A stretch of 64,000 bases of DNA from Acidobacteriota bacterium (lineage in GTDB: Bacteria; Acidobacteriota; Thermoanaerobaculia; Multivoradales; JAGPDF01). A model generated the notes under the pieces. The model saw nothing but the letters and a program-made list of their open reading frames with translations, was not told the origin of the DNA and ran no database searches. Positions 1 to 64,000 of the stretch are shown here, piece by piece. The DNA lies in NCBI GenBank assembly GCA_014584695.1, contig JACTMI010000028.1, forward strand, positions 186,001-250,000. Direction: 5' to 3'. How positions within the stretch are numbered: the first letter of the stretch is position 1; every line of letters begins with the position of its first letter. The position numbers and the translations under genes were made by a program.

Positions 1-1
1 G

Positions 2-331
2 GGCTGGGCCTTGCAGGAGCTCGCCTGCCGCCGCCTCGGGGAGGCCGGGTACCCGACTCCGATCAGCCACCCCGGAACCCTCACGGGCTACGTCCACGGG
101 CTCGGTCACGGTGTCGGCTACGAGTTGCACGAGTACCCGAGCTTCAAGCAGCACGCGGGCGAGGAGGGGGTGCTGGAGGCCGGCGATGTCGTCACGCTCG
201 AGCCCGGTCTCTACGATCCGGCGCCCGGCGGGTATGGCGTGCGCCTGGAGGACCTCGTGGTGATCGGGGATGCGGGCCATCAGAACTGGACCCCGTTGCC
301 CTACGACCTCGATCCGCGCGCCTGGCGCTGA
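2..331 (+). CDS. M24 family aminopeptidase (Xaa-Pro type), C-terminal part
   Basis: This gene enters from the left edge, so only the last ~109 codons are present. The protein belongs to the creatinase/Xaa-Pro peptidase fold, whose members remove an N-terminal residue next to proline using two metal ions. Late-domain signatures are visible: GHGVGYELHE (metal-binding His in the GHGVG box), a glutamate in TLEPGLYDP, and the final metal-binding glutamate in VRLEDLVV. The order and spacing fit the C-terminal half of the family. It ends with TGA and is followed by three hairpins and then an ATPase gene on the same strand. Prolidase and Xaa-Pro aminopeptidase cannot be separated without the N-terminal half. 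Confidence 0.9.
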   Translation, partial: GWALQELACRRLGEAGYPTPISHPGTLTGYVHGLGHGVGYELHEYPSFKQHAGEEGVLEAGDVVTLEPGLYDPAPGGYGVRLEDLVVIGDAGHQNWTPLPYDLDPRAWR

Positions 332-378
332 ACCGCCGCACCTCACAGGCTCAGGATCCTCAGCAGAAGCACCTCCGA

Positions 379-461
379 GCGAGCCGCGAGGCTCGCAACC
401 GCGGAGGGGTGAGGGCACCGGATTCACTCCGGTGCCCGAGGGGAGGGCGCGAGCCCTCCCC
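379..461 (+). terminator. Three consecutive hairpins after the M24 peptidase
   Basis: Three perfect stems follow one another. The first pairs GCGAGCC (379-385) with GGCTCGC (390-396) around a GCGA loop. The second pairs GGGCACCGGA (413-422) with TCCGGTGCCC (428-437). The third pairs GGGGAGGGC (440-448) with GCCCTCCCC (453-461), again around GCGA. No clear T tract follows, so these may stabilise the RNA end or act bidirectionally rather than as classical intrinsic terminators. The rest of 332-533 shows no gene. Confidence 0.55.
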
Positions 462-533
462 TGTGGAATCGACCCAGGCTCGCCGAACACCCGAACTGGC
501 GCCTGGCTTCGATAGGCTCGGGCGGGAGGCGTC

Positions 534-2933
534 ATGACCGGATTCGAGAAGCTCGGAGTTTTCTATCTCGGCCGCCCGCTCGACCCCGCCACGCTGGCTC
601 CGCTGGCTCCGGTCGCGGAGCCGCTGCTCTACGACGCGCGCGACCTGGTGACCCATGCGGTCATCGTCGGCATGACCGGGAGCGGCAAGACCGGTCTGGG
701 GATCGGCCTGCTCGAGGAGGCGGCCATCGACGGCGTCCCGGCGGTGATCGTCGATCCCAAGGGCGACCTCACCAACCTGTTGCTGACCTTCCCGGAGCTG
801 CGGCCGGAGGATTTCCTCCCCTTCGTGCGCGAAGAGGACGCGGCGCGCAAGGGGATCGGGCGCGAAGAGCTGGCCGCTCAGGAGGCGGAGAAGTGGCGGC
901 GCGGTCTCGCTTCCTGGGGCCAGGACGGGGAGCGGATCCGGCGCTTCCGCGAAGCCGCCGAAGTGGCGGTCTTTACGCCCGGCAGCGAGATCGGACGGCC
1001 GCTGTCGATCCTGGCCTCGTTCGCGGCGCCGCCGCCGGAGGTCGTCGCCGACGGCGATCTCCTCCGCGACCGGGTCGAGACCTCCGCGACCAGCCTGCTG
1101 GCGCTGCTCGGCGTCGACGCCGATCCGCTGAGGAGCCGGGAGCACATCCTCCTGGCCTCTCTCCTCGACGCCGCCTGGCGGGCCGGCCGGGACTACGATC
1201 TGCCCGGGCTCATCGCCGACCTGCAGCAGCCGCCGCTCGCCAGAGTCGGGGTGCTCGAGGTCGAGACCTTCCTACCGGCGCAAGACCGCTTCGCTCTCGC
1301 GCTCCGGCTGAACAACCTGCTGGCCGCGCCTGGCTTCGACGTCTGGCTGCGCGGCGAGGCGCTGTCTTTCGACCGCCTGCTCTACGGTGCCACGGGCAAG
1401 CCGCGGCTCGCCGTGGTCTCGATCGCCCACCTGTCGGACGCCGAGCGGATGTTCCTGGTCGCGCTGCTGCTCAACGAGGCGGTGGCCTGGATGCGTAGCC
1501 GCCCGGGCAGCTCGAGCCTGCGTGCGCTGCTCTACATGGACGAGGTTTTCGGCTACTTGCCGCCGGTGGCGAATCCGCCGTCGAAAAAGCCGATGCTGAC
1601 GCTGCTCAAGCAGGCGCGCGCATTCGGCTTGGGCGTCGTCCTCGCCACCCAGAATCCGGTCGACCTCGACTACCGGGCGCTATCGAACATCGGCACTTGG
1701 TTTCTCGGTCGGCTGCAGACGGAGCGCGACAAGGCGCGCGTGCTCGACGGCCTCGAAGGCGCTTCGACCGCCTCCGGAGCGGTCTTCGACCGGCCGTCGA
1801 TGGACCGCATCCTGTCCGCGCTCAAGGCCCGCAACTTCCTGCTCCACAATGTCCACGACACGGGGCCGAGCCTGTTCGAGACGCGCTGGGTACTCTCTTA
1901 CCTCGCCGGACCCATCGACCGGGCGCAGCTGCGCCAGTTGGTCGGCCCGCCGGCGCCGAGGGTGGAGGCCGAGCCACCGGTCGCCGCGCCGGCTGCGGTT
2001 CTGGCCGGAGCCTCCGCGCCGGCCCCCCGGCCGGTGCTCCCCCCCGGGATTCCCCAACTCTTCGTACCGCCCGGCAGCGGCGGGGAGGTCCGATATCGGC
2101 CGGCGCTCGCAGGATTCGGTCGTGTCCATCTCGAGAGCCCGAAGCACGGGGTGGCGGAGGTCGTCGAGGCGGCTCGTCTGGCTCCGCTCGCCGCCGACGG
2201 CGGCCTGGACTGGCTTGCGGCCGCCGAGCTCGAGGTCCCCGAACGGGACCTCGAGTCCGAGCCGCGGAGCGGGGCGAGCTTTGCCGAGTTGCCGGCCCGG
2301 GCGCTCCGGAAGGAGAGCTTCGGGAAGTGGGAGAAGGACTTCGCGGACGCTCTCTACCGCTCGGTGCGGATCGAGCTCCGGAGCTTGCCGGCGGTCGGAG
2401 CCGTGTCGCGGCCGGGGGAGTCGGAGCGCGACTTCCGGATTCGGCTGACCGATCTCGCGCGCGAGGCGCGCGACGCCGAGGTCGAGCGGACGCGGGCGAA
2501 GTGGGCGCCGCGTTTCACCCAGCTCGACGAGCGGATCCGCCGTGCCGAGGCGAAGGTCGAGGCCGAGAAGCAGCAAGCGACGACGAGAAAGCTGGAGACG
2601 GCCATCTCGGCGGGCAGCACGCTGTTGGGGGCCTTCTTCGGTCGCAAGACGATCTCGGCCACCACGCTCGGGCGGGCGACCACGACCATGCGCTCCGCGT
2701 CGCGCAGCGCCAAGGAGGCGCGCGACGTGGACCTGGCCGCAGAGAGTCTGGAGACCCTGCGGACGCGCCGTGGGGAGCTCGAGCGCGAGCTCGAGCGCGA
2801 GCTCGAGCTGATCGCCGGGCGGGTGGATCCGCTCACCGTGCCGCTCGAAACCGTCGTGGTCAAGCCCCGCAAGACCGACGTCGAGGTGCGCCAGGTGATG
2901 CTCGCCTGGGTGCCCGAAGGGGCCGGCGCTTGA
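534..2933 (+). CDS. HerA/DUF87-type ATP-binding protein with C-terminal coiled coil
   Basis: This 799-residue P-loop ATPase resembles the HerA/VirB4-like motor superfamily. A Walker A box GMTGSGKTG lies near residue 46, followed by a VDPKGDLTNLL segment. A Walker B-like LLYMDEVF lies near residue 333, and TQNPVDLDYRAL follows with a conserved sensor-like Gln. Residues ~450-520 are Pro/Ala rich. The last ~180 residues are charged and helical, including three ELER units encoded by a 12-nt tandem repeat (about 2775-2809). The ATG has a GGGAGG Shine-Dalgarno 5 nt upstream, and a TAGGCT hexamer lies at 513-518. No NurA, Sir2 or conjugation partner is adjacent, so DNA translocation is only an inference from the fold. 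It stands alone and converges on the cupin gene. Confidence 0.75.
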   Translation: MTGFEKLGVFYLGRPLDPATLAPLAPVAEPLLYDARDLVTHAVIVGMTGSGKTGLGIGLLEEAAIDGVPAVIVDPKGDLTNLLLTFPELRPEDFLPFVREEDAARKGIGREELAAQEAEKWRRGLASWGQDGERIRRFREAAEVAVFTPGSEIGRPLSILASFAAPPPEVVADGDLLRDRVETSATSLLALLGVDADPLRSREHILLASLLDAAWRAGRDYDLPGLIADLQQPPLARVGVLEVETFLPAQDRFALALRLNNLLAAPGFDVWLRGEALSFDRLLYGATGKPRLAVVSIAHLSDAERMFLVALLLNEAVAWMRSRPGSSSLRALLYMDEVFGYLPPVANPPSKKPMLTLLKQARAFGLGVVLATQNPVDLDYRALSNIGTWFLGRLQTERDKARVLDGLEGASTASGAVFDRPSMDRILSALKARNFLLHNVHDTGPSLFETRWVLSYLAGPIDRAQLRQLVGPPAPRVEAEPPVAAPAAVLAGASAPAPRPVLPPGIPQLFVPPGSGGEVRYRPALAGFGRVHLESPKHGVAEVVEAARLAPLAADGGLDWLAAAELEVPERDLESEPRSGASFAELPARALRKESFGKWEKDFADALYRSVRIELRSLPAVGAVSRPGESERDFRIRLTDLAREARDAEVERTRAKWAPRFTQLDERIRRAEAKVEAEKQQATTRKLETAISAGSTLLGAFFGRKTISATTLGRATTTMRSASRSAKEARDVDLAAESLETLRTRRGELERELERELELIAGRVDPLTVPLETVVVKPRKTDVEVRQVMLAWVPEGAGA

Positions 2934-2941
2934 AGCGCGAC

Positions 2942-2959
2942 GCCTCCCGCTCGGGGAGG
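2942..2959. terminator. Short hairpin between convergent genes
   Basis: CCTCCC pairs with GGGAGG around a short GC-rich loop in the 70-nt gap between the ATPase gene and the oppositely oriented cupin gene. A hairpin here could serve both directions. There is no T tract, so the call is weak. Confidence 0.3.
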
Positions 2960-3003
2960 TCGGGGGGCGGACCGCGTGAGGCGAGGCCGCGGCTGGGCGG
3001 CGG

Positions 3004-3423
3004 CTACTTGGGCTCGATGATCAGGTAGACGACCGTCGAATCGCCGACGTTCAGCACCTCGTGCCAGGCGACGCCAGCGCTGTGGAAGCTGCTGCCCGTG
3101 GTGATCTCGACCTCGCGAGGGCCACGCTCGTCGGTGACGCGCATGCGCCCGCCGGCGAGCGCATAACCGAAGTGAGGGGGGTGGAAGTGCCGCTCGTGGC
3201 CGACGCCGGGCGCAAACGAGCAGCGCAGCACGCGCAGCGCCGCGTCCTCGTGCAGGCGCTCGCAGACCGGATCTCCGCGCCAACCGGCAGCCAGCGGGTC
3301 CGGCAGCGAATGGGGACGGAGGGAGAGGCTGCAGCCCGCCCAGACGAGGGCGGCGAGAAGCAGCGCCGCGGGCCGGGACGGTCGACGCGCCTTCGTCCGG
3401 GCGGCGGGGTCCAGCGCGGACAT
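3004..3423 (-). CDS. Small cupin-domain lipoprotein
   Basis: This 139-residue protein has an N-terminal export signal: a basic start, the hydrophobic run PAALLLAALVWAGC, and a Cys compatible with lipidation. The lipobox has Trp at -3, which is atypical. The rest is a single cupin barrel with a first metal motif around RHFHPPHFGY followed by Gly, and a second around GVAWHEVLN. The fold often binds a metal, but the substrate is unknown. The ATG lies 11 nt after the guaB stop on the same strand, so it is probably co-transcribed with guaB. No strong Shine-Dalgarno is visible. Confidence 0.75.
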   Translation of the reverse strand: MSALDPAARTKARRPSRPAALLLAALVWAGCSLSLRPHSLPDPLAAGWRGDPVCERLHEDAALRVLRCSFAPGVGHERHFHPPHFGYALAGGRMRVTDERGPREVEITTGSSFHSAGVAWHEVLNVGDSTVVYLIIEPK

Positions 3424-3434
3424 CCGGGCCGCGG

Positions 3435-4910
3435 CTACCGCTCGATCCAGTAGTTGGGGGACTCCTTCGTGATCACCACGTCGTGGGCGTGGCTCTCCTT
3501 GAGGCCCGCGGCGGTGATGCGGAGGAACTCGGTTCGAGTGCGCAGGTGCTCGATCGTGGCGGCGCCGGCGAGGCCCATGCCACTGCGCAGCCCGCCGGTG
3601 ATCTGGGGCAGCATGACGTGCACGCTCCCCTTGTGCGGCACCATGCCTTCGATCCCTTCGGGCACCAGCTTCGACAGCGGCAAGCCGCCATCCTGGAAGT
3701 AGCGGTCGGCGCTGCCGCGCGCCATCGCCGAGAGCGAGCCCATCCCGCGGTAGGCCTTGTAGGTCCGGCCCTGATAGAGGATCGTCTCGCCCGGACTCTC
3801 CTCGGTGCCGGCGAACAGCGAGCCGATCATGACCGCGCCCGCGCCCGCCGCGATCGCCTTGGTCACGTCGCCCGAGAACTTGACGCCGCCGTCCGCGATC
3901 ACCGGCACGTCGTGCTCGGCGGCGGCGCGGGCGCAGTCCTGGATGGCCGTGATCTGGGGAACTCCGGCGCCTGTGACCACGCGGGTCGTGCAGATGGAGC
4001 CCGGGCCGATGCCGATCTTCACGCAGTCGGCGCCCCGCTCGATGGCGGCGCGCGTCGCCGCCGCGGTGGCGACGTTGCCGACCATCAAGGCGACGTCGGG
4101 AAAGCGCTCGCGCAGCCTCGCCGCGGCGGCGAGGACGCCTTCGCTGTGGCCATGCGACGAGTCGAGCACCAGGATGTCGACCTTGGCCTCGACCAGCGCC
4201 TGCGCGCGCTCGAGGTAGTCGCCCGCCGCACCCACCGCGGCGCCGACCCGGAGCCGGCCCAGGTCGTCCTTGCAGGCGCCCGGATACTCGATCATCTTCT
4301 GGATGTCCTTGACCGTGATCAGGCCCTTGAGGTTGCCGTCGGTGTCGACCACCAGCAGCTTCTCGATCTTGTGCTGGTGCAAGAGCTCCTTGGCTTCGTC
4401 GAGGGTCGTCCCCTCGGGCACGGTGACCAGTCTGTCCTTGGTCATCAGGTCGGCGATCGTCCGGTCGGTGTTGCTCTCGAACCGCAGGTCGCGATTGGTC
4501 AGGATGCCGACCAGCCGGCCGTCCTGATCGGTGACCGGGACGCCCGAGATCTTGAAGCGCGCCATGACGTCGAGCGCCTCGGCGATCCGCTGGCCGGGCC
4601 GCATCGTCACCGGATCGACGATCATCCCGGCTTCCGAGCGCTTGACCTTGTCGACCTCCTCGGCCTGCAGGTCGATGGGCAGGTTCTTGTGGATGATGCC
4701 CAGGCCCCCCTCCTGCGCCAGCGCGATGGCGAGCCGCGACTCGGTCACCGTGTCCATGGCCGCCGAGAGGATCGGGATGTTGAGGCGAATGCGGCGGCAG
4801 AGCCGGGTCGAGAGGTCGACGTCGTTGGGGTGGATCTCGGAAAAACCGGGGACGATCAGGACGTCGTCGAAGGTCAGGGCTAGACGGGGGGCGGTGGGGG
4901 CTTCGCTCAT
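3435..4910 (-). CDS. guaB: Inosine-5'-monophosphate dehydrogenase
   Basis: IMP dehydrogenase oxidises IMP to XMP with NAD+, the committed step of GMP synthesis. The 491-residue product matches the family length. It begins with [15 protein letters not shown], has two CBS modules inserted at about residues 100-215, and carries the catalytic loop [11 protein letters not shown] with the nucleophilic Cys. The flap region [10 protein letters not shown] and a C-terminal GLRSGMG segment are also present. The chosen ATG at 4910 gives the normal N-terminus; the reading frame stays open much further upstream, but that part has no homology-like content. The 160 nt between guaB and secA contain no gene. 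Confidence 0.97.
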
Positions 4911-5070
4911 GGTCCTCGCTAGGCTCGAGTCGGCGGCCGGATCCGGTGCCTGAGAGACGATATCAGAGTAGACCCGAGCCCCCTCACTACGACGGCGGTG
5001 ACCCGCAGGCCACCTGGCGGCCCAGACGGCGAAAAGGAGCGAGGGTGCGCTGCGGTGGCAGCTCGCGCGG

Positions 5071-7851
<2,781 letters not shown>

Positions 7852-8021
7852 TCCCGATCTCTCTGAATGAAAAGGAGTTACGGCGCCGCCTCGGGGCCGC
7901 TCAGCGACCAGTCTAGCAGAGCGGCGGCGCCGGCCTCGCGGCCGCAGGACACCGCCCTCGGGTGGAGAACCCGTACCGGCTGGCGGTTCTTCCCGCTTCC
8001 GCGCCGCAGCGGCGCGCCGGT

Positions 8022-8900
8022 TCAGCCGCTCGTGCGGCCGCGATCCAACATGTAGGCGAGCGGGTTGACCGACTTGCCGTCGATCTGTACCTCGTAGTGC
8101 AGGTGGTAGCCGGTCGAGCGTCCGGTGTTGCCGACCAGGCCCACGATCTGACCTCGGTCCACCCTCTGGCCCGCCGAGACCTGAATCCTGGACAGGTGGC
8201 CGTAGACCGTGGTCACGCCGAAGCCGTGGGCGACGAACACGGCCCGGCCGAGGGGGCCGTACTCGCTGGTCTTGACCACCACGCCGGCCGCCGACGCCTT
8301 GACCGGCGCGCCGGGAGGAGCGGAGATGTCGATGCCCGAGTGCAGCGCCCGCTGACCGGTCAACGGGTCCCGCCGGATGCCGTAGCCGCTGGTCAGGATC
8401 CCGGCCACCGGAGTGATCGCGGGCGTCGAGGAGATCAGCTTCAGGTTCTCGCCGAGGCGGGACTCCACCCGGTCGAGGGTCTGGAGAAGCCCTCCGGAGC
8501 GGCGCTCGAGGTCGGCGAGGGCGAGATCGGAGGGTGAGGCGGCGAGGCGGACTTCACCTCCGAGGCCGCCTTCCGACGAGCTGCCCAGGTTCTCGAGGCC
8601 GGCTACGATCGCGAGCTTGCGCGTGCGGTCCTCGTGCTCTCCGAGCTGGGCGTGCAGGCCCTGCAGCCGGGCCTCGAAGGACTGGTTGGTCAGCCGGAGC
8701 TTCTCGTTTTCTTCCTGCAGACGGGCGAGCTCGAGGTGGTCGACACGCGAGGTCAGGTAGGACCAAGTCGTGAGTGTCGCCGCCAGCAGGAGGATCGTGA
8801 GCGCCGCTCCGCCCGCCAGGATCTGCCAAGTCGCCAGCCGCCACTTCCGGAGCTGGGAGCTGTCGCCGCGGACGAAGATGAGCGTATGGAACCTCTGCAT
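8022..8900 (-). CDS. Membrane-anchored M23 (LytM) metallopeptidase
   Basis: This 292-residue cell-wall endopeptidase homologue is predicted to cut peptide cross-links in peptidoglycan, or to activate amidases as EnvC/NlpD-like proteins do. One transmembrane segment (about residues 25-47) is followed by a coiled coil (about 52-90) and a C-terminal LytM domain. The zinc ligands are visible as HSGID near residue 184 and HLH in GYHLHYEV near residue 263, so the enzyme looks catalytically intact. The start at 8900 (MQRFHTL) is preferred over an in-frame ATG at 8927 because GAGAGGGA lies just upstream of it. It has its own promoter at 8988-9015. secA follows 170 nt downstream on the same strand. 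Confidence 0.9.
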
Positions 8901-8987
8901 TCCCTCTCTCTCTCGATCGGAAGTCACGCCTACCGAACGGACCGGGGTGACGCGAGCGTTACAGACGGCCGGACCGGAATCGATGGA

Positions 8988-9015
8988 ATTGTACTGATCG
9001 AGCCGATCAAGTCAA
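8988..9015 (-). promoter_or_regulatory. Sigma-70-type promoter of the M23 peptidase gene
   Basis: Read on the minus strand, TTGACT (9010-9015) is followed after 16 nt by TACAAT (8988-8993), close to the housekeeping consensus. Transcription would start near 8981, giving a leader of about 80 nt before the ATG at 8900. It is the best -35/-10 pair I found in the window. Confidence 0.75.
8995..9009. promoter_or_regulatory. Operator-like palindrome inside the promoter spacer
   Basis: TGATCG-AGC-CGATCA is a perfect 15-bp inverted repeat. It occupies almost the whole spacer between the -35 and -10 elements of the M23 promoter. A protein bound here would block RNA polymerase, or could remodel the spacer. 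No regulator gene is next to it. Confidence 0.5.
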
Positions 9016-9055
9016 CCTCTTGTCGATCATGCGGTTACCGCATCGGCCGGGCGGC

Positions 9056-10579
9056 TCAGCCGCGCAGGCGCCGATCCAATCCACGGTATTGGATGGCTTC
9101 CGCCACGTGGGCCGGCTGGATTTCGGCCACTCCGGCGAGGTCGGCGATCGTGCGAGCCACCTTGAGCACCCGGGTCAGAGCGCGCGCGGAGAGCCCGAGC
9201 CGCTCGAAGGCGCTCTCGAGCAGGGCGCGGCCGGCCCCGTCGAGCCGGCAGAACCGGTGCACTCCGGCCGAGTCGAGACAGGCGTTCACCGGGGTCGGAT
9301 GGTCGCCGGGCAGACGCTCGCGCTGACGCTCGCGGGCTCGCGCCACGCGCGCGGCGACGAGGGCGCTCCCTTCGGCCGGGGTCTCGCGCAGTTCTTGAAT
9401 GCGCAGCGCTGGCACCTCGACGTGGAGGTCGATGCGATCCAGTAGCGGCCCGCTGATGCGGGCCCGGTAGCGTTCGACCGCTGGCAGGGGGCACCGGCAC
9501 GGGTGGCGGGGATCCCCGAGGTGGCCGCACGGACAGGGGTTCATCGCCGCGAGCAGGGTGAAACGGGCGGGGAACTGCAGACAGGCGCGGGCGCGAACCA
9601 CCGAAACGGTCCCCTCTTCCAAGGGCTGGCGCAGGGCCTCGAGCGTGTCGCGGCGGAACTCGGCCAACTCGTCGAGGAAGAGGACACCGGCATGGGCGAG
9701 GCTGACCTCACCGGGCCTCGGCAGCGGACCACCGCCGATCAGGCCTGGCGTCGAGATGCCGGGGTGAGGGGCGCGGAACGGGCGGCGGCGCAGCAGCCCT
9801 GCCGGGGGCTCGTCGGCGACCAGCGAGTGGACCTTGGTGACCGCCACCGCCTCGGCCGGAGACAGCGCCGGCAGCAGGCCGGGGAGAGTGCGGGCGAGCA
9901 GGGTCTTGCCGGCGCCCGGCGGGCCGACGAAGATGAGGTTGTGACCGCCGGCGGCGGCGACCTCGAGGGCCCGCTTGGCCGTCTGCTGACCCCGCACTTC
10001 GGCCAGGTCGACCTCGGACGCTGCCGCCGGTGGAGCGCCGTCGGCAGGGCGCGCGGGCGTGAGTGGGCGCTCGCCGAGCAGGTGGCCGAGGGCCTCCGCG
10101 AGCGAGCCGACACCCAGCACCGGGAGCGCATCGGTCGCGGCCGCCTCGCCGGCGTTGCGCTCCGGCAGCAGCAGCTCTCGGGCGCCCAGGCGGCCCGCGA
10201 GATCCGCGATCGCGAGGCCGCCGCGGACCGGCCGGACGGCGCCATCGAGCCCCAGCTCACCACACAGGAAACGGCCCGCGAGAGCGCTTTCGGGTAGCGC
10301 ACCGTGCGCGGCCAACAAGCCGAGCGCGATCGCCAGATCGAGGTGATTCCCCTCCTTGCGCAGATCCGCTGGCGCGAGGTTGACCGTGACCGCGCGGGGC
10401 GGCAGGTCGAAGCCGCAGTTGCGCAGGGCGCTGCGCACGCGCTCGCGGCTCTCCCGCACGGCGGCGTCGGGCAGGCCGACGATCTGGATCTGCGGCAGGC
10501 CGGTCTGAACGTCGACTTCGACTTCGACGGGACGGGCTTCGATGCCCCAGGGGGTGGCGGTCACGGCGCGAGCGAGCAT
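9056..10579 (-). CDS. comM: YifB/ComM family AAA+ ATPase (Mg-chelatase-like)
   Basis: ComM-type hexameric helicases drive branch migration during integration of transforming DNA. The 507-residue product has the N-terminal ChlI-like domain starting MLARAVTATPWGIEARPVEVEV, with GLPDAAVRESRERV after it. The central AAA+ module has Walker A GPPGAGKTLLARTLPGLLP near residue 215 and Walker B LFLDELAEF. A cysteine-bearing NPCPCGHLGDP segment and the C-terminal helical domain ending DRRLRG follow. The ATG at 10579 was chosen because the protein family begins there, although the frame remains open to 10969. No other competence gene is close by. Confidence 0.92.
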   Translation of the reverse strand: MLARAVTATPWGIEARPVEVEVDVQTGLPQIQIVGLPDAAVRESRERVRSALRNCGFDLPPRAVTVNLAPADLRKEGNHLDLAIALGLLAAHGALPESALAGRFLCGELGLDGAVRPVRGGLAIADLAGRLGARELLLPERNAGEAAATDALPVLGVGSLAEALGHLLGERPLTPARPADGAPPAAASEVDLAEVRGQQTAKRALEVAAAGGHNLIFVGPPGAGKTLLARTLPGLLPALSPAEAVAVTKVHSLVADEPPAGLLRRRPFRAPHPGISTPGLIGGGPLPRPGEVSLAHAGVLFLDELAEFRRDTLEALRQPLEEGTVSVVRARACLQFPARFTLLAAMNPCPCGHLGDPRHPCRCPLPAVERYRARISGPLLDRIDLHVEVPALRIQELRETPAEGSALVAARVARARERQRERLPGDHPTPVNACLDSAGVHRFCRLDGAGRALLESAFERLGLSARALTRVLKVARTIADLAGVAEIQPAHVAEAIQYRGLDRRLRG

Positions 10580-10679
10580 GCCCCGAAGAGACGCAATCCG
10601 GGGCGCTGGACTCGCGCACGCCGCCGGAGAGGGCGGCGCACCGCACGCTGGAGATCGCGGTTCGGGTGCTCCGAGCGGC

Positions 10680-13520
10680 TCAGGCGGCGCGGGCGAGCGC
10701 CCTGGTCCGGCTGGCACTCGAGCCACTTCCCGACGCGACCGGGGAGCCGCCGCCAAGGCGTGCCTGGGCCGAGAGCGAGAGCAATCCGAGGGCCTCGGCC
10801 TCGCGGCGAATCCGCTCGCGGGCGGCCGTGGCATCGGGAGCCTCCGACAGGCGCGCGAGCGCGAGGCGCAGCTCGAGCTCCACGACCTTCCGGCCGCTGG
10901 CGGCGGCAACCTGCAGGGCCTGCTCCAGGTCGGCTTTGGCCTCGGTGGCACGACCCTGCGCGGCGGCAACTTCCGCGCGCGCCATCAGGAATGCCAGTTT
11001 CAGCCGAACGCTGGGCGTCCGGGCGACGTCCGGTCCGAGCTCCGCCAGGCGCGCGCGTGCAGCCGCGGGATCTCCATCCGCCGCCAGGAGCCGGGCGCGG
11101 ACAGTTTCTCCGACATAGGCGGGGAGGGTGGCGGTGTCCGGGGCGAACGCGGCGAGCCCCTCGTCCAGCGCCGCCAGAGCGGCACCGGATTCCAGCACCC
11201 GGGCCTCCGCCTCCGCGTGGAGCACGCTCGCGTGGGCGACGAGATCGCGATCGCCTTCGAGCAGGAAGAGCCGCCGCGCCTCCTGGAAGCGGCGCCGCGC
11301 TTCGGCGGGCTCGCCGCGCAACTCGGCCAGTTGGGCGCGAACCAGGTGGGCGAATCCGAGTGGACGTCGCCGCAGGGTCTCCTGCGCTCCCCCCTCCAGC
11401 TGGGCAACGAGGTCGACGAGGCCTTCGATCCTGCCGTCCTCGAGCCTCGCCTGGGCGAGCGCATAGGTGACCGCGGACCGGTGGGCCAGGTCGGCCGGAG
11501 CGTCCAGGAGCGCGAGCGCCGCACGGATCTCCGGCTCGGCATCGGCACTGCGGCCGAGGTCGCGCAGGATCAGGAAGAGCCGCGCCCGCTCGTCCGCCTC
11601 GCGCGACGCGTTCGGGAAGCTCCGGCGGCGCTCGAGCGCCTCCCTGGCGAGCGGCTCGGCGAGATCCGGGCGCGCTCGCAGCAGCCGGACTTCGGCCAGG
11701 TTGGAGAGCGCCGTGATGGGCACCAAGCCCCCTTCGCGCCCCGCCCCCAGGGCCTCCTCCAGCGCCGCCTCTCCGGCCGCCATTTCGCCGCTCTGGAAGT
11801 GATTCACCGCCACTTCGTTGAGGATGCGGTAGAGGAGCTTCGAATCTCCCGCGCGCTTCGCCTCGTCGTGGGCCGTCACCAGCTCCGCCTGTCCGCTGTC
11901 GCGCTGGCCGAGCGTCGAGAGGAGTGAGCCCTTGGCGTAGCGCAGGGTCGGCACGAGCTCGGCGCGTCCCAGCTCGGTCGCGCGGTCGAGCGCCCGCGTG
12001 TAGAAGACGAGCGCCCGCTGGGACTCGCTCTGGAGGACCGCGAGTCTCCCTTCGACGTAGTCGGCCAGAGGATCGAGCTCCCGTTGCGGGATCTGGCGCA
12101 GTCGGCCGACCACCAGGCGGGCCTCTTCGAGTCGCTTCTCGCGCGCCAGCCCGAGCGCCAGCGCCGCGCCGGCGACGACGTCGTCCGGCGCTTCCGAGAA
12201 CCTCCGTTCGGACTCTTCGACCGGCGGAGGATTCACCGGATCGAACGGAAAGGGCCGTGGCTCCGCCGTGGCCGCCGGCGGGGCATCCGCCGCCGGGCGG
12301 CGTGCCATCCGCCAGACGCCGATCGAGGCGAACGCGACCAGCAGGGCCGCGGCGACCGCGAGGCGGAGAGCCGGGCTGCGAAGGGCTTCACCGCGCAACC
12401 GTCGCGCGCCGCCGCGGGCCTCGACCCGCTCGCCGTCCAGGTAGCGGCAGAGGTCCGCGTGGAGCTCGTTGCCGTTGGCGTAGCGCTCGGCCGGATCCCG
12501 GCGGAGCGCCTTGAGGCAGATCGCATCGAGATCTCTCGAGATGCGCTGGCGCGCGCCGCCGGACGACCCCGCCGCCGATCTCGGCGACCGGCCCGAAGTC
12601 GAGGCGACGCGGCGAGCGACGACGCTCGGCGGCTCGATTCCGGACCCGGCGGAGGTCGAGCCCGGGTCGGTGCCGGGGCGGCGATCGGTCAGCAGCTCGT
12701 AGAGGACGACGCCGAGCGAGTAGACGTCCGAGGCGCTGGTTACGATGCCGCCGGCCAGCTGCTCCGGGCTCGCGTAGGCGGGGGTCAGCGGCACCATCGG
12801 GTGCTGCGTCGTTGTCAGCCCCTCCGGGTGGGACGGGTCGAAGAGCTTCGAGATGCCGAAGTCGAGCAGGCGGGGCCGGCCGTCGCGCCCGACCATCACG
12901 TTACCCGGCTTGATGTCGCGATGCATGACGCCCCGTTGATGCGCGTAGGCGACCGCCTCGACGACCGCGAGGCAGAGCCGCACGCGCTGATCGACCGTGA
13001 GCGCGCGCTGGCGGGCGTGGGAGAGGAGATTGTCCCCCTCGACGTACTCGAGCGCCAGGAACCAGACACCTTCGGGACTCTGGCCACCGTCGAGGAAGCG
13101 GGCGATCCCGGGGTGCTCGAGCGAGGCGAGGATGCGCACTTCGTCGCGGAAGCGGCGGACCGCTTCCGCGTCCGGGCCGGGGTGGTCGATCACCTTGAGG
13201 GCAACGGTGCGGCGAAAGTCCGGCGTCACCTGCTCGGCGAGGAAGACCCTCCCCATGCCGCCGCGACCGACCTGGCGAACGAGCCGGTAAGGTCCGACCC
13301 GCTCGGGCAGGATTTCGTCGCCGGCCGGATCGAGACCGGCCGGCAGCTCGGGTCCGCCGTCGATCGGAGAGGGCGCCGCTTCTGGAGCCGCCAGCAGCCG
13401 GGCGAGCTCGTTGGCGAGGTCGGGCTCTTCGCGGCGCAGCCGGTCGAGCAGCGCGCCGCGGCCCCGCTCGTCGAGCTCCAGTGCCTCGTAGAACAGCTCG
13501 GGCAGGCGATCGGAGCTCAC
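10680..13520 (-). CDS. Ser/Thr protein kinase with transmembrane segment and TPR-like repeats
   Basis: This 946-residue Hanks-type kinase has a short N-terminal helical region, then a complete kinase domain (about residues 76-365). It carries the glycine loop GRGGMGRVF near 84, VALKV with the ATP-binding Lys near 108, the catalytic HRDIKPGN near 200, and DFGISK near 219. One transmembrane helix (about 380-400) separates it from ~520 residues of alanine/leucine-rich helical repeats resembling TPRs, presumably outside the membrane. The start is a GTG whose last two bases lie in the TGA stop of the sigma factor gene (GTGA), indicating translational coupling. Kinases of this layout paired with ECF factors are frequent in Acidobacteriota; the signal sensed is unknown. 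Confidence 0.93.
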   Translation of the reverse strand: MSSDRLPELFYEALELDERGRGALLDRLRREEPDLANELARLLAAPEAAPSPIDGGPELPAGLDPAGDEILPERVGPYRLVRQVGRGGMGRVFLAEQVTPDFRRTVALKVIDHPGPDAEAVRRFRDEVRILASLEHPGIARFLDGGQSPEGVWFLALEYVEGDNLLSHARQRALTVDQRVRLCLAVVEAVAYAHQRGVMHRDIKPGNVMVGRDGRPRLLDFGISKLFDPSHPEGLTTTQHPMVPLTPAYASPEQLAGGIVTSASDVYSLGVVLYELLTDRRPGTDPGSTSAGSGIEPPSVVARRVASTSGRSPRSAAGSSGGARQRISRDLDAICLKALRRDPAERYANGNELHADLCRYLDGERVEARGGARRLRGEALRSPALRLAVAAALLVAFASIGVWRMARRPAADAPPAATAEPRPFPFDPVNPPPVEESERRFSEAPDDVVAGAALALGLAREKRLEEARLVVGRLRQIPQRELDPLADYVEGRLAVLQSESQRALVFYTRALDRATELGRAELVPTLRYAKGSLLSTLGQRDSGQAELVTAHDEAKRAGDSKLLYRILNEVAVNHFQSGEMAAGEAALEEALGAGREGGLVPITALSNLAEVRLLRARPDLAEPLAREALERRRSFPNASREADERARLFLILRDLGRSADAEPEIRAALALLDAPADLAHRSAVTYALAQARLEDGRIEGLVDLVAQLEGGAQETLRRRPLGFAHLVRAQLAELRGEPAEARRRFQEARRLFLLEGDRDLVAHASVLHAEAEARVLESGAALAALDEGLAAFAPDTATLPAYVGETVRARLLAADGDPAAARARLAELGPDVARTPSVRLKLAFLMARAEVAAAQGRATEAKADLEQALQVAAASGRKVVELELRLALARLSEAPDATAARERIRREAEALGLLSLSAQARLGGGSPVASGSGSSASRTRALARAA

Positions 13521-14092
13521 GGCGCGGCGCCGGCCATCGCCTCGCGCAGCCAGGCGCGAGCGAAACCCCAGTCGCGCTTGACCGTGCGCGGGGACAGATC
13601 GAGCGCGGCGGCCACGTCCTCCAGGTCGAGGCCGGAGAAGTATCGCATCTCGACCACCTTGGCCTGGCGCGGGAAGCGCTCGGCGAAGCGGTCGAGGGCG
13701 CGGTCGAGGTCGAGCAGGTCGACCGCTTCACCATCCCCGGTCACCACGCCGAGCGGCGGATCGAGCTGGTCGGGATCCCGCTTCCTCGCCCGCCGCCGGC
13801 GCGCGTGATCGACCAGGATCCGCCGCATCGTCACCGAGGCCAGGCCGAAGAAGTGCGCGCGGTCCCGCCAGTCGACCTCACGCTGCCCGAGCATCCGCAG
13901 ATAGGCCTCGTGGACGAGCGCGGTCGGCTGCAGCGTGTGGCCGGCTCGCTCGCCCCGCAGCTGCGCGGCGGCGAGCTTGCGCAGCGTCACGTAGACCTGC
14001 TCGAGAAGCCGCGCGTCGGCGTGCTCGTCCCCGCTGCGCCAGGCGCGCAGCAGATCCGTCACCTCCTCCGAGGCGTCGTCCCGCGGGGACAT
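13517..14092 (-). CDS. ECF-type RNA polymerase sigma factor
   Basis: This 191-residue extracytoplasmic-function sigma factor resembles the subgroup with the LVHEAYLRM and WRDRAHFFGLA signatures. Region 2 spans roughly residues 20-95 and contains RILVDHARRRRARKR. Region 4 is the C-terminal helix-turn-helix around LEDVAAALDLSPRTVKRDWGFARAWL. It is translationally coupled to the kinase gene, so the kinase probably controls or reports to it. No classical anti-sigma factor gene is adjacent. The ATG at 14092 has no Shine-Dalgarno and sits 7 nt after a TAGAAT hexamer; an in-frame ATG at 14101 overlaps that hexamer and is less likely. Confidence 0.93.
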   Translation of the reverse strand: MSPRDDASEEVTDLLRAWRSGDEHADARLLEQVYVTLRKLAAAQLRGERAGHTLQPTALVHEAYLRMLGQREVDWRDRAHFFGLASVTMRRILVDHARRRRARKRDPDQLDPPLGVVTGDGEAVDLLDLDRALDRFAERFPRQAKVVEMRYFSGLDLEDVAAALDLSPRTVKRDWGFARAWLREAMAGAAP

Positions 14093-14099
14093 GGCCGGC

Positions 14100-14105
14100 A
14101 TTCTA
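14100..14105 (-). promoter_or_regulatory. -10 hexamer directly before the ECF sigma gene
   Basis: TAGAAT on the minus strand ends 7 nt before the ATG at 14092. No -35 match is visible at the usual distance. The spacing predicts transcription starting at or next to the ATG, meaning a leaderless mRNA. Confidence 0.4.
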
Positions 14106-14217
14106 CGCAGAGATCGGCGGCCCTGGCGCATCCCCGTCCGGCGCCCCGCGAGAATGCCGGCAGGCCGCGGACCGTGAGACGACTGCGGCATCCCTGCCGC
14201 CGCGGGCTCTCCGCCGG

Positions 14218-15804
14218 TCAGATCGAGCGCCGGACGTCGGACAGCTCGAGCTTCCAGACCGGAACGCCGCAGTAGCGCGAGCCCTCGGGGCAGGGGGGCC
14301 TGACTTCGGCGCGATGTCGCTGGCTGCACGGTGGCAGCAGCCAGCGGCCGAGGCGGGGGTGGACGGCGGCGATCTGCTCGGCCTCGTCGAGGCTGGCGCG
14401 CCAGATCTCCTCCTGCGCATTCAGGCAGAGCCGCATGGTGTGCTTGTGGTGGAGATGCAGCAGGTCCGCCGACTCCGAAAAACGGATCGCGACGGCGTTC
14501 GGCAACAGGTAGTGAGCGACCTCCGCGGTGGCGCCCAGGCGCGCCAACCGGCTCATCCCCTCCCAGGCGCGCGCGCAGCTGTCGTGGAAGAAACGGCGGC
14601 ACCCCTCGTCGCGGGCGAGCAGGGCGGGCTCGACCACATCCGGCTCGTCGTCGACCTGCGCCGCCAGGATCGGCCGTGACGCCGGCGTCATCCGATGGCG
14701 CTGGTCCTGGGAGTCGGCGGTGTGGGAGAGCTTCTTGCGAAAGGTGTAGTGGGCGTGGCCGAGGCAGCGCGCCAGCTTCGAGTGGGTCCCGAGGTTGAGC
14801 GCCTCGCCCAGGTAGCGGTTGCGCGCCGGATCGAGCACCGCCAGCAGGGCAGCGTCGTCCGACAGCTCGCTGAAATCGGCGCCGAGCACCTCGCGCACCG
14901 CCGTGGCGACCGTCTCCTCGGCCGACACCTTCCAGTCGACCAGGCGGGAGACGCGGCCGTCCAGCGCGGCGTCGAAGCGCTGGCGGAAGCCGGGCGCGGG
15001 GCCACCGCGGCCGAGCGCCTCGTAGTGCAGGTGCTCCGGAGTCGATTCGAGTGGCAGCGTCTCCTCGAGCACGCGGGCGTAGTCGGGATCCACCGCCAGG
15101 ACCGCCTCGACCATGCGTTCGACCACCTCGCGCTGCTCGGTCGGGGCGTCGAAGAGCGCCGCCAAGCGGCGGTAGCGGAAGAGCGTCACCGCCGAGATGG
15201 TGTGGTAGAGGTAGGCGAAGGTCGCCACCGGCAGGAGGTAGCGGGCGACCTCCTGCGCCCGCTTGCCGATCTCCTTCTCCCAGCGTGCGGCCTGGTGCCG
15301 CCGCGCCGGAAAACGCTCGTAGAAGGCCGCCCCGGCGACCGGTACCAGCCTCCGGGACAGCTCCTCGTAGTCGGCGACCATCCGGTCGGCGGTGGCGCGG
15401 TAGATCGCCAGCGCCTCGCCTGAGAGCGCGGGGATGGCGTAGCTGCCGGACCGCACGGTGACGTAGCGCTGCGAGACTTGCTCGGAGTTGTAGAACGGGT
15501 GCGCGTGGAGGAAGCTCCACAGCAGCTGCCGGCTGACGTTGGCCAACGCGAACTGGAAGTGGACGTGCTGGAAGGTGGTGTGGTGGCCGGCGCCGTAGAT
15601 GTCGGCCGCCAAGCGATCGCGCTTCGAGCGTCTGGCCGCCGCCGCTCCGGGCTCCAGACCGTCGCCGGCAACCTCCTCGGGAGTCACGATTCCCTTCGCC
15701 GAGTAGCAGGTTCGGGCCGCGGCGACGGCGTTGTCGAAGCCGCGCTCGAAGCGGCGGACGAGGCGGACCTCGGGAGGCGGGGAGAGGAAGCGCGACGTCG
15801 ACAT
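14218..15804 (-). CDS. thyX: Long two-domain FAD-dependent thymidylate synthase (ThyX-like)
   Basis: ThyX makes dTMP from dUMP using FAD, NADPH and methylene-tetrahydrofolate. Usual ThyX proteins have 220-260 residues; this one has 528 and reads as two ThyX-like halves. The first half has HHTTFQHVHFQF and the SQRY end of the active-site motif (about residue 112), but the RHR triad is replaced by AHP. The second half carries QRHRMTPAS (about 368) and MRLCLNAQEEI (about 460), which match the dUMP-binding segments, but it lacks the SxRY tail. A single chain may therefore build each active site from both halves. An AGGA site 6 nt before the ATG at 15804 supports this start. The gene diverges from lemA. 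Confidence 0.85.
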   Translation of the reverse strand: MSTSRFLSPPPEVRLVRRFERGFDNAVAAARTCYSAKGIVTPEEVAGDGLEPGAAAARRSKRDRLAADIYGAGHHTTFQHVHFQFALANVSRQLLWSFLHAHPFYNSEQVSQRYVTVRSGSYAIPALSGEALAIYRATADRMVADYEELSRRLVPVAGAAFYERFPARRHQAARWEKEIGKRAQEVARYLLPVATFAYLYHTISAVTLFRYRRLAALFDAPTEQREVVERMVEAVLAVDPDYARVLEETLPLESTPEHLHYEALGRGGPAPGFRQRFDAALDGRVSRLVDWKVSAEETVATAVREVLGADFSELSDDAALLAVLDPARNRYLGEALNLGTHSKLARCLGHAHYTFRKKLSHTADSQDQRHRMTPASRPILAAQVDDEPDVVEPALLARDEGCRRFFHDSCARAWEGMSRLARLGATAEVAHYLLPNAVAIRFSESADLLHLHHKHTMRLCLNAQEEIWRASLDEAEQIAAVHPRLGRWLLPPCSQRHRAEVRPPCPEGSRYCGVPVWKLELSDVRRSI

Positions 15805-15830
15805 CTTGTGTCCTGACCCGACCGAGGATA

Positions 15831-15877
15831 CCGCATCTTGCGGTTTCGGCACCTCGCTCCCGGCGCGGTGCTATCGT
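15831..15877 (+). promoter_or_regulatory. thyX-lemA divergent intergenic signals
   Basis: The 130-nt divergent region holds a small palindrome CCGCA-TCT-TGCGG (15831-15843) and an extended -10-like TGC-TATCGT (TATCGT at 15872-15877) pointing to lemA. On the other strand TATCCT lies at 15825-15830, 20 nt before thyX. No convincing -35 elements accompany them. Confidence 0.3.
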
Positions 15878-15934
15878 CGCCGCGCGCCGGATTGTCGGGT
15901 CGGCGGACAGCTTCCGGAAGGAGATCGGCGAACG

Positions 15935-16540
15935 ATGAGCAAGGCACTCGGATGTGGGTTGGCCGCGCTGGCGGTGATCGGAATCCTGGCCTTTCTGGGC
16001 GTCGGCCAATACAACGGCCTGGTGGGCGCGGAGCAAGCGGTGACCGCGGCCTGGTCGCAAGTGGAGAACGTCTACCAACGGCGGGCCGACCTGATCCCGA
16101 ACCTGGTCGCCACCGTCAAGGGCTCCGCCGACTTCGAGCAGGAGACGCTCCAGAACGTCATCGAGGCGCGCAGCCGCGTCGGCCAGATCTCGGGCCAGGC
16201 GGCCGAGCAGATCCTCAACGATCCGCAGCGATTCGCCCAGTTCCAGCAGGCGCAGGACGGGCTGTCGTCGGCGCTGTCGCGCCTGCTGGTCGTGGTGGAG
16301 CGGTACCCGGAGCTGCAGTCGACGATCGCGTTCCGGGACCTGATGACCCAGCTCGAGGGCTCCGAGAACCGGATCGCGGTCGAGCGCCGCAACTTCAACG
16401 AGGTGGCGCAGAGCTACAACACGCGCCTGCTCCGGTTCCCTACCAACCTGTTCGTGCGCTTGCTCGGCTGGCACTTCCAGGCTCGGCCCTACTTCCAGGC
16501 GGCCGCCGGCGCCGACGTGGCGCCCAAGGTCGAGTTCTAG
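15935..16540 (+). CDS. lemA: LemA family membrane protein
   Basis: This 201-residue protein has one N-terminal transmembrane helix (about residues 5-25) and then the LemA four-helix domain. The family hallmark is clear: AWSQVENVYQRRADLIPNLV, followed by QETLQNVIEARSRV and the C-terminal VAQSYNTRLLRFPTNL. LemA proteins are envelope proteins of unclear mechanism, often encoded beside TPM-domain proteins, as here. The ATG has AGGAG about 12 nt upstream. The next gene starts 7 nt after the stop, so they form one unit. Confidence 0.95.
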   Translation: MSKALGCGLAALAVIGILAFLGVGQYNGLVGAEQAVTAAWSQVENVYQRRADLIPNLVATVKGSADFEQETLQNVIEARSRVGQISGQAAEQILNDPQRFAQFQQAQDGLSSALSRLLVVVERYPELQSTIAFRDLMTQLEGSENRIAVERRNFNEVAQSYNTRLLRFPTNLFVRLLGWHFQARPYFQAAAGADVAPKVEF

Positions 16541-16547
16541 GACGCCG

Positions 16548-17321
16548 TTGAACGGGCCCTTCCGCCGCTGGCTCGCTGCGGCGGCGCTCGCGCTCGTCGC
16601 CGTCACCGCGAACGCGGCGCCGGAGCCGGCCGCGCCGCCTGCCCGGTGGTTCACCGACCGCGTCGGCGTCGCCTCACCCCAAGCCGCGGGCCGGATCGAC
16701 GCGCTGCTCGAGAGCTTCGAGCGCGAACAGGGGTCTCAGCTCCTGGTCGTCGTGCTGCCGCGGTTGCCGGCGGGTGAGGCGCTCGAGGACTGGACCCAGC
16801 GCACCGCCCAGGCCTGGCGCGTCGGCCGCGAGAAGCAGGACGACGGCGCGGTGCTCTTCGTCTTCGTCGAGAATCGGCAGTTGCGGCTCGAGGTGGGCTA
16901 CGGGCTCGAGGGGGCGCTCACCGATCTGGAGTCGAAGGTCATCCTCGACGAGGTGCTGGTGCCTCGGCTGCGCGCGGGCGATTGGGACGGCGGCCTCGAA
17001 GCGGCGGCCGCGGCGATGATCGAGTCGGTGCGCGGCGAGTATCTGCCAGACCCCGCGAGCGGAGCGCGCGCGTTGCGGGGCGGCGCGAGCGGGCTGGTGA
17101 TCGCCCTGACACTCCTGGCGCTCGTGGTGTTCCTCGTCGTCGCATCACGGCGGGCGGGGCGACATGGCGGCTTCCGCGGCGGCGGCGGACCCTGGGTCTC
17201 CGGTGGCGGCGGCGCCGGTGGAGGTTTCGGCGGTTGGAGCGGCGGCTCGTTCGGTGGCGGCGGTGGCTTCTCCGGTGGCGGCGGCTCGTTCGGTGGCGGT
17301 GGGGCTTCGGGGCGTTGGTGA
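16548..17321 (+). CDS. TPM-domain (YgcG-like) membrane protein with glycine-rich tail
   Basis: This 257-residue protein has a cleavable-type signal peptide ending near NAAPEPA, then the TPM (TLP18.3/Psb32/MOLO-1) domain with EQGSQLLVVVLP and VGYGLEGALTDLESKVILDE. A transmembrane helix (about residues 185-203) and a cytoplasmic or surface tail of repeated GGGG/SGG units follow. The start is TTG, with AGGA five nucleotides upstream over the lemA stop; no ATG fits before the signal peptide. The LemA-TPM pairing is common across bacteria, but its role is not established. The stop overlaps the start of the next gene (GTGA). Confidence 0.9.
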   Translation: MNGPFRRWLAAAALALVAVTANAAPEPAAPPARWFTDRVGVASPQAAGRIDALLESFEREQGSQLLVVVLPRLPAGEALEDWTQRTAQAWRVGREKQDDGAVLFVFVENRQLRLEVGYGLEGALTDLESKVILDEVLVPRLRAGDWDGGLEAAAAAMIESVRGEYLPDPASGARALRGGASGLVIALTLLALVVFLVVASRRAGRHGGFRGGGGPWVSGGGGAGGGFGGWSGGSFGGGGGFSGGGGSFGGGGASGRW

Positions 17322-18157
17322 AGCTCCGTCTCGGTCTCGGGATCGCCCTCGTGGCGCTGGCCGTGGCGGCTCCGGCGGCGCGGCCGGAGGTGCCCTCGAC
17401 GCACGACCTCGAGGCGACTTCGGTGGTGGCGAGCCGCCTCGCGGCCGATCTGGTCCCGGCAGCCGCCGGGTTCGTGGCGCGGGCGCGGGACATCGTGCAA
17501 TCGGCGGCGCGAACACACGGCGAGGCCGCGCTCGCCGACGCGGTCGCGCGGGCTTGGCCGGAGCACTTCGCCGTCGCGGCGGTGGAGGGCGAGCTGGAGC
17601 GCGAGGTGCGGGCGCGCCTCTCGGCCGCGGACGCGCGAAAGCTCGCGGCCTGGGACGAGAGCGACGTCGCGCGTCGCCTGTCAGCGGGGAGGCGGGTCGC
17701 CCCGGAGCCGCCATCCGCCTCGCTCGATCCGGCTCGCCTGGAAGGGGATGACCGGGTTCGCTACGAGCTGGCGCGCCGGCTGGTCGAGGCCTGCGACGTC
17801 TTCGCGGGTTCCTACGGGGCGGCGCGGCAGATCGTGGTCGCCGCGAGCCTCGTAAGCCTCCGCCTGCTCGGGATCCCCGAGGAGCGGATCGCGGCCCGCA
17901 GCGCCGAGATCGACCGGATGTTCGACGCGGAGCTCGCCGCGGGCCGATCAGCGATGCAGGAGGCGGTGCTCGCGAGCACGTTCCACGGCGGACGCGAGCT
18001 GGCGATCGAAGACCTGATCGCGGAGATCGAGCTCTGGCGCTCGGATGCGGGGCGCGCGCGATGCGAAATCCAGACCGCGGCCCTAGCCGCCGCGCTCGTT
18101 TCGCGTCTGGAGTCGTTTCCAGCCGCTGTTACCGCGGCGGCGACGCGCCATCCTTGA
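17318..18157 (+). CDS. Exported protein of unknown function, coupled to lemA-TPM genes
   Basis: I do not recognise this 279-residue protein. It begins with GTG inside the previous stop codon (GTGA). It has a short basic N-terminus and an alanine-rich hydrophobic stretch (about residues 3-25) that looks like a signal peptide, then a mostly helical, charged, Arg/Ala/Glu-rich body. A possible second weakly hydrophobic segment lies around GAARQIVVAASLVSLRLLGI. No catalytic motif stands out. The tight coupling implies a shared envelope role with LemA and the TPM protein. The frame is open further upstream, but that part is the shadow of the glycine-rich tail. Confidence 0.65.
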   Translation: MKLRLGLGIALVALAVAAPAARPEVPSTHDLEATSVVASRLAADLVPAAAGFVARARDIVQSAARTHGEAALADAVARAWPEHFAVAAVEGELEREVRARLSAADARKLAAWDESDVARRLSAGRRVAPEPPSASLDPARLEGDDRVRYELARRLVEACDVFAGSYGAARQIVVAASLVSLRLLGIPEERIAARSAEIDRMFDAELAAGRSAMQEAVLASTFHGGRELAIEDLIAEIELWRSDAGRARCEIQTAALAAALVSRLESFPAAVTAAATRHP

Positions 18158-18172
18158 GCCCGCCGCCACTCC

Positions 18173-18556
18173 TCATGGCCCGCGTCTCGGCCGTCCGCGG
18201 GGGCGCCACTGAAATCGCGCGAGAGGAATGCGCCCGCGAGCATCGAAGCGAACTCCTTCGTGCTCGAGGATCACCCGCTGCAGCGCCTCGTGGCCGCCGG
18301 GATCCGAGCGCCGGCTCACCTCGCCGCGGGCGTTGACGACACGCTGCCAGGGCACGCCGGTCGCGGCGGGCAGCGCGTGCAGGGCGTAGCCCACCAACCG
18401 GGCCTGACCGGGCAGGCCGGCGAGCGCGGCGATCTGGCCGTAGGTCGCGACGCGGCCGCGGGGGATACGTGCGACGGCGGCGTGGATCCTCGCGTGCGTC
18501 GCCTCTGGCGGCGGCTTGACCGCTTCGTGCCGCGCGGGTCGTCGACGGGGTTCCAT
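18173..18556 (-). CDS. Alkyltransferase-like (ATL) DNA-binding protein, MGMT family
   Basis: This 127-residue protein matches the DNA-binding domain of O6-methylguanine methyltransferase: RIHAAVARIPRGRVATYGQIA, then LVGYALHALP and GVPWQRVVNARGEVS. The active-site PCHR of true methyltransferases is replaced by PWQR, so it cannot accept an alkyl group. ATL proteins bind and flip alkylated guanine and hand the lesion to nucleotide excision repair. Most ATLs keep PWHR, so Gln here is a small deviation. It is the last gene of the addB-addA-kynA-kynU run, 29 nt after the kynureninase-like gene. Confidence 0.88.
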   Translation of the reverse strand: MEPRRRPARHEAVKPPPEATHARIHAAVARIPRGRVATYGQIAALAGLPGQARLVGYALHALPAATGVPWQRVVNARGEVSRRSDPGGHEALQRVILEHEGVRFDARGRIPLARFQWRPRGRPRRGP

Positions 18557-18585
18557 GGGTGAGCGCGACGACTCCGATTCACCCT

Positions 18586-19794
18586 TCAGCGACTCGGATC
18601 GTCCAATGTCCGCGCGACCTCTCCGACCAGCTCCATCGCCCGGTCGAGCTGGGCGTCGGCGAGATAGGGAGCCGGTCCGAGGCGCAGGCGGTCGGCCCGG
18701 TGGTCGGTCGCGACGCCGCGGTGGGTGAGGGCACGAGCGAGCGCGTGGGCCCGTGGCGACTCGAGCGCGAGGAAGCCTCCGAGGGCTTCGACCGGCACCG
18801 CTCGGTCCCTGCGGACGAGGGCCGCGGGAAGGTCGAGCGTGTCGAACGCGGCGGCGAGGCGAGCGACCTGGCGGCGGTAGTTGGCGCGCAGGACTTCGGG
18901 GCTCAGCCCGCGGTCGACGAAGAAGTCGGCGACCCGCGCCGCGCGGTAGTGGCTGACCGGATCGTAGGTCGCGCCGGCGAAGCGCGCCGCCGCGCTGGCG
19001 GGGTAGGCGACGCGGGTCGGTTCGGCCTCGGCTTCCAGGTCGGAGAACTCGGCGTACCAGCCGGTCAGCGCCGGTCGCATCGCGGCCGCCTGGGGCGGCA
19101 GACGGAGATAGGCGTTGCCCTCGCCCCACTGCAGGTACTTGTAGCCGCCGCCGGTGACCCAGGCCGCCGCCAGGCCCAGCTCGGCGAGCGGGTAGGGGAG
19201 GCAGCCGGCCGCGTGGTAGGCGTCGACCAGCAGCTCGGCGCCCCAGCGCGCGCAGGCGGTGGCGGCCGCGGCGAGGTTGGGCACGATCCGGCTGGTCTCG
19301 AACAGGACGGCCGAGACGAGCACTGCGGCGGTGCGGTCGTCGACGGCGAGCGCCAGCCGCTCGCCGAGCGTGGCGACCGGCTCGACGGCCACTCGCTCGA
19401 TCTGGAGGCCGGTCTCGTCGAGACGCGCGAGCTGGCGGCGCAGCGTGTGGAACTCGCCATCGGAGGTCACCAGCCGCGGACGCCGCACGAGATCGAGCGC
19501 CGACAGGAAGCGCAGCACCAGCTCGTGGGTGTTCTGACCGAGCGCGATCTCGCCTCCGGGATCGCTCAGCCAGAGGCGTACTGACGCCCGCACCCGCTCG
19601 GCCTTGGCGAAGGCCCGCTCCCACTTGGCGTCCACCCCATCGGCCGCGTCGTCGAAAGCCGCCTGAACGCCGTCGAGCGCCACGTCTGGCCAGGCTTGGT
19701 GGGAGTGCCCGGTCAAGAGCAGACGCTGCGCCACCCGGAAGCGCGCATAGTGCGGCGCGAGGGGATTCGGCGTACCGGCGAGCGGCTCGCTCAC
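18586..19794 (-). CDS. kynU: Kynureninase-like class V PLP enzyme
   Basis: This 402-residue fold-type I PLP enzyme is in the aminotransferase class V/kynureninase group. It starts with LLTGHSHQAWPD, comparable to the kynureninase GNSLG region, and has LVDAYHAAGCLPYPL (cofactor-binding Asp). The Schiff-base Lys lies in TGGGYKYLQWGEGN near residue 217. Kynureninase cleaves kynurenine to anthranilate and alanine. Placement immediately after kynA, with which it overlaps by GTGA, is the main reason for this assignment; another class V function is possible. No kynurenine formamidase is encoded in the window. Confidence 0.8.
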   Translation of the reverse strand: MSEPLAGTPNPLAPHYARFRVAQRLLLTGHSHQAWPDVALDGVQAAFDDAADGVDAKWERAFAKAERVRASVRLWLSDPGGEIALGQNTHELVLRFLSALDLVRRPRLVTSDGEFHTLRRQLARLDETGLQIERVAVEPVATLGERLALAVDDRTAAVLVSAVLFETSRIVPNLAAAATACARWGAELLVDAYHAAGCLPYPLAELGLAAAWVTGGGYKYLQWGEGNAYLRLPPQAAAMRPALTGWYAEFSDLEAEAEPTRVAYPASAAARFAGATYDPVSHYRAARVADFFVDRGLSPEVLRANYRRQVARLAAAFDTLDLPAALVRRDRAVPVEALGGFLALESPRAHALARALTHRGVATDHRADRLRLGPAPYLADAQLDRAMELVGEVARTLDDPSR

Positions 19795-20570
19795 AGCTCC
19801 GTGCGGATGGCCCAAAGGTCGGGGAACAGCGGCTCGAAGAGGGTACCGCGCAGATAGGCGGCGCCGGCCGAGCCGCCGGTGCCGCGCTTGGTGCCGATCG
19901 TCCGCTCGACCATCTTGACGTGCCGGTAGCGCCACTCCTGAATGCCCTCGTCGAGGTCGACCAGCCGCTCGCAGATCTGCGCCAGATGGGGGTGGCCGCG
20001 ATAGAGCTCGATCAGCGTCGGGTGGAGCTCGTCGCATTCGGGGTTCGATGTCGCGAGGTCGCGCGCGAGCAGGGCCGGTGGCACCGCGAAGCCGTGGCGG
20101 GCGAGGAAGCTGACGAAGTGGTCCCAGAGCGAAGGCTCGCGGAGGCGGCGCTCCAGGGTGGCCAGAGCCGGCGACTCGGCGTGGTGGGCGAGCATTCCGC
20201 GGTGGCGGCGCCCGAGCACGAACTCGAGCTCGCGGAACTGTGGCGACTGGAAACCCGAAGCCGCTTCGAGGCGGCTGCGGAACGACAGGAAGGAGACCGG
20301 ACTCATCGTCTCCAGGATGTCGATCTGCGCCACCTGGACCTTGAGGACGGTGAGAATCCGTTTGAGCGTCGCGTAGACCGCCGGCAAGTCGTCGGCATCG
20401 AGGCGGGCGGCGAGGAAGTCGAGCTCGTGCAGCATCTGCTTGAACCAGAGCTCGTAGACCTGGTGGATGACGATGAACAGCATCTCGTCTTGCTCCGGCC
20501 CCTCCGACTTGGGGCGCTGGCAGGCGAGCAACTCGTCGAGCGCGAGGTAGTTCGAGTACGTCAGCGACAA
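19791..20570 (-). CDS. kynA: Tryptophan 2,3-dioxygenase
   Basis: This heme enzyme opens the indole ring of tryptophan to N-formylkynurenine. The 259-residue product has the N-terminal block YSNYLALDELL, the active-site region IVIHQVYELWFKQMLHEL, and near residue 213 the RHVKMVERTIGTKRGTGGS block with the heme-ligating His. No ATG fits. TTG at 20570 is preferred because GGAGGA lies 5 nt upstream and the family begins here. It lies 25 nt after addA and overlaps the kynureninase-like gene by four bases, so both are probably made together. Confidence 0.95.
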   Translation of the reverse strand: MSLTYSNYLALDELLACQRPKSEGPEQDEMLFIVIHQVYELWFKQMLHELDFLAARLDADDLPAVYATLKRILTVLKVQVAQIDILETMSPVSFLSFRSRLEAASGFQSPQFRELEFVLGRRHRGMLAHHAESPALATLERRLREPSLWDHFVSFLARHGFAVPPALLARDLATSNPECDELHPTLIELYRGHPHLAQICERLVDLDEGIQEWRYRHVKMVERTIGTKRGTGGSAGAAYLRGTLFEPLFPDLWAIRTEL

Positions 20571-20595
20571 GTCATCCTCCGGTGTCCGGCGCAGG

Positions 20596-23500
20596 TTACC
20601 GGGGCGGCGCGGGCGGGTCAACGAGCTGCGGCGGTGCCACCGGCACGATGCGATCGAGTGACAGCAGCCAGAGCTCGGTGGCGGGCATCCGGTCGAGCCC
20701 GAGCGCCCCCGCGACGGCGCGCGCGTAGAGCGCGAGCTGAGCCGCGTAACGCTCGACCAGCGCCGGCACGCCGGTCTCCGCCACGGCGTCGCTCTTGAAG
20801 TCCGCCACCACGAGCCCGTCGTCGTCGCCGAGGTAGACGAGGTCGATCGCGCCGGTGATGGCCTCGAGGGGGTCCCGCGGTTGGCTGGCGTCGGCGGCGA
20901 GCAGAACGGGCAGCTCGCGGGCGAGCACCCGCGGCGCGAGCGCCCGCAGACGTGTCCAGCAATCCGAGAGCAGCAGCCGGTCGAGATCGCGGCCGAGCGC
21001 CGCGATCTCCTCCTCGTCCGCGTCGCCGAGCTCGCGCTCGAAGCTGGCCAGCGTGGCGGCCCGCCAGCGCGCGGGATCGGCCTCGGCCGCCAGCGAGAGC
21101 TCCAGCGCCCGGTGCAGGGCGGTCCCGCGCGCCAGGGCATGGAGCCGCGAACGGTCGGCCACCGGTGCCGCGCGCCACGGTGCAGCCTCGGCGTCCGCCG
21201 GCTCGAGCTCGAGCGCGGCGACCTCGGTGGCGCGCGCCACGCGCGGCCGGTCGCGGTGCGCCAGAGCGGCCGCGCGTCGGGCCGCCAGCTCGGCGAGCGC
21301 CCGTTCGGAGGCGAGCTCGGAGACCAGCGTGCCGGCCCGCTCGTCCAGAGGAGGAGCCTCCGGCTCATCGGCCGCCGGCGGCAGACGACGCCAGAGCGCC
21401 CCGTGGGGGTCGCGGAATCCCGCTGCTTCGAGTGCGGCCGGGGGCAGGCTCTCCGGTATGCGGCTGGAGAGCAGGTCGGCGAGGGAGTTTGCCCGGACGG
21501 GATCCACCTCCGCCGGCGCCGCCGGCAGCGCGCCCGAGACGACCAGCCGGTGACGCGCGCGCGTGGCGCCGACGTAGAGCAACCGGATCTGCTCGGCGCT
21601 GCGAATCCGCGCCACCAGATCGGCGGCGGGCGCGAGGCCGGGCGACGGTGTGCCGAAGAGCCGGTACTGCCAGGCGCCGCCGACCCGCTCGGCCTCGACC
21701 GCCGCTCGCGCCCCGGCACCGCGCGGCTGGTGGTGGACCGCCGCGAGATAGACCTCGTCGAATTCGAGTCCCTTCGCGCTATGCAGCGTCATGACACGCA
21801 CGGCGTTGCCGGCGCCCTCGAGCGGTCGGCTCTCGGGCGCGTCGGGGCGCTCGCGCGCCACGCGGCGCAGCTCGCCGAGCAGCCGGTGGAGCGGGACGCC
21901 CCGCTCGAGCTCCTCGCCGAGCTCGCGGAAGAAGCGGTCGAGATTGGCCAGCCGGTAGGCTCCTTGATAGCGCGCCGCGGCCACCAGGTCGGGCAGGAAG
22001 GCCCGGCGCAGCCCGTCGATCCAGACGTCGGCGCTCTCGCGCGGAAAGGCCGCGCGCCGCTCGAGCAGCGAGCGCGCGGCGGCGCCGAGCGCGAGCGGCC
22101 AGTCCGCGAGCGGCGCGAGCTGCGGATCGTCGGTGGGCGTGGCCGCGGCGGCGCGGGCGATCGCGGCCTCGATCGGCGCAAAGGTCACCTCGTCGGGAGA
22201 CACCGCCGCCCCCACCAGCTCGGGGAACCGCTCCCGCCAGAGCGGCCAGAGGGCGGCGTCGGGGACGCCGACCCAGGGGGAGCGCAGCCAGGCCGCCAGC
22301 GCCAGCCGATCCGCGGGATCGAGCGCCGCGCGAACGAGCGCCGCCGCGTCGATCGTCTCGCGCCGGCGGAAATAGCTGCGGTCTTTCTCGACGGCGTAGG
22401 GGACCCCCCACTGGCGCAGTGCCTCGAGATAGCGCTCGATCTGTGTCGTGGCACGCAGCAGGATCGCCGCCTGGCTCGGTTCGATGTGGCCGGCGCGGAT
22501 CCGCTCCGCCAGGTCGCGCGCAATCGCCACCGCCTCCCGGCGCGCCACCTCGCCCGCCCGCAAGCGCCGGTCCGAGCCGGCGTCCCAGACACCCCAGTAC
22601 TCGATCGCTCCGGGAGCCTGCACGCGGTCGCCGGTCGCCACGAGCGGCGCGAACGGCGCCGCCACGTCGCTCGGCTCACTCATCAGTGGCGCGACCAGGC
22701 GCTCGACCTCGGCGAGGAGGCCGGCGGCGGACCGGAAATTGGCCGAGAGCGGCGCCGCGCGCTCGCCGGCGAGCGCGCGGTCGACGAAGTCGAGATAGTT
22801 CGCTAGCCGCGCGCGGCGCCAACCATAGATCGACTGCTTCGGGTCGCCGACCAGGAAGAGCCCGGGGCGCTCGGCGGCGGGTCCTTCGAGCGCCAGCCGC
22901 GCCACCAGCTCGCACTGCAGCTCGTCGGTGTCCTGGAGCTCGTCGACCAGCAATTGGCGGATGCCGCGCCGGGCTTCGCGCGCCACCGCCGGGATCGCCA
23001 GCAGGTCGACCGCCAGACGGAGCAGATCGGAGTAGGTGGCGAGACCGCGGTGGCGCATCCTCCGCTCGACCTCGGCGGCGAGCTCGCCCAGCACCTGCCG
23101 CGCCGCGTCCAGCAGCTCCGGGTCGATCTGTTCGAGCAGGGCCAGCGCGAGGTCGAGGCGCCGGGCCGCGCGCACCGCGGCGGGCAGGTCCGCGAGCTGT
23201 GCGCGTTCGCTCTGGTTGAAGGCCCCGCGGGTCCAGTCCGCGATCCGCTTGCGCGCACCGGCCGGCCAGAGCCGGTCCAGATCGCCCGCCAGACCGGCGA
23301 GCCCGGAGCGCGAGCGCTCGGTGCGGGCCAACGCCTCCGCGAGCTGGGGCAGGGCCTCCGCGAGCGCCAGCGAGTTGGTCGCCGAGGCGCGGAAACGGGC
23401 TCCAGCGAGAGCGGTGGCGAGCTCCTCGGCCGCGGCGGCGGCCGGATCGAGCGCCGCCGCCGCGGCCACATCCGTCCAGGGATCGGCCGCGAGCGCGGCG

Positions 23501-24168
23501 CCGGTCAGCCCGAGCCGGTTCATCTCGACCAGGGCGCCGCGCAACGCCTCCGGGCCCATTCCCGCGCGCGACAGACGGAGAAGGGCCAGGTCGCCCGCTC
23601 GATAGCGCTGCGGCAGCTCGCCGGCGAGGACCTCGACGACGATCTCCGCCAGCCCCACCTCGTCGGGGTCGACGCCCAGGGCGGGGTGCAGGCCCCCTTC
23701 GAGCGCGTAGGCCCGCAGCAGGGCGAGCGCGAAGGAGTGGATGGTCTGCACCCGGAGGCGGTCGATCGAGGCGAGCAGGGCCTGCGCGCGCCGGGCGCGG
23801 GTCTCGGCATCGGAGGGAAACGCCGCCGGCTCCAGCCATTCGGCGAGCACACCCCCGTCGGCCAACCGGGCGAGCTCCAGCTGCGCGCGCGAGGCCATCT
23901 CGGCGGCCGCCGCGTCGGTGAAGGTGATCGCCACCACGCCGTCGAGCAGCGCGCCGGCGACGGCGTCGTCGGTGAGCTCGCCACGGCGCGACAGCAGTTC
24001 GGCCCAGCCGGCGCCGAGGGTCCAGGCGAGCAGGCGGGCCACCAGCGCGGTGGTCTTGCCGGTTCCAGCGCCCGCCTCGAGCACGACGGGGCGATCGAAA
24101 ACCACCTGCGCGCTCCGGCGGGCGGCGCGATCGGCCGCGAGTGGACTCACGGTGGGTCGGGCGCTCAT
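20596..24168 (-). CDS. addA: AddA-type helicase-nuclease (UvrD/RecB family)
   Basis: This 1190-residue protein is the helicase-nuclease subunit of an AddAB enzyme, which resects DNA double-strand breaks for RecA loading. Walker A is EAGAGTGKTTAL near residue 34. Motif II is LLVDELQDTDELQ near 405, VGDPKQSIYGWR follows, and motif VI is LLYVGATRARHRLVV. The C-terminal RecB-like nuclease has GTALHRALE, a GAIDLVYLG segment and VVADFKSDAV near 1119, so the PD-(D/E)XK site looks intact. Its ATG overlaps the addB stop (ATGA), which fits a heterodimer made in equal amounts. Confidence 0.95.
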   Translation of the reverse strand: MSARPTVSPLAADRAARRSAQVVFDRPVVLEAGAGTGKTTALVARLLAWTLGAGWAELLSRRGELTDDAVAGALLDGVVAITFTDAAAAEMASRAQLELARLADGGVLAEWLEPAAFPSDAETRARRAQALLASIDRLRVQTIHSFALALLRAYALEGGLHPALGVDPDEVGLAEIVVEVLAGELPQRYRAGDLALLRLSRAGMGPEALRGALVEMNRLGLTGAALAADPWTDVAAAAALDPAAAAAEELATALAGARFRASATNSLALAEALPQLAEALARTERSRSGLAGLAGDLDRLWPAGARKRIADWTRGAFNQSERAQLADLPAAVRAARRLDLALALLEQIDPELLDAARQVLGELAAEVERRMRHRGLATYSDLLRLAVDLLAIPAVAREARRGIRQLLVDELQDTDELQCELVARLALEGPAAERPGLFLVGDPKQSIYGWRRARLANYLDFVDRALAGERAAPLSANFRSAAGLLAEVERLVAPLMSEPSDVAAPFAPLVATGDRVQAPGAIEYWGVWDAGSDRRLRAGEVARREAVAIARDLAERIRAGHIEPSQAAILLRATTQIERYLEALRQWGVPYAVEKDRSYFRRRETIDAAALVRAALDPADRLALAAWLRSPWVGVPDAALWPLWRERFPELVGAAVSPDEVTFAPIEAAIARAAAATPTDDPQLAPLADWPLALGAAARSLLERRAAFPRESADVWIDGLRRAFLPDLVAAARYQGAYRLANLDRFFRELGEELERGVPLHRLLGELRRVARERPDAPESRPLEGAGNAVRVMTLHSAKGLEFDEVYLAAVHHQPRGAGARAAVEAERVGGAWQYRLFGTPSPGLAPAADLVARIRSAEQIRLLYVGATRARHRLVVSGALPAAPAEVDPVRANSLADLLSSRIPESLPPAALEAAGFRDPHGALWRRLPPAADEPEAPPLDERAGTLVSELASERALAELAARRAAALAHRDRPRVARATEVAALELEPADAEAAPWRAAPVADRSRLHALARGTALHRALELSLAAEADPARWRAATLASFERELGDADEEEIAALGRDLDRLLLSDCWTRLRALAPRVLARELPVLLAADASQPRDPLEAITGAIDLVYLGDDDGLVVADFKSDAVAETGVPALVERYAAQLALYARAVAGALGLDRMPATELWLLSLDRIVPVAPPQLVDPPAPPR

Positions 24169-27100
24169 GCCGTGTCGCTCTCGCCTTCGGGGAGGAGGAA
24201 GAGCTCGGCCTCCGCGCGCGCGGCCGCACCGGCAGGGGCTCGGCGCGCGGCCCGCAGGTCCGCTGCCCAGCGGGCGAGGCGCCGGCGGGCGCCAGAGTCC
24301 TCCTGGAGACAGGCCTCGACCAGCTCGCAGCTGTCGCAAGCGGGACCTCTCTGATCGCCGGAAGGATCGACCAGGCGCGGCAGCGCGCGTCCGGCGCCGC
24401 GCGCGGCGGCGGCGATCGCGGTCACGCGCGCGAGGCCGGTTAGGGCGCCGCTCGCGGTCTCGTCGAGCGCCGCGACACGGGGCGCGCCTGGATCGTCAGC
24501 CGGTCCGAGGGCGAGCAGCCTGCCGGTGGCGGCGGCGCCGGCGAGCGCGGCGACGTAGACCGCCGGCTGCAGCCACCGGCCGGTCGCGACCGCGGCGGTG
24601 AGCTGCTCCTTCTTGGCGAACCTCGAGAGTCCGCGGGCGGCGCCCGTCTTGTAATCGGTGAGCACCACCCGGTCCCGTTCGTAATCGACCCGGTCGGCGC
24701 GAAAGCCCAGGCGGAGCGGGACCCCCCAGGGCGCGAGATCGGCCTCCCCCTCGAGCTCGACCCCCACCACCCGGCGGGCACCGGTGCCCCAGTCGTCGCG
24801 TGCCGCCTCCGCGCGCTCGACCAGCGCCTCCGCCAGCAGCGACTCGAAGCCCCAGCGCGACAACCCGGCGTCGGCCAGCGCCTCGGTGGCGACCTCGCGG
24901 GCGAGGAGCGCGATCTCAAGCGGCTCCGGGAAGGCCACCTCGACTCCCCCCGCGGCCAGCGCGGCGGCGAGCTCTCGCGGACTCGCCGCCGGCAGCCGGC
25001 GGCGCACGAGCCGTTCGAGCAAGTCGTGGCTCGCCTGTCCCACGCGCAACGCGTCGAGGGGCTCGGGCAGCGCCTGGCCCGGGTCGGGCAGCGGCTCGAG
25101 ACCCAGCCGGCGCCCGAGGAAGACCTGCCAGGGACAGCGCACGAGCGCTTCGACTTGCGTCACGAAAAGCCGCTCCGCCGCGGGTGGCCCGACCCGACCG
25201 AAGTAGGGCCCGAGCGAGCTCCAGCGCCTCTTTCCCTCGGCGCTGCGGGGATCGGGATCGAGCTCGGCCACCACGGCGGCACGGAAGCGGGCGAGACGGC
25301 GATCGCTCTCCTCGACCTGGCTCGCGGCGCGGGCTTCGGCGATCGCCGCCGGCAGGATGCGCAGCCAAGCCCTTCGATCTCGTGCCAGCCCGGCCGCGCG
25401 CGCGGCGGCCTCCGGACTGCCCGGCCGATCCCGGGGTGGTGCCGCCGGGAGCGGCGAGCGGAGCTGCTCGCGCAGCGTCCGAGTGCGCTCGTCGCGCCAG
25501 CTCAGGCGGTCGACCAGGGGCGAGAGGAGGCGAGTAGAGCCGTCGTCCGAAACGGCAGGAAACGAGAGCGTCGAGCGGGGCGCCGCCGCCAGCAGCTGAT
25601 CGAACAGGAAGCGCTCTTCGGCGTGGCCTTCGGACTTGACCGGCAGGTCCGGCAGCACCTGCCGCGCTTCGCGGCGGACGGCGTCCGGGAGGATCGGATC
25701 GTCGCCGACGGGGCGGGGAAAGAGGCCGCGCCGGAGGCCGATCAGGAAGAGGCGCTCGAAGGTCCGGCCGCGCGCCGCGGTCACCGTCAAGACCTGGATG
25801 CCGCCGCCGACACCGCCGAGCCGCATGGGCGCCTCCCGTTCGGCCGCGCGAGCGACCAGCTCGGCGAGCTCGTCGCGGCCGAGATGGAACTCCCGTGGCA
25901 GCTCGGCGGAAAGGCGCCCGGCGACTCCCGAGAGCCACGCCGAGGCGACGCTTCCCGGGGGGAGACCCCGATGGGCCAGGAGAGCCAAACCACGCACCAG
26001 GCTCTCTGCGGAGCCGCGAGCCGGCAGGCGCTCCAGGGCCCGCCGGAGGCGAACCGCGAGACCGACCAGCGCGGCCAGGGTCGGCCGCGGCAACCAGCGA
26101 CGGCGGATCCGCGGTTCCCCGTTGCCCTCGTTCTCGACGGCGCGCGAGGGGAGCTCGACCGGCGGCAGCTGGGCCTCGCCGAGCTCAGCCAGCGCGCCGA
26201 GGGACCCCACGGCGAGCCTGCGCAGCGCCACGCGCAGATCCGCCTCGGACGCCGGCGGCTCGAGCGCCGCGCCGACGAGGTCGAGGATCAGGTCGGCCTC
26301 CGTGGCGACGCCGCGATCGAGCAGGCGAATCGCGGCCGAGACAGTCCGCTGGACGGGGTCGGCGGCGCCAGCTCCTTCGACCGAGAACGGCAAGCCGGCG
26401 CGCTCCAATTCGCGGCGCAGCGCTGGCAGGTAAGGCGCGAGGTCCCGCGCGACGATGCCGATCGACTCCGGGCGGAGATCGGGCCGGGTGGCGAGCTCGC
26501 TGCCCGCCCGCCGGACCACTTCGCCGACCTCGCCCCGCTCGCCGAGCGCCGAGAAGGCGTCGAGCTCCGCGCGCGGGAGCACGCGTGGCGCGGGCAACGA
26601 TCGCCCACCCAGGAGCCGGCCGCGAACCGCCGCGCCGAAGGGCTCGCCGGGGTCGCGGGGCGCACCGGTCGCGCTCTCCGGCAGGTCGACGACCAGCAGC
26701 GTCTCGCTGTCGGCGCGGCCGAGCGCCTCCAGGAGGTCGACGACGCTGCCGGTCGCGTCCGCGAAGCCGTACAGGAGCCAGGCCCGCGCTGGCGGGACGG
26801 AGGCCGCGTCGCTGCCCGCGAGGTCGGCTGCCCGCCGATAGATCGCCGCTCCGGCGGCGCCGTCCCAGCGCTCGAGCTCCCGGGCGGTGCGCTCGGCCAC
26901 CCGCACGACCGCTTCGGCGCGCGGCCGTTCGGCGAAGGCGATCCGCACGCCGTCCGACCGAAGCAGCTCGGTCATCGGGGAGCCGTGGACGGCGTCGAGG
27001 CCGGCATCGAGCAGGTCGCGAACGCTGGCGACCAGAGGGGCGAACCCCCCTTCGAGCGTCTGCAGTGGACCGGCGAGGAGCGGCTCGGCCTGGGCGGCGC

Positions 27101-27401
27101 GCCGGACCAGGACCGGCAGCAGCGCCTCACCGCGCGGCACCGGCGCTCCGGCGCGCTCGAAGATGGAGAGCGCCACGCGCCGCAAGGTCAGCACCTCGAC
27201 TCCCAGCCACGCCGGCCGGCGGCGCGCGAGCGTAGCCATTAGGTGCCCGCGCAGGGAGCCCGATGGCACGACCACCCGGACCGGACCGGGCCACCCCCCG
27301 AGGTCGCCGGCCGCGCGGGGTGCCAGGCGCTCGAGCTCGGTGAGCAGCGCCTCCTCGGCGGCCCGCGGGCCGGCGCCGACCACGGCGCGCAGCGGGCTCA
27401 T
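24165..27401 (-). CDS. addB: AddB-like PD-(D/E)XK nuclease subunit
   Basis: This 1078-residue protein is the probable partner of AddA. The N-terminal part has a degenerate helicase fold without a clear Walker A (VGAGPRAAEEALL). The C-terminal nuclease has RADRVDYERD and VVLTDYKTGAARG near residue 912. Four cysteines match the AddB iron-sulfur arrangement: one in RCPWQVFLGRRLG (about 753) and three in CDSCELVEAC (C-x2-C-x5-C, about 1018). It is the first gene of the run and is divergent from a serine hydrolase gene 79 nt away. I saw no clear promoter or Shine-Dalgarno. Confidence 0.9.
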   Translation of the reverse strand: MSPLRAVVGAGPRAAEEALLTELERLAPRAAGDLGGWPGPVRVVVPSGSLRGHLMATLARRRPAWLGVEVLTLRRVALSIFERAGAPVPRGEALLPVLVRRAAQAEPLLAGPLQTLEGGFAPLVASVRDLLDAGLDAVHGSPMTELLRSDGVRIAFAERPRAEAVVRVAERTARELERWDGAAGAAIYRRAADLAGSDAASVPPARAWLLYGFADATGSVVDLLEALGRADSETLLVVDLPESATGAPRDPGEPFGAAVRGRLLGGRSLPAPRVLPRAELDAFSALGERGEVGEVVRRAGSELATRPDLRPESIGIVARDLAPYLPALRRELERAGLPFSVEGAGAADPVQRTVSAAIRLLDRGVATEADLILDLVGAALEPPASEADLRVALRRLAVGSLGALAELGEAQLPPVELPSRAVENEGNGEPRIRRRWLPRPTLAALVGLAVRLRRALERLPARGSAESLVRGLALLAHRGLPPGSVASAWLSGVAGRLSAELPREFHLGRDELAELVARAAEREAPMRLGGVGGGIQVLTVTAARGRTFERLFLIGLRRGLFPRPVGDDPILPDAVRREARQVLPDLPVKSEGHAEERFLFDQLLAAAPRSTLSFPAVSDDGSTRLLSPLVDRLSWRDERTRTLREQLRSPLPAAPPRDRPGSPEAAARAAGLARDRRAWLRILPAAIAEARAASQVEESDRRLARFRAAVVAELDPDPRSAEGKRRWSSLGPYFGRVGPPAAERLFVTQVEALVRCPWQVFLGRRLGLEPLPDPGQALPEPLDALRVGQASHDLLERLVRRRLPAASPRELAAALAAGGVEVAFPEPLEIALLAREVATEALADAGLSRWGFESLLAEALVERAEAARDDWGTGARRVVGVELEGEADLAPWGVPLRLGFRADRVDYERDRVVLTDYKTGAARGLSRFAKKEQLTAAVATGRWLQPAVYVAALAGAAATGRLLALGPADDPGAPRVAALDETASGALTGLARVTAIAAAARGAGRALPRLVDPSGDQRGPACDSCELVEACLQEDSGARRRLARWAADLRAARRAPAGAAARAEAELFLLPEGESDTA

Positions 27402-27464
27402 CGGAAGCGGTGGGCCAGAGGTCGGCGGGGTGTGCGAGCGGGCATGGCAGTTCGGAGTCCGGGG

Positions 27465-27470
27465 TAGGCT
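27465..27470 (+). promoter_or_regulatory. -10 hexamer before the serine hydrolase gene
   Basis: TAGGCT ends 10 nt before the GTG at 27481, and no Shine-Dalgarno lies between them. The same hexamer occurs at 513-518 before the ATPase gene. No good -35 is visible, so the evidence is position and composition only. Confidence 0.35.
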
Positions 27471-27480
27471 CCCCGGGATC

Positions 27481-28680
27481 GTGAGCCACGATAGGGAAGG
27501 CCGGCCGAGGGGTCAAGCTCGCGCTCAGCCGGGAGCGACCGGGGGGGATGTGGAGCTCGGACGGTTTCTCACCCGGCGGGTGAGCGCGGGAGAGCTCGCC
27601 GCTGGCGAGGCCGCGGTCTCGGTGGCGGGGCGCCGAGTTGCACGGGCCCGCGCGGGTTCGCTCTGCTGGAACGCCGACGTGCCGCTCGGCGGTGGCGAGC
27701 TCTACGATGCAGCCTCCCTAACCAAGCCCTTCGTCGCCACCCTGGCGCTGGTCCTCGATCAGGCGGGAGTGCTGCCGCTGTCGACCCGGATCTCCGACGT
27801 CCTGCCGGCGGCCCGACCCGCGCTCGGCGATCGGACCGCCGAGGATCTCCTGCGCCATCGGTCCGGTCTCAAGGCCTGGTTTCCTCTCGAAGCTCTCGAG
27901 TTGCCGGGCAAGCTGCATGCCGCCCTGCTCGGGTGGTTCGGCGCGCGAGCGCCGCTGGGGGCCCCACCTGGGACCTATAGCGATTTGGGCTTCATTCTCT
28001 GGACGCTGCTCGCCGAAGCGGCAACGGGCGCGAGGCTTGCCGACCTCCTGCTCGCGGAGGTCATCTCGCCGCTCGGGCTCCGCCTCGGCCGGGAAGTCGG
28101 CGAGCCGTCGAGCACCGGGCCGATCCGCCAGGGCCCGGTTCGGCCAGGCGTGCCGAAGGGCATCGTCGAATGTGGGCTGGACGGCGAGCGCGAAGTCGAG
28201 CTGGCCGCCGAACTGGGGATCCGGATCCTCCGGCGGGCCGACGCCAGGTGGCGGGGTGAACCGCAAGACGGCAACGCCCGGTTTCTCGGCGGCGTGCCAG
28301 GGCATGCGGGCCTGTTCGTGACCGTCGAGGCGCTCCTGGTGCTCGGGCACGAATGGCTGGCGCCGGGGACCGTCCTCCGGCCGGAGAGCGTGCGCCGGGC
28401 CCTGGCGGGTCCCGCGGGCCGGCACGCCCTGGGGTGGGCGCGCCGCCGGCGGTCGGGATCGGCGGGTGCCGCTCTTTCTCGGAGCGCCTACGGTCACACC
28501 GGGTTCACTGGCGGCTCGCTCTGGATCGATCCGGAGCGAGGGCTGATTGCAGCGCTGGTGGCCTACCGGCGGACGAGCGCTCTGGACCTCGGCCCGCTGC
28601 GCCGATCCTTCCATCGTCTGGCCGTGCACCTGGCCTCGCCCGGGAGACCGCCAGCGGGCGCGGCTCGCGATCTGCGATAG
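27481..28680 (+). CDS. Beta-lactamase-fold serine hydrolase
   Basis: This 399-residue class C beta-lactamase/DD-peptidase-like protein has the SxxK motif in DAASLTKPFVATL, a YSD version of the second motif in GTYSDLGFILW, and HTG in GHTGFTGGSLW replacing KTG. This family includes esterases, peptidases and beta-lactamases, so the substrate cannot be named. There is no obvious signal peptide with the chosen GTG, suggesting a cytoplasmic enzyme or a wrong start. GTG at 27550, after a run of G, is the alternative. A TAGGCT hexamer 10 nt upstream supports 27481. It leads a thiolase-SDR-DinB set. Confidence 0.75.
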   Translation: MSHDREGRPRGQARAQPGATGGDVELGRFLTRRVSAGELAAGEAAVSVAGRRVARARAGSLCWNADVPLGGGELYDAASLTKPFVATLALVLDQAGVLPLSTRISDVLPAARPALGDRTAEDLLRHRSGLKAWFPLEALELPGKLHAALLGWFGARAPLGAPPGTYSDLGFILWTLLAEAATGARLADLLLAEVISPLGLRLGREVGEPSSTGPIRQGPVRPGVPKGIVECGLDGEREVELAAELGIRILRRADARWRGEPQDGNARFLGGVPGHAGLFVTVEALLVLGHEWLAPGTVLRPESVRRALAGPAGRHALGWARRRRSGSAGAALSRSAYGHTGFTGGSLWIDPERGLIAALVAYRRTSALDLGPLRRSFHRLAVHLASPGRPPAGAARDLR

Positions 28681-28702
28681 CCTTGGCCGGCGACCACAAG
28701 GC

Positions 28703-28736
28703 GGTCCGGCGCGGACCGGATCCCGCCCGAAGGGCG
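28703..28736 (+). terminator. Two small hairpins before the thiolase gene
   Basis: GGTCCG-GCG-CGGACC (28703-28717) and CGCCC-GAA-GGGCG (28724-28736) sit in the 84-nt gap between the serine hydrolase and thiolase genes. There is no T tract. They could attenuate read-through or mark an RNA processing point. Confidence 0.3.
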
Positions 28737-28764
28737 CTGGACGGCCACTCCCGGAGACTTCGAC

Positions 28765-29955
28765 TTGACCCAGATTCTCGATCTCGTCCTGATCGATGGC
28801 GTGCGGACGCCAATGGCGGCGCTCAACGGTCCCTTCGCCGACCTCTCGGCCCTGGAGCTCGGAGCGCGCGCGGCCAAGGCCTTGTTCGAGCGCACCGGCA
28901 TCGACCCCGCGACGGTCGACCACGCGGTGGTCGGCAACGCGCTCCAGACTTCGGGCGACGCGATCTACGGCGCCCGCCACGTGGCGCTCAGGTCCGGTGT
29001 GCCGAAGGAGGTGCCGGCGCTCACCGTCAACCGGCTCTGCGGCTCGGGGATCCAGGCGGTGATCTCCGGCGCCCACATGATCCTCGCCGGCGAGGCGCGC
29101 CTCTGCCTGGTCGGCGGCATGGAGAACATGACGCAGTCGCCGCACGTGCTCTGGGGCGCGCGGCGCGGGCTGCGCCTCGGCCACGCCGAGCTGCAGGACC
29201 TGCTGATGGTGGCGCTGCTCGACACGTACTGCGGCTACTTCATGGCCCAGACCTCGAACAACCTGGCGCGCGACTACGGCATCACCCGGCGGGAGCAGGA
29301 CGAGTACGCGGTCCGCTCGCAGGAGCGCGCCGCGGCGGCGATCGCGGCGGGTCGGCTGGCCGAGGAGATCGTCGCCGTGACCGTGGGCGAGGGCAAGCGG
29401 GCGAAGCTGGTGGAGGCCGACGAGCATCCGCGGCCGGGGACGACGGTCGAGAGCCTGGCCAAGCTGCCGACCGCCTTCGACCCGGAGGGGTTCGTCACCG
29501 GCGGTAATGCCTCCGGCATCGTCGACGGCGCCGCCATGCTGCTGCTGACGACCGAAGAGCGGGCGCGCGAGCTCGGGGCTCGCCCGCTCGGCCGGCTGCT
29601 TTCCTGGGCCGTCGTGGGGGTCGAGCCGTCGCGGATGGGGATCGGTCCCGCGCCGGCGATCGCGGCGGCGCTCGCCAAGGCGGAGCTGACGCTCGGCGAT
29701 CTCGACCTGATCGAGATCAACGAAGCTTTCGCCGGGCAGATCCTGGCGGTGATCCGCGAGATGAAGCTCGACGAGGAGAAGTTGAACGTCAACGGCGGCG
29801 CCATCGCGCTCGGCCACCCGCTTGGTGCCTCCGGGGCGCGGATCACGCTGACGCTGCTCAAGGAGCTGAGGCGGCGAGGGGGCGGGCGCGGCGTCGCTTC
29901 GGCCTGCATCGGCGGCGGTCAGGGGATCGCACTGGTAGTGGAGGCCTGCGCATGA
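28765..29955 (+). CDS. Thiolase family acetyl-CoA acetyltransferase
   Basis: This 396-residue thiolase either joins two acetyl-CoA or cleaves 3-ketoacyl-CoA. The nucleophilic Cys is in NRLCGSGIQA near residue 91. The catalytic His is in GGAIALGHPLGASGAR and the second Cys in SACIGGGQG, so the triad is complete. The start is TTG, with GGAG about 8 nt upstream. Its stop overlaps the following SDR gene by four bases (ATGA). A thiolase beside a ketoacyl-reductase-like SDR suggests beta-oxidation or the early steps of hydroxyacyl-CoA formation; no acyl-CoA dehydrogenase is present. Confidence 0.93.
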   Translation: MTQILDLVLIDGVRTPMAALNGPFADLSALELGARAAKALFERTGIDPATVDHAVVGNALQTSGDAIYGARHVALRSGVPKEVPALTVNRLCGSGIQAVISGAHMILAGEARLCLVGGMENMTQSPHVLWGARRGLRLGHAELQDLLMVALLDTYCGYFMAQTSNNLARDYGITRREQDEYAVRSQERAAAAIAAGRLAEEIVAVTVGEGKRAKLVEADEHPRPGTTVESLAKLPTAFDPEGFVTGGNASGIVDGAAMLLLTTEERARELGARPLGRLLSWAVVGVEPSRMGIGPAPAIAAALAKAELTLGDLDLIEINEAFAGQILAVIREMKLDEEKLNVNGGAIALGHPLGASGARITLTLLKELRRRGGGRGVASACIGGGQGIALVVEACA

Positions 29956-30713
29956 TCGACCTGTCCGGAATGCACGTGCTCGTCACCGGCGGCTCGCGGG
30001 GCATCGGCGCCGCGACCGCGCGGCTGTTCGCCAAGGCGGGAGCGACGGTGATGATCCACTATCGCGAGCGCGAGGAGCGGGCGGCGGCCCTGATCGAGGA
30101 GCTCTACGCCATCTCCAGCCGCGACCACCGGCGCTTCCCCTGCGACTTCATGGAGCCCGCGGAGATCCAGGAGCTGTTCCAGTTCGTCGGCTCGGAGTGG
30201 GGGCGGCTCGACTGCCTGGTCAACAACGCCGGCGTCTGGCTGCACAACCCGCTGTCGCAGTTCGACGAGGAGCGGATGATCGCGACGCTGCGCATCAACG
30301 TGCGCGGGCCGTTCCTGTGCATGATGCACGCGCTGCCCCTGCTGCGGCTGTCGAAGAACGCCTCGGTGGTCAACATCTCCTCGACTGCCGGGCAGCGTGG
30401 CGAGCCCTTCTACAGCCCCTATGCGGCCTCGAAGGGGGCGATGCAGTCGGCGACCAAGGCCTGGGCGGTCGAGCTGGCGCCCGAGATTCGCGTCAACTGC
30501 GTCGCCCCGGGCTGGGTCGACACCGAGATGTCGGCTTCGGCGCTGCGGGACGACCCGGCGGCGCACGATTCGATCGTCGCCCAGATCCCGCTGCACCGGG
30601 TGGCGAGCGCGGAAGACGTGGCCGGACCGATTCTCTTCCTCGCTTCGCCGCTCGCGCGCCACGTCACCGGGGAGATCGTCAACGTCAACGGCGGCTCGGT
30701 CCTCTGCGGATGA
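29952..30713 (+). CDS. Short-chain dehydrogenase/reductase (FabG-like)
   Basis: This 253-residue NAD(P)-dependent reductase has the Rossmann motif TGGSRGIGAATARLF at the N-terminus, NNAGV, and the catalytic Ser/Tyr/Lys in ISSTAGQRGEPFYSPYAASKG. The C-terminal VNVNGGSVLCG is typical of 3-oxoacyl-ACP reductase-like SDRs. Translational coupling to the thiolase suggests the substrate is a 3-oxoacyl thioester or an alcohol from the same pathway. It may equally act on another small hydroxy compound, because SDR substrates are hard to predict. Confidence 0.9.
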   Translation: MIDLSGMHVLVTGGSRGIGAATARLFAKAGATVMIHYREREERAAALIEELYAISSRDHRRFPCDFMEPAEIQELFQFVGSEWGRLDCLVNNAGVWLHNPLSQFDEERMIATLRINVRGPFLCMMHALPLLRLSKNASVVNISSTAGQRGEPFYSPYAASKGAMQSATKAWAVELAPEIRVNCVAPGWVDTEMSASALRDDPAAHDSIVAQIPLHRVASAEDVAGPILFLASPLARHVTGEIVNVNGGSVLCG

Positions 30714-30726
30714 GCCGGGGCTGGGC

Positions 30727-31323
30727 GTGAGCGTCGGCCCGGACCGCCAGGCGCTGCTCGACGAGCTGGATCGTCTCGAGCGGGAGCTCGGGGATCTGGT
30801 CGAGCCGGTCGCCGATTCGAGCTTCGATTGGCAGCCGGACGGCGGGCGCGGCTGGTCGGTGGGGCAGTGCGTGGACCACCTGGCCCGCGCCAATCGCGAA
30901 TATGTTCGGGCTCTGGGTGCGGGGGTCGGGCGGAAGCGCGATTGGCTGGAGCGGCTGGCGACGCGACGGGCGCCGCGAGCGGCCGCGGAGCTCGCGGCTG
31001 GACCCGGGGGGCGCCTCTTCCTGTGGACGCTCGAGCCGCCGCCGCGATTCAAGGTGCCGGCGCCGGGCCGGATCGCGCCGGCGTCGCGCTGCCCGAAGCG
31101 GGAGACGGTCGAGGCGTTCCGAGCCGCCCAGGCAGAGGTGCGCGATCTGGTCCGCGCGACCGCCGGACTGGATCTCCACCGCGTGCGGTTCCCCAACCCG
31201 TTCGCCGGCGGCCTGCCGCTGCTCACCGTGGCGACCGGCCTGCTGGTGATCCCGGCCCACGAGCGGCGGCACCTGCTGCAGATCCGGCGTCTGCTCGCCC
31301 GGCCGGACTACCCCCTGTCCTAG
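30727..31323 (+). CDS. DinB superfamily metal-binding protein
   Basis: This 198-residue four-helix-bundle protein is of the DinB/YfiT type. Likely metal ligands are the His in WSVGQCVDHLARANREY and the two His in PAHERRHLLQIRRLL, the usual three-His set. Some family members are thiol-dependent S-transferases, but many are uncharacterised, so no function is assigned. The GTG start lies 13 nt after the SDR stop. The stop codon overlaps the convergent agmatinase stop within the palindrome CTAG. Confidence 0.8.
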   Translation: MSVGPDRQALLDELDRLERELGDLVEPVADSSFDWQPDGGRGWSVGQCVDHLARANREYVRALGAGVGRKRDWLERLATRRAPRAAAELAAGPGGRLFLWTLEPPPRFKVPAPGRIAPASRCPKRETVEAFRAAQAEVRDLVRATAGLDLHRVRFPNPFAGGLPLLTVATGLLVIPAHERRHLLQIRRLLARPDYPLS

Positions 31324-32198
31324 CTCCGCCGGAAGGCGGTCCAGTAGCCGATCATCTTGTAGGCGATCTTCGCGGCGACGAAGTCCGATGTGGGCTGGCC
31401 GCCCAGCGGAGCGAGCTCGACGACGTCGAGGGCGACCACTCGTTTGGCCTCGAAGAGCCGGCGCAGGAGGCGGAGCGTCGGGTACCAGAGACCGCCACCG
31501 GGCTCGGGCGTGCCCGTCGCCGGCACCAGCGCCGGATCGAAGTAGTCGATGTCGAAAGTAAGGTAGATCTTGTCCGGCAACAGATCGAGCAGCGAGTCGA
31601 AGCGAGCCTCGAGGCCTTCGAGCTCGTGTCCCCAAACGACTGGAATCCGCGCCGTTCTGGCGAACTCCGCCTCGGGCGCGGAGAGCGACCGGATGCCGAG
31701 CGGCAGCGAGGGTACGCCCTCGTCGTAGACGCGGCGCATCACGCTGGCGTGGCTGTAAGGGGTCCCTTCGAACTCCTCGCGCAGGTCGGCGTGGGCGTCG
31801 AACTGGACGATGCCGATCGGGCCGTGGACCGATTTCGCCGCGCGCACCGGGGCGATGGTCAAGCTGTGCTCGCCGCCCAGGGTCACCAGCAGCTTGCCCG
31901 CCTCGAGGTGGCGCCGGCACTCGGCTTCGAGCTCGGCCATGGCGGCCGCCATGTCGAAGGCTTCGGGGAGGAACGGGGGCTCGGTGGCGATGCCGGCCTC
32001 GGCCGGTTCGGCGCCGAGCTCTTCGTCCCAGAGCTCCATCGACTGGGAGGCGCGCAGGATGGCGGCGGGGCCGGCAGCGGTCCCCTTGCAGTACGAGGTG
32101 GTCCGCTCGAAGGGTACCGGCAGCACGACGATCGGGCTGGTCACGTAGGTCGAGAGAGCGGGTGGCAGGAGTCCGAAATTGGTGGGCAGGTTGGGCAT
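31320..32198 (-). CDS. speB: Agmatinase / arginase family ureohydrolase
   Basis: This 292-residue binuclear manganese enzyme most likely hydrolyses agmatine to putrescine and urea. All metal-binding blocks are present: GGEHSLTI, QFDAHADLR and TFDIDYFDPA. The length and the N-terminal VLPVPFERTTSYCKGTAAGP fit agmatinase better than arginase. The gene has its own likely promoter, with the ATG 9 nt after the -10 and no Shine-Dalgarno. No other polyamine gene is near. Confidence 0.9.
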   Translation of the reverse strand: MPNLPTNFGLLPPALSTYVTSPIVVLPVPFERTTSYCKGTAAGPAAILRASQSMELWDEELGAEPAEAGIATEPPFLPEAFDMAAAMAELEAECRRHLEAGKLLVTLGGEHSLTIAPVRAAKSVHGPIGIVQFDAHADLREEFEGTPYSHASVMRRVYDEGVPSLPLGIRSLSAPEAEFARTARIPVVWGHELEGLEARFDSLLDLLPDKIYLTFDIDYFDPALVPATGTPEPGGGLWYPTLRLLRRLFEAKRVVALDVVELAPLGGQPTSDFVAAKIAYKMIGYWTAFRRS

Positions 32199-32207
32199 GG
32201 CGGCGGC

Positions 32208-32237
32208 TTTCTAGCAGGGGGGCTCGGGAGCGGTCAA
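32208..32237 (-). promoter_or_regulatory. Agmatinase promoter, probably leaderless
   Basis: On the minus strand TTGACC (32232-32237) is followed after 18 nt by TAGAAA (32208-32213), extended by TGC just upstream. The -10 ends 9 nt before the ATG at 32198, leaving room for a leader of only a base or two. Confidence 0.55.
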
Positions 32238-32285
32238 TCGAAGTGGACGGGAACTGGGAGGGCGGCGATTAGGACCGAGCGAGTC

Positions 32286-32879
32286 TCAGGGTCGGGCGAG
32301 GAGACGGGTCCAGAGGGAGAGGCGGGCGGCTCGCTCGACCGTTTCGAGCAGATCGGCGGCGGTGAGCGGATCGGAGCCGACGGCAACGGCACCGTGGCGA
32401 TCCAGCAGCACGACGTCGTGCCCGGCGGCGAGCAGGGGCGCGACGCTGGCGCCGACCGCCGGGCTTCCGGGCTCGGCGAACGGAGCAACCGGCACGATCG
32501 CGCCGAGCGCGAAGCCCGTTTCGGGCACCGTGATCTCGAGCGGCCGACCGGCCAGGACGTGCGCCAGGGCGGCGAGCGGGTGGGCGTGCACCACGGCGTC
32601 GATCTCCGGCCGCGCGGCGTAGGCCGCGAGGTGGAGCGCGAGCTCGCTCGACGGCGATCCGGCGGCCCCCGCCAGAGGCCGGCCCTCGAGGTCGACCGCG
32701 ACGAGATCGTCCGGCGCGAGGTCGCGCTTGCTCCGACCGGCAGGGGTGACCAGCAGGCGGCCGGTTCCCGCGCGGGCGCTGACGTTGCCCTCCCTCCCGC
32801 CGATCAGCTCGCGCTCCCAGAGCAGCCGACAGACCCGGACGATCGCCGCGCGGAGGTCACCCTCGTCTTCCACGGTCAT
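32286..32879 (-). CDS. Class II aldolase/adducin family protein
   Basis: This 197-residue zinc-dependent protein is related to fuculose-phosphate aldolase and methylthioribulose-phosphate dehydratase. Visible signatures are GREGNVSAR, VTPAGRSKRDL, the catalytic-type Glu in PSSELALHLAAY, and the metal-binding HAHPLAALA; a third His lies in LDRHGAVAVG. The sugar substrate is not predictable. The ATG at 32879 has GGAG 7 nt upstream. It lies 87 nt before agmatinase on the same strand, but agmatinase seems to have its own promoter. Confidence 0.85.
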   Translation of the reverse strand: MTVEDEGDLRAAIVRVCRLLWERELIGGREGNVSARAGTGRLLVTPAGRSKRDLAPDDLVAVDLEGRPLAGAAGSPSSELALHLAAYAARPEIDAVVHAHPLAALAHVLAGRPLEITVPETGFALGAIVPVAPFAEPGSPAVGASVAPLLAAGHDVVLLDRHGAVAVGSDPLTAADLLETVERAARLSLWTRLLARP

Positions 32880-32912
32880 GATTCTCTCCGATCCAAGCCC
32901 CGCGCCGCGTCG

Positions 32913-32971
32913 AGGTGCCAGCCGATTGCCGTCCAGGTGCCAGCTGCCGTCCAGGTGCCAGCCGATTCCCG
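32913..32971. repeat. Direct repeats of AGGTGCCAGC, left cluster
   Basis: AGGTGCCAGC occurs three times in tandem, at 32913-32922, 32935-32944 and 32953-32962. The repeat units are about 18-22 nt; the middle unit looks like the first with four bases deleted. Inverted copies occur about 1 kb away at 33978-34020, on the far side of a methyltransferase gene and a gene relic. Confidence 0.6.
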
Positions 32972-32999
32972 CGCCCCTCGGGCCACCCGCGTCCGCCCT

Positions 33000-33632
33000 T
33001 CAGGCGGGTTCGGCGACCCCCCGGAAGTTGTAGCTCGCCGGCCGCCAGCCGCGCAGGTAGCGGGCCTCCAACGCGACCACCCGGAAGCCGCCGCGTTGGA
33101 GCAGGTCGGGGACTGGCCGGCCCAGATGGCAGCCTCCCGAGAACAGCCCCCAGAGGGGATCCAACCGCCGCTGCCACCGGCGCACCCGCTCCTCGGGCGC
33201 GGCGCCGTGCTCGCAGAAGAGCAGCCGCCCGCCGGGCCGCAGCACGCGCCGCATCTCGGCGATGGCGCTCGCGGCGTCGGGAACCGTACAGAGGGTGTAG
33301 GTGACGACTACGCAGTCGACCGACCGCGCCTCGAGCGGCATCCGCTCGGCCCTTTCGGCGAGCCGCTCGACGGGCACCGCGCTGGCCGCGATCCGTCGCC
33401 GCGCCAGCGTCCACATACCGTCCCCGGGCTCGAGCGCCAGCAACCGGTCGACGCGGTCCGGGTCGTAGAAGGCGAGGTTCAGACCGGTCCCGAACCCGAC
33501 CTCGAGCACAACCCCCGCCGCCGCGGGCACTACGCCCTGCCGCTGCCGCAGCTGCTGGCGGCGGCCACAAGTGAAGTCCACCGCCCGCGGCAGGACGAAG
33601 CGGTCGTAGAAACGAGACAGCGCTCCAGCCAC
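33000..33632 (-). CDS. Class I SAM-dependent methyltransferase
   Basis: This ~210-residue methyltransferase begins RFYDRFVLPRAVDF. It has the SAM-binding loop VLEVGFGTGLNLAFY, an acidic residue in LALEPGDGMW, and a post-I motif region VDCVVVTYTLCTVPD. The pattern is that of UbiE/METTL7-like enzymes acting on lipids or small molecules. The start is uncertain: GTG at 33632 gives a normal N-terminus but has no Shine-Dalgarno, and the frame remains open beyond it. The gene diverges from a broken sterol-desaturase-like gene, and short inverted repeats flank the pair. Confidence 0.85.
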   Translation of the reverse strand: MAGALSRFYDRFVLPRAVDFTCGRRQQLRQRQGVVPAAAGVVLEVGFGTGLNLAFYDPDRVDRLLALEPGDGMWTLARRRIAASAVPVERLAERAERMPLEARSVDCVVVTYTLCTVPDAASAIAEMRRVLRPGGRLLFCEHGAAPEERVRRWQRRLDPLWGLFSGGCHLGRPVPDLLQRGGFRVVALEARYLRGWRPASYNFRGVAEPA

Positions 33633-33734
33633 GGCAGGAGCGTATCGCGGCGGTGCGTCCAGCAAGTCACCGAACGAACGCGCGGGTCGCAGCGAGAACA
33701 GGCGGTCGCTGGTCCGAGCTCCGACGAGCGGCGG

Positions 33735-33962
33735 GAGCGGCGGCGGCTCAATCGGCTGAGCGACTCGCTGAACGATCTCGCCTGCGGGACGATCCAGCAG
33801 GTGGTCGGCGTGTTCGCCGAGACGGCGCTCTTCGCCGGCTACGAGCTGATCTGCGAGCGTTTCGCGCTGTTCGAGCTCGATGGCTCGGCTTGGCCGGTCT
33901 GGTTCGCCGGTTTGCTCGGTGTCGACTTCTGCTACTACTGGTTCCACCGCGCCAGCTATTAG
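33735..33962 (+). pseudogene. Fragment of a sterol desaturase/fatty acid hydroxylase gene
   Basis: About 75 codons read RLNRLSDSLNDLACG, then QQVVGVFAETALFAGYE and GVDFCYYWFHRASY, followed at once by TAG. This is the segment just before the first His box of the sterol desaturase/fatty acid hydroxylase superfamily; the box would normally continue HRxSH. The N-terminal membrane helix is missing upstream and all later His boxes are missing downstream. The last residue is Tyr where His is expected. The break coincides with a GCTGGCACCT repeat 16 nt later. It cannot be functional and is best read as a relic of a deletion or replacement. Confidence 0.7.
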
Positions 33963-33977
33963 GAGCCCGCCCATTTG

Positions 33978-34038
33978 GCTGGCACCTGAGGCGGCAGGTC
34001 GGAGAACTCAGCTGGCACCCGGTGCCGTACCCGGTGCC
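33978..34038. repeat. Inverted copies of the GGTGCCAGC repeat, right cluster
   Basis: GCTGGCACCT (33978-33987) is the exact reverse complement of the left-cluster unit. GCTGGCACCC (34011-34020) follows, then two GGTGCC words around GTACCC. The remaining DNA up to the sirtuin start at 34169 shows no gene. Confidence 0.55.
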
Positions 34039-34168
34039 GATGATCGCTTCCGAGACTCCGCCAAGATCCATTCCTTGCAGCAGTTGCGCTGGTTCTTGTC
34101 GCGCTGCCGCGGCCTCGACTTGGAGCTCGCCGTCGCCGTCAGAGGCGGCGGCGGGGGAGAATGCGGGC

Positions 34169-34903
34169 GTGAGCGGCGAGCGGCCGAGGGTGGTGGTCTT
34201 CACGGGCGCGGGGGTCTCCCAGGAGTCCGGGATTCCTACCTTCCGGGACCCGGGGGGCCTCTGGGAGAGCTTCCGGCCGGAGGATCTCGCCTCACCCGAG
34301 GCGTTCGCGGCGCGGCCGGCGGTGGTCTGGAGGTGGTACCGCTGGCGTTTCGAGAGGATCCGCGCCGCCCGGCCCAACGCCGCCCACGAAGCGATCGCGA
34401 GCTGGCAGGACCGTTTCCCGTCTCTCCTCGTCGTGACTCAGAACGTCGACCGCCTCCACCAGCGCGCGGGGAGCCGCGACGTGGTGGAGCTGCACGGCGA
34501 CATCTGGACCGCGCGCTGTGCGCGCTGTGGAGAGGAGACGGTGATGGAGCGAGCGATCGAGCGGGGAGTCGAGCGGGCGGAGGAGCCGCCGCGCTGCGAG
34601 TGCGGCGGGCCGATGCGCCCCAACGTGGTCTGGTTCGGTGAGGGGCTTCCGCCGGCGGCCTGGCAGAGAGGTTTCGACGCGGCGCTCCACTGCGATCTGC
34701 TCGTCGTCGTCGGCACTTCGGCGCAGGTCTATCCGGCGGCCGGCCTGATCGAGATCGCGGCGCGGCGTGGCGCCGGGGTGATCGAGGTCAATCGCGAGGA
34801 GACGGCGCTCTCGGCGCTGGCGACGCGGGTCCACCGCGGCGCCGCCGCGGAGATCCTGCCGCAGCTGGGTCCGGAGCTCGCGGCGTGGCGCTGCCGCAGC
34901 TGA
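34169..34903 (+). CDS. Sir2 family NAD-dependent protein deacylase
   Basis: This 244-residue sirtuin removes acyl groups from lysines using NAD+. Motifs in order are VVVFTGAGVSQESGIPTFR, TQNVDRLHQRAG, the catalytic His in VELHGDIW, a zinc site of two Cys pairs (CARCGEE and CECGG), and VVVGTSAQVYPAAG. The class III YxxR desuccinylase pair may be represented by WRWYRWRFER, which is tentative. GTG at 34169 is chosen because GGGGGAG lies about 10 nt upstream and the family starts here. It overlaps radC by 19 nt. Confidence 0.93.
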   Translation: MSGERPRVVVFTGAGVSQESGIPTFRDPGGLWESFRPEDLASPEAFAARPAVVWRWYRWRFERIRAARPNAAHEAIASWQDRFPSLLVVTQNVDRLHQRAGSRDVVELHGDIWTARCARCGEETVMERAIERGVERAEEPPRCECGGPMRPNVVWFGEGLPPAAWQRGFDAALHCDLLVVVGTSAQVYPAAGLIEIAARRGAGVIEVNREETALSALATRVHRGAAAEILPQLGPELAAWRCRS

Positions 34904-35571
34904 TCCGTGAGCTGCCGGCCGACGAGCGGCCGCGCGAGCGCCTGCTCGCCCAGGGGCCACGGGCGCTGGGCGACGCCGAGCTGGTGGCGGTGCTGCTGCG
35001 CACCGGGCGTCCTGGGGCGTCCGCTCTCGAGGTGGCGCGCGAGACGCTCGCCGCCGTCGGGGGGCTTTCCGGGCTCGCGGCCTCCGGCGCGCCGGCGCTG
35101 CTGCGCAAGGGGTTGGGCGGCGCCAAGGCCGCGGCGCTCCTGGCCGCGGCCGAAGTGGGGCGGCGCTTGGCGCGCGCCGAGTCGATCGAGCGCGCGCCGC
35201 TCGCTCACCCGGCAGCGGTCGCCAGCTACCTCTCGCTGCGTTACTCCGTCCGCGACCAGGAGGTCATGGGGGCTCTCTATCTCGACACCCGCAACCGGCT
35301 GGTGGCCGAACGAGAGCTCTATCGGGGGACCCTGAATCGCGCCGCGGTCGAGCCCCGACAGATCCTGAAAGAGGGCCTGCTCCATGGGGCCGCCGGTTGC
35401 CTGCTCTTCCACACCCATCCGAGCGGTGATCCCTCTCCCTCGGCCGAAGACCTGGCCTTCACGCGCCGGATGGCCGAGGCTGGAGAGGTGGTCGGCATCC
35501 GCCTGGTGGATCACTTGATTCTGGGCGGCGTCGGTCGCTGGCTTTCGCTGCGCGAGCGGGGCGCGTGGTAG
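34885..35571 (+). CDS. radC: RadC/JAB-type protein
   Basis: This 228-residue protein has an N-terminal helix-hairpin-helix region (RPRERLLAQGPRALGDAELVAVLLRTG) and a C-terminal JAMM metalloprotease-like domain with FHTHPSGDPSPSAED. Despite its name the function is unresolved; the original repair role was not confirmed. The GTG start lies within the sirtuin gene, giving 19 nt of overlap. The N-terminal sequence matches the family start well. Confidence 0.95.
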   Translation: MALPQLIRELPADERPRERLLAQGPRALGDAELVAVLLRTGRPGASALEVARETLAAVGGLSGLAASGAPALLRKGLGGAKAAALLAAAEVGRRLARAESIERAPLAHPAAVASYLSLRYSVRDQEVMGALYLDTRNRLVAERELYRGTLNRAAVEPRQILKEGLLHGAAGCLLFHTHPSGDPSPSAEDLAFTRRMAEAGEVVGIRLVDHLILGGVGRWLSLRERGAW

Positions 35572-35629
35572 GTTGCGCGGCCCAGCGGCAGGTCGGGCGG
35601 CCGCCGCGACAGTGGGGAGATGAAGCTGC

Positions 35630-36532
35630 ATGGCGAGAGTCGCACGCGACGGACGAGAGCCGCGGTTCGGCGTCGAGGGCCGGCTGGAGCTGGGCGTAGC
35701 GGGAGCCGCTGGCCTGCGCTGGGGAGCCGTCGACCTCACGCCGGTGGTGGAGGAGGCGCGGCTCCGACACGATCTCTCGCCGGTGGCCGCGGCCGCGCTG
35801 GGACGCGCCCTCGCCGGAGCGAGCCTGCTGCTCCACCTCTCGGCCCGTGCCTGCCGGAGGCTGACCGTCGTCGTTACCGGCGACGGGCCGCTCGGCAAGG
35901 TCCTCGCCGAGGCCGACGACGCGGGCAATCTCCGCGGGCTGGTGGCCGAGCCGCGGGTCGACCTGCCCGCAGCGGCGCCGCCGGGCAAGCTGCCGGTGGG
36001 CGCCGCCGTGGGCAAGGGGCGTCTGCGCGTGGTGCGCGACCTCGCCGACGGTTCCACCTACGAGAGCCAGGTCGAGCTGCAGACGGGCGAGATCGGGCTC
36101 GACCTGGCGCATTTCCTCGACCAGAGCGAGCAGACTCCTTCCGCCGTGCTGGTGGGCGTGCTCGAAGGGCCCGAGGGGGTGCGGGCCGCGGGCGGCATGA
36201 TCGTCGAGGTGATGCCCGATGCGGCGCCCCAGGTGGTCGAGCGGCTGGAGGAGAACCTCTCGGCCGTCGCCGGCGTGAGCCGACGATTGGAAGCCGGTGG
36301 CGTGGAGGGGGTCGTCACGGCGGTGCTCGCCGGGTTGGACGTCGAGCGGCTCGAGCGGCTACCGGTCCGCTTTCGCTGCTCGTGCAGCCGCGAGACGCTG
36401 CTCGACCACCTGGTGACCCTGACCGCGGAGGAGCGGGCCGAGGTCGCCGACCCCGACGGCAAGATCGAAGCCGAGTGCGCGTACTGCGCCGCGCGCTATC
36501 TCTACCTCTCGGCCGAGCTCGACACGCAGTGA
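35630..36532 (+). CDS. hslO: Redox-regulated chaperone Hsp33
   Basis: Hsp33 is a holdase that becomes active when its zinc-binding cysteines are oxidised. The 300-residue product has the N-terminal core with TGDGPLGKVLAEAD and, near the C-terminus, the zinc switch CSC (in VRFRCSCSRET) and CAYC. All four cysteines are present, so the redox switch is intact. GGGGAG lies 5' of the start, and TGG-TAGGTT (35569-35574) upstream resembles an extended -10, so it may be transcribed separately from radC. Confidence 0.96.
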   Translation: MARVARDGREPRFGVEGRLELGVAGAAGLRWGAVDLTPVVEEARLRHDLSPVAAAALGRALAGASLLLHLSARACRRLTVVVTGDGPLGKVLAEADDAGNLRGLVAEPRVDLPAAAPPGKLPVGAAVGKGRLRVVRDLADGSTYESQVELQTGEIGLDLAHFLDQSEQTPSAVLVGVLEGPEGVRAAGGMIVEVMPDAAPQVVERLEENLSAVAGVSRRLEAGGVEGVVTAVLAGLDVERLERLPVRFRCSCSRETLLDHLVTLTAEERAEVADPDGKIEAECAYCAARYLYLSAELDTQ

Positions 36533-36571
36533 GCGCGACGGCCCGCTGCTAGACTGTCTGCCGGAAGCCCG

Positions 36572-38569
36572 ATGGGTACCTTCTACGTCACCACACCGAT
36601 CTACTACGTCAACGATCTGCCCCACGTCGGGCACATCTTCACCACCGTCGTCGCCGATACCTTGGCCCGCTACCGGCGGCTGGCGGGCGACGACGTCCGG
36701 TTCCTGACCGGCACCGACGAGCACGGCCAGAAGATCGAGCGGGCGGCGCGCAAGGAGGGGGTGGCGCCGATCGAGCTCGCTGATCGCGTGGTCGCCCGCT
36801 ATCACGAACTGTGGCGACTGTTCGGGATCTCTCACGACGACTTCATCCGCACCACGCAACCACGGCACGAGCGGGCGGTGCCCGAGATCTTGTGCCGGAT
36901 GGAGGCCGCCGGGGACATCTACCGCGCCAGCCACGAGGGTTGGTACTGCAGTGGGTGCGAGACCTTCTACACCGAAAAGGAGCTCGGCCAGCCAGGCAAC
37001 CTCTGTCCCGACCACGGCACGCCGACGGAGTGGAAGTCCGAGGAGAATCTCTTCTTCCGTCTCTCGAAGTACGAGCGACCGCTGCTCGACCACTATCGGA
37101 ACCATCCCGAGTTCGTCCGGCCCGAGACGCGGCTCAACGAGATCCGTGCCTTCGTCGAGGGGGGCCTCAAGGACCTCTCGATCAGCCGCTTCGCGCTCGA
37201 CTGGGGAGTGCCCTTTCCCGACCATCCCGGCCACTCCGTCTGGGTCTGGCTGGACGCTCTGACCAACTACGTCTCGGCGCTCGGTTTCGGCGGCCCGCAG
37301 AGTGAAGCGGCCCTCTATCGCCGGTACTGGGAGTCCGATGGCGTCCGCATCCACTTGGTGGGCAAGGACATCGTCCGGTTTCACGCCGTCTTCTGGCCCG
37401 CCTTCCTGATGTCGGCGGGCCTGCCCCTGCCGACCACGGTCTGGGCCCACGGCTGGTGGCTGCGCGACGAGCGGAAGATGTCGAAGTCGGTCGGCAACGT
37501 CGTTCGGCCGGATCATCTGGTCGAACGGTTCGGACCGGATCCGCTGCGCTACTTCTTGTTGCGCGAGATGGTCTTCGGGCAGGACGCGAGCTTCTCCGAC
37601 GAGGCCTTCGCCGACCGCTACAACAGCGACCTCGCCAACGACCTCGGCAACACCGCGAGCCGGCTGGTGACGATGTCGCGCAGCGCTTTCGGCGGCAAGA
37701 CGCCGCCGGTGCCCTGCGACGACAACCCGCTCCTGCCGGTCGCGCGCGAGGTGGTTGCCGAGTACCGCCAGGCGATGGACGAGCTGGGGTTCCAGACCGC
37801 GCTGCGAGCGCTCTGGCGGCTCCTCGCCGAAGCCAATCAGTACCTGGTGGCGCGCGAGCCGTGGAAGCGGATCAAGTCCGAGGGTCCGACCGAGTCGCTC
37901 TCGCGCGTTCTCTGGAATGGTCTCGAGAGCGTCCGCATCGTCGCCACCGGGCTGCTGCCCTTCCTGCCGTCGGTGGCGCCGCGCGTGCTCGCGGCGATCG
38001 GCGCCGAGGCCGGGCCCGTAGGCCTGGAGGCGCTCGCTTGGGGCGGCCTTCCCACTGGCCGCGAGCTGCCCGCGCTCGAGCCCCTCTTCCCCCGGATCGA
38101 CAAGGAGAAGTTCATGTCCGAGATCACCGCACCCGTGTCCGCGCCCAGCGAGAGCGCCCGAGCGCCGTCTCCGGACGGACCAGCGAGCGGTCCGAGCCAA
38201 GCGCCGCCTGCCGAGCCGAGGCCCGCTAGCCCGGCCGGTCAGATCGACATCACCCAGTTCGCGAGCGTGGACCTGCGAATCGGCCGCGTCCTCAGCTGCG
38301 AGAACCTGCCCAAGTCCGAGAAGCTGCTGAAGCTGATGGTGGACGTCGGCGAAGAGCGTCCGCGGCAGGTGCTCGCAGGTATCGCCAAGGCCTATCGGCC
38401 GGAGGAGCTCGTCGGCTCCGAGGTCGTTCTGGTCGCGAACTTGAAGCCGGCCAAGCTGATGGGGCACGAGTCCCAGGGCATGGTGCTGGCGGCCACCGAT
38501 GGCGAGGGTAGGCCGATCCTGCTGCGGCCTCACGTCGGGGGCTCAGCACCGGGAACTCGCGTCAAGTGA
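36572..38569 (+). CDS. metG: Methionyl-tRNA synthetase with C-terminal tRNA-binding domain
   Basis: This enzyme charges tRNA-Met. The 665-residue class I synthetase has TPIYYVNDLPHVGH (HIGH box), a Cys-containing connective domain (YCSGCETFY), the KMSKS loop RKMSKSVGN, and an anticodon-binding helical domain. A Pro/Ser/Ala linker (about residues 515-560) leads to an EMAP-II-like OB domain beginning DITQFASVDLRIGRV, used for dimerisation and tRNA binding. A TGC-TAGACT element (36550-36555) lies 16 nt upstream and a GGAAG site lies near the ATG. Confidence 0.97.
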   Translation: MGTFYVTTPIYYVNDLPHVGHIFTTVVADTLARYRRLAGDDVRFLTGTDEHGQKIERAARKEGVAPIELADRVVARYHELWRLFGISHDDFIRTTQPRHERAVPEILCRMEAAGDIYRASHEGWYCSGCETFYTEKELGQPGNLCPDHGTPTEWKSEENLFFRLSKYERPLLDHYRNHPEFVRPETRLNEIRAFVEGGLKDLSISRFALDWGVPFPDHPGHSVWVWLDALTNYVSALGFGGPQSEAALYRRYWESDGVRIHLVGKDIVRFHAVFWPAFLMSAGLPLPTTVWAHGWWLRDERKMSKSVGNVVRPDHLVERFGPDPLRYFLLREMVFGQDASFSDEAFADRYNSDLANDLGNTASRLVTMSRSAFGGKTPPVPCDDNPLLPVAREVVAEYRQAMDELGFQTALRALWRLLAEANQYLVAREPWKRIKSEGPTESLSRVLWNGLESVRIVATGLLPFLPSVAPRVLAAIGAEAGPVGLEALAWGGLPTGRELPALEPLFPRIDKEKFMSEITAPVSAPSESARAPSPDGPASGPSQAPPAEPRPASPAGQIDITQFASVDLRIGRVLSCENLPKSEKLLKLMVDVGEERPRQVLAGIAKAYRPEELVGSEVVLVANLKPAKLMGHESQGMVLAATDGEGRPILLRPHVGGSAPGTRVK

Positions 38570-38597
38570 GCGCGCTGGTGGCGGCGGACGGCCGCCG

Positions 38598-39365
38598 ATG
38601 TTGATCGACTCGCACTGCCACCTGCAACACTTCGATGCCGAGGAGCGCGTCGCCGTTCTCGACCGCGCGCGGGCGCGAGGCGTGACCGGGTTCCTGATCC
38701 CCGCGATCCGCCTCTCGGAGGCGGCCGAGCTGCTCCGTTTCTGCGAAGGGGAGCCCGGCGTCTGGTGCGCGCTCGGCGTCCATCCCCACGAAGCCGCGAG
38801 CTGGCGGGAGGGAGACGAAGATCGGCTGCGCGCGCTGCTCGCTCACCCGCGCGCTGTCGCGGTGGGGGAGTGCGGGCTCGATTTCTACTACGACCACAGT
38901 CCGCGCGAGGTTCAGGAGCGGGTGCTCGAGCTCCAGCTCCGCCTGGCGGTCGAGCTCCACCTGCCGGCGGTGATCCACAATCGGGACTCCAACGACGCGA
39001 TGGTCGCCATGCTCCTCCGGCCCGAGCTCGAGCGGCTAGTGTGCGATCTCCACTCCTTTGCCGGAGGAGTCGAGATGGCGCGCGCCCTCGCGCCGCGCGG
39101 ACACTACTTCGGCTTCTCCGGCATGATCACCTTCCCCCGCGCGGACAATGTGCGCGAGGTCCTACCCGGGATCCCGCCGGACCGCCTGCTGGTCGAGACC
39201 GACACGCCCTACCTCGCGCCGGTGCCCTACCGGGGCCGCCGCAACGAGCCGGCCTTCGTCGTCGAGGTGGCCGAGCGGCTGGCTCGGGAGCTGGCGGTGC
39301 CGCTCGAAGAGCTGGCGCAGTCGACCCGAGCGAACTTTCAGCGGCTCTTCACGCGGGCGGCCTAG
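38598..39365 (+). CDS. tatD: TatD family metal-dependent hydrolase
   Basis: This 255-residue TIM-barrel nuclease-like hydrolase has IDSHCHLQHFD (first metal His pair), GECGLDFYY (Glu ligand), LPAVIHNRD (His), LHSFAGG (His) and ETDTPYLAP (Asp). The set is complete for the family, whose members are 3'-5' DNA exonucleases or deacylases of D-aminoacyl-tRNA. The ATG at 38598 gives the usual MLIDSHCH start. It lies 28 nt after metG, a common neighbour in bacteria, and is probably co-transcribed. Confidence 0.95.
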   Translation: MLIDSHCHLQHFDAEERVAVLDRARARGVTGFLIPAIRLSEAAELLRFCEGEPGVWCALGVHPHEAASWREGDEDRLRALLAHPRAVAVGECGLDFYYDHSPREVQERVLELQLRLAVELHLPAVIHNRDSNDAMVAMLLRPELERLVCDLHSFAGGVEMARALAPRGHYFGFSGMITFPRADNVREVLPGIPPDRLLVETDTPYLAPVPYRGRRNEPAFVVEVAERLARELAVPLEELAQSTRANFQRLFTRAA

Positions 39366-39367
39366 CG

Positions 39368-39416
39368 GAGCCCCCCCTGCCCGCGGCCTCCCGGAACCTC
39401 GCCGCGGAGGGGGCTC
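39368..39416 (+). terminator. Hairpin after tatD
   Basis: GAGCCCCC (39368-39375) pairs with GGGGGCTC (39409-39416), with an internal CCGCGG pair inside the 33-nt loop. There is no T tract. It begins 2 nt after the tatD stop and ends just before a -35-like TCGACG of the next gene. Confidence 0.5.
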
Positions 39417-39443
39417 GACGCCGGGCGCGGACAGGGCTAGCCT
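39415..39443 (+). promoter_or_regulatory. Putative leaderless promoter of the propeller-GGDEF gene
   Basis: TCGACG (39415-39420) and TAGCCT (39438-39443) are spaced by 17 nt. The -10 ends 9 nt before the ATG at 39453 with no Shine-Dalgarno. The -35 matches the consensus at only four of six positions. Confidence 0.4.
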
Positions 39444-39452
39444 TCCGTCACC

Positions 39453-42400
39453 ATGGCGACCTGCCGATCGGGGGAGCGGCGGCCGCGACGACGGCGTGCG
39501 ATGGGCCGCGCCCTGGCGGCCGGTCTCGTCGCGTGCGCGGTCCACGCGGCTCCGGAGCCGCGCCTGTTCGAATCCGGCCGGCCGGCCCACCGCGTCTTTC
39601 TGGTGCAGGATGGCATCCCCCACAGCACGGTCCACGCGCTGTTGTTGGCCAGCGACGGGCGGCTCTGGGTCGGTACGCAGGACGGCGCGGCCGTCTACGA
39701 CGGTCGCGCCTGGACTGCCGTCGACTTGCCCACCCGGTCGCTCTCGAACTTCGTGCGCGCCATCGCGGAGACTTCCGACGGCGCGCTCTGGTTCGGCACG
39801 CAGAGCGCGGGCCTGCTCCGGCTCCACCAGGGCGCCTGGTCGATCTTCGGCCCGGAGGGCCCAACCGCCCTCGGCGAGCGAATCAACGCGCTGCTCGCCG
39901 TCGAGCGGGAGGGGCGGCCCGAGCTCTGGGTCGCCACCCACGACGACGGCGTCGCCCACCTGCGCGACGGCCAGATCACACGCTACGGTCTCGCCGAGGG
40001 CCTGCCCTCGCCGCGCGCTTGGGACCTGCTCTGGCGTGACGGCGCCGCCGGGGGAGAGATCTGGGCGGCGACCGGAGAAGGGCCGGTGCGTCTCAGCGCG
40101 AAGGGGGACCGCTTCGAATCGCCCGACGGCGCGCCGAGAGTCTCGGCGAGCGCGCTGCTCGAGGTGCGCGGGGCCGACGGTGTCGAGCTCTGGATGGGGA
40201 CCTACGGCGAGGGAATCGCTCGGTGGCGTGCGGGGGAGTGGAGCTGGATCGGCAGGGAAGATGGGCTGGCGAATCTCTTCGTCACCGACTTGGCGCCCGG
40301 AATCCAGCCGGGGCAGGTCTGGATCGCCACGGACGGCGGCGGCTTGAACGGTTGGCGCGACGGGCGCGTCGACCAGCTCGAGCTGGGCTCCGACCTCGCC
40401 TCGGGCGCCGTCTACCGCGTGCTCGAGACCCGCGCCGACCAGGGCGCGGCGGCGCTCTGGCTGGGCACCCGGAACCACGGCCTGATTCGCGTGGTCGAGG
40501 GCTACTGGCGGGCCTTCCTGCCGGTCGAGGCGACGCCGCGCCTGCCGGTGACGGCGCTCCTCGTCGAGCAGGATCCGCGCCACGGAGAGACCCTCTGGCT
40601 GGGGACCGATGGTCGCGGCCTTGCCCGTTGGCAGGCGGGGCGCTGGACTCATTTCGATCGCGCGTCGGGAGCGCTCGCCAACGACAGCGTCCTGGCGCTC
40701 GCCTCCTGGACCGGAGGCGACGGGCGGCGAGAGCTCTGGGTCGGAACCCGCAACGGCGGTCTGTCGCGGTGGGACGGCCGTGGTTGGCGTCACTACTCGG
40801 CGCAGCGCGGCGAGCTACCGAACGATCTGGTACAGGCCCTGCTGGTGCGGACCGATGCCACCGGGCGCTCGGCGCTCTGGATCGGCACCCGCGATGGTTT
40901 GGCGAGCTTCGATGGCGTGGCCTTTCGCCGCGAGGACCGGAGCGAAGGGGACCCGCGCGGCTCGATCGTGGCACTCGCGGAGTCGCGGCGCGAGGGCCGC
41001 CCGGCCGAGCTCTGGGTCGGGACCACGCAGGGGCTCTACCGCGGCGACGGCGTGCGGTGGCGGCAGTACGGCCCCGACCAGGGCCTGCGCAATCCGACCG
41101 TGCACGCGCTCCACCCATCGACCGATGCGACGGGCCGTAGCGTCCTTTGGCTCGGCACCGACGGCGGCGGGGCCTACCGGCTCGACCTCGCGAATCCAGA
41201 TGCGAGGCCAGTTCACCTCGACGAGCTTTCCGACGGCCGGCTGCCCAACGACGTCGTGTATGCCTTCGCCGAGGATCTCCGCGGGCGGCTCTATCTGTCC
41301 ACGAACCGCGGAGTAGCACGCCTGGTGCCCGCCGGTGGTCGCTTCACGATCGAGACCTTCGACGTGCATCAGGGGCTGCCGAGCGCGCAAGGCAACCGGG
41401 GTGCCGTCGCGACCGACACGGCGGGTCGGATCTGGTTCGGCACGGTCGGCGGCGGCACGGCGCTCGATCCTGCCCGTGAGGCGGTGGATCGGGTGCCGAA
41501 GCGTCTGACTCTCACGGCGACGAGCCTCGGAGCGACTCCGGACGTGCTCTCCGACGGTGGGCAGCTGAGTCCGAACCGGCGGCGTGTCCGATTCAGGTAT
41601 CGGCTCCTCAGCTTCTTCGGCGAGGAATATACCCGTTACCGGACACGGCTCGATGGCCTGGAACCGACCTTCGGCGACTGGTCGAGCGACCCGGAGCGGG
41701 AATTCTCGGCGCTGGCGCCGGGGGAGTACCGCTTCGAGGTCTGGGGGCGGGACGCCTCGGGCAATCTCGCAGGTCCCATGACGCTTGCTTTCGAGGTCGA
41801 GCCAGCGCTGTGGCAGCGCGGCTGGGTGCGTGGTCTGCTCGCCGCCCTGCTCGCCGCGCTCGTCGTGGCCGCCTGGAGAGCGCGCGCCGCGGCTCACGCC
41901 CGTCGCGAGACGGAGCTGGAGGAACTGGTCGCCGCGCGCACGCGCCAGCTCGAAAGCGCCAATCGGCTGTTGGTCGAGCTCTCCTACCTGGACCCCGTGA
42001 CGACCATCCCGAATCGCCGTCGGTTCGATCACGTGCTCGACGAGGAGTGGCGACGCGCGGCGCGGGCGCGCGGACCGCTGGCGCTGGTCATGGTGGATGT
42101 CGACGGCTTCAAGACCTACAACGACACCTACGGCCACCAGCTGGGCGATGAGTGCCTGCGGCGGGTGGCGCGGACGCTCGCCGACCATCTGCCACGCGCC
42201 GGCGACGCCGTCGCCCGCTATGGTGGCGACGAGTTCGCGGTGCTGCTGCCCGCCACCGAGGGCCCGTCGGCGCTCGCCTTGGCCGAGCGCCTCCGCCGTG
42301 AGGTTTTTCGGCTGGGGATCCCCCACCGCGGCTCGACGGTCGCGCCGCAGGTCACGGCGACGTGCGGCGTGGCGGTGCGCCGGCCGCTCGGCGCCGACTC

Positions 42401-42512
42401 GCCCAACGAGCTGGTGGCGGCGGCCGACGCCGCCCTCTACGAGGCGAAGCGCGCCGGACGCAATCGGGCCCACCTCGAGAGTGTCGCCGCGGCGCTGCCG
42501 CCGAACGGCTGA
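39453..42512 (+). CDS. Periplasmic propeller sensor with cytoplasmic diguanylate cyclase domain
   Basis: This 1019-residue protein joins an exported beta-propeller to a GGDEF domain. A signal-like stretch near residues 17-32 is followed by many Reg_prop-type units ending in LWVGTQDG, LWFGTQSAG, LWIGTRDG and similar (about 50-680). A Y_Y_Y-like domain (about 715-780) and a transmembrane helix (about 790-810) lead to a coiled coil and GGDEF (about 845-1010). The active motif YGGDEF is intact near 924. RAGD lies five residues before it, matching the RxxD inhibitory site, so product feedback is expected. Such propellers usually sit on histidine kinases; here the output is c-di-GMP. An in-frame ATG at 39501 is an alternative start. 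Confidence 0.92.
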   Translation: MATCRSGERRPRRRRAMGRALAAGLVACAVHAAPEPRLFESGRPAHRVFLVQDGIPHSTVHALLLASDGRLWVGTQDGAAVYDGRAWTAVDLPTRSLSNFVRAIAETSDGALWFGTQSAGLLRLHQGAWSIFGPEGPTALGERINALLAVEREGRPELWVATHDDGVAHLRDGQITRYGLAEGLPSPRAWDLLWRDGAAGGEIWAATGEGPVRLSAKGDRFESPDGAPRVSASALLEVRGADGVELWMGTYGEGIARWRAGEWSWIGREDGLANLFVTDLAPGIQPGQVWIATDGGGLNGWRDGRVDQLELGSDLASGAVYRVLETRADQGAAALWLGTRNHGLIRVVEGYWRAFLPVEATPRLPVTALLVEQDPRHGETLWLGTDGRGLARWQAGRWTHFDRASGALANDSVLALASWTGGDGRRELWVGTRNGGLSRWDGRGWRHYSAQRGELPNDLVQALLVRTDATGRSALWIGTRDGLASFDGVAFRREDRSEGDPRGSIVALAESRREGRPAELWVGTTQGLYRGDGVRWRQYGPDQGLRNPTVHALHPSTDATGRSVLWLGTDGGGAYRLDLANPDARPVHLDELSDGRLPNDVVYAFAEDLRGRLYLSTNRGVARLVPAGGRFTIETFDVHQGLPSAQGNRGAVATDTAGRIWFGTVGGGTALDPAREAVDRVPKRLTLTATSLGATPDVLSDGGQLSPNRRRVRFRYRLLSFFGEEYTRYRTRLDGLEPTFGDWSSDPEREFSALAPGEYRFEVWGRDASGNLAGPMTLAFEVEPALWQRGWVRGLLAALLAALVVAAWRARAAAHARRETELEELVAARTRQLESANRLLVELSYLDPVTTIPNRRRFDHVLDEEWRRAARARGPLALVMVDVDGFKTYNDTYGHQLGDECLRRVARTLADHLPRAGDAVARYGGDEFAVLLPATEGPSALALAERLRREVFRLGIPHRGSTVAPQVTATCGVAVRRPLGADSPNELVAAADAALYEAKRAGRNRAHLESVAAALPPNG

Positions 42513-42519
42513 GGCGAGC

Positions 42520-44484
42520 TCAGACTTCCGGCACGGGCGGAGCGAGCCCCAGGATCCCCGCCCGCAGCCACCTGCACAGCGGTCCAGAGACCTCCGGCTC
42601 GGCGGCCGATGGCGCCCGCCAGTCAACCGGGCTCGCGAACGCGGAACGATCTGGAGCTGAAGCGGACGGCCCTGTCTTGACGATCCACACCGTCAGCCTT
42701 CCGCTCTCGAAGTCGTCGCTGAGGAGCCGATTCTCGGCGCGGGCGAGCGCGCGCGCCGCCGTCCACGCATCGGCGATCCGGCAGTCGATCGGGTCCGCCG
42801 CGCTCACCGTGGCAGTCGGCAGCCTGACCAGCGCCAGGGGGGAATAGCTCCGATCGTGTTCCGTCACGGTGAGCCAGCAGACGCCTTCGGAGGCGCCCGA
42901 CGCCCGCAGCCAACGGGCGAGCTCCCGCCCGTGCCAATAGAGCTCGTCGAGCGTCTCTGCCCGCGTGAACCACAGGCGGAAGTCGGCCGGGTCGTGGCTG
43001 GCGTAGCCGGCGACCGAGCGCCGACCAGAGCGCAGCGCTGCCCACATCGCATCGACGCGATAGGTTCCGGCATGCCGTTCGAGCGTTCGGTCGGCCGCGA
43101 TCTCGAGCGCGCTCAGGTGGAACACCGAACAGTCGGCTGGCAGCGCGGCGACGAGTGCGTCCTGGCGAATCCGAGCCCCGGCCTGATCGTGGCTCGGCGC
43201 CGGATGGGCCTGCTCGAGGACCACCAGCGCTCCGAGGAGCGGGACCCATCGGCGCCAGCGACCAGCGCGCAGGCGATCGATCGCGAGTGCCACGCCGACC
43301 GCTGCCGGCAGCAGCAGGACGAGAGCAAGCCGAGGGACCGCCCGCACCTGCTCGCCTCCCGGCAAGAGTCCGGCGATGGCGGGCCAGGGGGAGAACCCTC
43401 CGGGCCAACGCGTGGAGAGCGCGACCGTGAGAATCAGGGTCGCCGCGAGCCAGCGCCCCCATGCCTGGTTTCGCGCGCTCCAGAAGCCACCGAAGACGAG
43501 CACAGTGGTCACCAGACCGACTCCCAGCCGCTGTTCCCACTCGGAGGGGAGTGCCTCGGGTCCCAGGATCCTCGTGGTCCAGCCCCAGACGCGGGCATCC
43601 CAGCCGGTGTGAAGCCAACTGGCGGCGCTCGGTAGCACGAGCGCGATCTCGGGCGGCGTCGGCCCGAGCAGAGCTCGCTGCGCGGACGACCAGGCCAACG
43701 CGAGCGGCGCGATGAGAACGAGCGCAGCGATCGCCGCGCCGACGAGCCCCGGTCCGGTGGCGCGCACGAAGCTCGACAGGCTCCGCCGACAGTCGGGGAG
43801 CGCCAGCGCGACGGCGAGTCCGATCAGCAGGACGGCCGCCGTCATCCACGCGAGGTAGAGACAGGCGTACGCTTGGGCGGCCGCCGCGATCGCTCCGATG
43901 GCCAGCAGCCGTCCGTCGTCTCGCCGACTCGCTCGCCGGACGAGATCCGCGAGCGCGAGCAGGGCGAGCACGGCGGGAGCCTGGAGGTAGAGCTGTTGAT
44001 GGCTGAAGTGCGCCGCTCGCGGGCTCCCGAAGGCGACCAGGAAGCCGCCGAGGGAGCACGCGAGGTGAGAGGCACCGAGGGTTCGGCGCAGCCCGACCGC
44101 GACCACGGCGTACAGGGCGGCCAGCCAGCAGGCCCAGGTCGAGACGCTCGCGGCGTCGGTGCCCGCGCCCAGGGCCCGGAAGCTCGCATAGAGCGGGAGC
44201 GCGGCGAAATCGGTCTCCGTGAGCGCCCTCGTTCCGGTCATGGGAAAGTAGCCGGGTAGGTCGAGGAAGCCGCCGCGAGTCTCGCCGCGCGCCCACAGCG
44301 CGCCCTGTTCGAGCAGGAGGTTGTTGAGGCTGCCATCGAGGTCGTCGCTGGGCAGCTCCCGCAGTCCGCTGAGGACGGCCGCTCCGAAGAAGAGCCAGAG
44401 GCCGACGAGAAGCAGCGCCGCATGGAGTGCCACGACGCGCGCGACGGACGGTGCGTCGATCCGGGGGCTCCCCCGCAGGGTCAT
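42520..44484 (-). CDS. Large polytopic membrane protein of unknown function
   Basis: This 654-residue protein has roughly ten to twelve hydrophobic helices in its first ~470 residues and a soluble C-terminal part of ~180 residues. The first loop after helix 1 is acidic (ELPSDDLDGSLNN), which recalls GT-C glycosyltransferase folds, and the soluble tail would fit a periplasmic domain. I see no diagnostic motif, so the glycosyltransferase idea is an inference. The ATG at 44484 overlaps the Nif3-like stop (ATGA), so the two are co-expressed. Many reading frames run through this region, but hydrophobic periodicity supports only this one. Confidence 0.75.
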   Translation of the reverse strand: MTLRGSPRIDAPSVARVVALHAALLLVGLWLFFGAAVLSGLRELPSDDLDGSLNNLLLEQGALWARGETRGGFLDLPGYFPMTGTRALTETDFAALPLYASFRALGAGTDAASVSTWACWLAALYAVVAVGLRRTLGASHLACSLGGFLVAFGSPRAAHFSHQQLYLQAPAVLALLALADLVRRASRRDDGRLLAIGAIAAAAQAYACLYLAWMTAAVLLIGLAVALALPDCRRSLSSFVRATGPGLVGAAIAALVLIAPLALAWSSAQRALLGPTPPEIALVLPSAASWLHTGWDARVWGWTTRILGPEALPSEWEQRLGVGLVTTVLVFGGFWSARNQAWGRWLAATLILTVALSTRWPGGFSPWPAIAGLLPGGEQVRAVPRLALVLLLPAAVGVALAIDRLRAGRWRRWVPLLGALVVLEQAHPAPSHDQAGARIRQDALVAALPADCSVFHLSALEIAADRTLERHAGTYRVDAMWAALRSGRRSVAGYASHDPADFRLWFTRAETLDELYWHGRELARWLRASGASEGVCWLTVTEHDRSYSPLALVRLPTATVSAADPIDCRIADAWTAARALARAENRLLSDDFESGRLTVWIVKTGPSASAPDRSAFASPVDWRAPSAAEPEVSGPLCRWLRAGILGLAPPVPEV

Positions 44485-45236
44485 ACCGGATTGGGCAGGT
44501 CGACGAACCGGTGGTCGAGGCCGAAACGTTCCGCCAGGTGCCCGCCGAGGGCCTGGATGCCGAGGCACTCGGTAGCGTAATGCCCGCAAGCGAGGAAGTG
44601 GATCCGGCTCTCCCGCGCGACGTGCATCACCCACTCGGCCGGCTCTCCGGTCAGGAAGGCATCGAGGCCCGCGGCGATCGCGGCATGGAGCTCGCCGGCG
44701 GCGCCGCCGGAGACGATGCCCACCGAGCCGACCTTCTCGGGTCCCGAGAGGAAGGCGAGGGGCTCCTGGCCGAACAGCGCGCGGCAGCGAGACACCAGCT
44801 CCGAGGCGGTGATCGCCTCCGGATAGCGCCCGCGGTAGCCGATCGGTGCGCCCTGGTACTCGGCGAAGGGCTCGACCGAGTAGAGGCCGAGGCGGCGGGC
44901 GGCGAGCGCGTTGTTGCCGATCTCGGCGTGGCGGTCGAGCGGCAGGTGGTAGGCGACGAGGTGCATGCCCGACTCGATCAGCGCCGCCACCCGCCGGTAC
45001 TGGCTGCCGACCAGCTCGCGGGGGCGGCCGTCCCAGAACAGGCCGTGGTGGACCAGGACGGCGTCGGCCTCGAGCTCACGGGCTCGCTCGAACAGCTCCA
45101 CGCAGGCCGAGACGCCGGTGACGATTCGCCGCACGCTTCGTCGCCCCTCGACCTGCAGTCCATTGGGGCCGAAGTCCCTCCCGGAGCGGGCGTCGAGCAG
45201 CTGATCGCAGTGAGCGACGAGGTCGTGGATGTCCAT
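44481..45236 (-). CDS. Nif3-like dinuclear metal-binding protein
   Basis: This 251-residue member of the Nif3/YbgI/DUF34 family forms hexamers binding two metal ions per subunit. Metal-ligand regions are VLVHHGLFWDGRP, YHLPLDRHAEIGNN and the C-terminal HFLACGHYATECLG. The biochemical role of the family is unsettled. The start gives the standard MDIHDLVAHCDQLLD. It lies downstream of pnp, separated by a terminator-like hairpin. Confidence 0.93.
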   Translation of the reverse strand: MDIHDLVAHCDQLLDARSGRDFGPNGLQVEGRRSVRRIVTGVSACVELFERARELEADAVLVHHGLFWDGRPRELVGSQYRRVAALIESGMHLVAYHLPLDRHAEIGNNALAARRLGLYSVEPFAEYQGAPIGYRGRYPEAITASELVSRCRALFGQEPLAFLSGPEKVGSVGIVSGGAAGELHAAIAAGLDAFLTGEPAEWVMHVARESRIHFLACGHYATECLGIQALGGHLAERFGLDHRFVDLPNPV

Positions 45237-45330
45237 TCCGGGAGTTTGCCACGGCGCCGCTCGGTCGCGCGCCCCGTGCGCGAAGGCGGCGGATACGTGG
45301 CCCGCTCGACGATCAGGACTTCCACGCGCA

Positions 45331-45360
45331 AGGGGCCGGCTCCGCGAGGAACCGGCCCCT
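45331..45360 (-). terminator. GCGA-looped hairpin after pnp
   Basis: AGGGGCCGG (45331-45339) pairs with CCGGCCCCT (45352-45360). After one mismatch, TCC pairs with GGA to close a GCGA tetraloop. It is 32 nt past the pnp stop and before the Nif3-like gene. No U tract follows, so it may end the operon only with help, or protect the 3' end. Confidence 0.55.
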
Positions 45361-45392
45361 GGGATTCGAACGAGCTGCAGGGACTGCCTGGC

Positions 45393-47663
<2,271 letters not shown>

Positions 47664-47775
47664 CGGGAGGAGTTCCTCAGGGGTGAACGAGGCGGGATGG
47701 ACCAGGGGCTGGGCGATCTCGAGGATCGGCCGATGCCGTCGGTCGCCGCCGAGTGGGGTGGGAGTCGGCTAGGGA

Positions 47776-48045
47776 CTACTTGCGGATACCGAGGCGCTCG
47801 ATCAGCCGGCGATAACGCTCGGCATCGCGGCTCTTGAGGTAATCGAGCAGCCGGCGGCGGCGGCCGACCAGCTTGAGCAGCCCGCGCCGGCCGTGGTGGT
47901 CCTTGGTGTGGGTCTTGAAGTGCTCGGTGAGCTCGTTGATGCGCTGTGTCAGCAGCGCCACCTGCACGTCAGCCGAACCGGTGTCGGTTTCGTGCACCCG
48001 GTAGTCCAGGATGATGGTGTCCTTCACTTCCTTCGTTTGTGCCAA
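47776..48045 (-). CDS. rpsO: 30S ribosomal protein S15
   Basis: This 89-residue S15 binds 16S rRNA and bridges the subunits. The family pattern is complete: [34 protein letters not shown] and [16 protein letters not shown]. The start is TTG, with AAGGAG about 7 nt upstream; no ATG fits. In many bacteria S15 represses its own mRNA leader, but the 61-nt gap to truB shows no obvious structure. Confidence 0.97.
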
Positions 48046-48106
48046 GACTGTCTCCTTGGACGCTTCTCTCTTTTCGCGTCGTTTCCATGTGGACGCAGGT
48101 AGGTTA

Positions 48107-49030
48107 TCACAGGGTGCCGGCGGGAAAGACGATGCGGGGCTGGACCACGATCAGCGCGCCTGCCCCCACGCGCTCCACGACGTTGCCGACGGCGATCAGC
48201 TCGCCCCGACGTCCCGCCATCTTCACCCAGTCGCCCTCGGCCGCGTCGAGCCCCTTGACCAACACGGTCTGGCCGTGGCGCGCCCGCCTCTCTTGCGCGG
48301 CGTCGATTGCCGTCGCGGGGAAGGGCAGCGGGATCGCGCCGAGCTCCAGCCACGCGGCTCCGATCTCCGCGCCCTCCTGGCGTCGCCGCTCGAGCTCCTC
48401 GAGCGTCACCGCCTGCGGGATCGCGAAGGGCCCGACCTCCGTCCGGCGCAGGCTCTCGAGGTGGGCACCGCAGCCGACCGCGGCGCCCAGCTCGTGGGCG
48501 ATGGCGCGCGCGTAGGTTCCCGAGGAGCAGGCGAGGCGAAACGTGACTCGACCGTCGTCGAGTTCGCTCGTCCGCGCCAGCTCGTAGACGGTGACCTGCT
48601 TGCTCGACTCCGGGATCTCCTCGCCGCGCCGCGCCAGCTCGTAGAGCTTGACGCCGCGAACCTTGCGCGCCGAGTAGGCCGGCAGCTGCTGCTCGAAGGT
48701 GCCCTGGAAGCGGCGCAGCGCGTCGTCGATCCGCCCGCTGGTGAGGTCGTCGATCGGCGCCTCGGCAACGACTCGGCCGGAAGCGTCGTAGGTATCGGTG
48801 GCGATGCCGAAGCGGATCGTCCCCTCGTAGGTCTTCGGGGCGTGGATCAGGAAGCGGGTCAGCCGCGTCGCCTGGCCGAGGGTCAGCAGCAGCAGGCCCG
48901 TGGCGTCCGGATCGAGCGTTCCGCAGTGGCCGATCCGCTTCTGGCGGAGAATGCGCCGCGCCCGCTGCACCGCGTCGTGCGAGGTGCAGCCGGGCGGCTT
49001 GTCCAGCAGCAGCAGCCCGTCAATCGACAC
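48107..49030 (-). CDS. truB: tRNA pseudouridine-55 synthase
   Basis: TruB converts U55 of the tRNA T-loop to pseudouridine. The 307-residue protein has [17 protein letters not shown], the catalytic Asp in [15 protein letters not shown], and [10 protein letters not shown], with a C-terminal PUA-like domain around [16 protein letters not shown]. The GTG start at 49030 lies inside the end of nrnA (11-nt overlap). The frame continues further upstream but without family-like sequence. Confidence 0.96.
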
Positions 49031-50000
49031 GTGCGCTCTCGATCGCGGCGGCGAGCTTGCCGACGAGGTCTCGCAGCAGGCTGGCGAGCTCACCGCTCGC
49101 TCTGCACCCAGCGGCGTTGCGGTGACCGCCGCCGCCGCGGGCGCGCGCCACGCTCTCGACGTCGACGCTGCCGCGGCTGCGCAGCGAGACCTTCCAGTCG
49201 TCCGGGCCGAGCTCGCGCGCGAGCGCGACCGCCTCGACCCCGGCGATCGACCTCGGCACGTCGATCAGGCCCTCGGAGTCGCCGCCGCTGGCGCCGGCCC
49301 GCGCGAACATCTCGCGCGTCAGGTAGACCGTCGCGACGGCGCCATCGTGGTGCCGTTCGAGCGTGCCGAGCATCTGGCCGAGGAGGCGAATGGCGGCCTC
49401 CGGCTGGCGCTCGTAGAGCCAATGCGAGACACGCTCGACCCGGGCTCCGGCGGCCACCATCCGGGCCGCCGCCTGGAACGCCGGGGGAGTCGCGTTCGAG
49501 AAACGAAAGCCGCCGGTGTCGGTGACCAGGGCGAGGTAGAGGCAGTCGGCGGTCTCGACGTCGACTCGCGCGCCGAGGGCGCGGGCGAGGTCGAAGACCA
49601 TGACGCCGACCGCGGCGGCGCCGACGTCGACCCAGTTGACCACGCCGTAGCACTGGTTGCCGAGGTGGTGATCGACGTTGATCAAGGGCAGAGTCGAGAT
49701 CTTGTCGGCCAGGCCAGTGCGGTCGAGGCTCGGGCACTCGAGCACGATCGCCGCGTCGAAACGTCCCGGAAACCCATCCGGCGGGCCCTCGCCGGTGTGA
49801 ATCGCCGCGAAGCCCGACAGCGGCGAGTAGATCTCCGAGGCGGAATGCAGGTTCCAGATCGTCGCGCTCTTGCCGAGGGAGGCGAGGACGCGCGCCAGGC
49901 CCAGCTGGGAGCCTACCGAATCGCCGTCGGGATTCATGTGGCTGGTGAGCAGGAAGCGGTGGTCCTGGCGCAGGCGCGCCAGCAGGGGAGCGGGGATCAT
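49020..50000 (-). CDS. nrnA: DHH family phosphoesterase (NrnA-type nano-RNase/pAp phosphatase)
   Basis: This 326-residue DHH-DHHA1 enzyme degrades very short RNAs and/or dephosphorylates pAp. Motifs are SHMNPDGDSVGSQLG (motif I), NVDHHLGNQ (the DHH motif), LVTDTGGFRFSN, and the DHHA1 motif GGGGHRNAAGCRASG. Position in the infB-rbfA-truB operon is typical. It overlaps rbfA by four bases (ATGA) and truB by 11. Confidence 0.94.
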   Translation of the reverse strand: MIPAPLLARLRQDHRFLLTSHMNPDGDSVGSQLGLARVLASLGKSATIWNLHSASEIYSPLSGFAAIHTGEGPPDGFPGRFDAAIVLECPSLDRTGLADKISTLPLINVDHHLGNQCYGVVNWVDVGAAAVGVMVFDLARALGARVDVETADCLYLALVTDTGGFRFSNATPPAFQAAARMVAAGARVERVSHWLYERQPEAAIRLLGQMLGTLERHHDGAVATVYLTREMFARAGASGGDSEGLIDVPRSIAGVEAVALARELGPDDWKVSLRSRGSVDVESVARARGGGGHRNAAGCRASGELASLLRDLVGKLAAAIESARVD

Positions 50001-50389
50001 GCGTCGCCACCGCTGCCGGAGTCGGCGGGCCCGGAGTCCTCGGTCGCCGGGACGGACCCGAGCGATTGCAGCAGGTCGGCGATCCGCTGGCTGTGCTCCG
50101 GTCCGCGGTCGAGCTCGAAGCGGAGCTCGGGGGTGATCCGCAGATTCAGGCGGTGGGCCAGCTCGCGACGCAGGAAACCCCGGGCATGAACGAGTGCCTC
50201 CATGGTCGCGGCGCGCGCGGGCTCGTCTCCCAGCGCCGAGACCTTGACCCGCGCGTGGCGCAGGTCCGCGGTCACCTCGACCGCGGTCACGGTGGCGAGT
50301 GCAACTCGTGGATCTCGCATCTCGCGACGCATCAACTCGGCGAGCTCGGTCCGGAGCAGGTCCCCCAGGCGGTCGGTTCTCTGGCTCAT
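49997..50389 (-). CDS. rbfA: 30S ribosome-binding factor A
   Basis: RbfA is a 30S assembly factor acting on the 5' end of 16S rRNA. The 130-residue product has the KH-like fold with RDPRVALATVTAVEVTADLRHARV and FLRRELAHRLNLRITPELRFELD. It overlaps both neighbours by ATGA, so translation of DUF503-rbfA-nrnA is coupled. The last ~15 residues are a Ser/Gly/Asp-rich tail. Confidence 0.95.
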   Translation of the reverse strand: MSQRTDRLGDLLRTELAELMRREMRDPRVALATVTAVEVTADLRHARVKVSALGDEPARAATMEALVHARGFLRRELAHRLNLRITPELRFELDRGPEHSQRIADLLQSLGSVPATEDSGPADSGSGGDA

Positions 50390-50679
50390 TCGCTCTCCTC
50401 GAGGATCTGCGGGTTCCAGGAAGTGATCGTCGCTTCGGGCTCGAGCTCGACCAGCTTCAGCACTTCGTCGAGCATCTGCTCCGCCCGGCCGGCCTCGTGG
50501 CTCACCACGGCGACTCCGATCTCCGCTCGCTGGTGGAGTTCGTGCCAGCGGGTCTCGGCGACCGAGATCCGATATCGGGCGTGGAGTCGATCGACCAGAC
50601 CCTTGACCACGCGCCGCTTGGACTTCAGGTCACGGCAATGGGGCAGGTGGAGTTCGAGTACGCCCAGCCCGACGATCAT
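50386..50679 (-). CDS. DUF503 (YlxP-like) small protein
   Basis: This 97-residue protein starts with VGLGVLELHLPHCRDLKSKR and has VSHEAGRAEQMLDEVL, matching the DUF503/YlxP family usually encoded between infB and rbfA. A ribosome-related role is inferred from this position; the biochemical function is unknown. GGGGAG lies 7 nt before the ATG. Confidence 0.92.
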   Translation of the reverse strand: MIVGLGVLELHLPHCRDLKSKRRVVKGLVDRLHARYRISVAETRWHELHQRAEIGVAVVSHEAGRAEQMLDEVLKLVELEPEATITSWNPQILEESE

Positions 50680-50709
50680 GGTCGACGCTCCCCGGAGGAG
50701 CGCCCGGCC

Positions 50710-53577
50710 TCATGCGAGGGTGGGCGCGACCTCTTCCTTGGCGTAGGCCTCGATCACGTCGCCCGGCTTGACGTCCTGGAAGCGCTCGAGCCCGATACCA
50801 CAATCGAAGCCCGCGCGCACCTCGGAAGCGTCGTCCTTGAAACGCTTGAGCGACGAGATCTTGCCCTCGTGGATGACTCGCCCGTCGCGGACCAGGCGGA
50901 CTCCGGCGATGCGCGGGATCACGCCGTCGAGGACGTGACAGCCCGCGATGGTGCCGACCTTCGGCACCTTGAAGATCTCGCGCACCTCCGCCCGACCGCG
51001 CGAAACCTCCTTGAACGTGGGCTCGAGCAGGCCGACCATCGCCTTCTTGAGCTCGTCGAGCAGCTCGTAGATCACCGTGTGGAGTCGGATCTCGACCTGT
51101 TCCTTCTCGGCCAGCTCGCTGGCGTTGCGCTCGGGACGAACGGTGAACCCGACGACGATGGCCTTCGACGCGGAGGCCAGCAGCACGTCGTTGGTCGAGA
51201 TTGCGCCGACGCCGCTGTGCAGGACGGAGATCTTCACCTTGGGAGTCGAGAGCTTCTCGATCGCGTCCTTCAGCACCTCGACCGAGCCCTGCACGTCGGC
51301 CTTCAGGACCACGCCCAGGTCCTTGATCTCGCCGGTCTCGATGCGCGAGAAGAGCGCTTCGAGCGACAGCTTGCCAGTGGATGGCGTGAGCTCGCGCTTG
51401 CGCGCCTCGAGCTGGCGGAACTCGACGATGCCGCGCGCCTTCTGCTCGTCGCCGACGACCTGGAAACTGTCGCCGGCCTCGGGGACCTGATCGAAGCCGG
51501 TGACTTCGACCGCGGTCGCCGGGCCGGTTCCCTGAGCGCGGCGGCCGCGGTCGTCGTTCATCGAGCGGACCCGACCCCAGGTGGCGCCGGATACGAAGAT
51601 GTCGCCCACCTTGAGCGTGCCGTTCTGGACCAGCACCGTGGCGACCACGCCGCGGCCGGTCTCCTTGCGGGCTTCGAGCACCACGCCCTGCGCCGGCCGG
51701 TCGGGATTGGCCTTGAGCTCGAGCAGGTCCGAAGTCAGCAACACCATCTCGAGCAGGTCCTGGATGCCCTCTCCCGTGTGGGCGGACACCGGCACCATGG
51801 TGGTCTGGCCACCCCAATCCTCGGCCAGCAGGTTGCGCTCGGCCAGCTGCTTCTTGACCCGCTCGAGATTGGCGTTCGGCTTGTCGATCTTGTTGATGGC
51901 GACGACCAGAGGCACGCCCGCCGCGCGGGCGTGGTCGATGGCCTCCTGGGTCTGGGGCATCACGCCGTCGTCGGCGGCGACGACCAGGATGACGACGTCG
52001 GTCACGCGCGCGCCGCGCGCGCGCATCATCGTGAACGCCTCGTGGCCGGGCGTGTCGAGGAACACGATCTGCCGCGAGCCGACGTCGACGTGATAGGCGC
52101 CGATGTGCTGGGTGATGCCACCGGACTCGGCATCCACGAGCTTCGACTTGCGGATGCGGTCGAGCAGCGAGGTCTTGCCGTGGTCGACGTGGCCCATGAT
52201 GGTCACCACCGGCGCGCGCGCCACCGTGGCCTCCGTGAGATCGACCACCTGCTCCGCCTTCGTCGCGGCGGCGCCGTGGCTCGCCTGGACCTCCTCTTCG
52301 AACGACATCACCTTGGCCTCGAACCCGAACTGTTCGGCGAGCTTGACGCCGAGCTCGGGCTCGATCACGTGGTTGATGTTCGCCAGAATGCCGCGCCGGA
52401 ACAACAAGGCGATCAGATCCTTGACCTTGACGCCGAGCTTCTCGGCGAATTCGCGCACGGTCATGCCCTCGGAGACCACGATGGGGCCATCCTCGACCGA
52501 CCGGGTGGGCTTCATCGCCGCGGCTTCGGCCGCCTCGTCGCGCTCGTCGACTCGCCGCCGTCGGCGTCCGAGCGAGCCCGTCGGCACTACCGCGTTGTCG
52601 ACGACCTCTTCGATCTGCTCGAGGGTGCCGCCGCGCATCGTCCGGATGTTGTCGCCAGCCTGCGGGACGAGCGTCTTGCGCCCCTTCTTGCCCTTCTTCT
52701 TGTCCTGGTCGGACCCCGGCCCGGCTCCTGGCCGGCGCCCGGCGCCGCGCCCTGGCGCCGCTGGTGGGGGAGAACCGGGGCGCGCTCCGGGCATGCCGGG
52801 CCGAAATCCGCCGGGTCCAGCGGGGCGACTGCCACCGGGTCCAGCAGGCCTCGGTGCGCCGTAGCCTCGGCCGGCTCCAGGCCCTCCGGGGCCTGGTCTT
52901 CCCGGCGCGCTCGGACGGCCCGGGATCGCTCCTGGCCGGCCGCGCTGGGGCGGTGGCGTCGGCCGATAGGGCTCAGTCGGCCGATGGATCAGGACGGCGC
53001 CTCGGCGCGGCGGGGCCGGTGCGGCAGCCGGTGGCGCCGCAGGGGGCGTAGCTGCCACGGCCGGCGCCGGCGCGACGGGCGGTGTCGCCACCGGCACCAC
53101 GGGCGGCTCGACGACCGGGGTCGCCGCGGCCGGGGACGGCGGCTCCGGGCCGGGTGCCGGGGCGGCCAAGGGCGGGGCGGCCAAGGGCGGGGCGGCCACC
53201 AGGGGTGGGACCTCTTCACTGGCGGGTCGCTCGAGGGTCGGCAGCGTCTTGATCCGCGGCTCGACCTTCTGGATGATCGTGCGAGGGCGTGCGGGCCGCA
53301 GGGGATTCGCCGTGCTCCGCCGGGCCGGCTGGGCGGGTGCGGCGGGCGCGGCGATGCCGGCACGGCGAGGCGCCGGCGGCGCCTGCTCGCTGTCGTCCAT
53401 GATCACTTCGCGGGGCGAGGCCATCCGCTTGCCTTGCAGGATCGCCTGCAGCATCTCGGTCTCGACCCCCGCCTCCTCGCCCTCGACGCGAACTCCGATC
53501 GAGCGCAGCTTGAACACGAGGTCCTGCTGCGAGATCCCCATCATGATGGCGAGGTCCTGGACCCGAATCTTTCCCAT
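50710..53577 (-). CDS. infB: Translation initiation factor IF-2
   Basis: This GTPase brings initiator tRNA to the 30S subunit. The 955-residue protein has a short N-terminal IF2_N domain ([18 protein letters not shown]). A long Pro/Ala/Gly/Arg-rich linker (about residues 65-290) and a second IF2_N ([17 protein letters not shown]) follow. The G domain has [15 protein letters not shown] near residue 455, DTPGHEAF and NKIDKP; domains II-IV end PTLA. Within the linker DNA a 15-nt unit is repeated three times (about 53157-53200), coding for APPLA repeats. Confidence 0.98.
53157..53200 (-). repeat. 15-nt tandem repeat in the infB linker
   Basis: The unit GGGCGGGGCGGCCAA (plus strand) occurs about three times in phase and encodes APPLA repeats in the disordered IF-2 linker. 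Copy number may vary by slippage without disturbing the frame. Confidence 0.7.
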
Positions 53578-53639
53578 TTCGACCGTCTCTCTCCTGGCTT
53601 GCCGCGAATCGACCCCTTGCCCTTCGGCCGCAGCCGGGC

Positions 53640-55196
53640 TCAGGACCGTCCCTCGTCGGACGACGTGCCGTCGCCGGGCCCGGCGACCTCACCGTTGGCC
53701 CGGTCGGCCTCGGCCTCTTGCGCCAACTCGTCCGCCTGCCGCGACTGCTGCTCGGACTCGCCGAGCGCCTTCGAGAGGGCCGCGAAGAAGTCCTGGTCGT
53801 TCATCGTCGCGGCACCGTCGGTGGGGGGCAACTGGAACTCCACGCCCCCTTCGGGCGCCCCGGATTCGATCCGGGCGGCCCGCTCCTGCGCCCAGTTGAC
53901 GATGGCTTGCGCGGTCTTGGGGCCGACGCCGTCCAGCCGTTGCAGGTCCTCCAGCGAGGCGTCGAGCAGCGTCTGCAGTTTGTCGAAGCCGGCCTCGGCC
54001 AGCTCGGCCGCGGTCTTCTGGCCGACACCCGGGATGGTCGAGAGGTCGAGCTCGTCGGTGAGCGATGGCGCCGGGCCGGCCTCCTGGGCGAAGGCGCCCT
54101 GCAACATGCGCGCGAGCGCGTCGGCCACCTCGTCCTTGACGTCGGTCTCGCTCTTGATGTCGATGCGGCAGCCGATCAGCTCGGCCGCCAGTCGAACGTT
54201 CTGGCCGCGCTTGCCGATGGCGAGCGACAGCTGCTCGTCCTCGACGATGACGTCGAGGTGAGGCCGGTCGCCGCCGTGGTGGACGGAGACGCGCGTGATC
54301 TTGGCCGGCGCGAGGGAGCTCTGCGCGAAGGTCACGAGGTCGTCCGAGTACTCGATGATGTCGATCTTCTCGCCGCGCAGCTCGCGGATGATCGCCTGCA
54401 CGCGAGAACCCTTCATGCCGACGCAGGCGCCCACCGGGTCGACGTCGCGCTCGCGGCTATAGACGGCGACCTTGGCGCGCTCGCCCGGCGCGCGCACCGC
54501 GGCCTTGATGACGACGGTGCCGTCGTAGATCTCCGGCACCTCCATCTCGAACAGCTTGACCAGCAGCCGCGGATCGGTGCGGGAGAGGACGATCTGCGGC
54601 CCCTTCGGTTGCTTGTGGACGTCGACGATGACGCCCCGGATCCGCTCGCCCTGCGTGTAGCGCTCGTGGCGAGCTTGCTCGGCGCGCGGCACGATCGCTT
54701 CGGTCCGACCCAGGTCGACGATGATGTCGCCGCGCTCGAACCGCTTGACGGTGCCGTTGACCACTTCGCCGACGCGGTCGATGTACTCGTTGTAGACCTT
54801 CTCGCGCTCGGCTTCGCGGACGCGCTGATAGAGCACCTGCTTGGCGGACTGCGCGGCGATCCGGCCCAGGCCCTCGGTCGAGATCGGGATCAGGATCTCG
54901 TCGCCGACCGCGGCGTCGGGTTTGGTCGGCTGGGCTTCCTCGACCGTCCATTCGGCGGCTGGATCCTCGACCACCTCGACCACCTTCTTGACGATCCAGG
55001 CCTCGAACTTGCCGGTATCGCCGTTCCAGTGCGCGCGCACCGGCTCCTTGATGCGGTGCTGCTTCTTGGCCGCCGAGGCCATCGCATCCTCGAGCGCGAG
55101 GACCCAGCGCTCGTAGTCGATCTCCTTCTCGCGCGCGACCTGGCGCAAGACCTCGCCGAGATTGATGTCCACCGTCTGTGCCTGAGCCATACCCAT
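53640..55196 (-). CDS. nusA: Transcription termination/antitermination factor NusA
   Basis: NusA binds RNA polymerase and modulates pausing, termination and antitermination. The 518-residue protein has the N-terminal polymerase-binding domain, an S1 domain (GTVKRFERGDIIVDLG), and two KH domains (GACVGMKGSRVQAIIRELRG and SLAIGKRGQNVRLA). C-terminal helix-hairpin-helix repeats (IPGVGQKTAAELAEAGF and LDGVGPKTAQAIV) and an acidic tail follow. The first ATG at 55196 has AGGA five bases upstream; an ATG at 55190 is also possible. Confidence 0.97.
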   Translation of the reverse strand: MGMAQAQTVDINLGEVLRQVAREKEIDYERWVLALEDAMASAAKKQHRIKEPVRAHWNGDTGKFEAWIVKKVVEVVEDPAAEWTVEEAQPTKPDAAVGDEILIPISTEGLGRIAAQSAKQVLYQRVREAEREKVYNEYIDRVGEVVNGTVKRFERGDIIVDLGRTEAIVPRAEQARHERYTQGERIRGVIVDVHKQPKGPQIVLSRTDPRLLVKLFEMEVPEIYDGTVVIKAAVRAPGERAKVAVYSRERDVDPVGACVGMKGSRVQAIIRELRGEKIDIIEYSDDLVTFAQSSLAPAKITRVSVHHGGDRPHLDVIVEDEQLSLAIGKRGQNVRLAAELIGCRIDIKSETDVKDEVADALARMLQGAFAQEAGPAPSLTDELDLSTIPGVGQKTAAELAEAGFDKLQTLLDASLEDLQRLDGVGPKTAQAIVNWAQERAARIESGAPEGGVEFQLPPTDGAATMNDQDFFAALSKALGESEQQSRQADELAQEAEADRANGEVAGPGDGTSSDEGRS

Positions 55197-55203
55197 CCTG
55201 TTC

Positions 55204-55674
55204 CTACAGTTCGATTTCCAGCCTCGCGAGCTGGATGTCCGCGAGCCGGAGAGTCCGGCCGCGCCGGTCCTCGGTCTCGCCGAGTTCGATCTCGCCGTCC
55301 TCGTCGCCGGGGCGGTATTCGACCAGCCGCCCGACCACCGTGGTCCGCCGGCGGGTCTCCGGATCGAGGTAGCGCACGCGAACCTTGCGGCCCACGAAGC
55401 GCTCGAAATCGCGAGGTCCGTAGAGCTCCCGGTCGAGGCCGGGCGAGCTCACCTCGAGGGTGTACCTGCCGCGACCCCAATCGGCGACATCGAGAACCGC
55501 GGAGGCCTCTTTCGAAACCGCCTCGCAGTCCTCGAGGCGAACCCCTTCGGGCCGGTCGAGGATCAGGCGCAGGACGCCGCCCAGGTACTCTGCACGCAGC
55601 AGCTCGCAGCCACGCGCTGCGGCGATCGAGGCGAGCTCGGCGGCCAGCTCCGGTTCGAGACCCCTTCCCGGCAT
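55204..55674 (-). CDS. rimP: Ribosome maturation factor RimP
   Basis: This 156-residue 30S assembly factor has a first domain with [20 protein letters not shown] and [14 protein letters not shown], followed by an SH3-like C-terminal domain. It is the first gene of the rimP-nusA-infB operon. The ATG at 55674 gives the standard start; the upstream part of the open frame covers the promoter and leader, so it is not coding. A terminator-like hairpin lies 28 nt before the ATG. Confidence 0.95.
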
Positions 55675-55702
55675 TGCTTCGTTGCGTCCCCCCGACAAAC
55701 GA

Positions 55703-55728
55703 AAAGGTGGGCACGGCGGCCCACCTTT
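55703..55728 (-). promoter_or_regulatory. Terminator-like leader hairpin (attenuator) before rimP
   Basis: On the minus strand AAAGGTGGGC and GCCCACCTTT form a perfect 10-bp stem around a 6-nt loop, followed directly by TCGTTTG, so the stem runs into a T-rich end. It lies between the likely transcription start (~55750) and rimP. Its position in a leader and before nusA suggests regulated early termination. Confidence 0.65.
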
Positions 55729-55756
55729 CGGATGCGTCAGGCAGACTGTCCGGCGG

Positions 55757-55784
55757 ATTCTACCCTGGAAGGTGAAAAACGCAA
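55757..55784 (-). promoter_or_regulatory. Promoter of the rimP-nusA-infB operon
   Basis: On the minus strand TTGCGT (55779-55784) is followed after 16 nt by TAGAAT (55757-55762). The predicted start near 55750 gives a leader of about 75 nt containing the hairpin at 55703-55728. Confidence 0.6.
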
Positions 55785-55877
55785 CTGTCGCGGCTCGAGG
55801 TCGCGGCACGCCGGGCCATTTTGGCGCACCGTTCGACCGGACCGTGACCGGCGTTCGATGCGCAACCGCGGCGGGCA

Positions 55878-55893
55878 TGGCACTTCCTTTGCT
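55878..55893 (+). promoter_or_regulatory. Sigma-54 promoter upstream of htrA
   Basis: TGGCAC (55878-55883), five bases, then TTGCT (55889-55893) is a perfect match to the -24/-12 consensus of sigma-54 with the correct GG-N10-GC spacing. Transcription would start near 55904, leaving ~43 nt to the ATG at 55947. This excludes the longer open-frame start at 55905. Confidence 0.75.
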
Positions 55894-55946
55894 GTAGAGC
55901 TGCCGTGGCGCCCGCTTCGGGCGACACGAAAGGAGCTTTCCGCACC

Positions 55947-57467
55947 ATGACCTCGACCCCCGGGCGTCGCGCGACGACCCTCTCCCTGCTCTTCGGCGCC
56001 GTCGTGTTCGGCATGGTCCTCGCCGGCGGCCTCGACTTGACCCCAGCCGGCCACGCCGGAGCCCAACCGGCCCCCGGCGCCACCGCCGCCTCCGGAGAGG
56101 CGCCGGCGCCTCTGGTGACCGGCTCCTTGCCGTCCTTCGCCGACTTGGCGGAACAGGTCGTGCCGGCAGTCGTGTCGATCGAGGCCCAGACGATCGAACG
56201 CGCCCGGCCGGGCCGGGGCGGACAGCAGAACCCGTTCGATTTCTTCTTCAACCCGCAACGCCGGCCGCAGGGCCGCGAGCCGCGCGAGTTCCGGCAAGAC
56301 TCCGGCGGCAGCGGGTTCGTGGTCTCCGCAGATGGCTTCGTGATCACGAACAACCACGTCATCGAGGGCGCGACGACGGTGCGCGTGCGGCTCGACGACC
56401 GACTCTACGACGCGACCGTGAAAGGCGTAGATCCCGCGACCGATCTGGCGCTGCTCAAGATCGAGGCGGGGGATCGGCTCGCCTTCCTGCCGCTCGGCGA
56501 CAGCGACCGGCTGCGGGTCGGCGACTTTGTCATGGCGATCGGAAACCCGCTGCTGCTCAACCACACCGTGACGGTGGGGGTGGTCAGCGCCAAGGGGCGC
56601 TCGATCGGGCTCTCCCAGGACGCTTCGTTCGAGAACTTCATCCAGACCGACGCCGCGATCAACCGGGGCAACTCGGGAGGACCGCTGGTCAACTTGCGGG
56701 GCGAAGTCGTCGGCATCGCCACGGCCATGAACTGGGGTGCCGAGAACATCGGCTTCGCGGTACCGGTCAACACGCTGAAGACGGTGCTGCCCCAGCTGCG
56801 CGACAAGGGCCGCGTCTCCCGCGGCTACCTGGGGATCAACATCGGCAATCTGGATCACGACCGCGCCCGGGCCTTCGGGCTCGAGCGGGCCGGCGGCGCC
56901 CTGGTGTCCAGCGTCGTCCCCGGCGCACCGGCGGAGAAGGCGGGCATACGTCACGGCGACGTCATTCTGAAGGTCGACGGCCGGGAGATTCGCGAGACCC
57001 GCGACCTGATCGACTACGTGTCGGCCCAGGGGCCGGGCGCGAAGGTCACGCTGGAGGTCCTCCGGGAGGGCAAGCGGATCAACCGGGAGGTGAGCCTCGG
57101 TGAGCGCGACCCATCGACCGGGACGGACTCCCCGGAGGCGGAAAGTCGAGAGACAGGGCTCGAGTGGCTGGGTCTCGAGTACGTCGACCTCACCGGGAGC
57201 CTGCGCCAGGAGCTCCGGCTGCCGGCCGAGGTCGAGGGCGTGCTGGTGCGCGACGTCGCGGCATCGAGCCCGCTCTACGACGAGGGCGTGGCGCCCGGGG
57301 ACCTGGTGACGGAGGTCAATGGCCGAGCCGTCCGCAGCTCGAGCGAGTTCGAAGCAGTGCTCGGCGAGATCCCGTCCGGTGGTTTCGCCCGGCTCTACGT
57401 GCGTCGGACGAACCCGCGCAACCCCGACCGTTCGGTGCAGTTCTTCGCCATCGTCCGCGTGCCCTGA
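55947..57467 (+). CDS. degP: Do/HtrA-type periplasmic serine protease
   Basis: This 506-residue envelope protease-chaperone degrades misfolded proteins. An N-terminal hydrophobic signal/anchor (about residues 10-30) is followed by a trypsin-like domain with the triad in ITNNHVIEG (His near 138), PATDLALLK (Asp near 167) and [11 protein letters not shown] (Ser near 243). Two PDZ domains follow (GYLGINIGN onward and residues ~405-500). AAGGAG lies about 12 nt before the ATG. The promoter is a perfect sigma-54 site, so expression should need an activator and may respond to envelope stress. A strong terminator follows. Confidence 0.95.
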
Positions 57468-57496
57468 CGAGGTCCCGCTCGAGCGGGCGAACCGCC

Positions 57497-57537
57497 GAGC
57501 CCGCCCCGTTGCTTCGGGGCGGGCTCTTGTCTATTCT
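57497..57537 (+). terminator. Rho-independent terminator of htrA
   Basis: GAGCCCGCCCCG (57497-57508) and CGGGGCGGGCTC (57515-57526) form a perfect 12-bp stem with a TTGCTT loop, followed by the T-rich TTGTCTATTCT (57527-57537). It is the clearest intrinsic terminator in the window. Confidence 0.9.
57509..57537 (+). promoter_or_regulatory. Promoter of the GT39 gene, embedded in the htrA terminator
   Basis: TTGCTT (57509-57514), the terminator loop, and TATTCT (57532-57537), in its T tract, are exactly 17 nt apart. The -10 ends 10 nt before the GT39 ATG at 57548, with no Shine-Dalgarno, so the mRNA would be nearly leaderless. Confidence 0.5.
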
Positions 57538-57547
57538 GCGCGCCCTC

Positions 57548-59524
57548 ATGTCGACCCCGTCCGCCGAGCCGCTGCCCAAGGGGCCGCCGCCCGTGGGGAC
57601 GACGGCCGCCGAGCCGGAGCGCGGCCCCGGCGGTGGGGGCGAGGGGCTCTCCCGGCGCGCGCGCGGGATCTTGCTGGCGGCGATTCTCGCCGCCCACGCC
57701 GGCTTGGCCCTCTGGCTGGCCTGGAGTCATCCGGCCGGCTCCTACTTCCATGACGAGAAGTTCAACATGGAGAACGTCGAGTCGCTGTTGCGCGGCAGCG
57801 GCTGGGCGAATCACTGGTACGCGCCGCTGACCTACCTGCCCCAGACGCTCGTCATCGGCGCTCTGGACTGGCTCTACGAGGCGACGGACGGGCACACCCT
57901 CGAGGTCCTGGGCCCCGACGGCGGCGCGAGAACCGCAGCCTTCCATGCCGCCAGAACGGTCAACGTGCTCTGGGGAACCCTGTCTCTCGCCCTCGTCTAC
58001 CGCCTCGGGCGGCGGCTGTTCGGCATCCGGGCGGGGCTCCTCGCAGCGGCCCTGGCAGCGCTCTCACCCTGGGCGATCCGGACTTCGATCGAATTCAAGC
58101 CGGATCCGGTGCTCCTGCTGACCACGCTGCTCGCGCTGGGTTGGCTCCTCGACGCCCACGCGGATCCTTCGTGGCGGTCCTTCGCCCGCGCCGGAGCCGG
58201 GCTCGGGCTCGCCGTCTCGAGCAAGATGAACGGCGTCTTCCTGGCGCCCGTGGTCGCGCTGGCTGCCCTGAGCACCCTCGGCCGTCACGGCGCCGCGAAG
58301 CGAGTGGGCTGGGTGGGAACGGCGGCGCTGACGTCGGTCGTGGTCTATCTCGTCACCAGCCCCTTCGTGCGCGAGACGCTCTACTACTTCGGCCGGATCC
58401 AGCGCCACTACGGCCGGCAGGGGCGCCTGGGGCCGGGCGAGCTGCTGGTCTCGGCGCTGGACGACCTTTCGACCTGGGCGTTCGTCGGCCCCTGGGTCGC
58501 GCTTCTGGGACTCGCCTCGCTCGCCGCGCTGGCCGGCATCGCACTGGTGCGCCGGACCGCGATCGACCGTGAGCGGGGCCTCGTCGCTCTCTATCCGATG
58601 GTCTATCTCGCCAGCTTCGCCGCGACCACGGGGTACTACAAGGCGAACAACTTCGCGCAGGTCGTACCGTTTCTCGGCCTCGGCGCCGGGGTGTTCGTCA
58701 CGGCTGTGGCGGGGGCCGTAGCGGCGCGTTGGAGCCGGCTGGCGGGAGGGATCGGGGCTGGCGTGCTGAGCGCTGCGCTGCTCATTCCCGCGGCAACGAC
58801 CGGAGCTCGATACGCCTATCGGGAATCCGTAGCGACAGTCGAGGACATCGTCGCGGCGCGGGTCCGGGCGGCGGTGCCCTGGCTCAGTCCCCGCATTCTC
58901 TGGGTCGAGGGTGACGGCGCGCGCGAGCTGCCCCTGAGCTTCTACACTGCGGAGCGCGCGATTGGCACCACTTCTCAACTGGTAGCCCCCAGCCTGCCCC
59001 GGATCGGCGGGGACCGCCTGGCGCTCGCCGATGCGCTCCTCTTCCCGGCCCATCGGCTCGAGGGCAGGGACGGTCGCTTTTACCGGACCCTGATCGACCA
59101 CGCTCCGCCCAGCGGCGTGCACGGGATCTGGCCGCGGCCCTTCCGAGTGCAGGGCGAGCCGGTGTGGCTCCTGCTGCGGCCTTGGGAGCCGGTCGGAGAC
59201 CCGCTGACGCTGGCGATCGAAAGCACCTCCGACCCGCTGCGATTCAAGCTGCCGTCGCCGGAGGTATCGGCCGGAGAGTACATATCGATCGGTCTGCGCG
59301 TCGCGCGGACCCGGCAGTCGATCTGGCTGTCTCGAGACGGCATTCCGCAACCGCTCTTCGGCGCCCAGTACCATGCCGGACGCAGCTACCGGGTGACCAC
59401 CGAACGGTGGATCAGCGGCCCCGCGCCACCCCGCCTGGAGGTCACCCTGCGTTTGCCCTTGTCGGGTCCACCCGAAGGGGAGCTCGAAGCGAGCTGGTAC
59501 CGGTGGCGCCTGCCAGAGCCCTAG
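57548..59524 (+). CDS. GT39-like (PMT-type) membrane glycosyltransferase
   Basis: This 658-residue GT-C protein probably transfers sugars from a lipid carrier on the outer face of the inner membrane. After a proline/glycine-rich cytoplasmic start, helix 1 (about residues 40-60) leads to the acidic loop SYFHDEKFNMENVESLL, where GT39 enzymes keep their catalytic Asp-Glu. About ten helices follow to ~430, then a C-terminal soluble region. The FKPDPVLLLTTL and SSKMNGVFLAP segments are typical of the family. It opens a sugar cluster with a DegT aminotransferase, a methyltransferase and a GT2. Confidence 0.85.
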   Translation: MSTPSAEPLPKGPPPVGTTAAEPERGPGGGGEGLSRRARGILLAAILAAHAGLALWLAWSHPAGSYFHDEKFNMENVESLLRGSGWANHWYAPLTYLPQTLVIGALDWLYEATDGHTLEVLGPDGGARTAAFHAARTVNVLWGTLSLALVYRLGRRLFGIRAGLLAAALAALSPWAIRTSIEFKPDPVLLLTTLLALGWLLDAHADPSWRSFARAGAGLGLAVSSKMNGVFLAPVVALAALSTLGRHGAAKRVGWVGTAALTSVVVYLVTSPFVRETLYYFGRIQRHYGRQGRLGPGELLVSALDDLSTWAFVGPWVALLGLASLAALAGIALVRRTAIDRERGLVALYPMVYLASFAATTGYYKANNFAQVVPFLGLGAGVFVTAVAGAVAARWSRLAGGIGAGVLSAALLIPAATTGARYAYRESVATVEDIVAARVRAAVPWLSPRILWVEGDGARELPLSFYTAERAIGTTSQLVAPSLPRIGGDRLALADALLFPAHRLEGRDGRFYRTLIDHAPPSGVHGIWPRPFRVQGEPVWLLLRPWEPVGDPLTLAIESTSDPLRFKLPSPEVSAGEYISIGLRVARTRQSIWLSRDGIPQPLFGAQYHAGRSYRVTTERWISGPAPPRLEVTLRLPLSGPPEGELEASWYRWRLPEP

Positions 59525-59566
59525 CCCGGGCGCGACGGGGGACTTCCTCGGCTCGACCGCCGCTGT

Positions 59567-59572
59567 TAGCAT
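59567..59572 (+). promoter_or_regulatory. Extended -10 before the DegT gene, probably leaderless
   Basis: TGT-TAGCAT ends 9 nt before the ATG at 59582 and there is no Shine-Dalgarno. A weak -35 (TTCCTC, 59544-59549) is 17 nt away. Confidence 0.4.
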
Positions 59573-59581
59573 CTTCGCCCG

Positions 59582-60766
59582 ATGTTGGCAAGGGAACCTG
59601 GGGCAGGCCCCGGTCGCAGCCGGATTCCGCTCGCCGAACCCGACCTCGGCGGCAACGAGCTGCTCTACCTGCGCGAGTGCGTCGAGAGTGGTTGGATCTC
59701 CTCGATCGGACCGTTCGTGTCGCGTTTCGAGGCCGAGCTGGCGAAGCGGGCCGGAGCGCGGCACGCGCTGTCGACGGCGAACGGCACGGTGGCGCTCCAC
59801 TTGGCGCTCGCCGCGCTCGGCATCGGCCCCGGCGACGAGGTGCTGGTACCGGATCTGACCTTCGCCGCCACGGCGAACGCCGTCCTCTACTGCGGAGCGA
59901 CACCGGTATTGGTCGACGTGCGCGAGGAAGACTGGGGGATCGACCCGGCGCTGGTGGAGGCGGCGATCACGCCGCGTACGCGGGCGATCCTGGCGGTTCA
60001 CCTCTACGGGCATCCCTGCGATATCGATCCCCTGGCGGCGATCGCCCGCCGCCACGGCCTGGCGTTGGTCGAAGACGCCGCGGAGTCGCTGGCGGCGCTC
60101 TACAAGCGGCGCCCCGTCGGGTCGCTCGGCGATATCGCCTGCTTCAGCTTCTACGGCAACAAGATCATCACGACCGGGGAGGGCGGCGCCTGTGTCACCT
60201 CCCGTGACGACCTGTTCGAGCGGATGGGGCGCCTGCGCGACCACGGCATGAACAAGGCTCGCCGCTACTGGCACGACGAGGTCGGGTTCAACTATCGGAT
60301 GACCAGTCTCCAGGCCGCCGTCGGCGTCGCCCAGCTCGAGCGTCTCGACGAGATCGTCGCCGTCAAGCGACGCAACGCCGCGCGCTACCGCGAAGGCCTC
60401 GCGGGCACGGGGCTGGAGCTGTCGGTGGAGCGCGAGTGGGCGCGCAGCGTGTTCTGGATGTTCAACGTCGTGCTGCCGGAGGGGGCGCCACTCGGCCGCG
60501 CCGGCCTGTCGGAGCGTCTGGATCGGGCTGGCATCGACAGCCGGCAGGTGTTCTATCCCCTGCACCTGATGCCGCCGTATCGGCATCTGGTCCGGCCGGG
60601 CCAGAGCTTTCCAGTCGCCGACCGGCTGGGCGAAGGGGGGCTGTCGCTGCCCTCCGCCTCGGTGCTGACGGAGGCCGATATCGACCGGGTGATCGCGACG
60701 ATCGCGCAGGCGATCCAGGAGACGCCTTGGGAGACGCCCAGGTCCGCCGCCATTACGACGAGCTGA
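59582..60766 (+). CDS. DegT/DnrJ/EryC1/StrS family sugar aminotransferase
   Basis: This 394-residue PLP enzyme probably aminates a nucleotide-linked keto-sugar for surface glycans. It has the start IPLAEPDLGGNELLYL, GTVALHLALAALGIGPGDEVLV, VEDAAESLAA (cofactor-binding Asp) and the Schiff-base Lys in FSFYGNKIITTGEGG. The closest familiar enzymes are perosamine synthetase-like. The sugar is not predictable, and no nucleotide-sugar dehydratase is in the window. The last 40 nt overlap the methyltransferase gene. Confidence 0.93.
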   Translation: MLAREPGAGPGRSRIPLAEPDLGGNELLYLRECVESGWISSIGPFVSRFEAELAKRAGARHALSTANGTVALHLALAALGIGPGDEVLVPDLTFAATANAVLYCGATPVLVDVREEDWGIDPALVEAAITPRTRAILAVHLYGHPCDIDPLAAIARRHGLALVEDAAESLAALYKRRPVGSLGDIACFSFYGNKIITTGEGGACVTSRDDLFERMGRLRDHGMNKARRYWHDEVGFNYRMTSLQAAVGVAQLERLDEIVAVKRRNAARYREGLAGTGLELSVEREWARSVFWMFNVVLPEGAPLGRAGLSERLDRAGIDSRQVFYPLHLMPPYRHLVRPGQSFPVADRLGEGGLSLPSASVLTEADIDRVIATIAQAIQETPWETPRSAAITTS

Positions 60767-61371
60767 GCGCGGTCTACGACCGCGACCGCAATCAGCGATT
60801 CTTCCAGCGCGCCGTCGATCGCTACCTCGACCTGCTGGGCCCCGCCCCCGGGCGGGTGCTCGAGATCGGATGCGGTACCGGTTCCTACTTGATCGCGCTC
60901 CGCCAGCGCGGCATCGACGCGGTGGGGATCGACCTGTCGCCGCGCATGTGCGAAGTGGCGCGCGCTCGTCTGGCGGCGGCTGGCGTGGGGGGAGAGGGGG
61001 TCGTCGCCTGCGCGGACGCGGAGCTGGACTTCGTGCTGCCGGGGCCTTTCGATTGCATCGTCTTCATGGACTGCTGGGAGTTCCTGCCCGAGCCGCGCCG
61101 GGCGCTCGAGCTCGCGCGGCGGGCCCTGTCGACCAGCGGACGGGTGCTGATCCTGACCCCGAACGCGCTCGCGCGCCCGCTCATCGAGCTGCTCGAAGCG
61201 CTGCGCATCAAATCGCTGCGGCCCGCATTCCAGTTCGGCAACTCCCGCGTCGCGGCGACTCGCCGCGTGGCGGGGGGCCTGTTCGACGTGGCGGCATCCG
61301 GCACGCTCTTCGGCGCGCTCGAGCGGTACTTCGTGCTCGTGCCGGCGCCCTCGCGGGCCGAGGCGGGCTGA
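60727..61371 (+). CDS. Class I SAM-dependent methyltransferase
   Basis: This 214-residue methyltransferase has YDELSAVYDRDRNQRFF, the SAM loop VLEIGCGTGSYLIALRQRG, and an acidic IDLSPRMCEVAR. It probably modifies a sugar or lipid of the cluster. TTG at 60727 is the chosen start because AGGAG (60717-60721) lies five bases upstream, all within the end of the DegT gene, so translation is coupled. Family N-termini begin close to this point. Confidence 0.85.
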   Translation: MGDAQVRRHYDELSAVYDRDRNQRFFQRAVDRYLDLLGPAPGRVLEIGCGTGSYLIALRQRGIDAVGIDLSPRMCEVARARLAAAGVGGEGVVACADAELDFVLPGPFDCIVFMDCWEFLPEPRRALELARRALSTSGRVLILTPNALARPLIELLEALRIKSLRPAFQFGNSRVAATRRVAGGLFDVAASGTLFGALERYFVLVPAPSRAEAG

Positions 61372-61375
61372 GCCG

Positions 61376-62128
61376 GTGCTGTCGGTCGTCCTGCCGACGC
61401 GCAACGAGCGCGAAGGGCTCGAGATCCTGGTCTGCGCGCTGCTCGCGATCCTCGAGCAGGCCACCGGCGGCGAGTTCGAGCTGCTGGTCGTCGACGACAG
61501 CGACGACGGCAGCGACGTCCATCTCGCCGAGCGCCTGAGCCGCTTTCCGGGGCGCGTCCGCTTCGTCCACCGCGAGGCTTCCACGGGGCTCGCTTCGGCG
61601 ATCGGCGACGGCATCCGGCTGGCCCGGCGCCGGTACGTGCTGGCCATGGACGCCGATTTCAATCACAGCCCGCTCGAGCTGCCGCCCATGTTGGCGGACA
61701 TGGCCGCACACGACCTGCTGGCGGGCTCGCGATTCCTGCCCGGTGGCGGCATGCCCGGCCACCGTTTCCGCCAGGCCGGCAGCCGGCTCTTCAACGCCTT
61801 CGTACGCCGGGCGCTCGCCGTTTCGACCACCGACAACCTCGCCGGCTTCTGGATCATGGAGCGCCAGCGGGTGCTGGCGATCGCCGACCGCTGGCCGCTC
61901 TTCCACGGCTACGGGGACTACTACATCCGGCTCCTGCTGGCGGCGCACTGGCTCGGCTTGCGCATCCGCGAGCGGCCGGTGCGCTATCTCAACCGGCTGA
62001 CGGGCGAGAGCAAGACGCGCTTCGCCAAGGAGCTGTTGCGCTACACGCGCACCGTGTTGGAGCTGCGGCGGAACGCACCCGCGCTGCGCTCGCGCCTGCT
62101 GTCGCGACCCGAGGTTGGCGGCGGGTGA
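61376..62128 (+). CDS. Glycosyltransferase family 2 (polyprenyl-phosphate sugar synthase type)
   Basis: This 250-residue GT-A enzyme resembles dolichol/polyprenyl-phosphate mannosyltransferases. It has LSVVLPTRNEREGLE, VVDDSDDGSDV, the metal-binding MDADFNHSPLELPPM, and GSRFLPGGGMPGHRFRQAGS. There is no clear transmembrane domain, as in the DPM1 single-domain type. Its likely product, a lipid-linked sugar, would be the donor for the nearby GT39 enzyme. The GTG start lies 4 nt after the methyltransferase stop. Confidence 0.92.
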   Translation: MLSVVLPTRNEREGLEILVCALLAILEQATGGEFELLVVDDSDDGSDVHLAERLSRFPGRVRFVHREASTGLASAIGDGIRLARRRYVLAMDADFNHSPLELPPMLADMAAHDLLAGSRFLPGGGMPGHRFRQAGSRLFNAFVRRALAVSTTDNLAGFWIMERQRVLAIADRWPLFHGYGDYYIRLLLAAHWLGLRIRERPVRYLNRLTGESKTRFAKELLRYTRTVLELRRNAPALRSRLLSRPEVGGG

Positions 62129-62130
62129 GG

Positions 62131-62136
62131 TAGAGT
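62131..62136 (+). promoter_or_regulatory. -10 hexamer before the sigma-54 activator gene
   Basis: TAGAGT ends 6 nt before the GTG at 62143, with no Shine-Dalgarno and no good -35. It is one of the leaderless-type arrangements of this window. Confidence 0.3.
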
Positions 62137-62142
62137 CCGGGC

Positions 62143-63531
62143 GTGTCCGCTCCGCGCCGCGCGTCCGTCCTGATCGTCGACGACGAGGCCTCGATCCGCG
62201 AGAGCCTGCGCATGATCCTCGAGTTCGAGGGCTACCGGATCGAGGAGGCCGGCGACGGTCTGGAAGCTCTCCAGATCGTGCGCGACCGCCCGCCGGACGC
62301 GATCCTGCTCGACATCCGGCTGCCCAAGCTCGACGGCCTGGAGACCCTGCGGACGCTGCGCGAGCGGGGCTACGAGACGCCGGTCCTGATGATCAGTGGA
62401 CACGCCGACGTGCCGACCGCCGTCGAGGCGACGCGCCGCGGCGCGTTCGACTTCTTCGAGAAACCGCTCCAACGCGACCGCGTGCTGCTGTCGCTGCGCA
62501 ACGCGGTCGAGGCCAGCCGGCTGCAGAAGGAGAGCCGTCAGGCCGCGGCGGTCGCCGGCGACGGCTTCGAGCTGGTGGGCTCTTCGGCCGCGGTGCGCCG
62601 CCTGCGCGAGACGATCGAGCTCGCGGCGCCGACGCCGGCAACCGTTCTGATCACCGGTGAGAGCGGCACCGGCAAGGAGTTGGTCGCGCGGGCGATCCAC
62701 CAGCTCTCGCCGCGGCTGGGGCAGCCGTTCGTGCAGGTCAATTGCGCCGCCATCCCCGAGGAGCTGATCGAGTCGGAGCTGTTCGGCCACGAGAAGGGGA
62801 GCTTCACCGGCGCCGTTCGCAAACAGACGGGCAAGTTCGTGGCCGCCGACGGCGGCACGATCTTTCTCGACGAAGTGGGCGACATGTCGGCGCGCACCCA
62901 GGCCAAGGTGCTCCGGGTGCTCGAGAGTGGCGACGTGGAACCGGTCGGCGCGGACAAGGAGATCCGGGTCAACGTGCGCGTGGTGGCGGCCACCAACCGC
63001 GAGCTCGAGAAGGAGATTCGCGAAGGGCGCTTCCGCGAGGATCTCTACTACCGTCTCAACGTGGTGCCGATCCGGACGCCGGCGCTGCGCGAGCACCTCG
63101 ACGACCTGCCAGCGTTGGTCGACTACTTCGCGCGCCGCTTCTGCGAAGCCAACAACTACCGCTCGCGCAAGATCACGCCCCCGGCCCTCGACGCATTGAA
63201 AGCCCTGCCCTGGAAGGGCAATGTCCGCGAGCTGCGGAATTTCGTCGAGCGCCTGCTCATTCTCTCGCCGGGTGAGGAGATCGACGAAGCGGCCGTGCTG
63301 GCCCTGGGTGGAACGGGCAAGCCCGAGCTCGCCCAGGCCTTCCTCGGCATCGCGACGCTGCGGGAGTTCCGCGACCAGGCCGAAAAGCTGTTCCTGCTCC
63401 AGAAGCTGGAGCAGCACCAATGGAACGTGACGCAGACCGCGCTCGCGATCGACACGCCGCGCAGCAATCTCTACAAGAAGATGGAGCAGTTCGAGATCCG
63501 CCGCCGTGAGGGGGGAAACGATGAGGGATGA
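62143..63531 (+). CDS. NtrC-family sigma-54-dependent response regulator
   Basis: This 462-residue activator has a receiver domain (VLIVDDEASIRESL, with the phosphorylatable Asp in AILLDIRLPKLDG), and an AAA+ domain with Walker A ITGESGTGKELVARA and Walker B GGTIFLDEVGDMS. The sigma-54-contact loop is present as KGSFTGAVRK, a GSFTGA version of GAFTGA. A Fis-like helix-turn-helix (NVTQTALAIDTPRSNLYKKM) ends the protein. The layout resembles NtrX/AtoC. No cognate histidine kinase is adjacent. A sigma-54 promoter exists 6 kb upstream, before htrA. It overlaps pyrE by 11 nt. Confidence 0.96.
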   Translation: MSAPRRASVLIVDDEASIRESLRMILEFEGYRIEEAGDGLEALQIVRDRPPDAILLDIRLPKLDGLETLRTLRERGYETPVLMISGHADVPTAVEATRRGAFDFFEKPLQRDRVLLSLRNAVEASRLQKESRQAAAVAGDGFELVGSSAAVRRLRETIELAAPTPATVLITGESGTGKELVARAIHQLSPRLGQPFVQVNCAAIPEELIESELFGHEKGSFTGAVRKQTGKFVAADGGTIFLDEVGDMSARTQAKVLRVLESGDVEPVGADKEIRVNVRVVAATNRELEKEIREGRFREDLYYRLNVVPIRTPALREHLDDLPALVDYFARRFCEANNYRSRKITPPALDALKALPWKGNVRELRNFVERLLILSPGEEIDEAAVLALGGTGKPELAQAFLGIATLREFRDQAEKLFLLQKLEQHQWNVTQTALAIDTPRSNLYKKMEQFEIRRREGGNDEG

Positions 63532-64000
63532 GGCGCTCCTGCGGCTGCTCGAGTCCTGCGGAGCGCTGCGGCGGGGCCACTTCCTGCTTTCCTCCGGGCT
63601 CCACTCCTCCGCCTACGTCCAATGCGCGCTGCTGCTCGAAGAGCCGCGCCGGGCGCGAGAGGTGGGGCAGGCGCTCGCGGCGGCCCTCGCGCCGGCGCAA
63701 ATCGATTCAGTGCTGGCGCCGGCGCTGGGCGGCGTGATCATCGGCCACGAGGTGGCCGCTGCGCTCGGCGTGCCCTTCCGGTTCACCGAGCGCGAAGGGG
63801 AACGGATGGCGCTCCGCCGTGGATTCGGCCTCGCTCGTGGCGAGCGGGTAGCGGTGGTGGAGGACGTGGTCACCACCGGCAAGTCGACCGCCGAGACGAT
63901 CGCCGTCGCCCAGGGTGCCGGAGCCGAGGTCGTCGCCATCGGCTCGATCATCGACCGCAGCGGCGGCCGGCACCGGTTCGAGCAGTCCTATGCGGCTCTG
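63521..64000 (+). CDS. pyrE: Orotate phosphoribosyltransferase, N-terminal part
   Basis: The gene runs off the right edge, with 160 codons present. PyrE transfers ribose phosphate from PRPP to orotate in UMP synthesis. The start MRDEALLRLLESCGALRRGH, the FLLSSGLHSSAYVQC segment, and the PRPP loop VAVVEDVVTTGKSTAETI match the family well. The ATG at 63521 follows a GGGGGG run 4 nt upstream and overlaps the regulator stop by 11 nt. Another phosphoribosyltransferase is unlikely given the N-terminal sequence. Confidence 0.92.
   Translation, partial: MRDEALLRLLESCGALRRGHFLLSSGLHSSAYVQCALLLEEPRRAREVGQALAAALAPAQIDSVLAPALGGVIIGHEVAAALGVPFRFTEREGERMALRRGFGLARGERVAVVEDVVTTGKSTAETIAVAQGAGAEVVAIGSIIDRSGGRHRFEQSYAAL

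Follow-up and report, generated by a model that had tools for sequence, protein, structure and literature searches.

A tandem ThyX from an Acidobacteriota bacterium that probably divides one composite thymidylate synthase site between its two halves

How can a chain made of two fused ThyX copies work as a thymidylate synthase when neither copy carries all motifs of the family? This question is raised by a gene on the minus strand of the window, by which we mean the whole stretch of 64,000 nucleotides analysed here (assembly GCA_014584695.1, contig JACTMI010000028.1, positions 186,001 to 250,000). A sequence-only reading had described its product as a tandem ThyX of twice the usual length whose halves show complementary motif losses, and had suggested that one active site is divided between specialised halves. 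From profiles, predicted structures, alignments and gene content, we consider it very probable that this long ThyX is a fused ThyX pair which divides one composite active site and which serves as the cell's flavin-dependent thymidylate synthase.

The frame of the long thyX ends with a stop at 14218 and is open from either GTG 15852 or ATG 15804 (Table 1). Since residues 1-17 of the longer form are disordered in the AlphaFold model (pLDDT <50), the model favours the ATG as the likelier start; residue numbers throughout are counted from the GTG, with M17 being the ATG. The neighbours of thyX, LemA and TPM proteins upstream and an ECF sigma factor and a protein kinase downstream, have no bearing on thymidylate synthesis. 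The LemA-family gene, directly followed by the TPM-domain gene (15935-17318), is divergent from thyX. Elsewhere in the window, genes for a kynureninase-like protein and a tryptophan 2,3-dioxygenase are adjacent on the minus strand (18176-20570), and a short protein with an MGMT DNA-binding domain (18176-18556) adjoins the pair.

Table 1. Long thyX and the parts of its product, with window coordinates and residues counted from GTG 15852
Feature	Coordinates	Strand	Basis
Long (tandem) thyX	14218..15804	-	528 aa from ATG 15804, 544 aa from GTG 15852; ORF and two Pfam Thy1 matches
Half 1, predicted Thy1 fold, residues 25-268	15049..15780	-	VIA-align Z 15.8, rmsd 2.2 A over 194 residues, T. maritima ThyX 4kat
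H90-T92, half 1, at the positions of the B-role residues H53 and T55 of T. maritima	15577..15585	-	H in 77/82, T or S in 82/82 long ThyX
AHP 117-119 replacing RHR, lost A-role motif of half 1	15496..15504	-	32 single ThyX read R/K-H-R/Q
SQRY 127-130, SxRY dUMP loop and Tyr lid, half 1	15463..15474	-	S and R in 82/82, Y in 81/82
R204, half 1, corresponding to R147 of T. maritima	15241..15243	-	Invariant in half 1 (82/82), unconserved in half 2
Linker between the Thy1 folds, residues 269-298	14959..15048	-	Predicted largely helical (DSSP of model)
Half 2, predicted Thy1 fold, residues 299-544	14221..14958	-	VIA-align Z 15.7, rmsd 2.0 A over 193 residues, C. glutamicum ThyX 3fnn
RHR 385-387, FAD/dUMP-binding motif, half 2	14692..14700	-	Each residue in 82/82
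RLCLNAQEEI 474-483, half 2	14404..14433	-	R474 in 82/82; mostly Cys or Ala in half 1

That the protein consists of two ThyX copies, as the sequence-only reading held, is borne out by profiles and predicted structure alike. Pfam Thy1 (PF02511) matches the long ThyX twice, at 155.8 bits in total against a cut-off of 24.8, and in the genome profile search the halves match separately (E 2e-29 and 8e-17) over nearly the full 191 positions of the profile. The NCBIfam equivalog model for thyX (TIGR02170), whose 211 positions describe the single-domain enzyme, gives 83.6 bits and thus falls just below its cut-off of 87.9, so automatic naming by this model could miss the long form. An AlphaFold monomer model of the 544-residue form, built with 82 long homologues, reaches a pLDDT of 93.9 and a pTM of 0.91, and the latter value, taken over all 544 residues, implies that the two predicted halves are packed in a defined way. 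Because residues 25-268 and 299-544 each superpose on solved ThyX structures (Table 1), with half 2 also matching M. tuberculosis ThyX (Z 15.6; rmsd of half 2 to this and the C. glutamicum enzyme 2.0-2.1 A), each half is by this model a whole ThyX fold and neither is an unrelated domain. A second monomer model, of a distant type of long ThyX, is likewise confident (pTM 0.83); its half 2 matches ThyX at Z 17.1, and its half 1 is barely covered among the matches listed. Thy1 of Thermus thermophilus (6j61), which is among the best fold matches and is itself a lengthened ThyX, differs in that its 270 residues comprise one Thy1 domain with a small C-terminal extension and no second copy.

The two copies have not kept the same residues. 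In half 1, SRQLLWSFLHAHPFYNSEQVSQRYV shows AHP where RHR is expected and an intact SQRY; this half also keeps an Arg corresponding to R147 of T. maritima but has none for R174. Half 2 reads SHTADSQDQRHRMTP and later MRLCLNAQEEI; it thus has RHR together with R474, which by alignment is the equivalent of T. maritima R174 and M. tuberculosis R199, and is without SxRY. The AHP, SQRY, RHR and MRLCLNAQEEI segments agree with what had been read from the letters of the gene, and the replacement of RHR by AHP is equally plain when half 1 is aligned with single ThyX. We also considered whether the RHR of half 2 might sit at the SxRY position and rejected this, as alignment with single ThyX of the same phylum places it in the true RHR column. 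Single ThyX, in contrast to the long form, have an RHR-type and an SxRY motif together in one chain (32 of 32 aligned).

We then asked of a sample of long ThyX, drawn from Acidobacteriota genomes and 80 named contigs, whether the split is kept. One type of these proteins resembles the window protein (41-85% identity, the closest named relative being L099 at 85%), while the other types are more distant from it, at 17-20% identity. The combination of S.R in the first half with RHR and R474 in the second was present in 140 of the 141 sequences we checked. As L094, which lacks it, does not belong to the tandem ThyX, every assessable long ThyX (140 of 140) shows the split, down to about 18% identity, these counts not being phylogenetically independent. 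RHR-(x7-8)-SxRY as one contiguous chain segment is absent from all 140, and none has both motifs in one half. Among 82 aligned long ThyX, S107, S127, R129, Y162, R204 and E239 are invariant in half 1, as are R385, H386, R387, P409, Y448 and R474 in half 2. Given this retention in 140 of 140 sequences and the invariance of the motif residues, the alignments tell us that the split is not a matter of chance or decay, and the complementary loss proposed from one sequence is a conserved trait of the long homologues.

These data also weigh on the view that one half is a pseudoenzyme, kept as scaffold or regulator, while the other carries the whole site alone. Pseudoenzyme halves are often found in fused proteins of other kinds, and each half here does lack part of the motif. 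Yet a complete set in one half occurs in 0 of 140 sequences, and even in sequences with about 18% identity each half still has its own share unchanged (SxRY and R204 in half 1, RHR and R474 in half 2), a constancy of site residues that a scaffold alone would not show. To our minds this makes a pseudoenzyme half highly improbable. An annotation artefact, be it a frame error, a chimeric assembly or genes merged through a missed stop, has next to no chance of being the explanation, as the same architecture recurs in 199 Acidobacteriota genomes and 80 named contigs, which stem from many separate assemblies.

The exception L094 (G125:C1, ~7106324-7107049) is an unusual single ThyX-like protein with NTHRMFSRNASSSRAIP. 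Its GHxSPFEH segment, normally N-terminal to the motif, follows the R174-like segment, so that judged by the order of its segments the protein looks circularly permuted; similar proteins are possibly present in other genomes of the same family (code f65).

The long form is widespread, being present in over a dozen bacterial phyla. Named loci come from Acidobacteriota, Planctomycetota, Nitrospirota, Bacteroidota, Fidelibacterota, Verrucomicrobiota, Myxococcota, Armatimonadota, Pseudomonadota, Chloroflexota (two contigs), Ignavibacteriota, Abditibacteriota, Omnitrophota and others. Contigs classed as viral in IMG/VR (L179, 137 kb; L187, 40 kb; L253, 340 kb) encode long ThyX with the same split; tblastn against annotated phage records gave weak matches to single ThyX and did not find the long form. 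An unfused, two-gene version of the split enzyme was not seen among 258 loci. In the same 258-locus set, single ThyX that a simple regular expression had flagged as incomplete mostly look like full-motif variants (e.g. VRYRHAS, SHRF). In two loci (L059 and L065, from genomes G097 and G190) the frame of a single ThyX is broken right after KHRIA or KHRIG by an insert beginning CLTGD, an interruption that resembles an intein at the RHR motif.

What the two subsets may stand for is suggested by the published site of ThyX. In the M. tuberculosis enzyme, RHR and R199 (T. maritima R174) come from subunit A, S71 (T. maritima T55) and R190 from subunit B, and R87, S105, R107 and the lid residue Y108 from subunit C, the last three being S88, R90 and Y91 in T. 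maritima (PMC6514825); T. maritima H53 is supplied by a third monomer (PMC11940539). The motif loss in the 82 long ThyX follows these roles. Half 2 keeps the A-role residues (T. maritima Q75, R78, H79, R80 and R174) in 75-82 of 82 sequences, and half 1 has lost or mostly lost all of them except H79. Conversely, the C-role residues, including the one equivalent to M. tuberculosis R87, are kept together with R147 in half 1 (75-82 of 82; S88, R90, Y91 and R147 equivalents in 81-82) and have gone from half 2 entirely or for the most part. In 32 single ThyX, Q75, R78, R80, R174, S88, R90, Y91 and R147 are invariant or nearly so, and the conserved A and C residues are each present once per long chain. 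With the A residues in half 2 and the C residues in half 1, the division fits the published subunit roles; half 2 would hence supply the role of subunit A and half 1 that of subunit C, which lends support to the earlier idea of one site shared between specialised halves. The B role probably falls to half 1 as well: equivalents of H53 and T55 are kept there in 77-82 of 82 sequences, whereas in half 2, in a stretch that is hard to align, H53 is found in 42 of 82 and the T55 column holds Arg in 81 of 82. In the window's type neither half has a counterpart of M. tuberculosis R190, another B-role residue, though this position varies in single ThyX too (Arg in 12 of 32).

An ordinary ThyX has four identical subunits and four sites, each built from three of them (A, B and C). 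With half 2 acting as A and half 1 as C and probably B, two long chains could form a pseudo-tetramer in which A and D are half 2 and B and C are half 1. Under the 222 symmetry of ThyX (PMC3498832), this would give two complete FAD/dUMP/folate sites and two sites from which residues of all roles are lost, so that each chain would account for a single working site rather than two. We infer such an assembly, a dimer of chains with one live site in each, together with the chemistry of ordinary ThyX, whereby methylene-tetrahydrofolate, NADPH and dUMP would yield dTMP. A divided site could also be paired in another way, with A and B taken by half 2 and C and D by half 1, and a dimer of chains would then likewise hold two complete A-C pairs. 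That pairing, however, requires the B-role H53 and T55 to lie in half 2, against the counts just given; this evidence is weaker than the A/C result, as half 2 can be aligned there with little certainty, and on balance we regard the other pairing as quite improbable.

R362, P409 and R457 of half 2 show little or no variation in any type of long ThyX, and R362 lies in the column which holds the B-role Ser/Thr of single ThyX. One reading of these residues is that the two surrendered sites have been put to another use, e.g. as a regulatory nucleotide or folate site, which strikes us as rather unlikely.

In its own genome, which is 97.8% complete, the long ThyX is the sole detected thymidylate synthase: profile searches there found no second ThyX and no ThyA (PF00303), nor did they find the dihydrofolate reductase FolA (PF00186). 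Across 396 Acidobacteriota genomes we counted long ThyX in 199, single ThyX in 68 (long and single forms being assigned by match score to the long-form profile) and full-length ThyA in 97. Not one of the 199 genomes with long ThyX, which are related by descent, also has full-length ThyA; single ThyX and ThyA occur together in one genome. Ten families, the window's own included, contain both long-ThyX genomes and ThyA genomes, which points to repeated replacement. We left short partial matches to ThyA (profile positions ~81-225, E 1e-6 to 1e-25) out of the ThyA count; they are seen in several dozen genomes (e.g. G364, G146, G037), some beside long ThyX, and are probably ThyA-related enzymes of other function.

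The gene content bears on whether the long protein might be a ThyX-derived enzyme for another substrate, e.g. in nucleotide modification. Its score slightly under the NCBI thyX cut-off would be compatible with this, and the ThyX fold does include the UMP/dUMP methylase PolB (4p5a/4p5b). But the genome offers no other candidate for thymidylate synthesis and lacks FolA, as do many ThyX users, and in the phylum the long form never accompanies full-length ThyA, with which it alternates within ten families. We therefore find a different substrate most improbable and keep to thymidylate synthase. In this the long form resembles ThyX as known from T. maritima (TM0449) and M. tuberculosis (PF02511) by the predicted fold of both halves, by the RHR, SxRY and R174 motifs, by the reaction these suggest and by its genomic role as sole detected thymidylate synthase. 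In the known structures, though, each chain of the homotetramer is ~220-260 residues long and has all motifs, unlike the two divergent fused copies here, each of which is without part of the site.

As to the origin of the fusion, all first halves group together in trees and so do all second halves (support 78-88), the pattern expected from one old duplication. Separate duplications, be it of the window's type (p 0.65) or of the remaining types (p 0.52), are not rejected by an AU test. At such modest support and with this test result, the long form may stem from one fusion or from several.

A domain-duplicated, uncharacterised ThyX was noted in 2009 in Chloroflexi and a few other species (Biol Direct 2009 4:30, PMC3224940), and it very probably has the same architecture as the long ThyX; the passages found in that paper do not mention complementary motif loss, division of the site or wide spread. 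In the open-access literature, to which our search was confined, we met with a duplicated ThyX in no other paper and found no description of a divided ThyX site. What thus seems to be new is that the complementary loss is conserved, that it fits the subunit roles and that it is spread so widely; the duplication as such was noticed earlier.

Nor is the principle of a fused oligomer that keeps a single composite site new, as such fusions are known in other enzymes. The monomeric herpesvirus dUTPase and the two-domain tRNA-splicing endonucleases are fused, single-site descendants of oligomeric enzymes. They are like the long ThyX in the duplication and fusion of a subunit with its site at an interface, in the loss of redundant motifs and, by the assembly proposed for the long ThyX, in having fewer sites per assembly, and differ from it in fold and reaction, both of which are unrelated to ThyX.

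ThyX has been studied as a homotetramer with four identical three-subunit sites, which makes the roles of single subunits hard to assign by mutation. In a long ThyX with these roles split over linked domains, each role would become separately mutable, and the protein may thereby serve to test whether four sites are ever needed. For the phylum, moreover, the long form is the only detected type of thymidylate synthase in about half of the sampled genomes and, as it extends to over a dozen other phyla, annotation and metabolic models that expect a ThyX of ~220 residues with a contiguous motif should allow for it.
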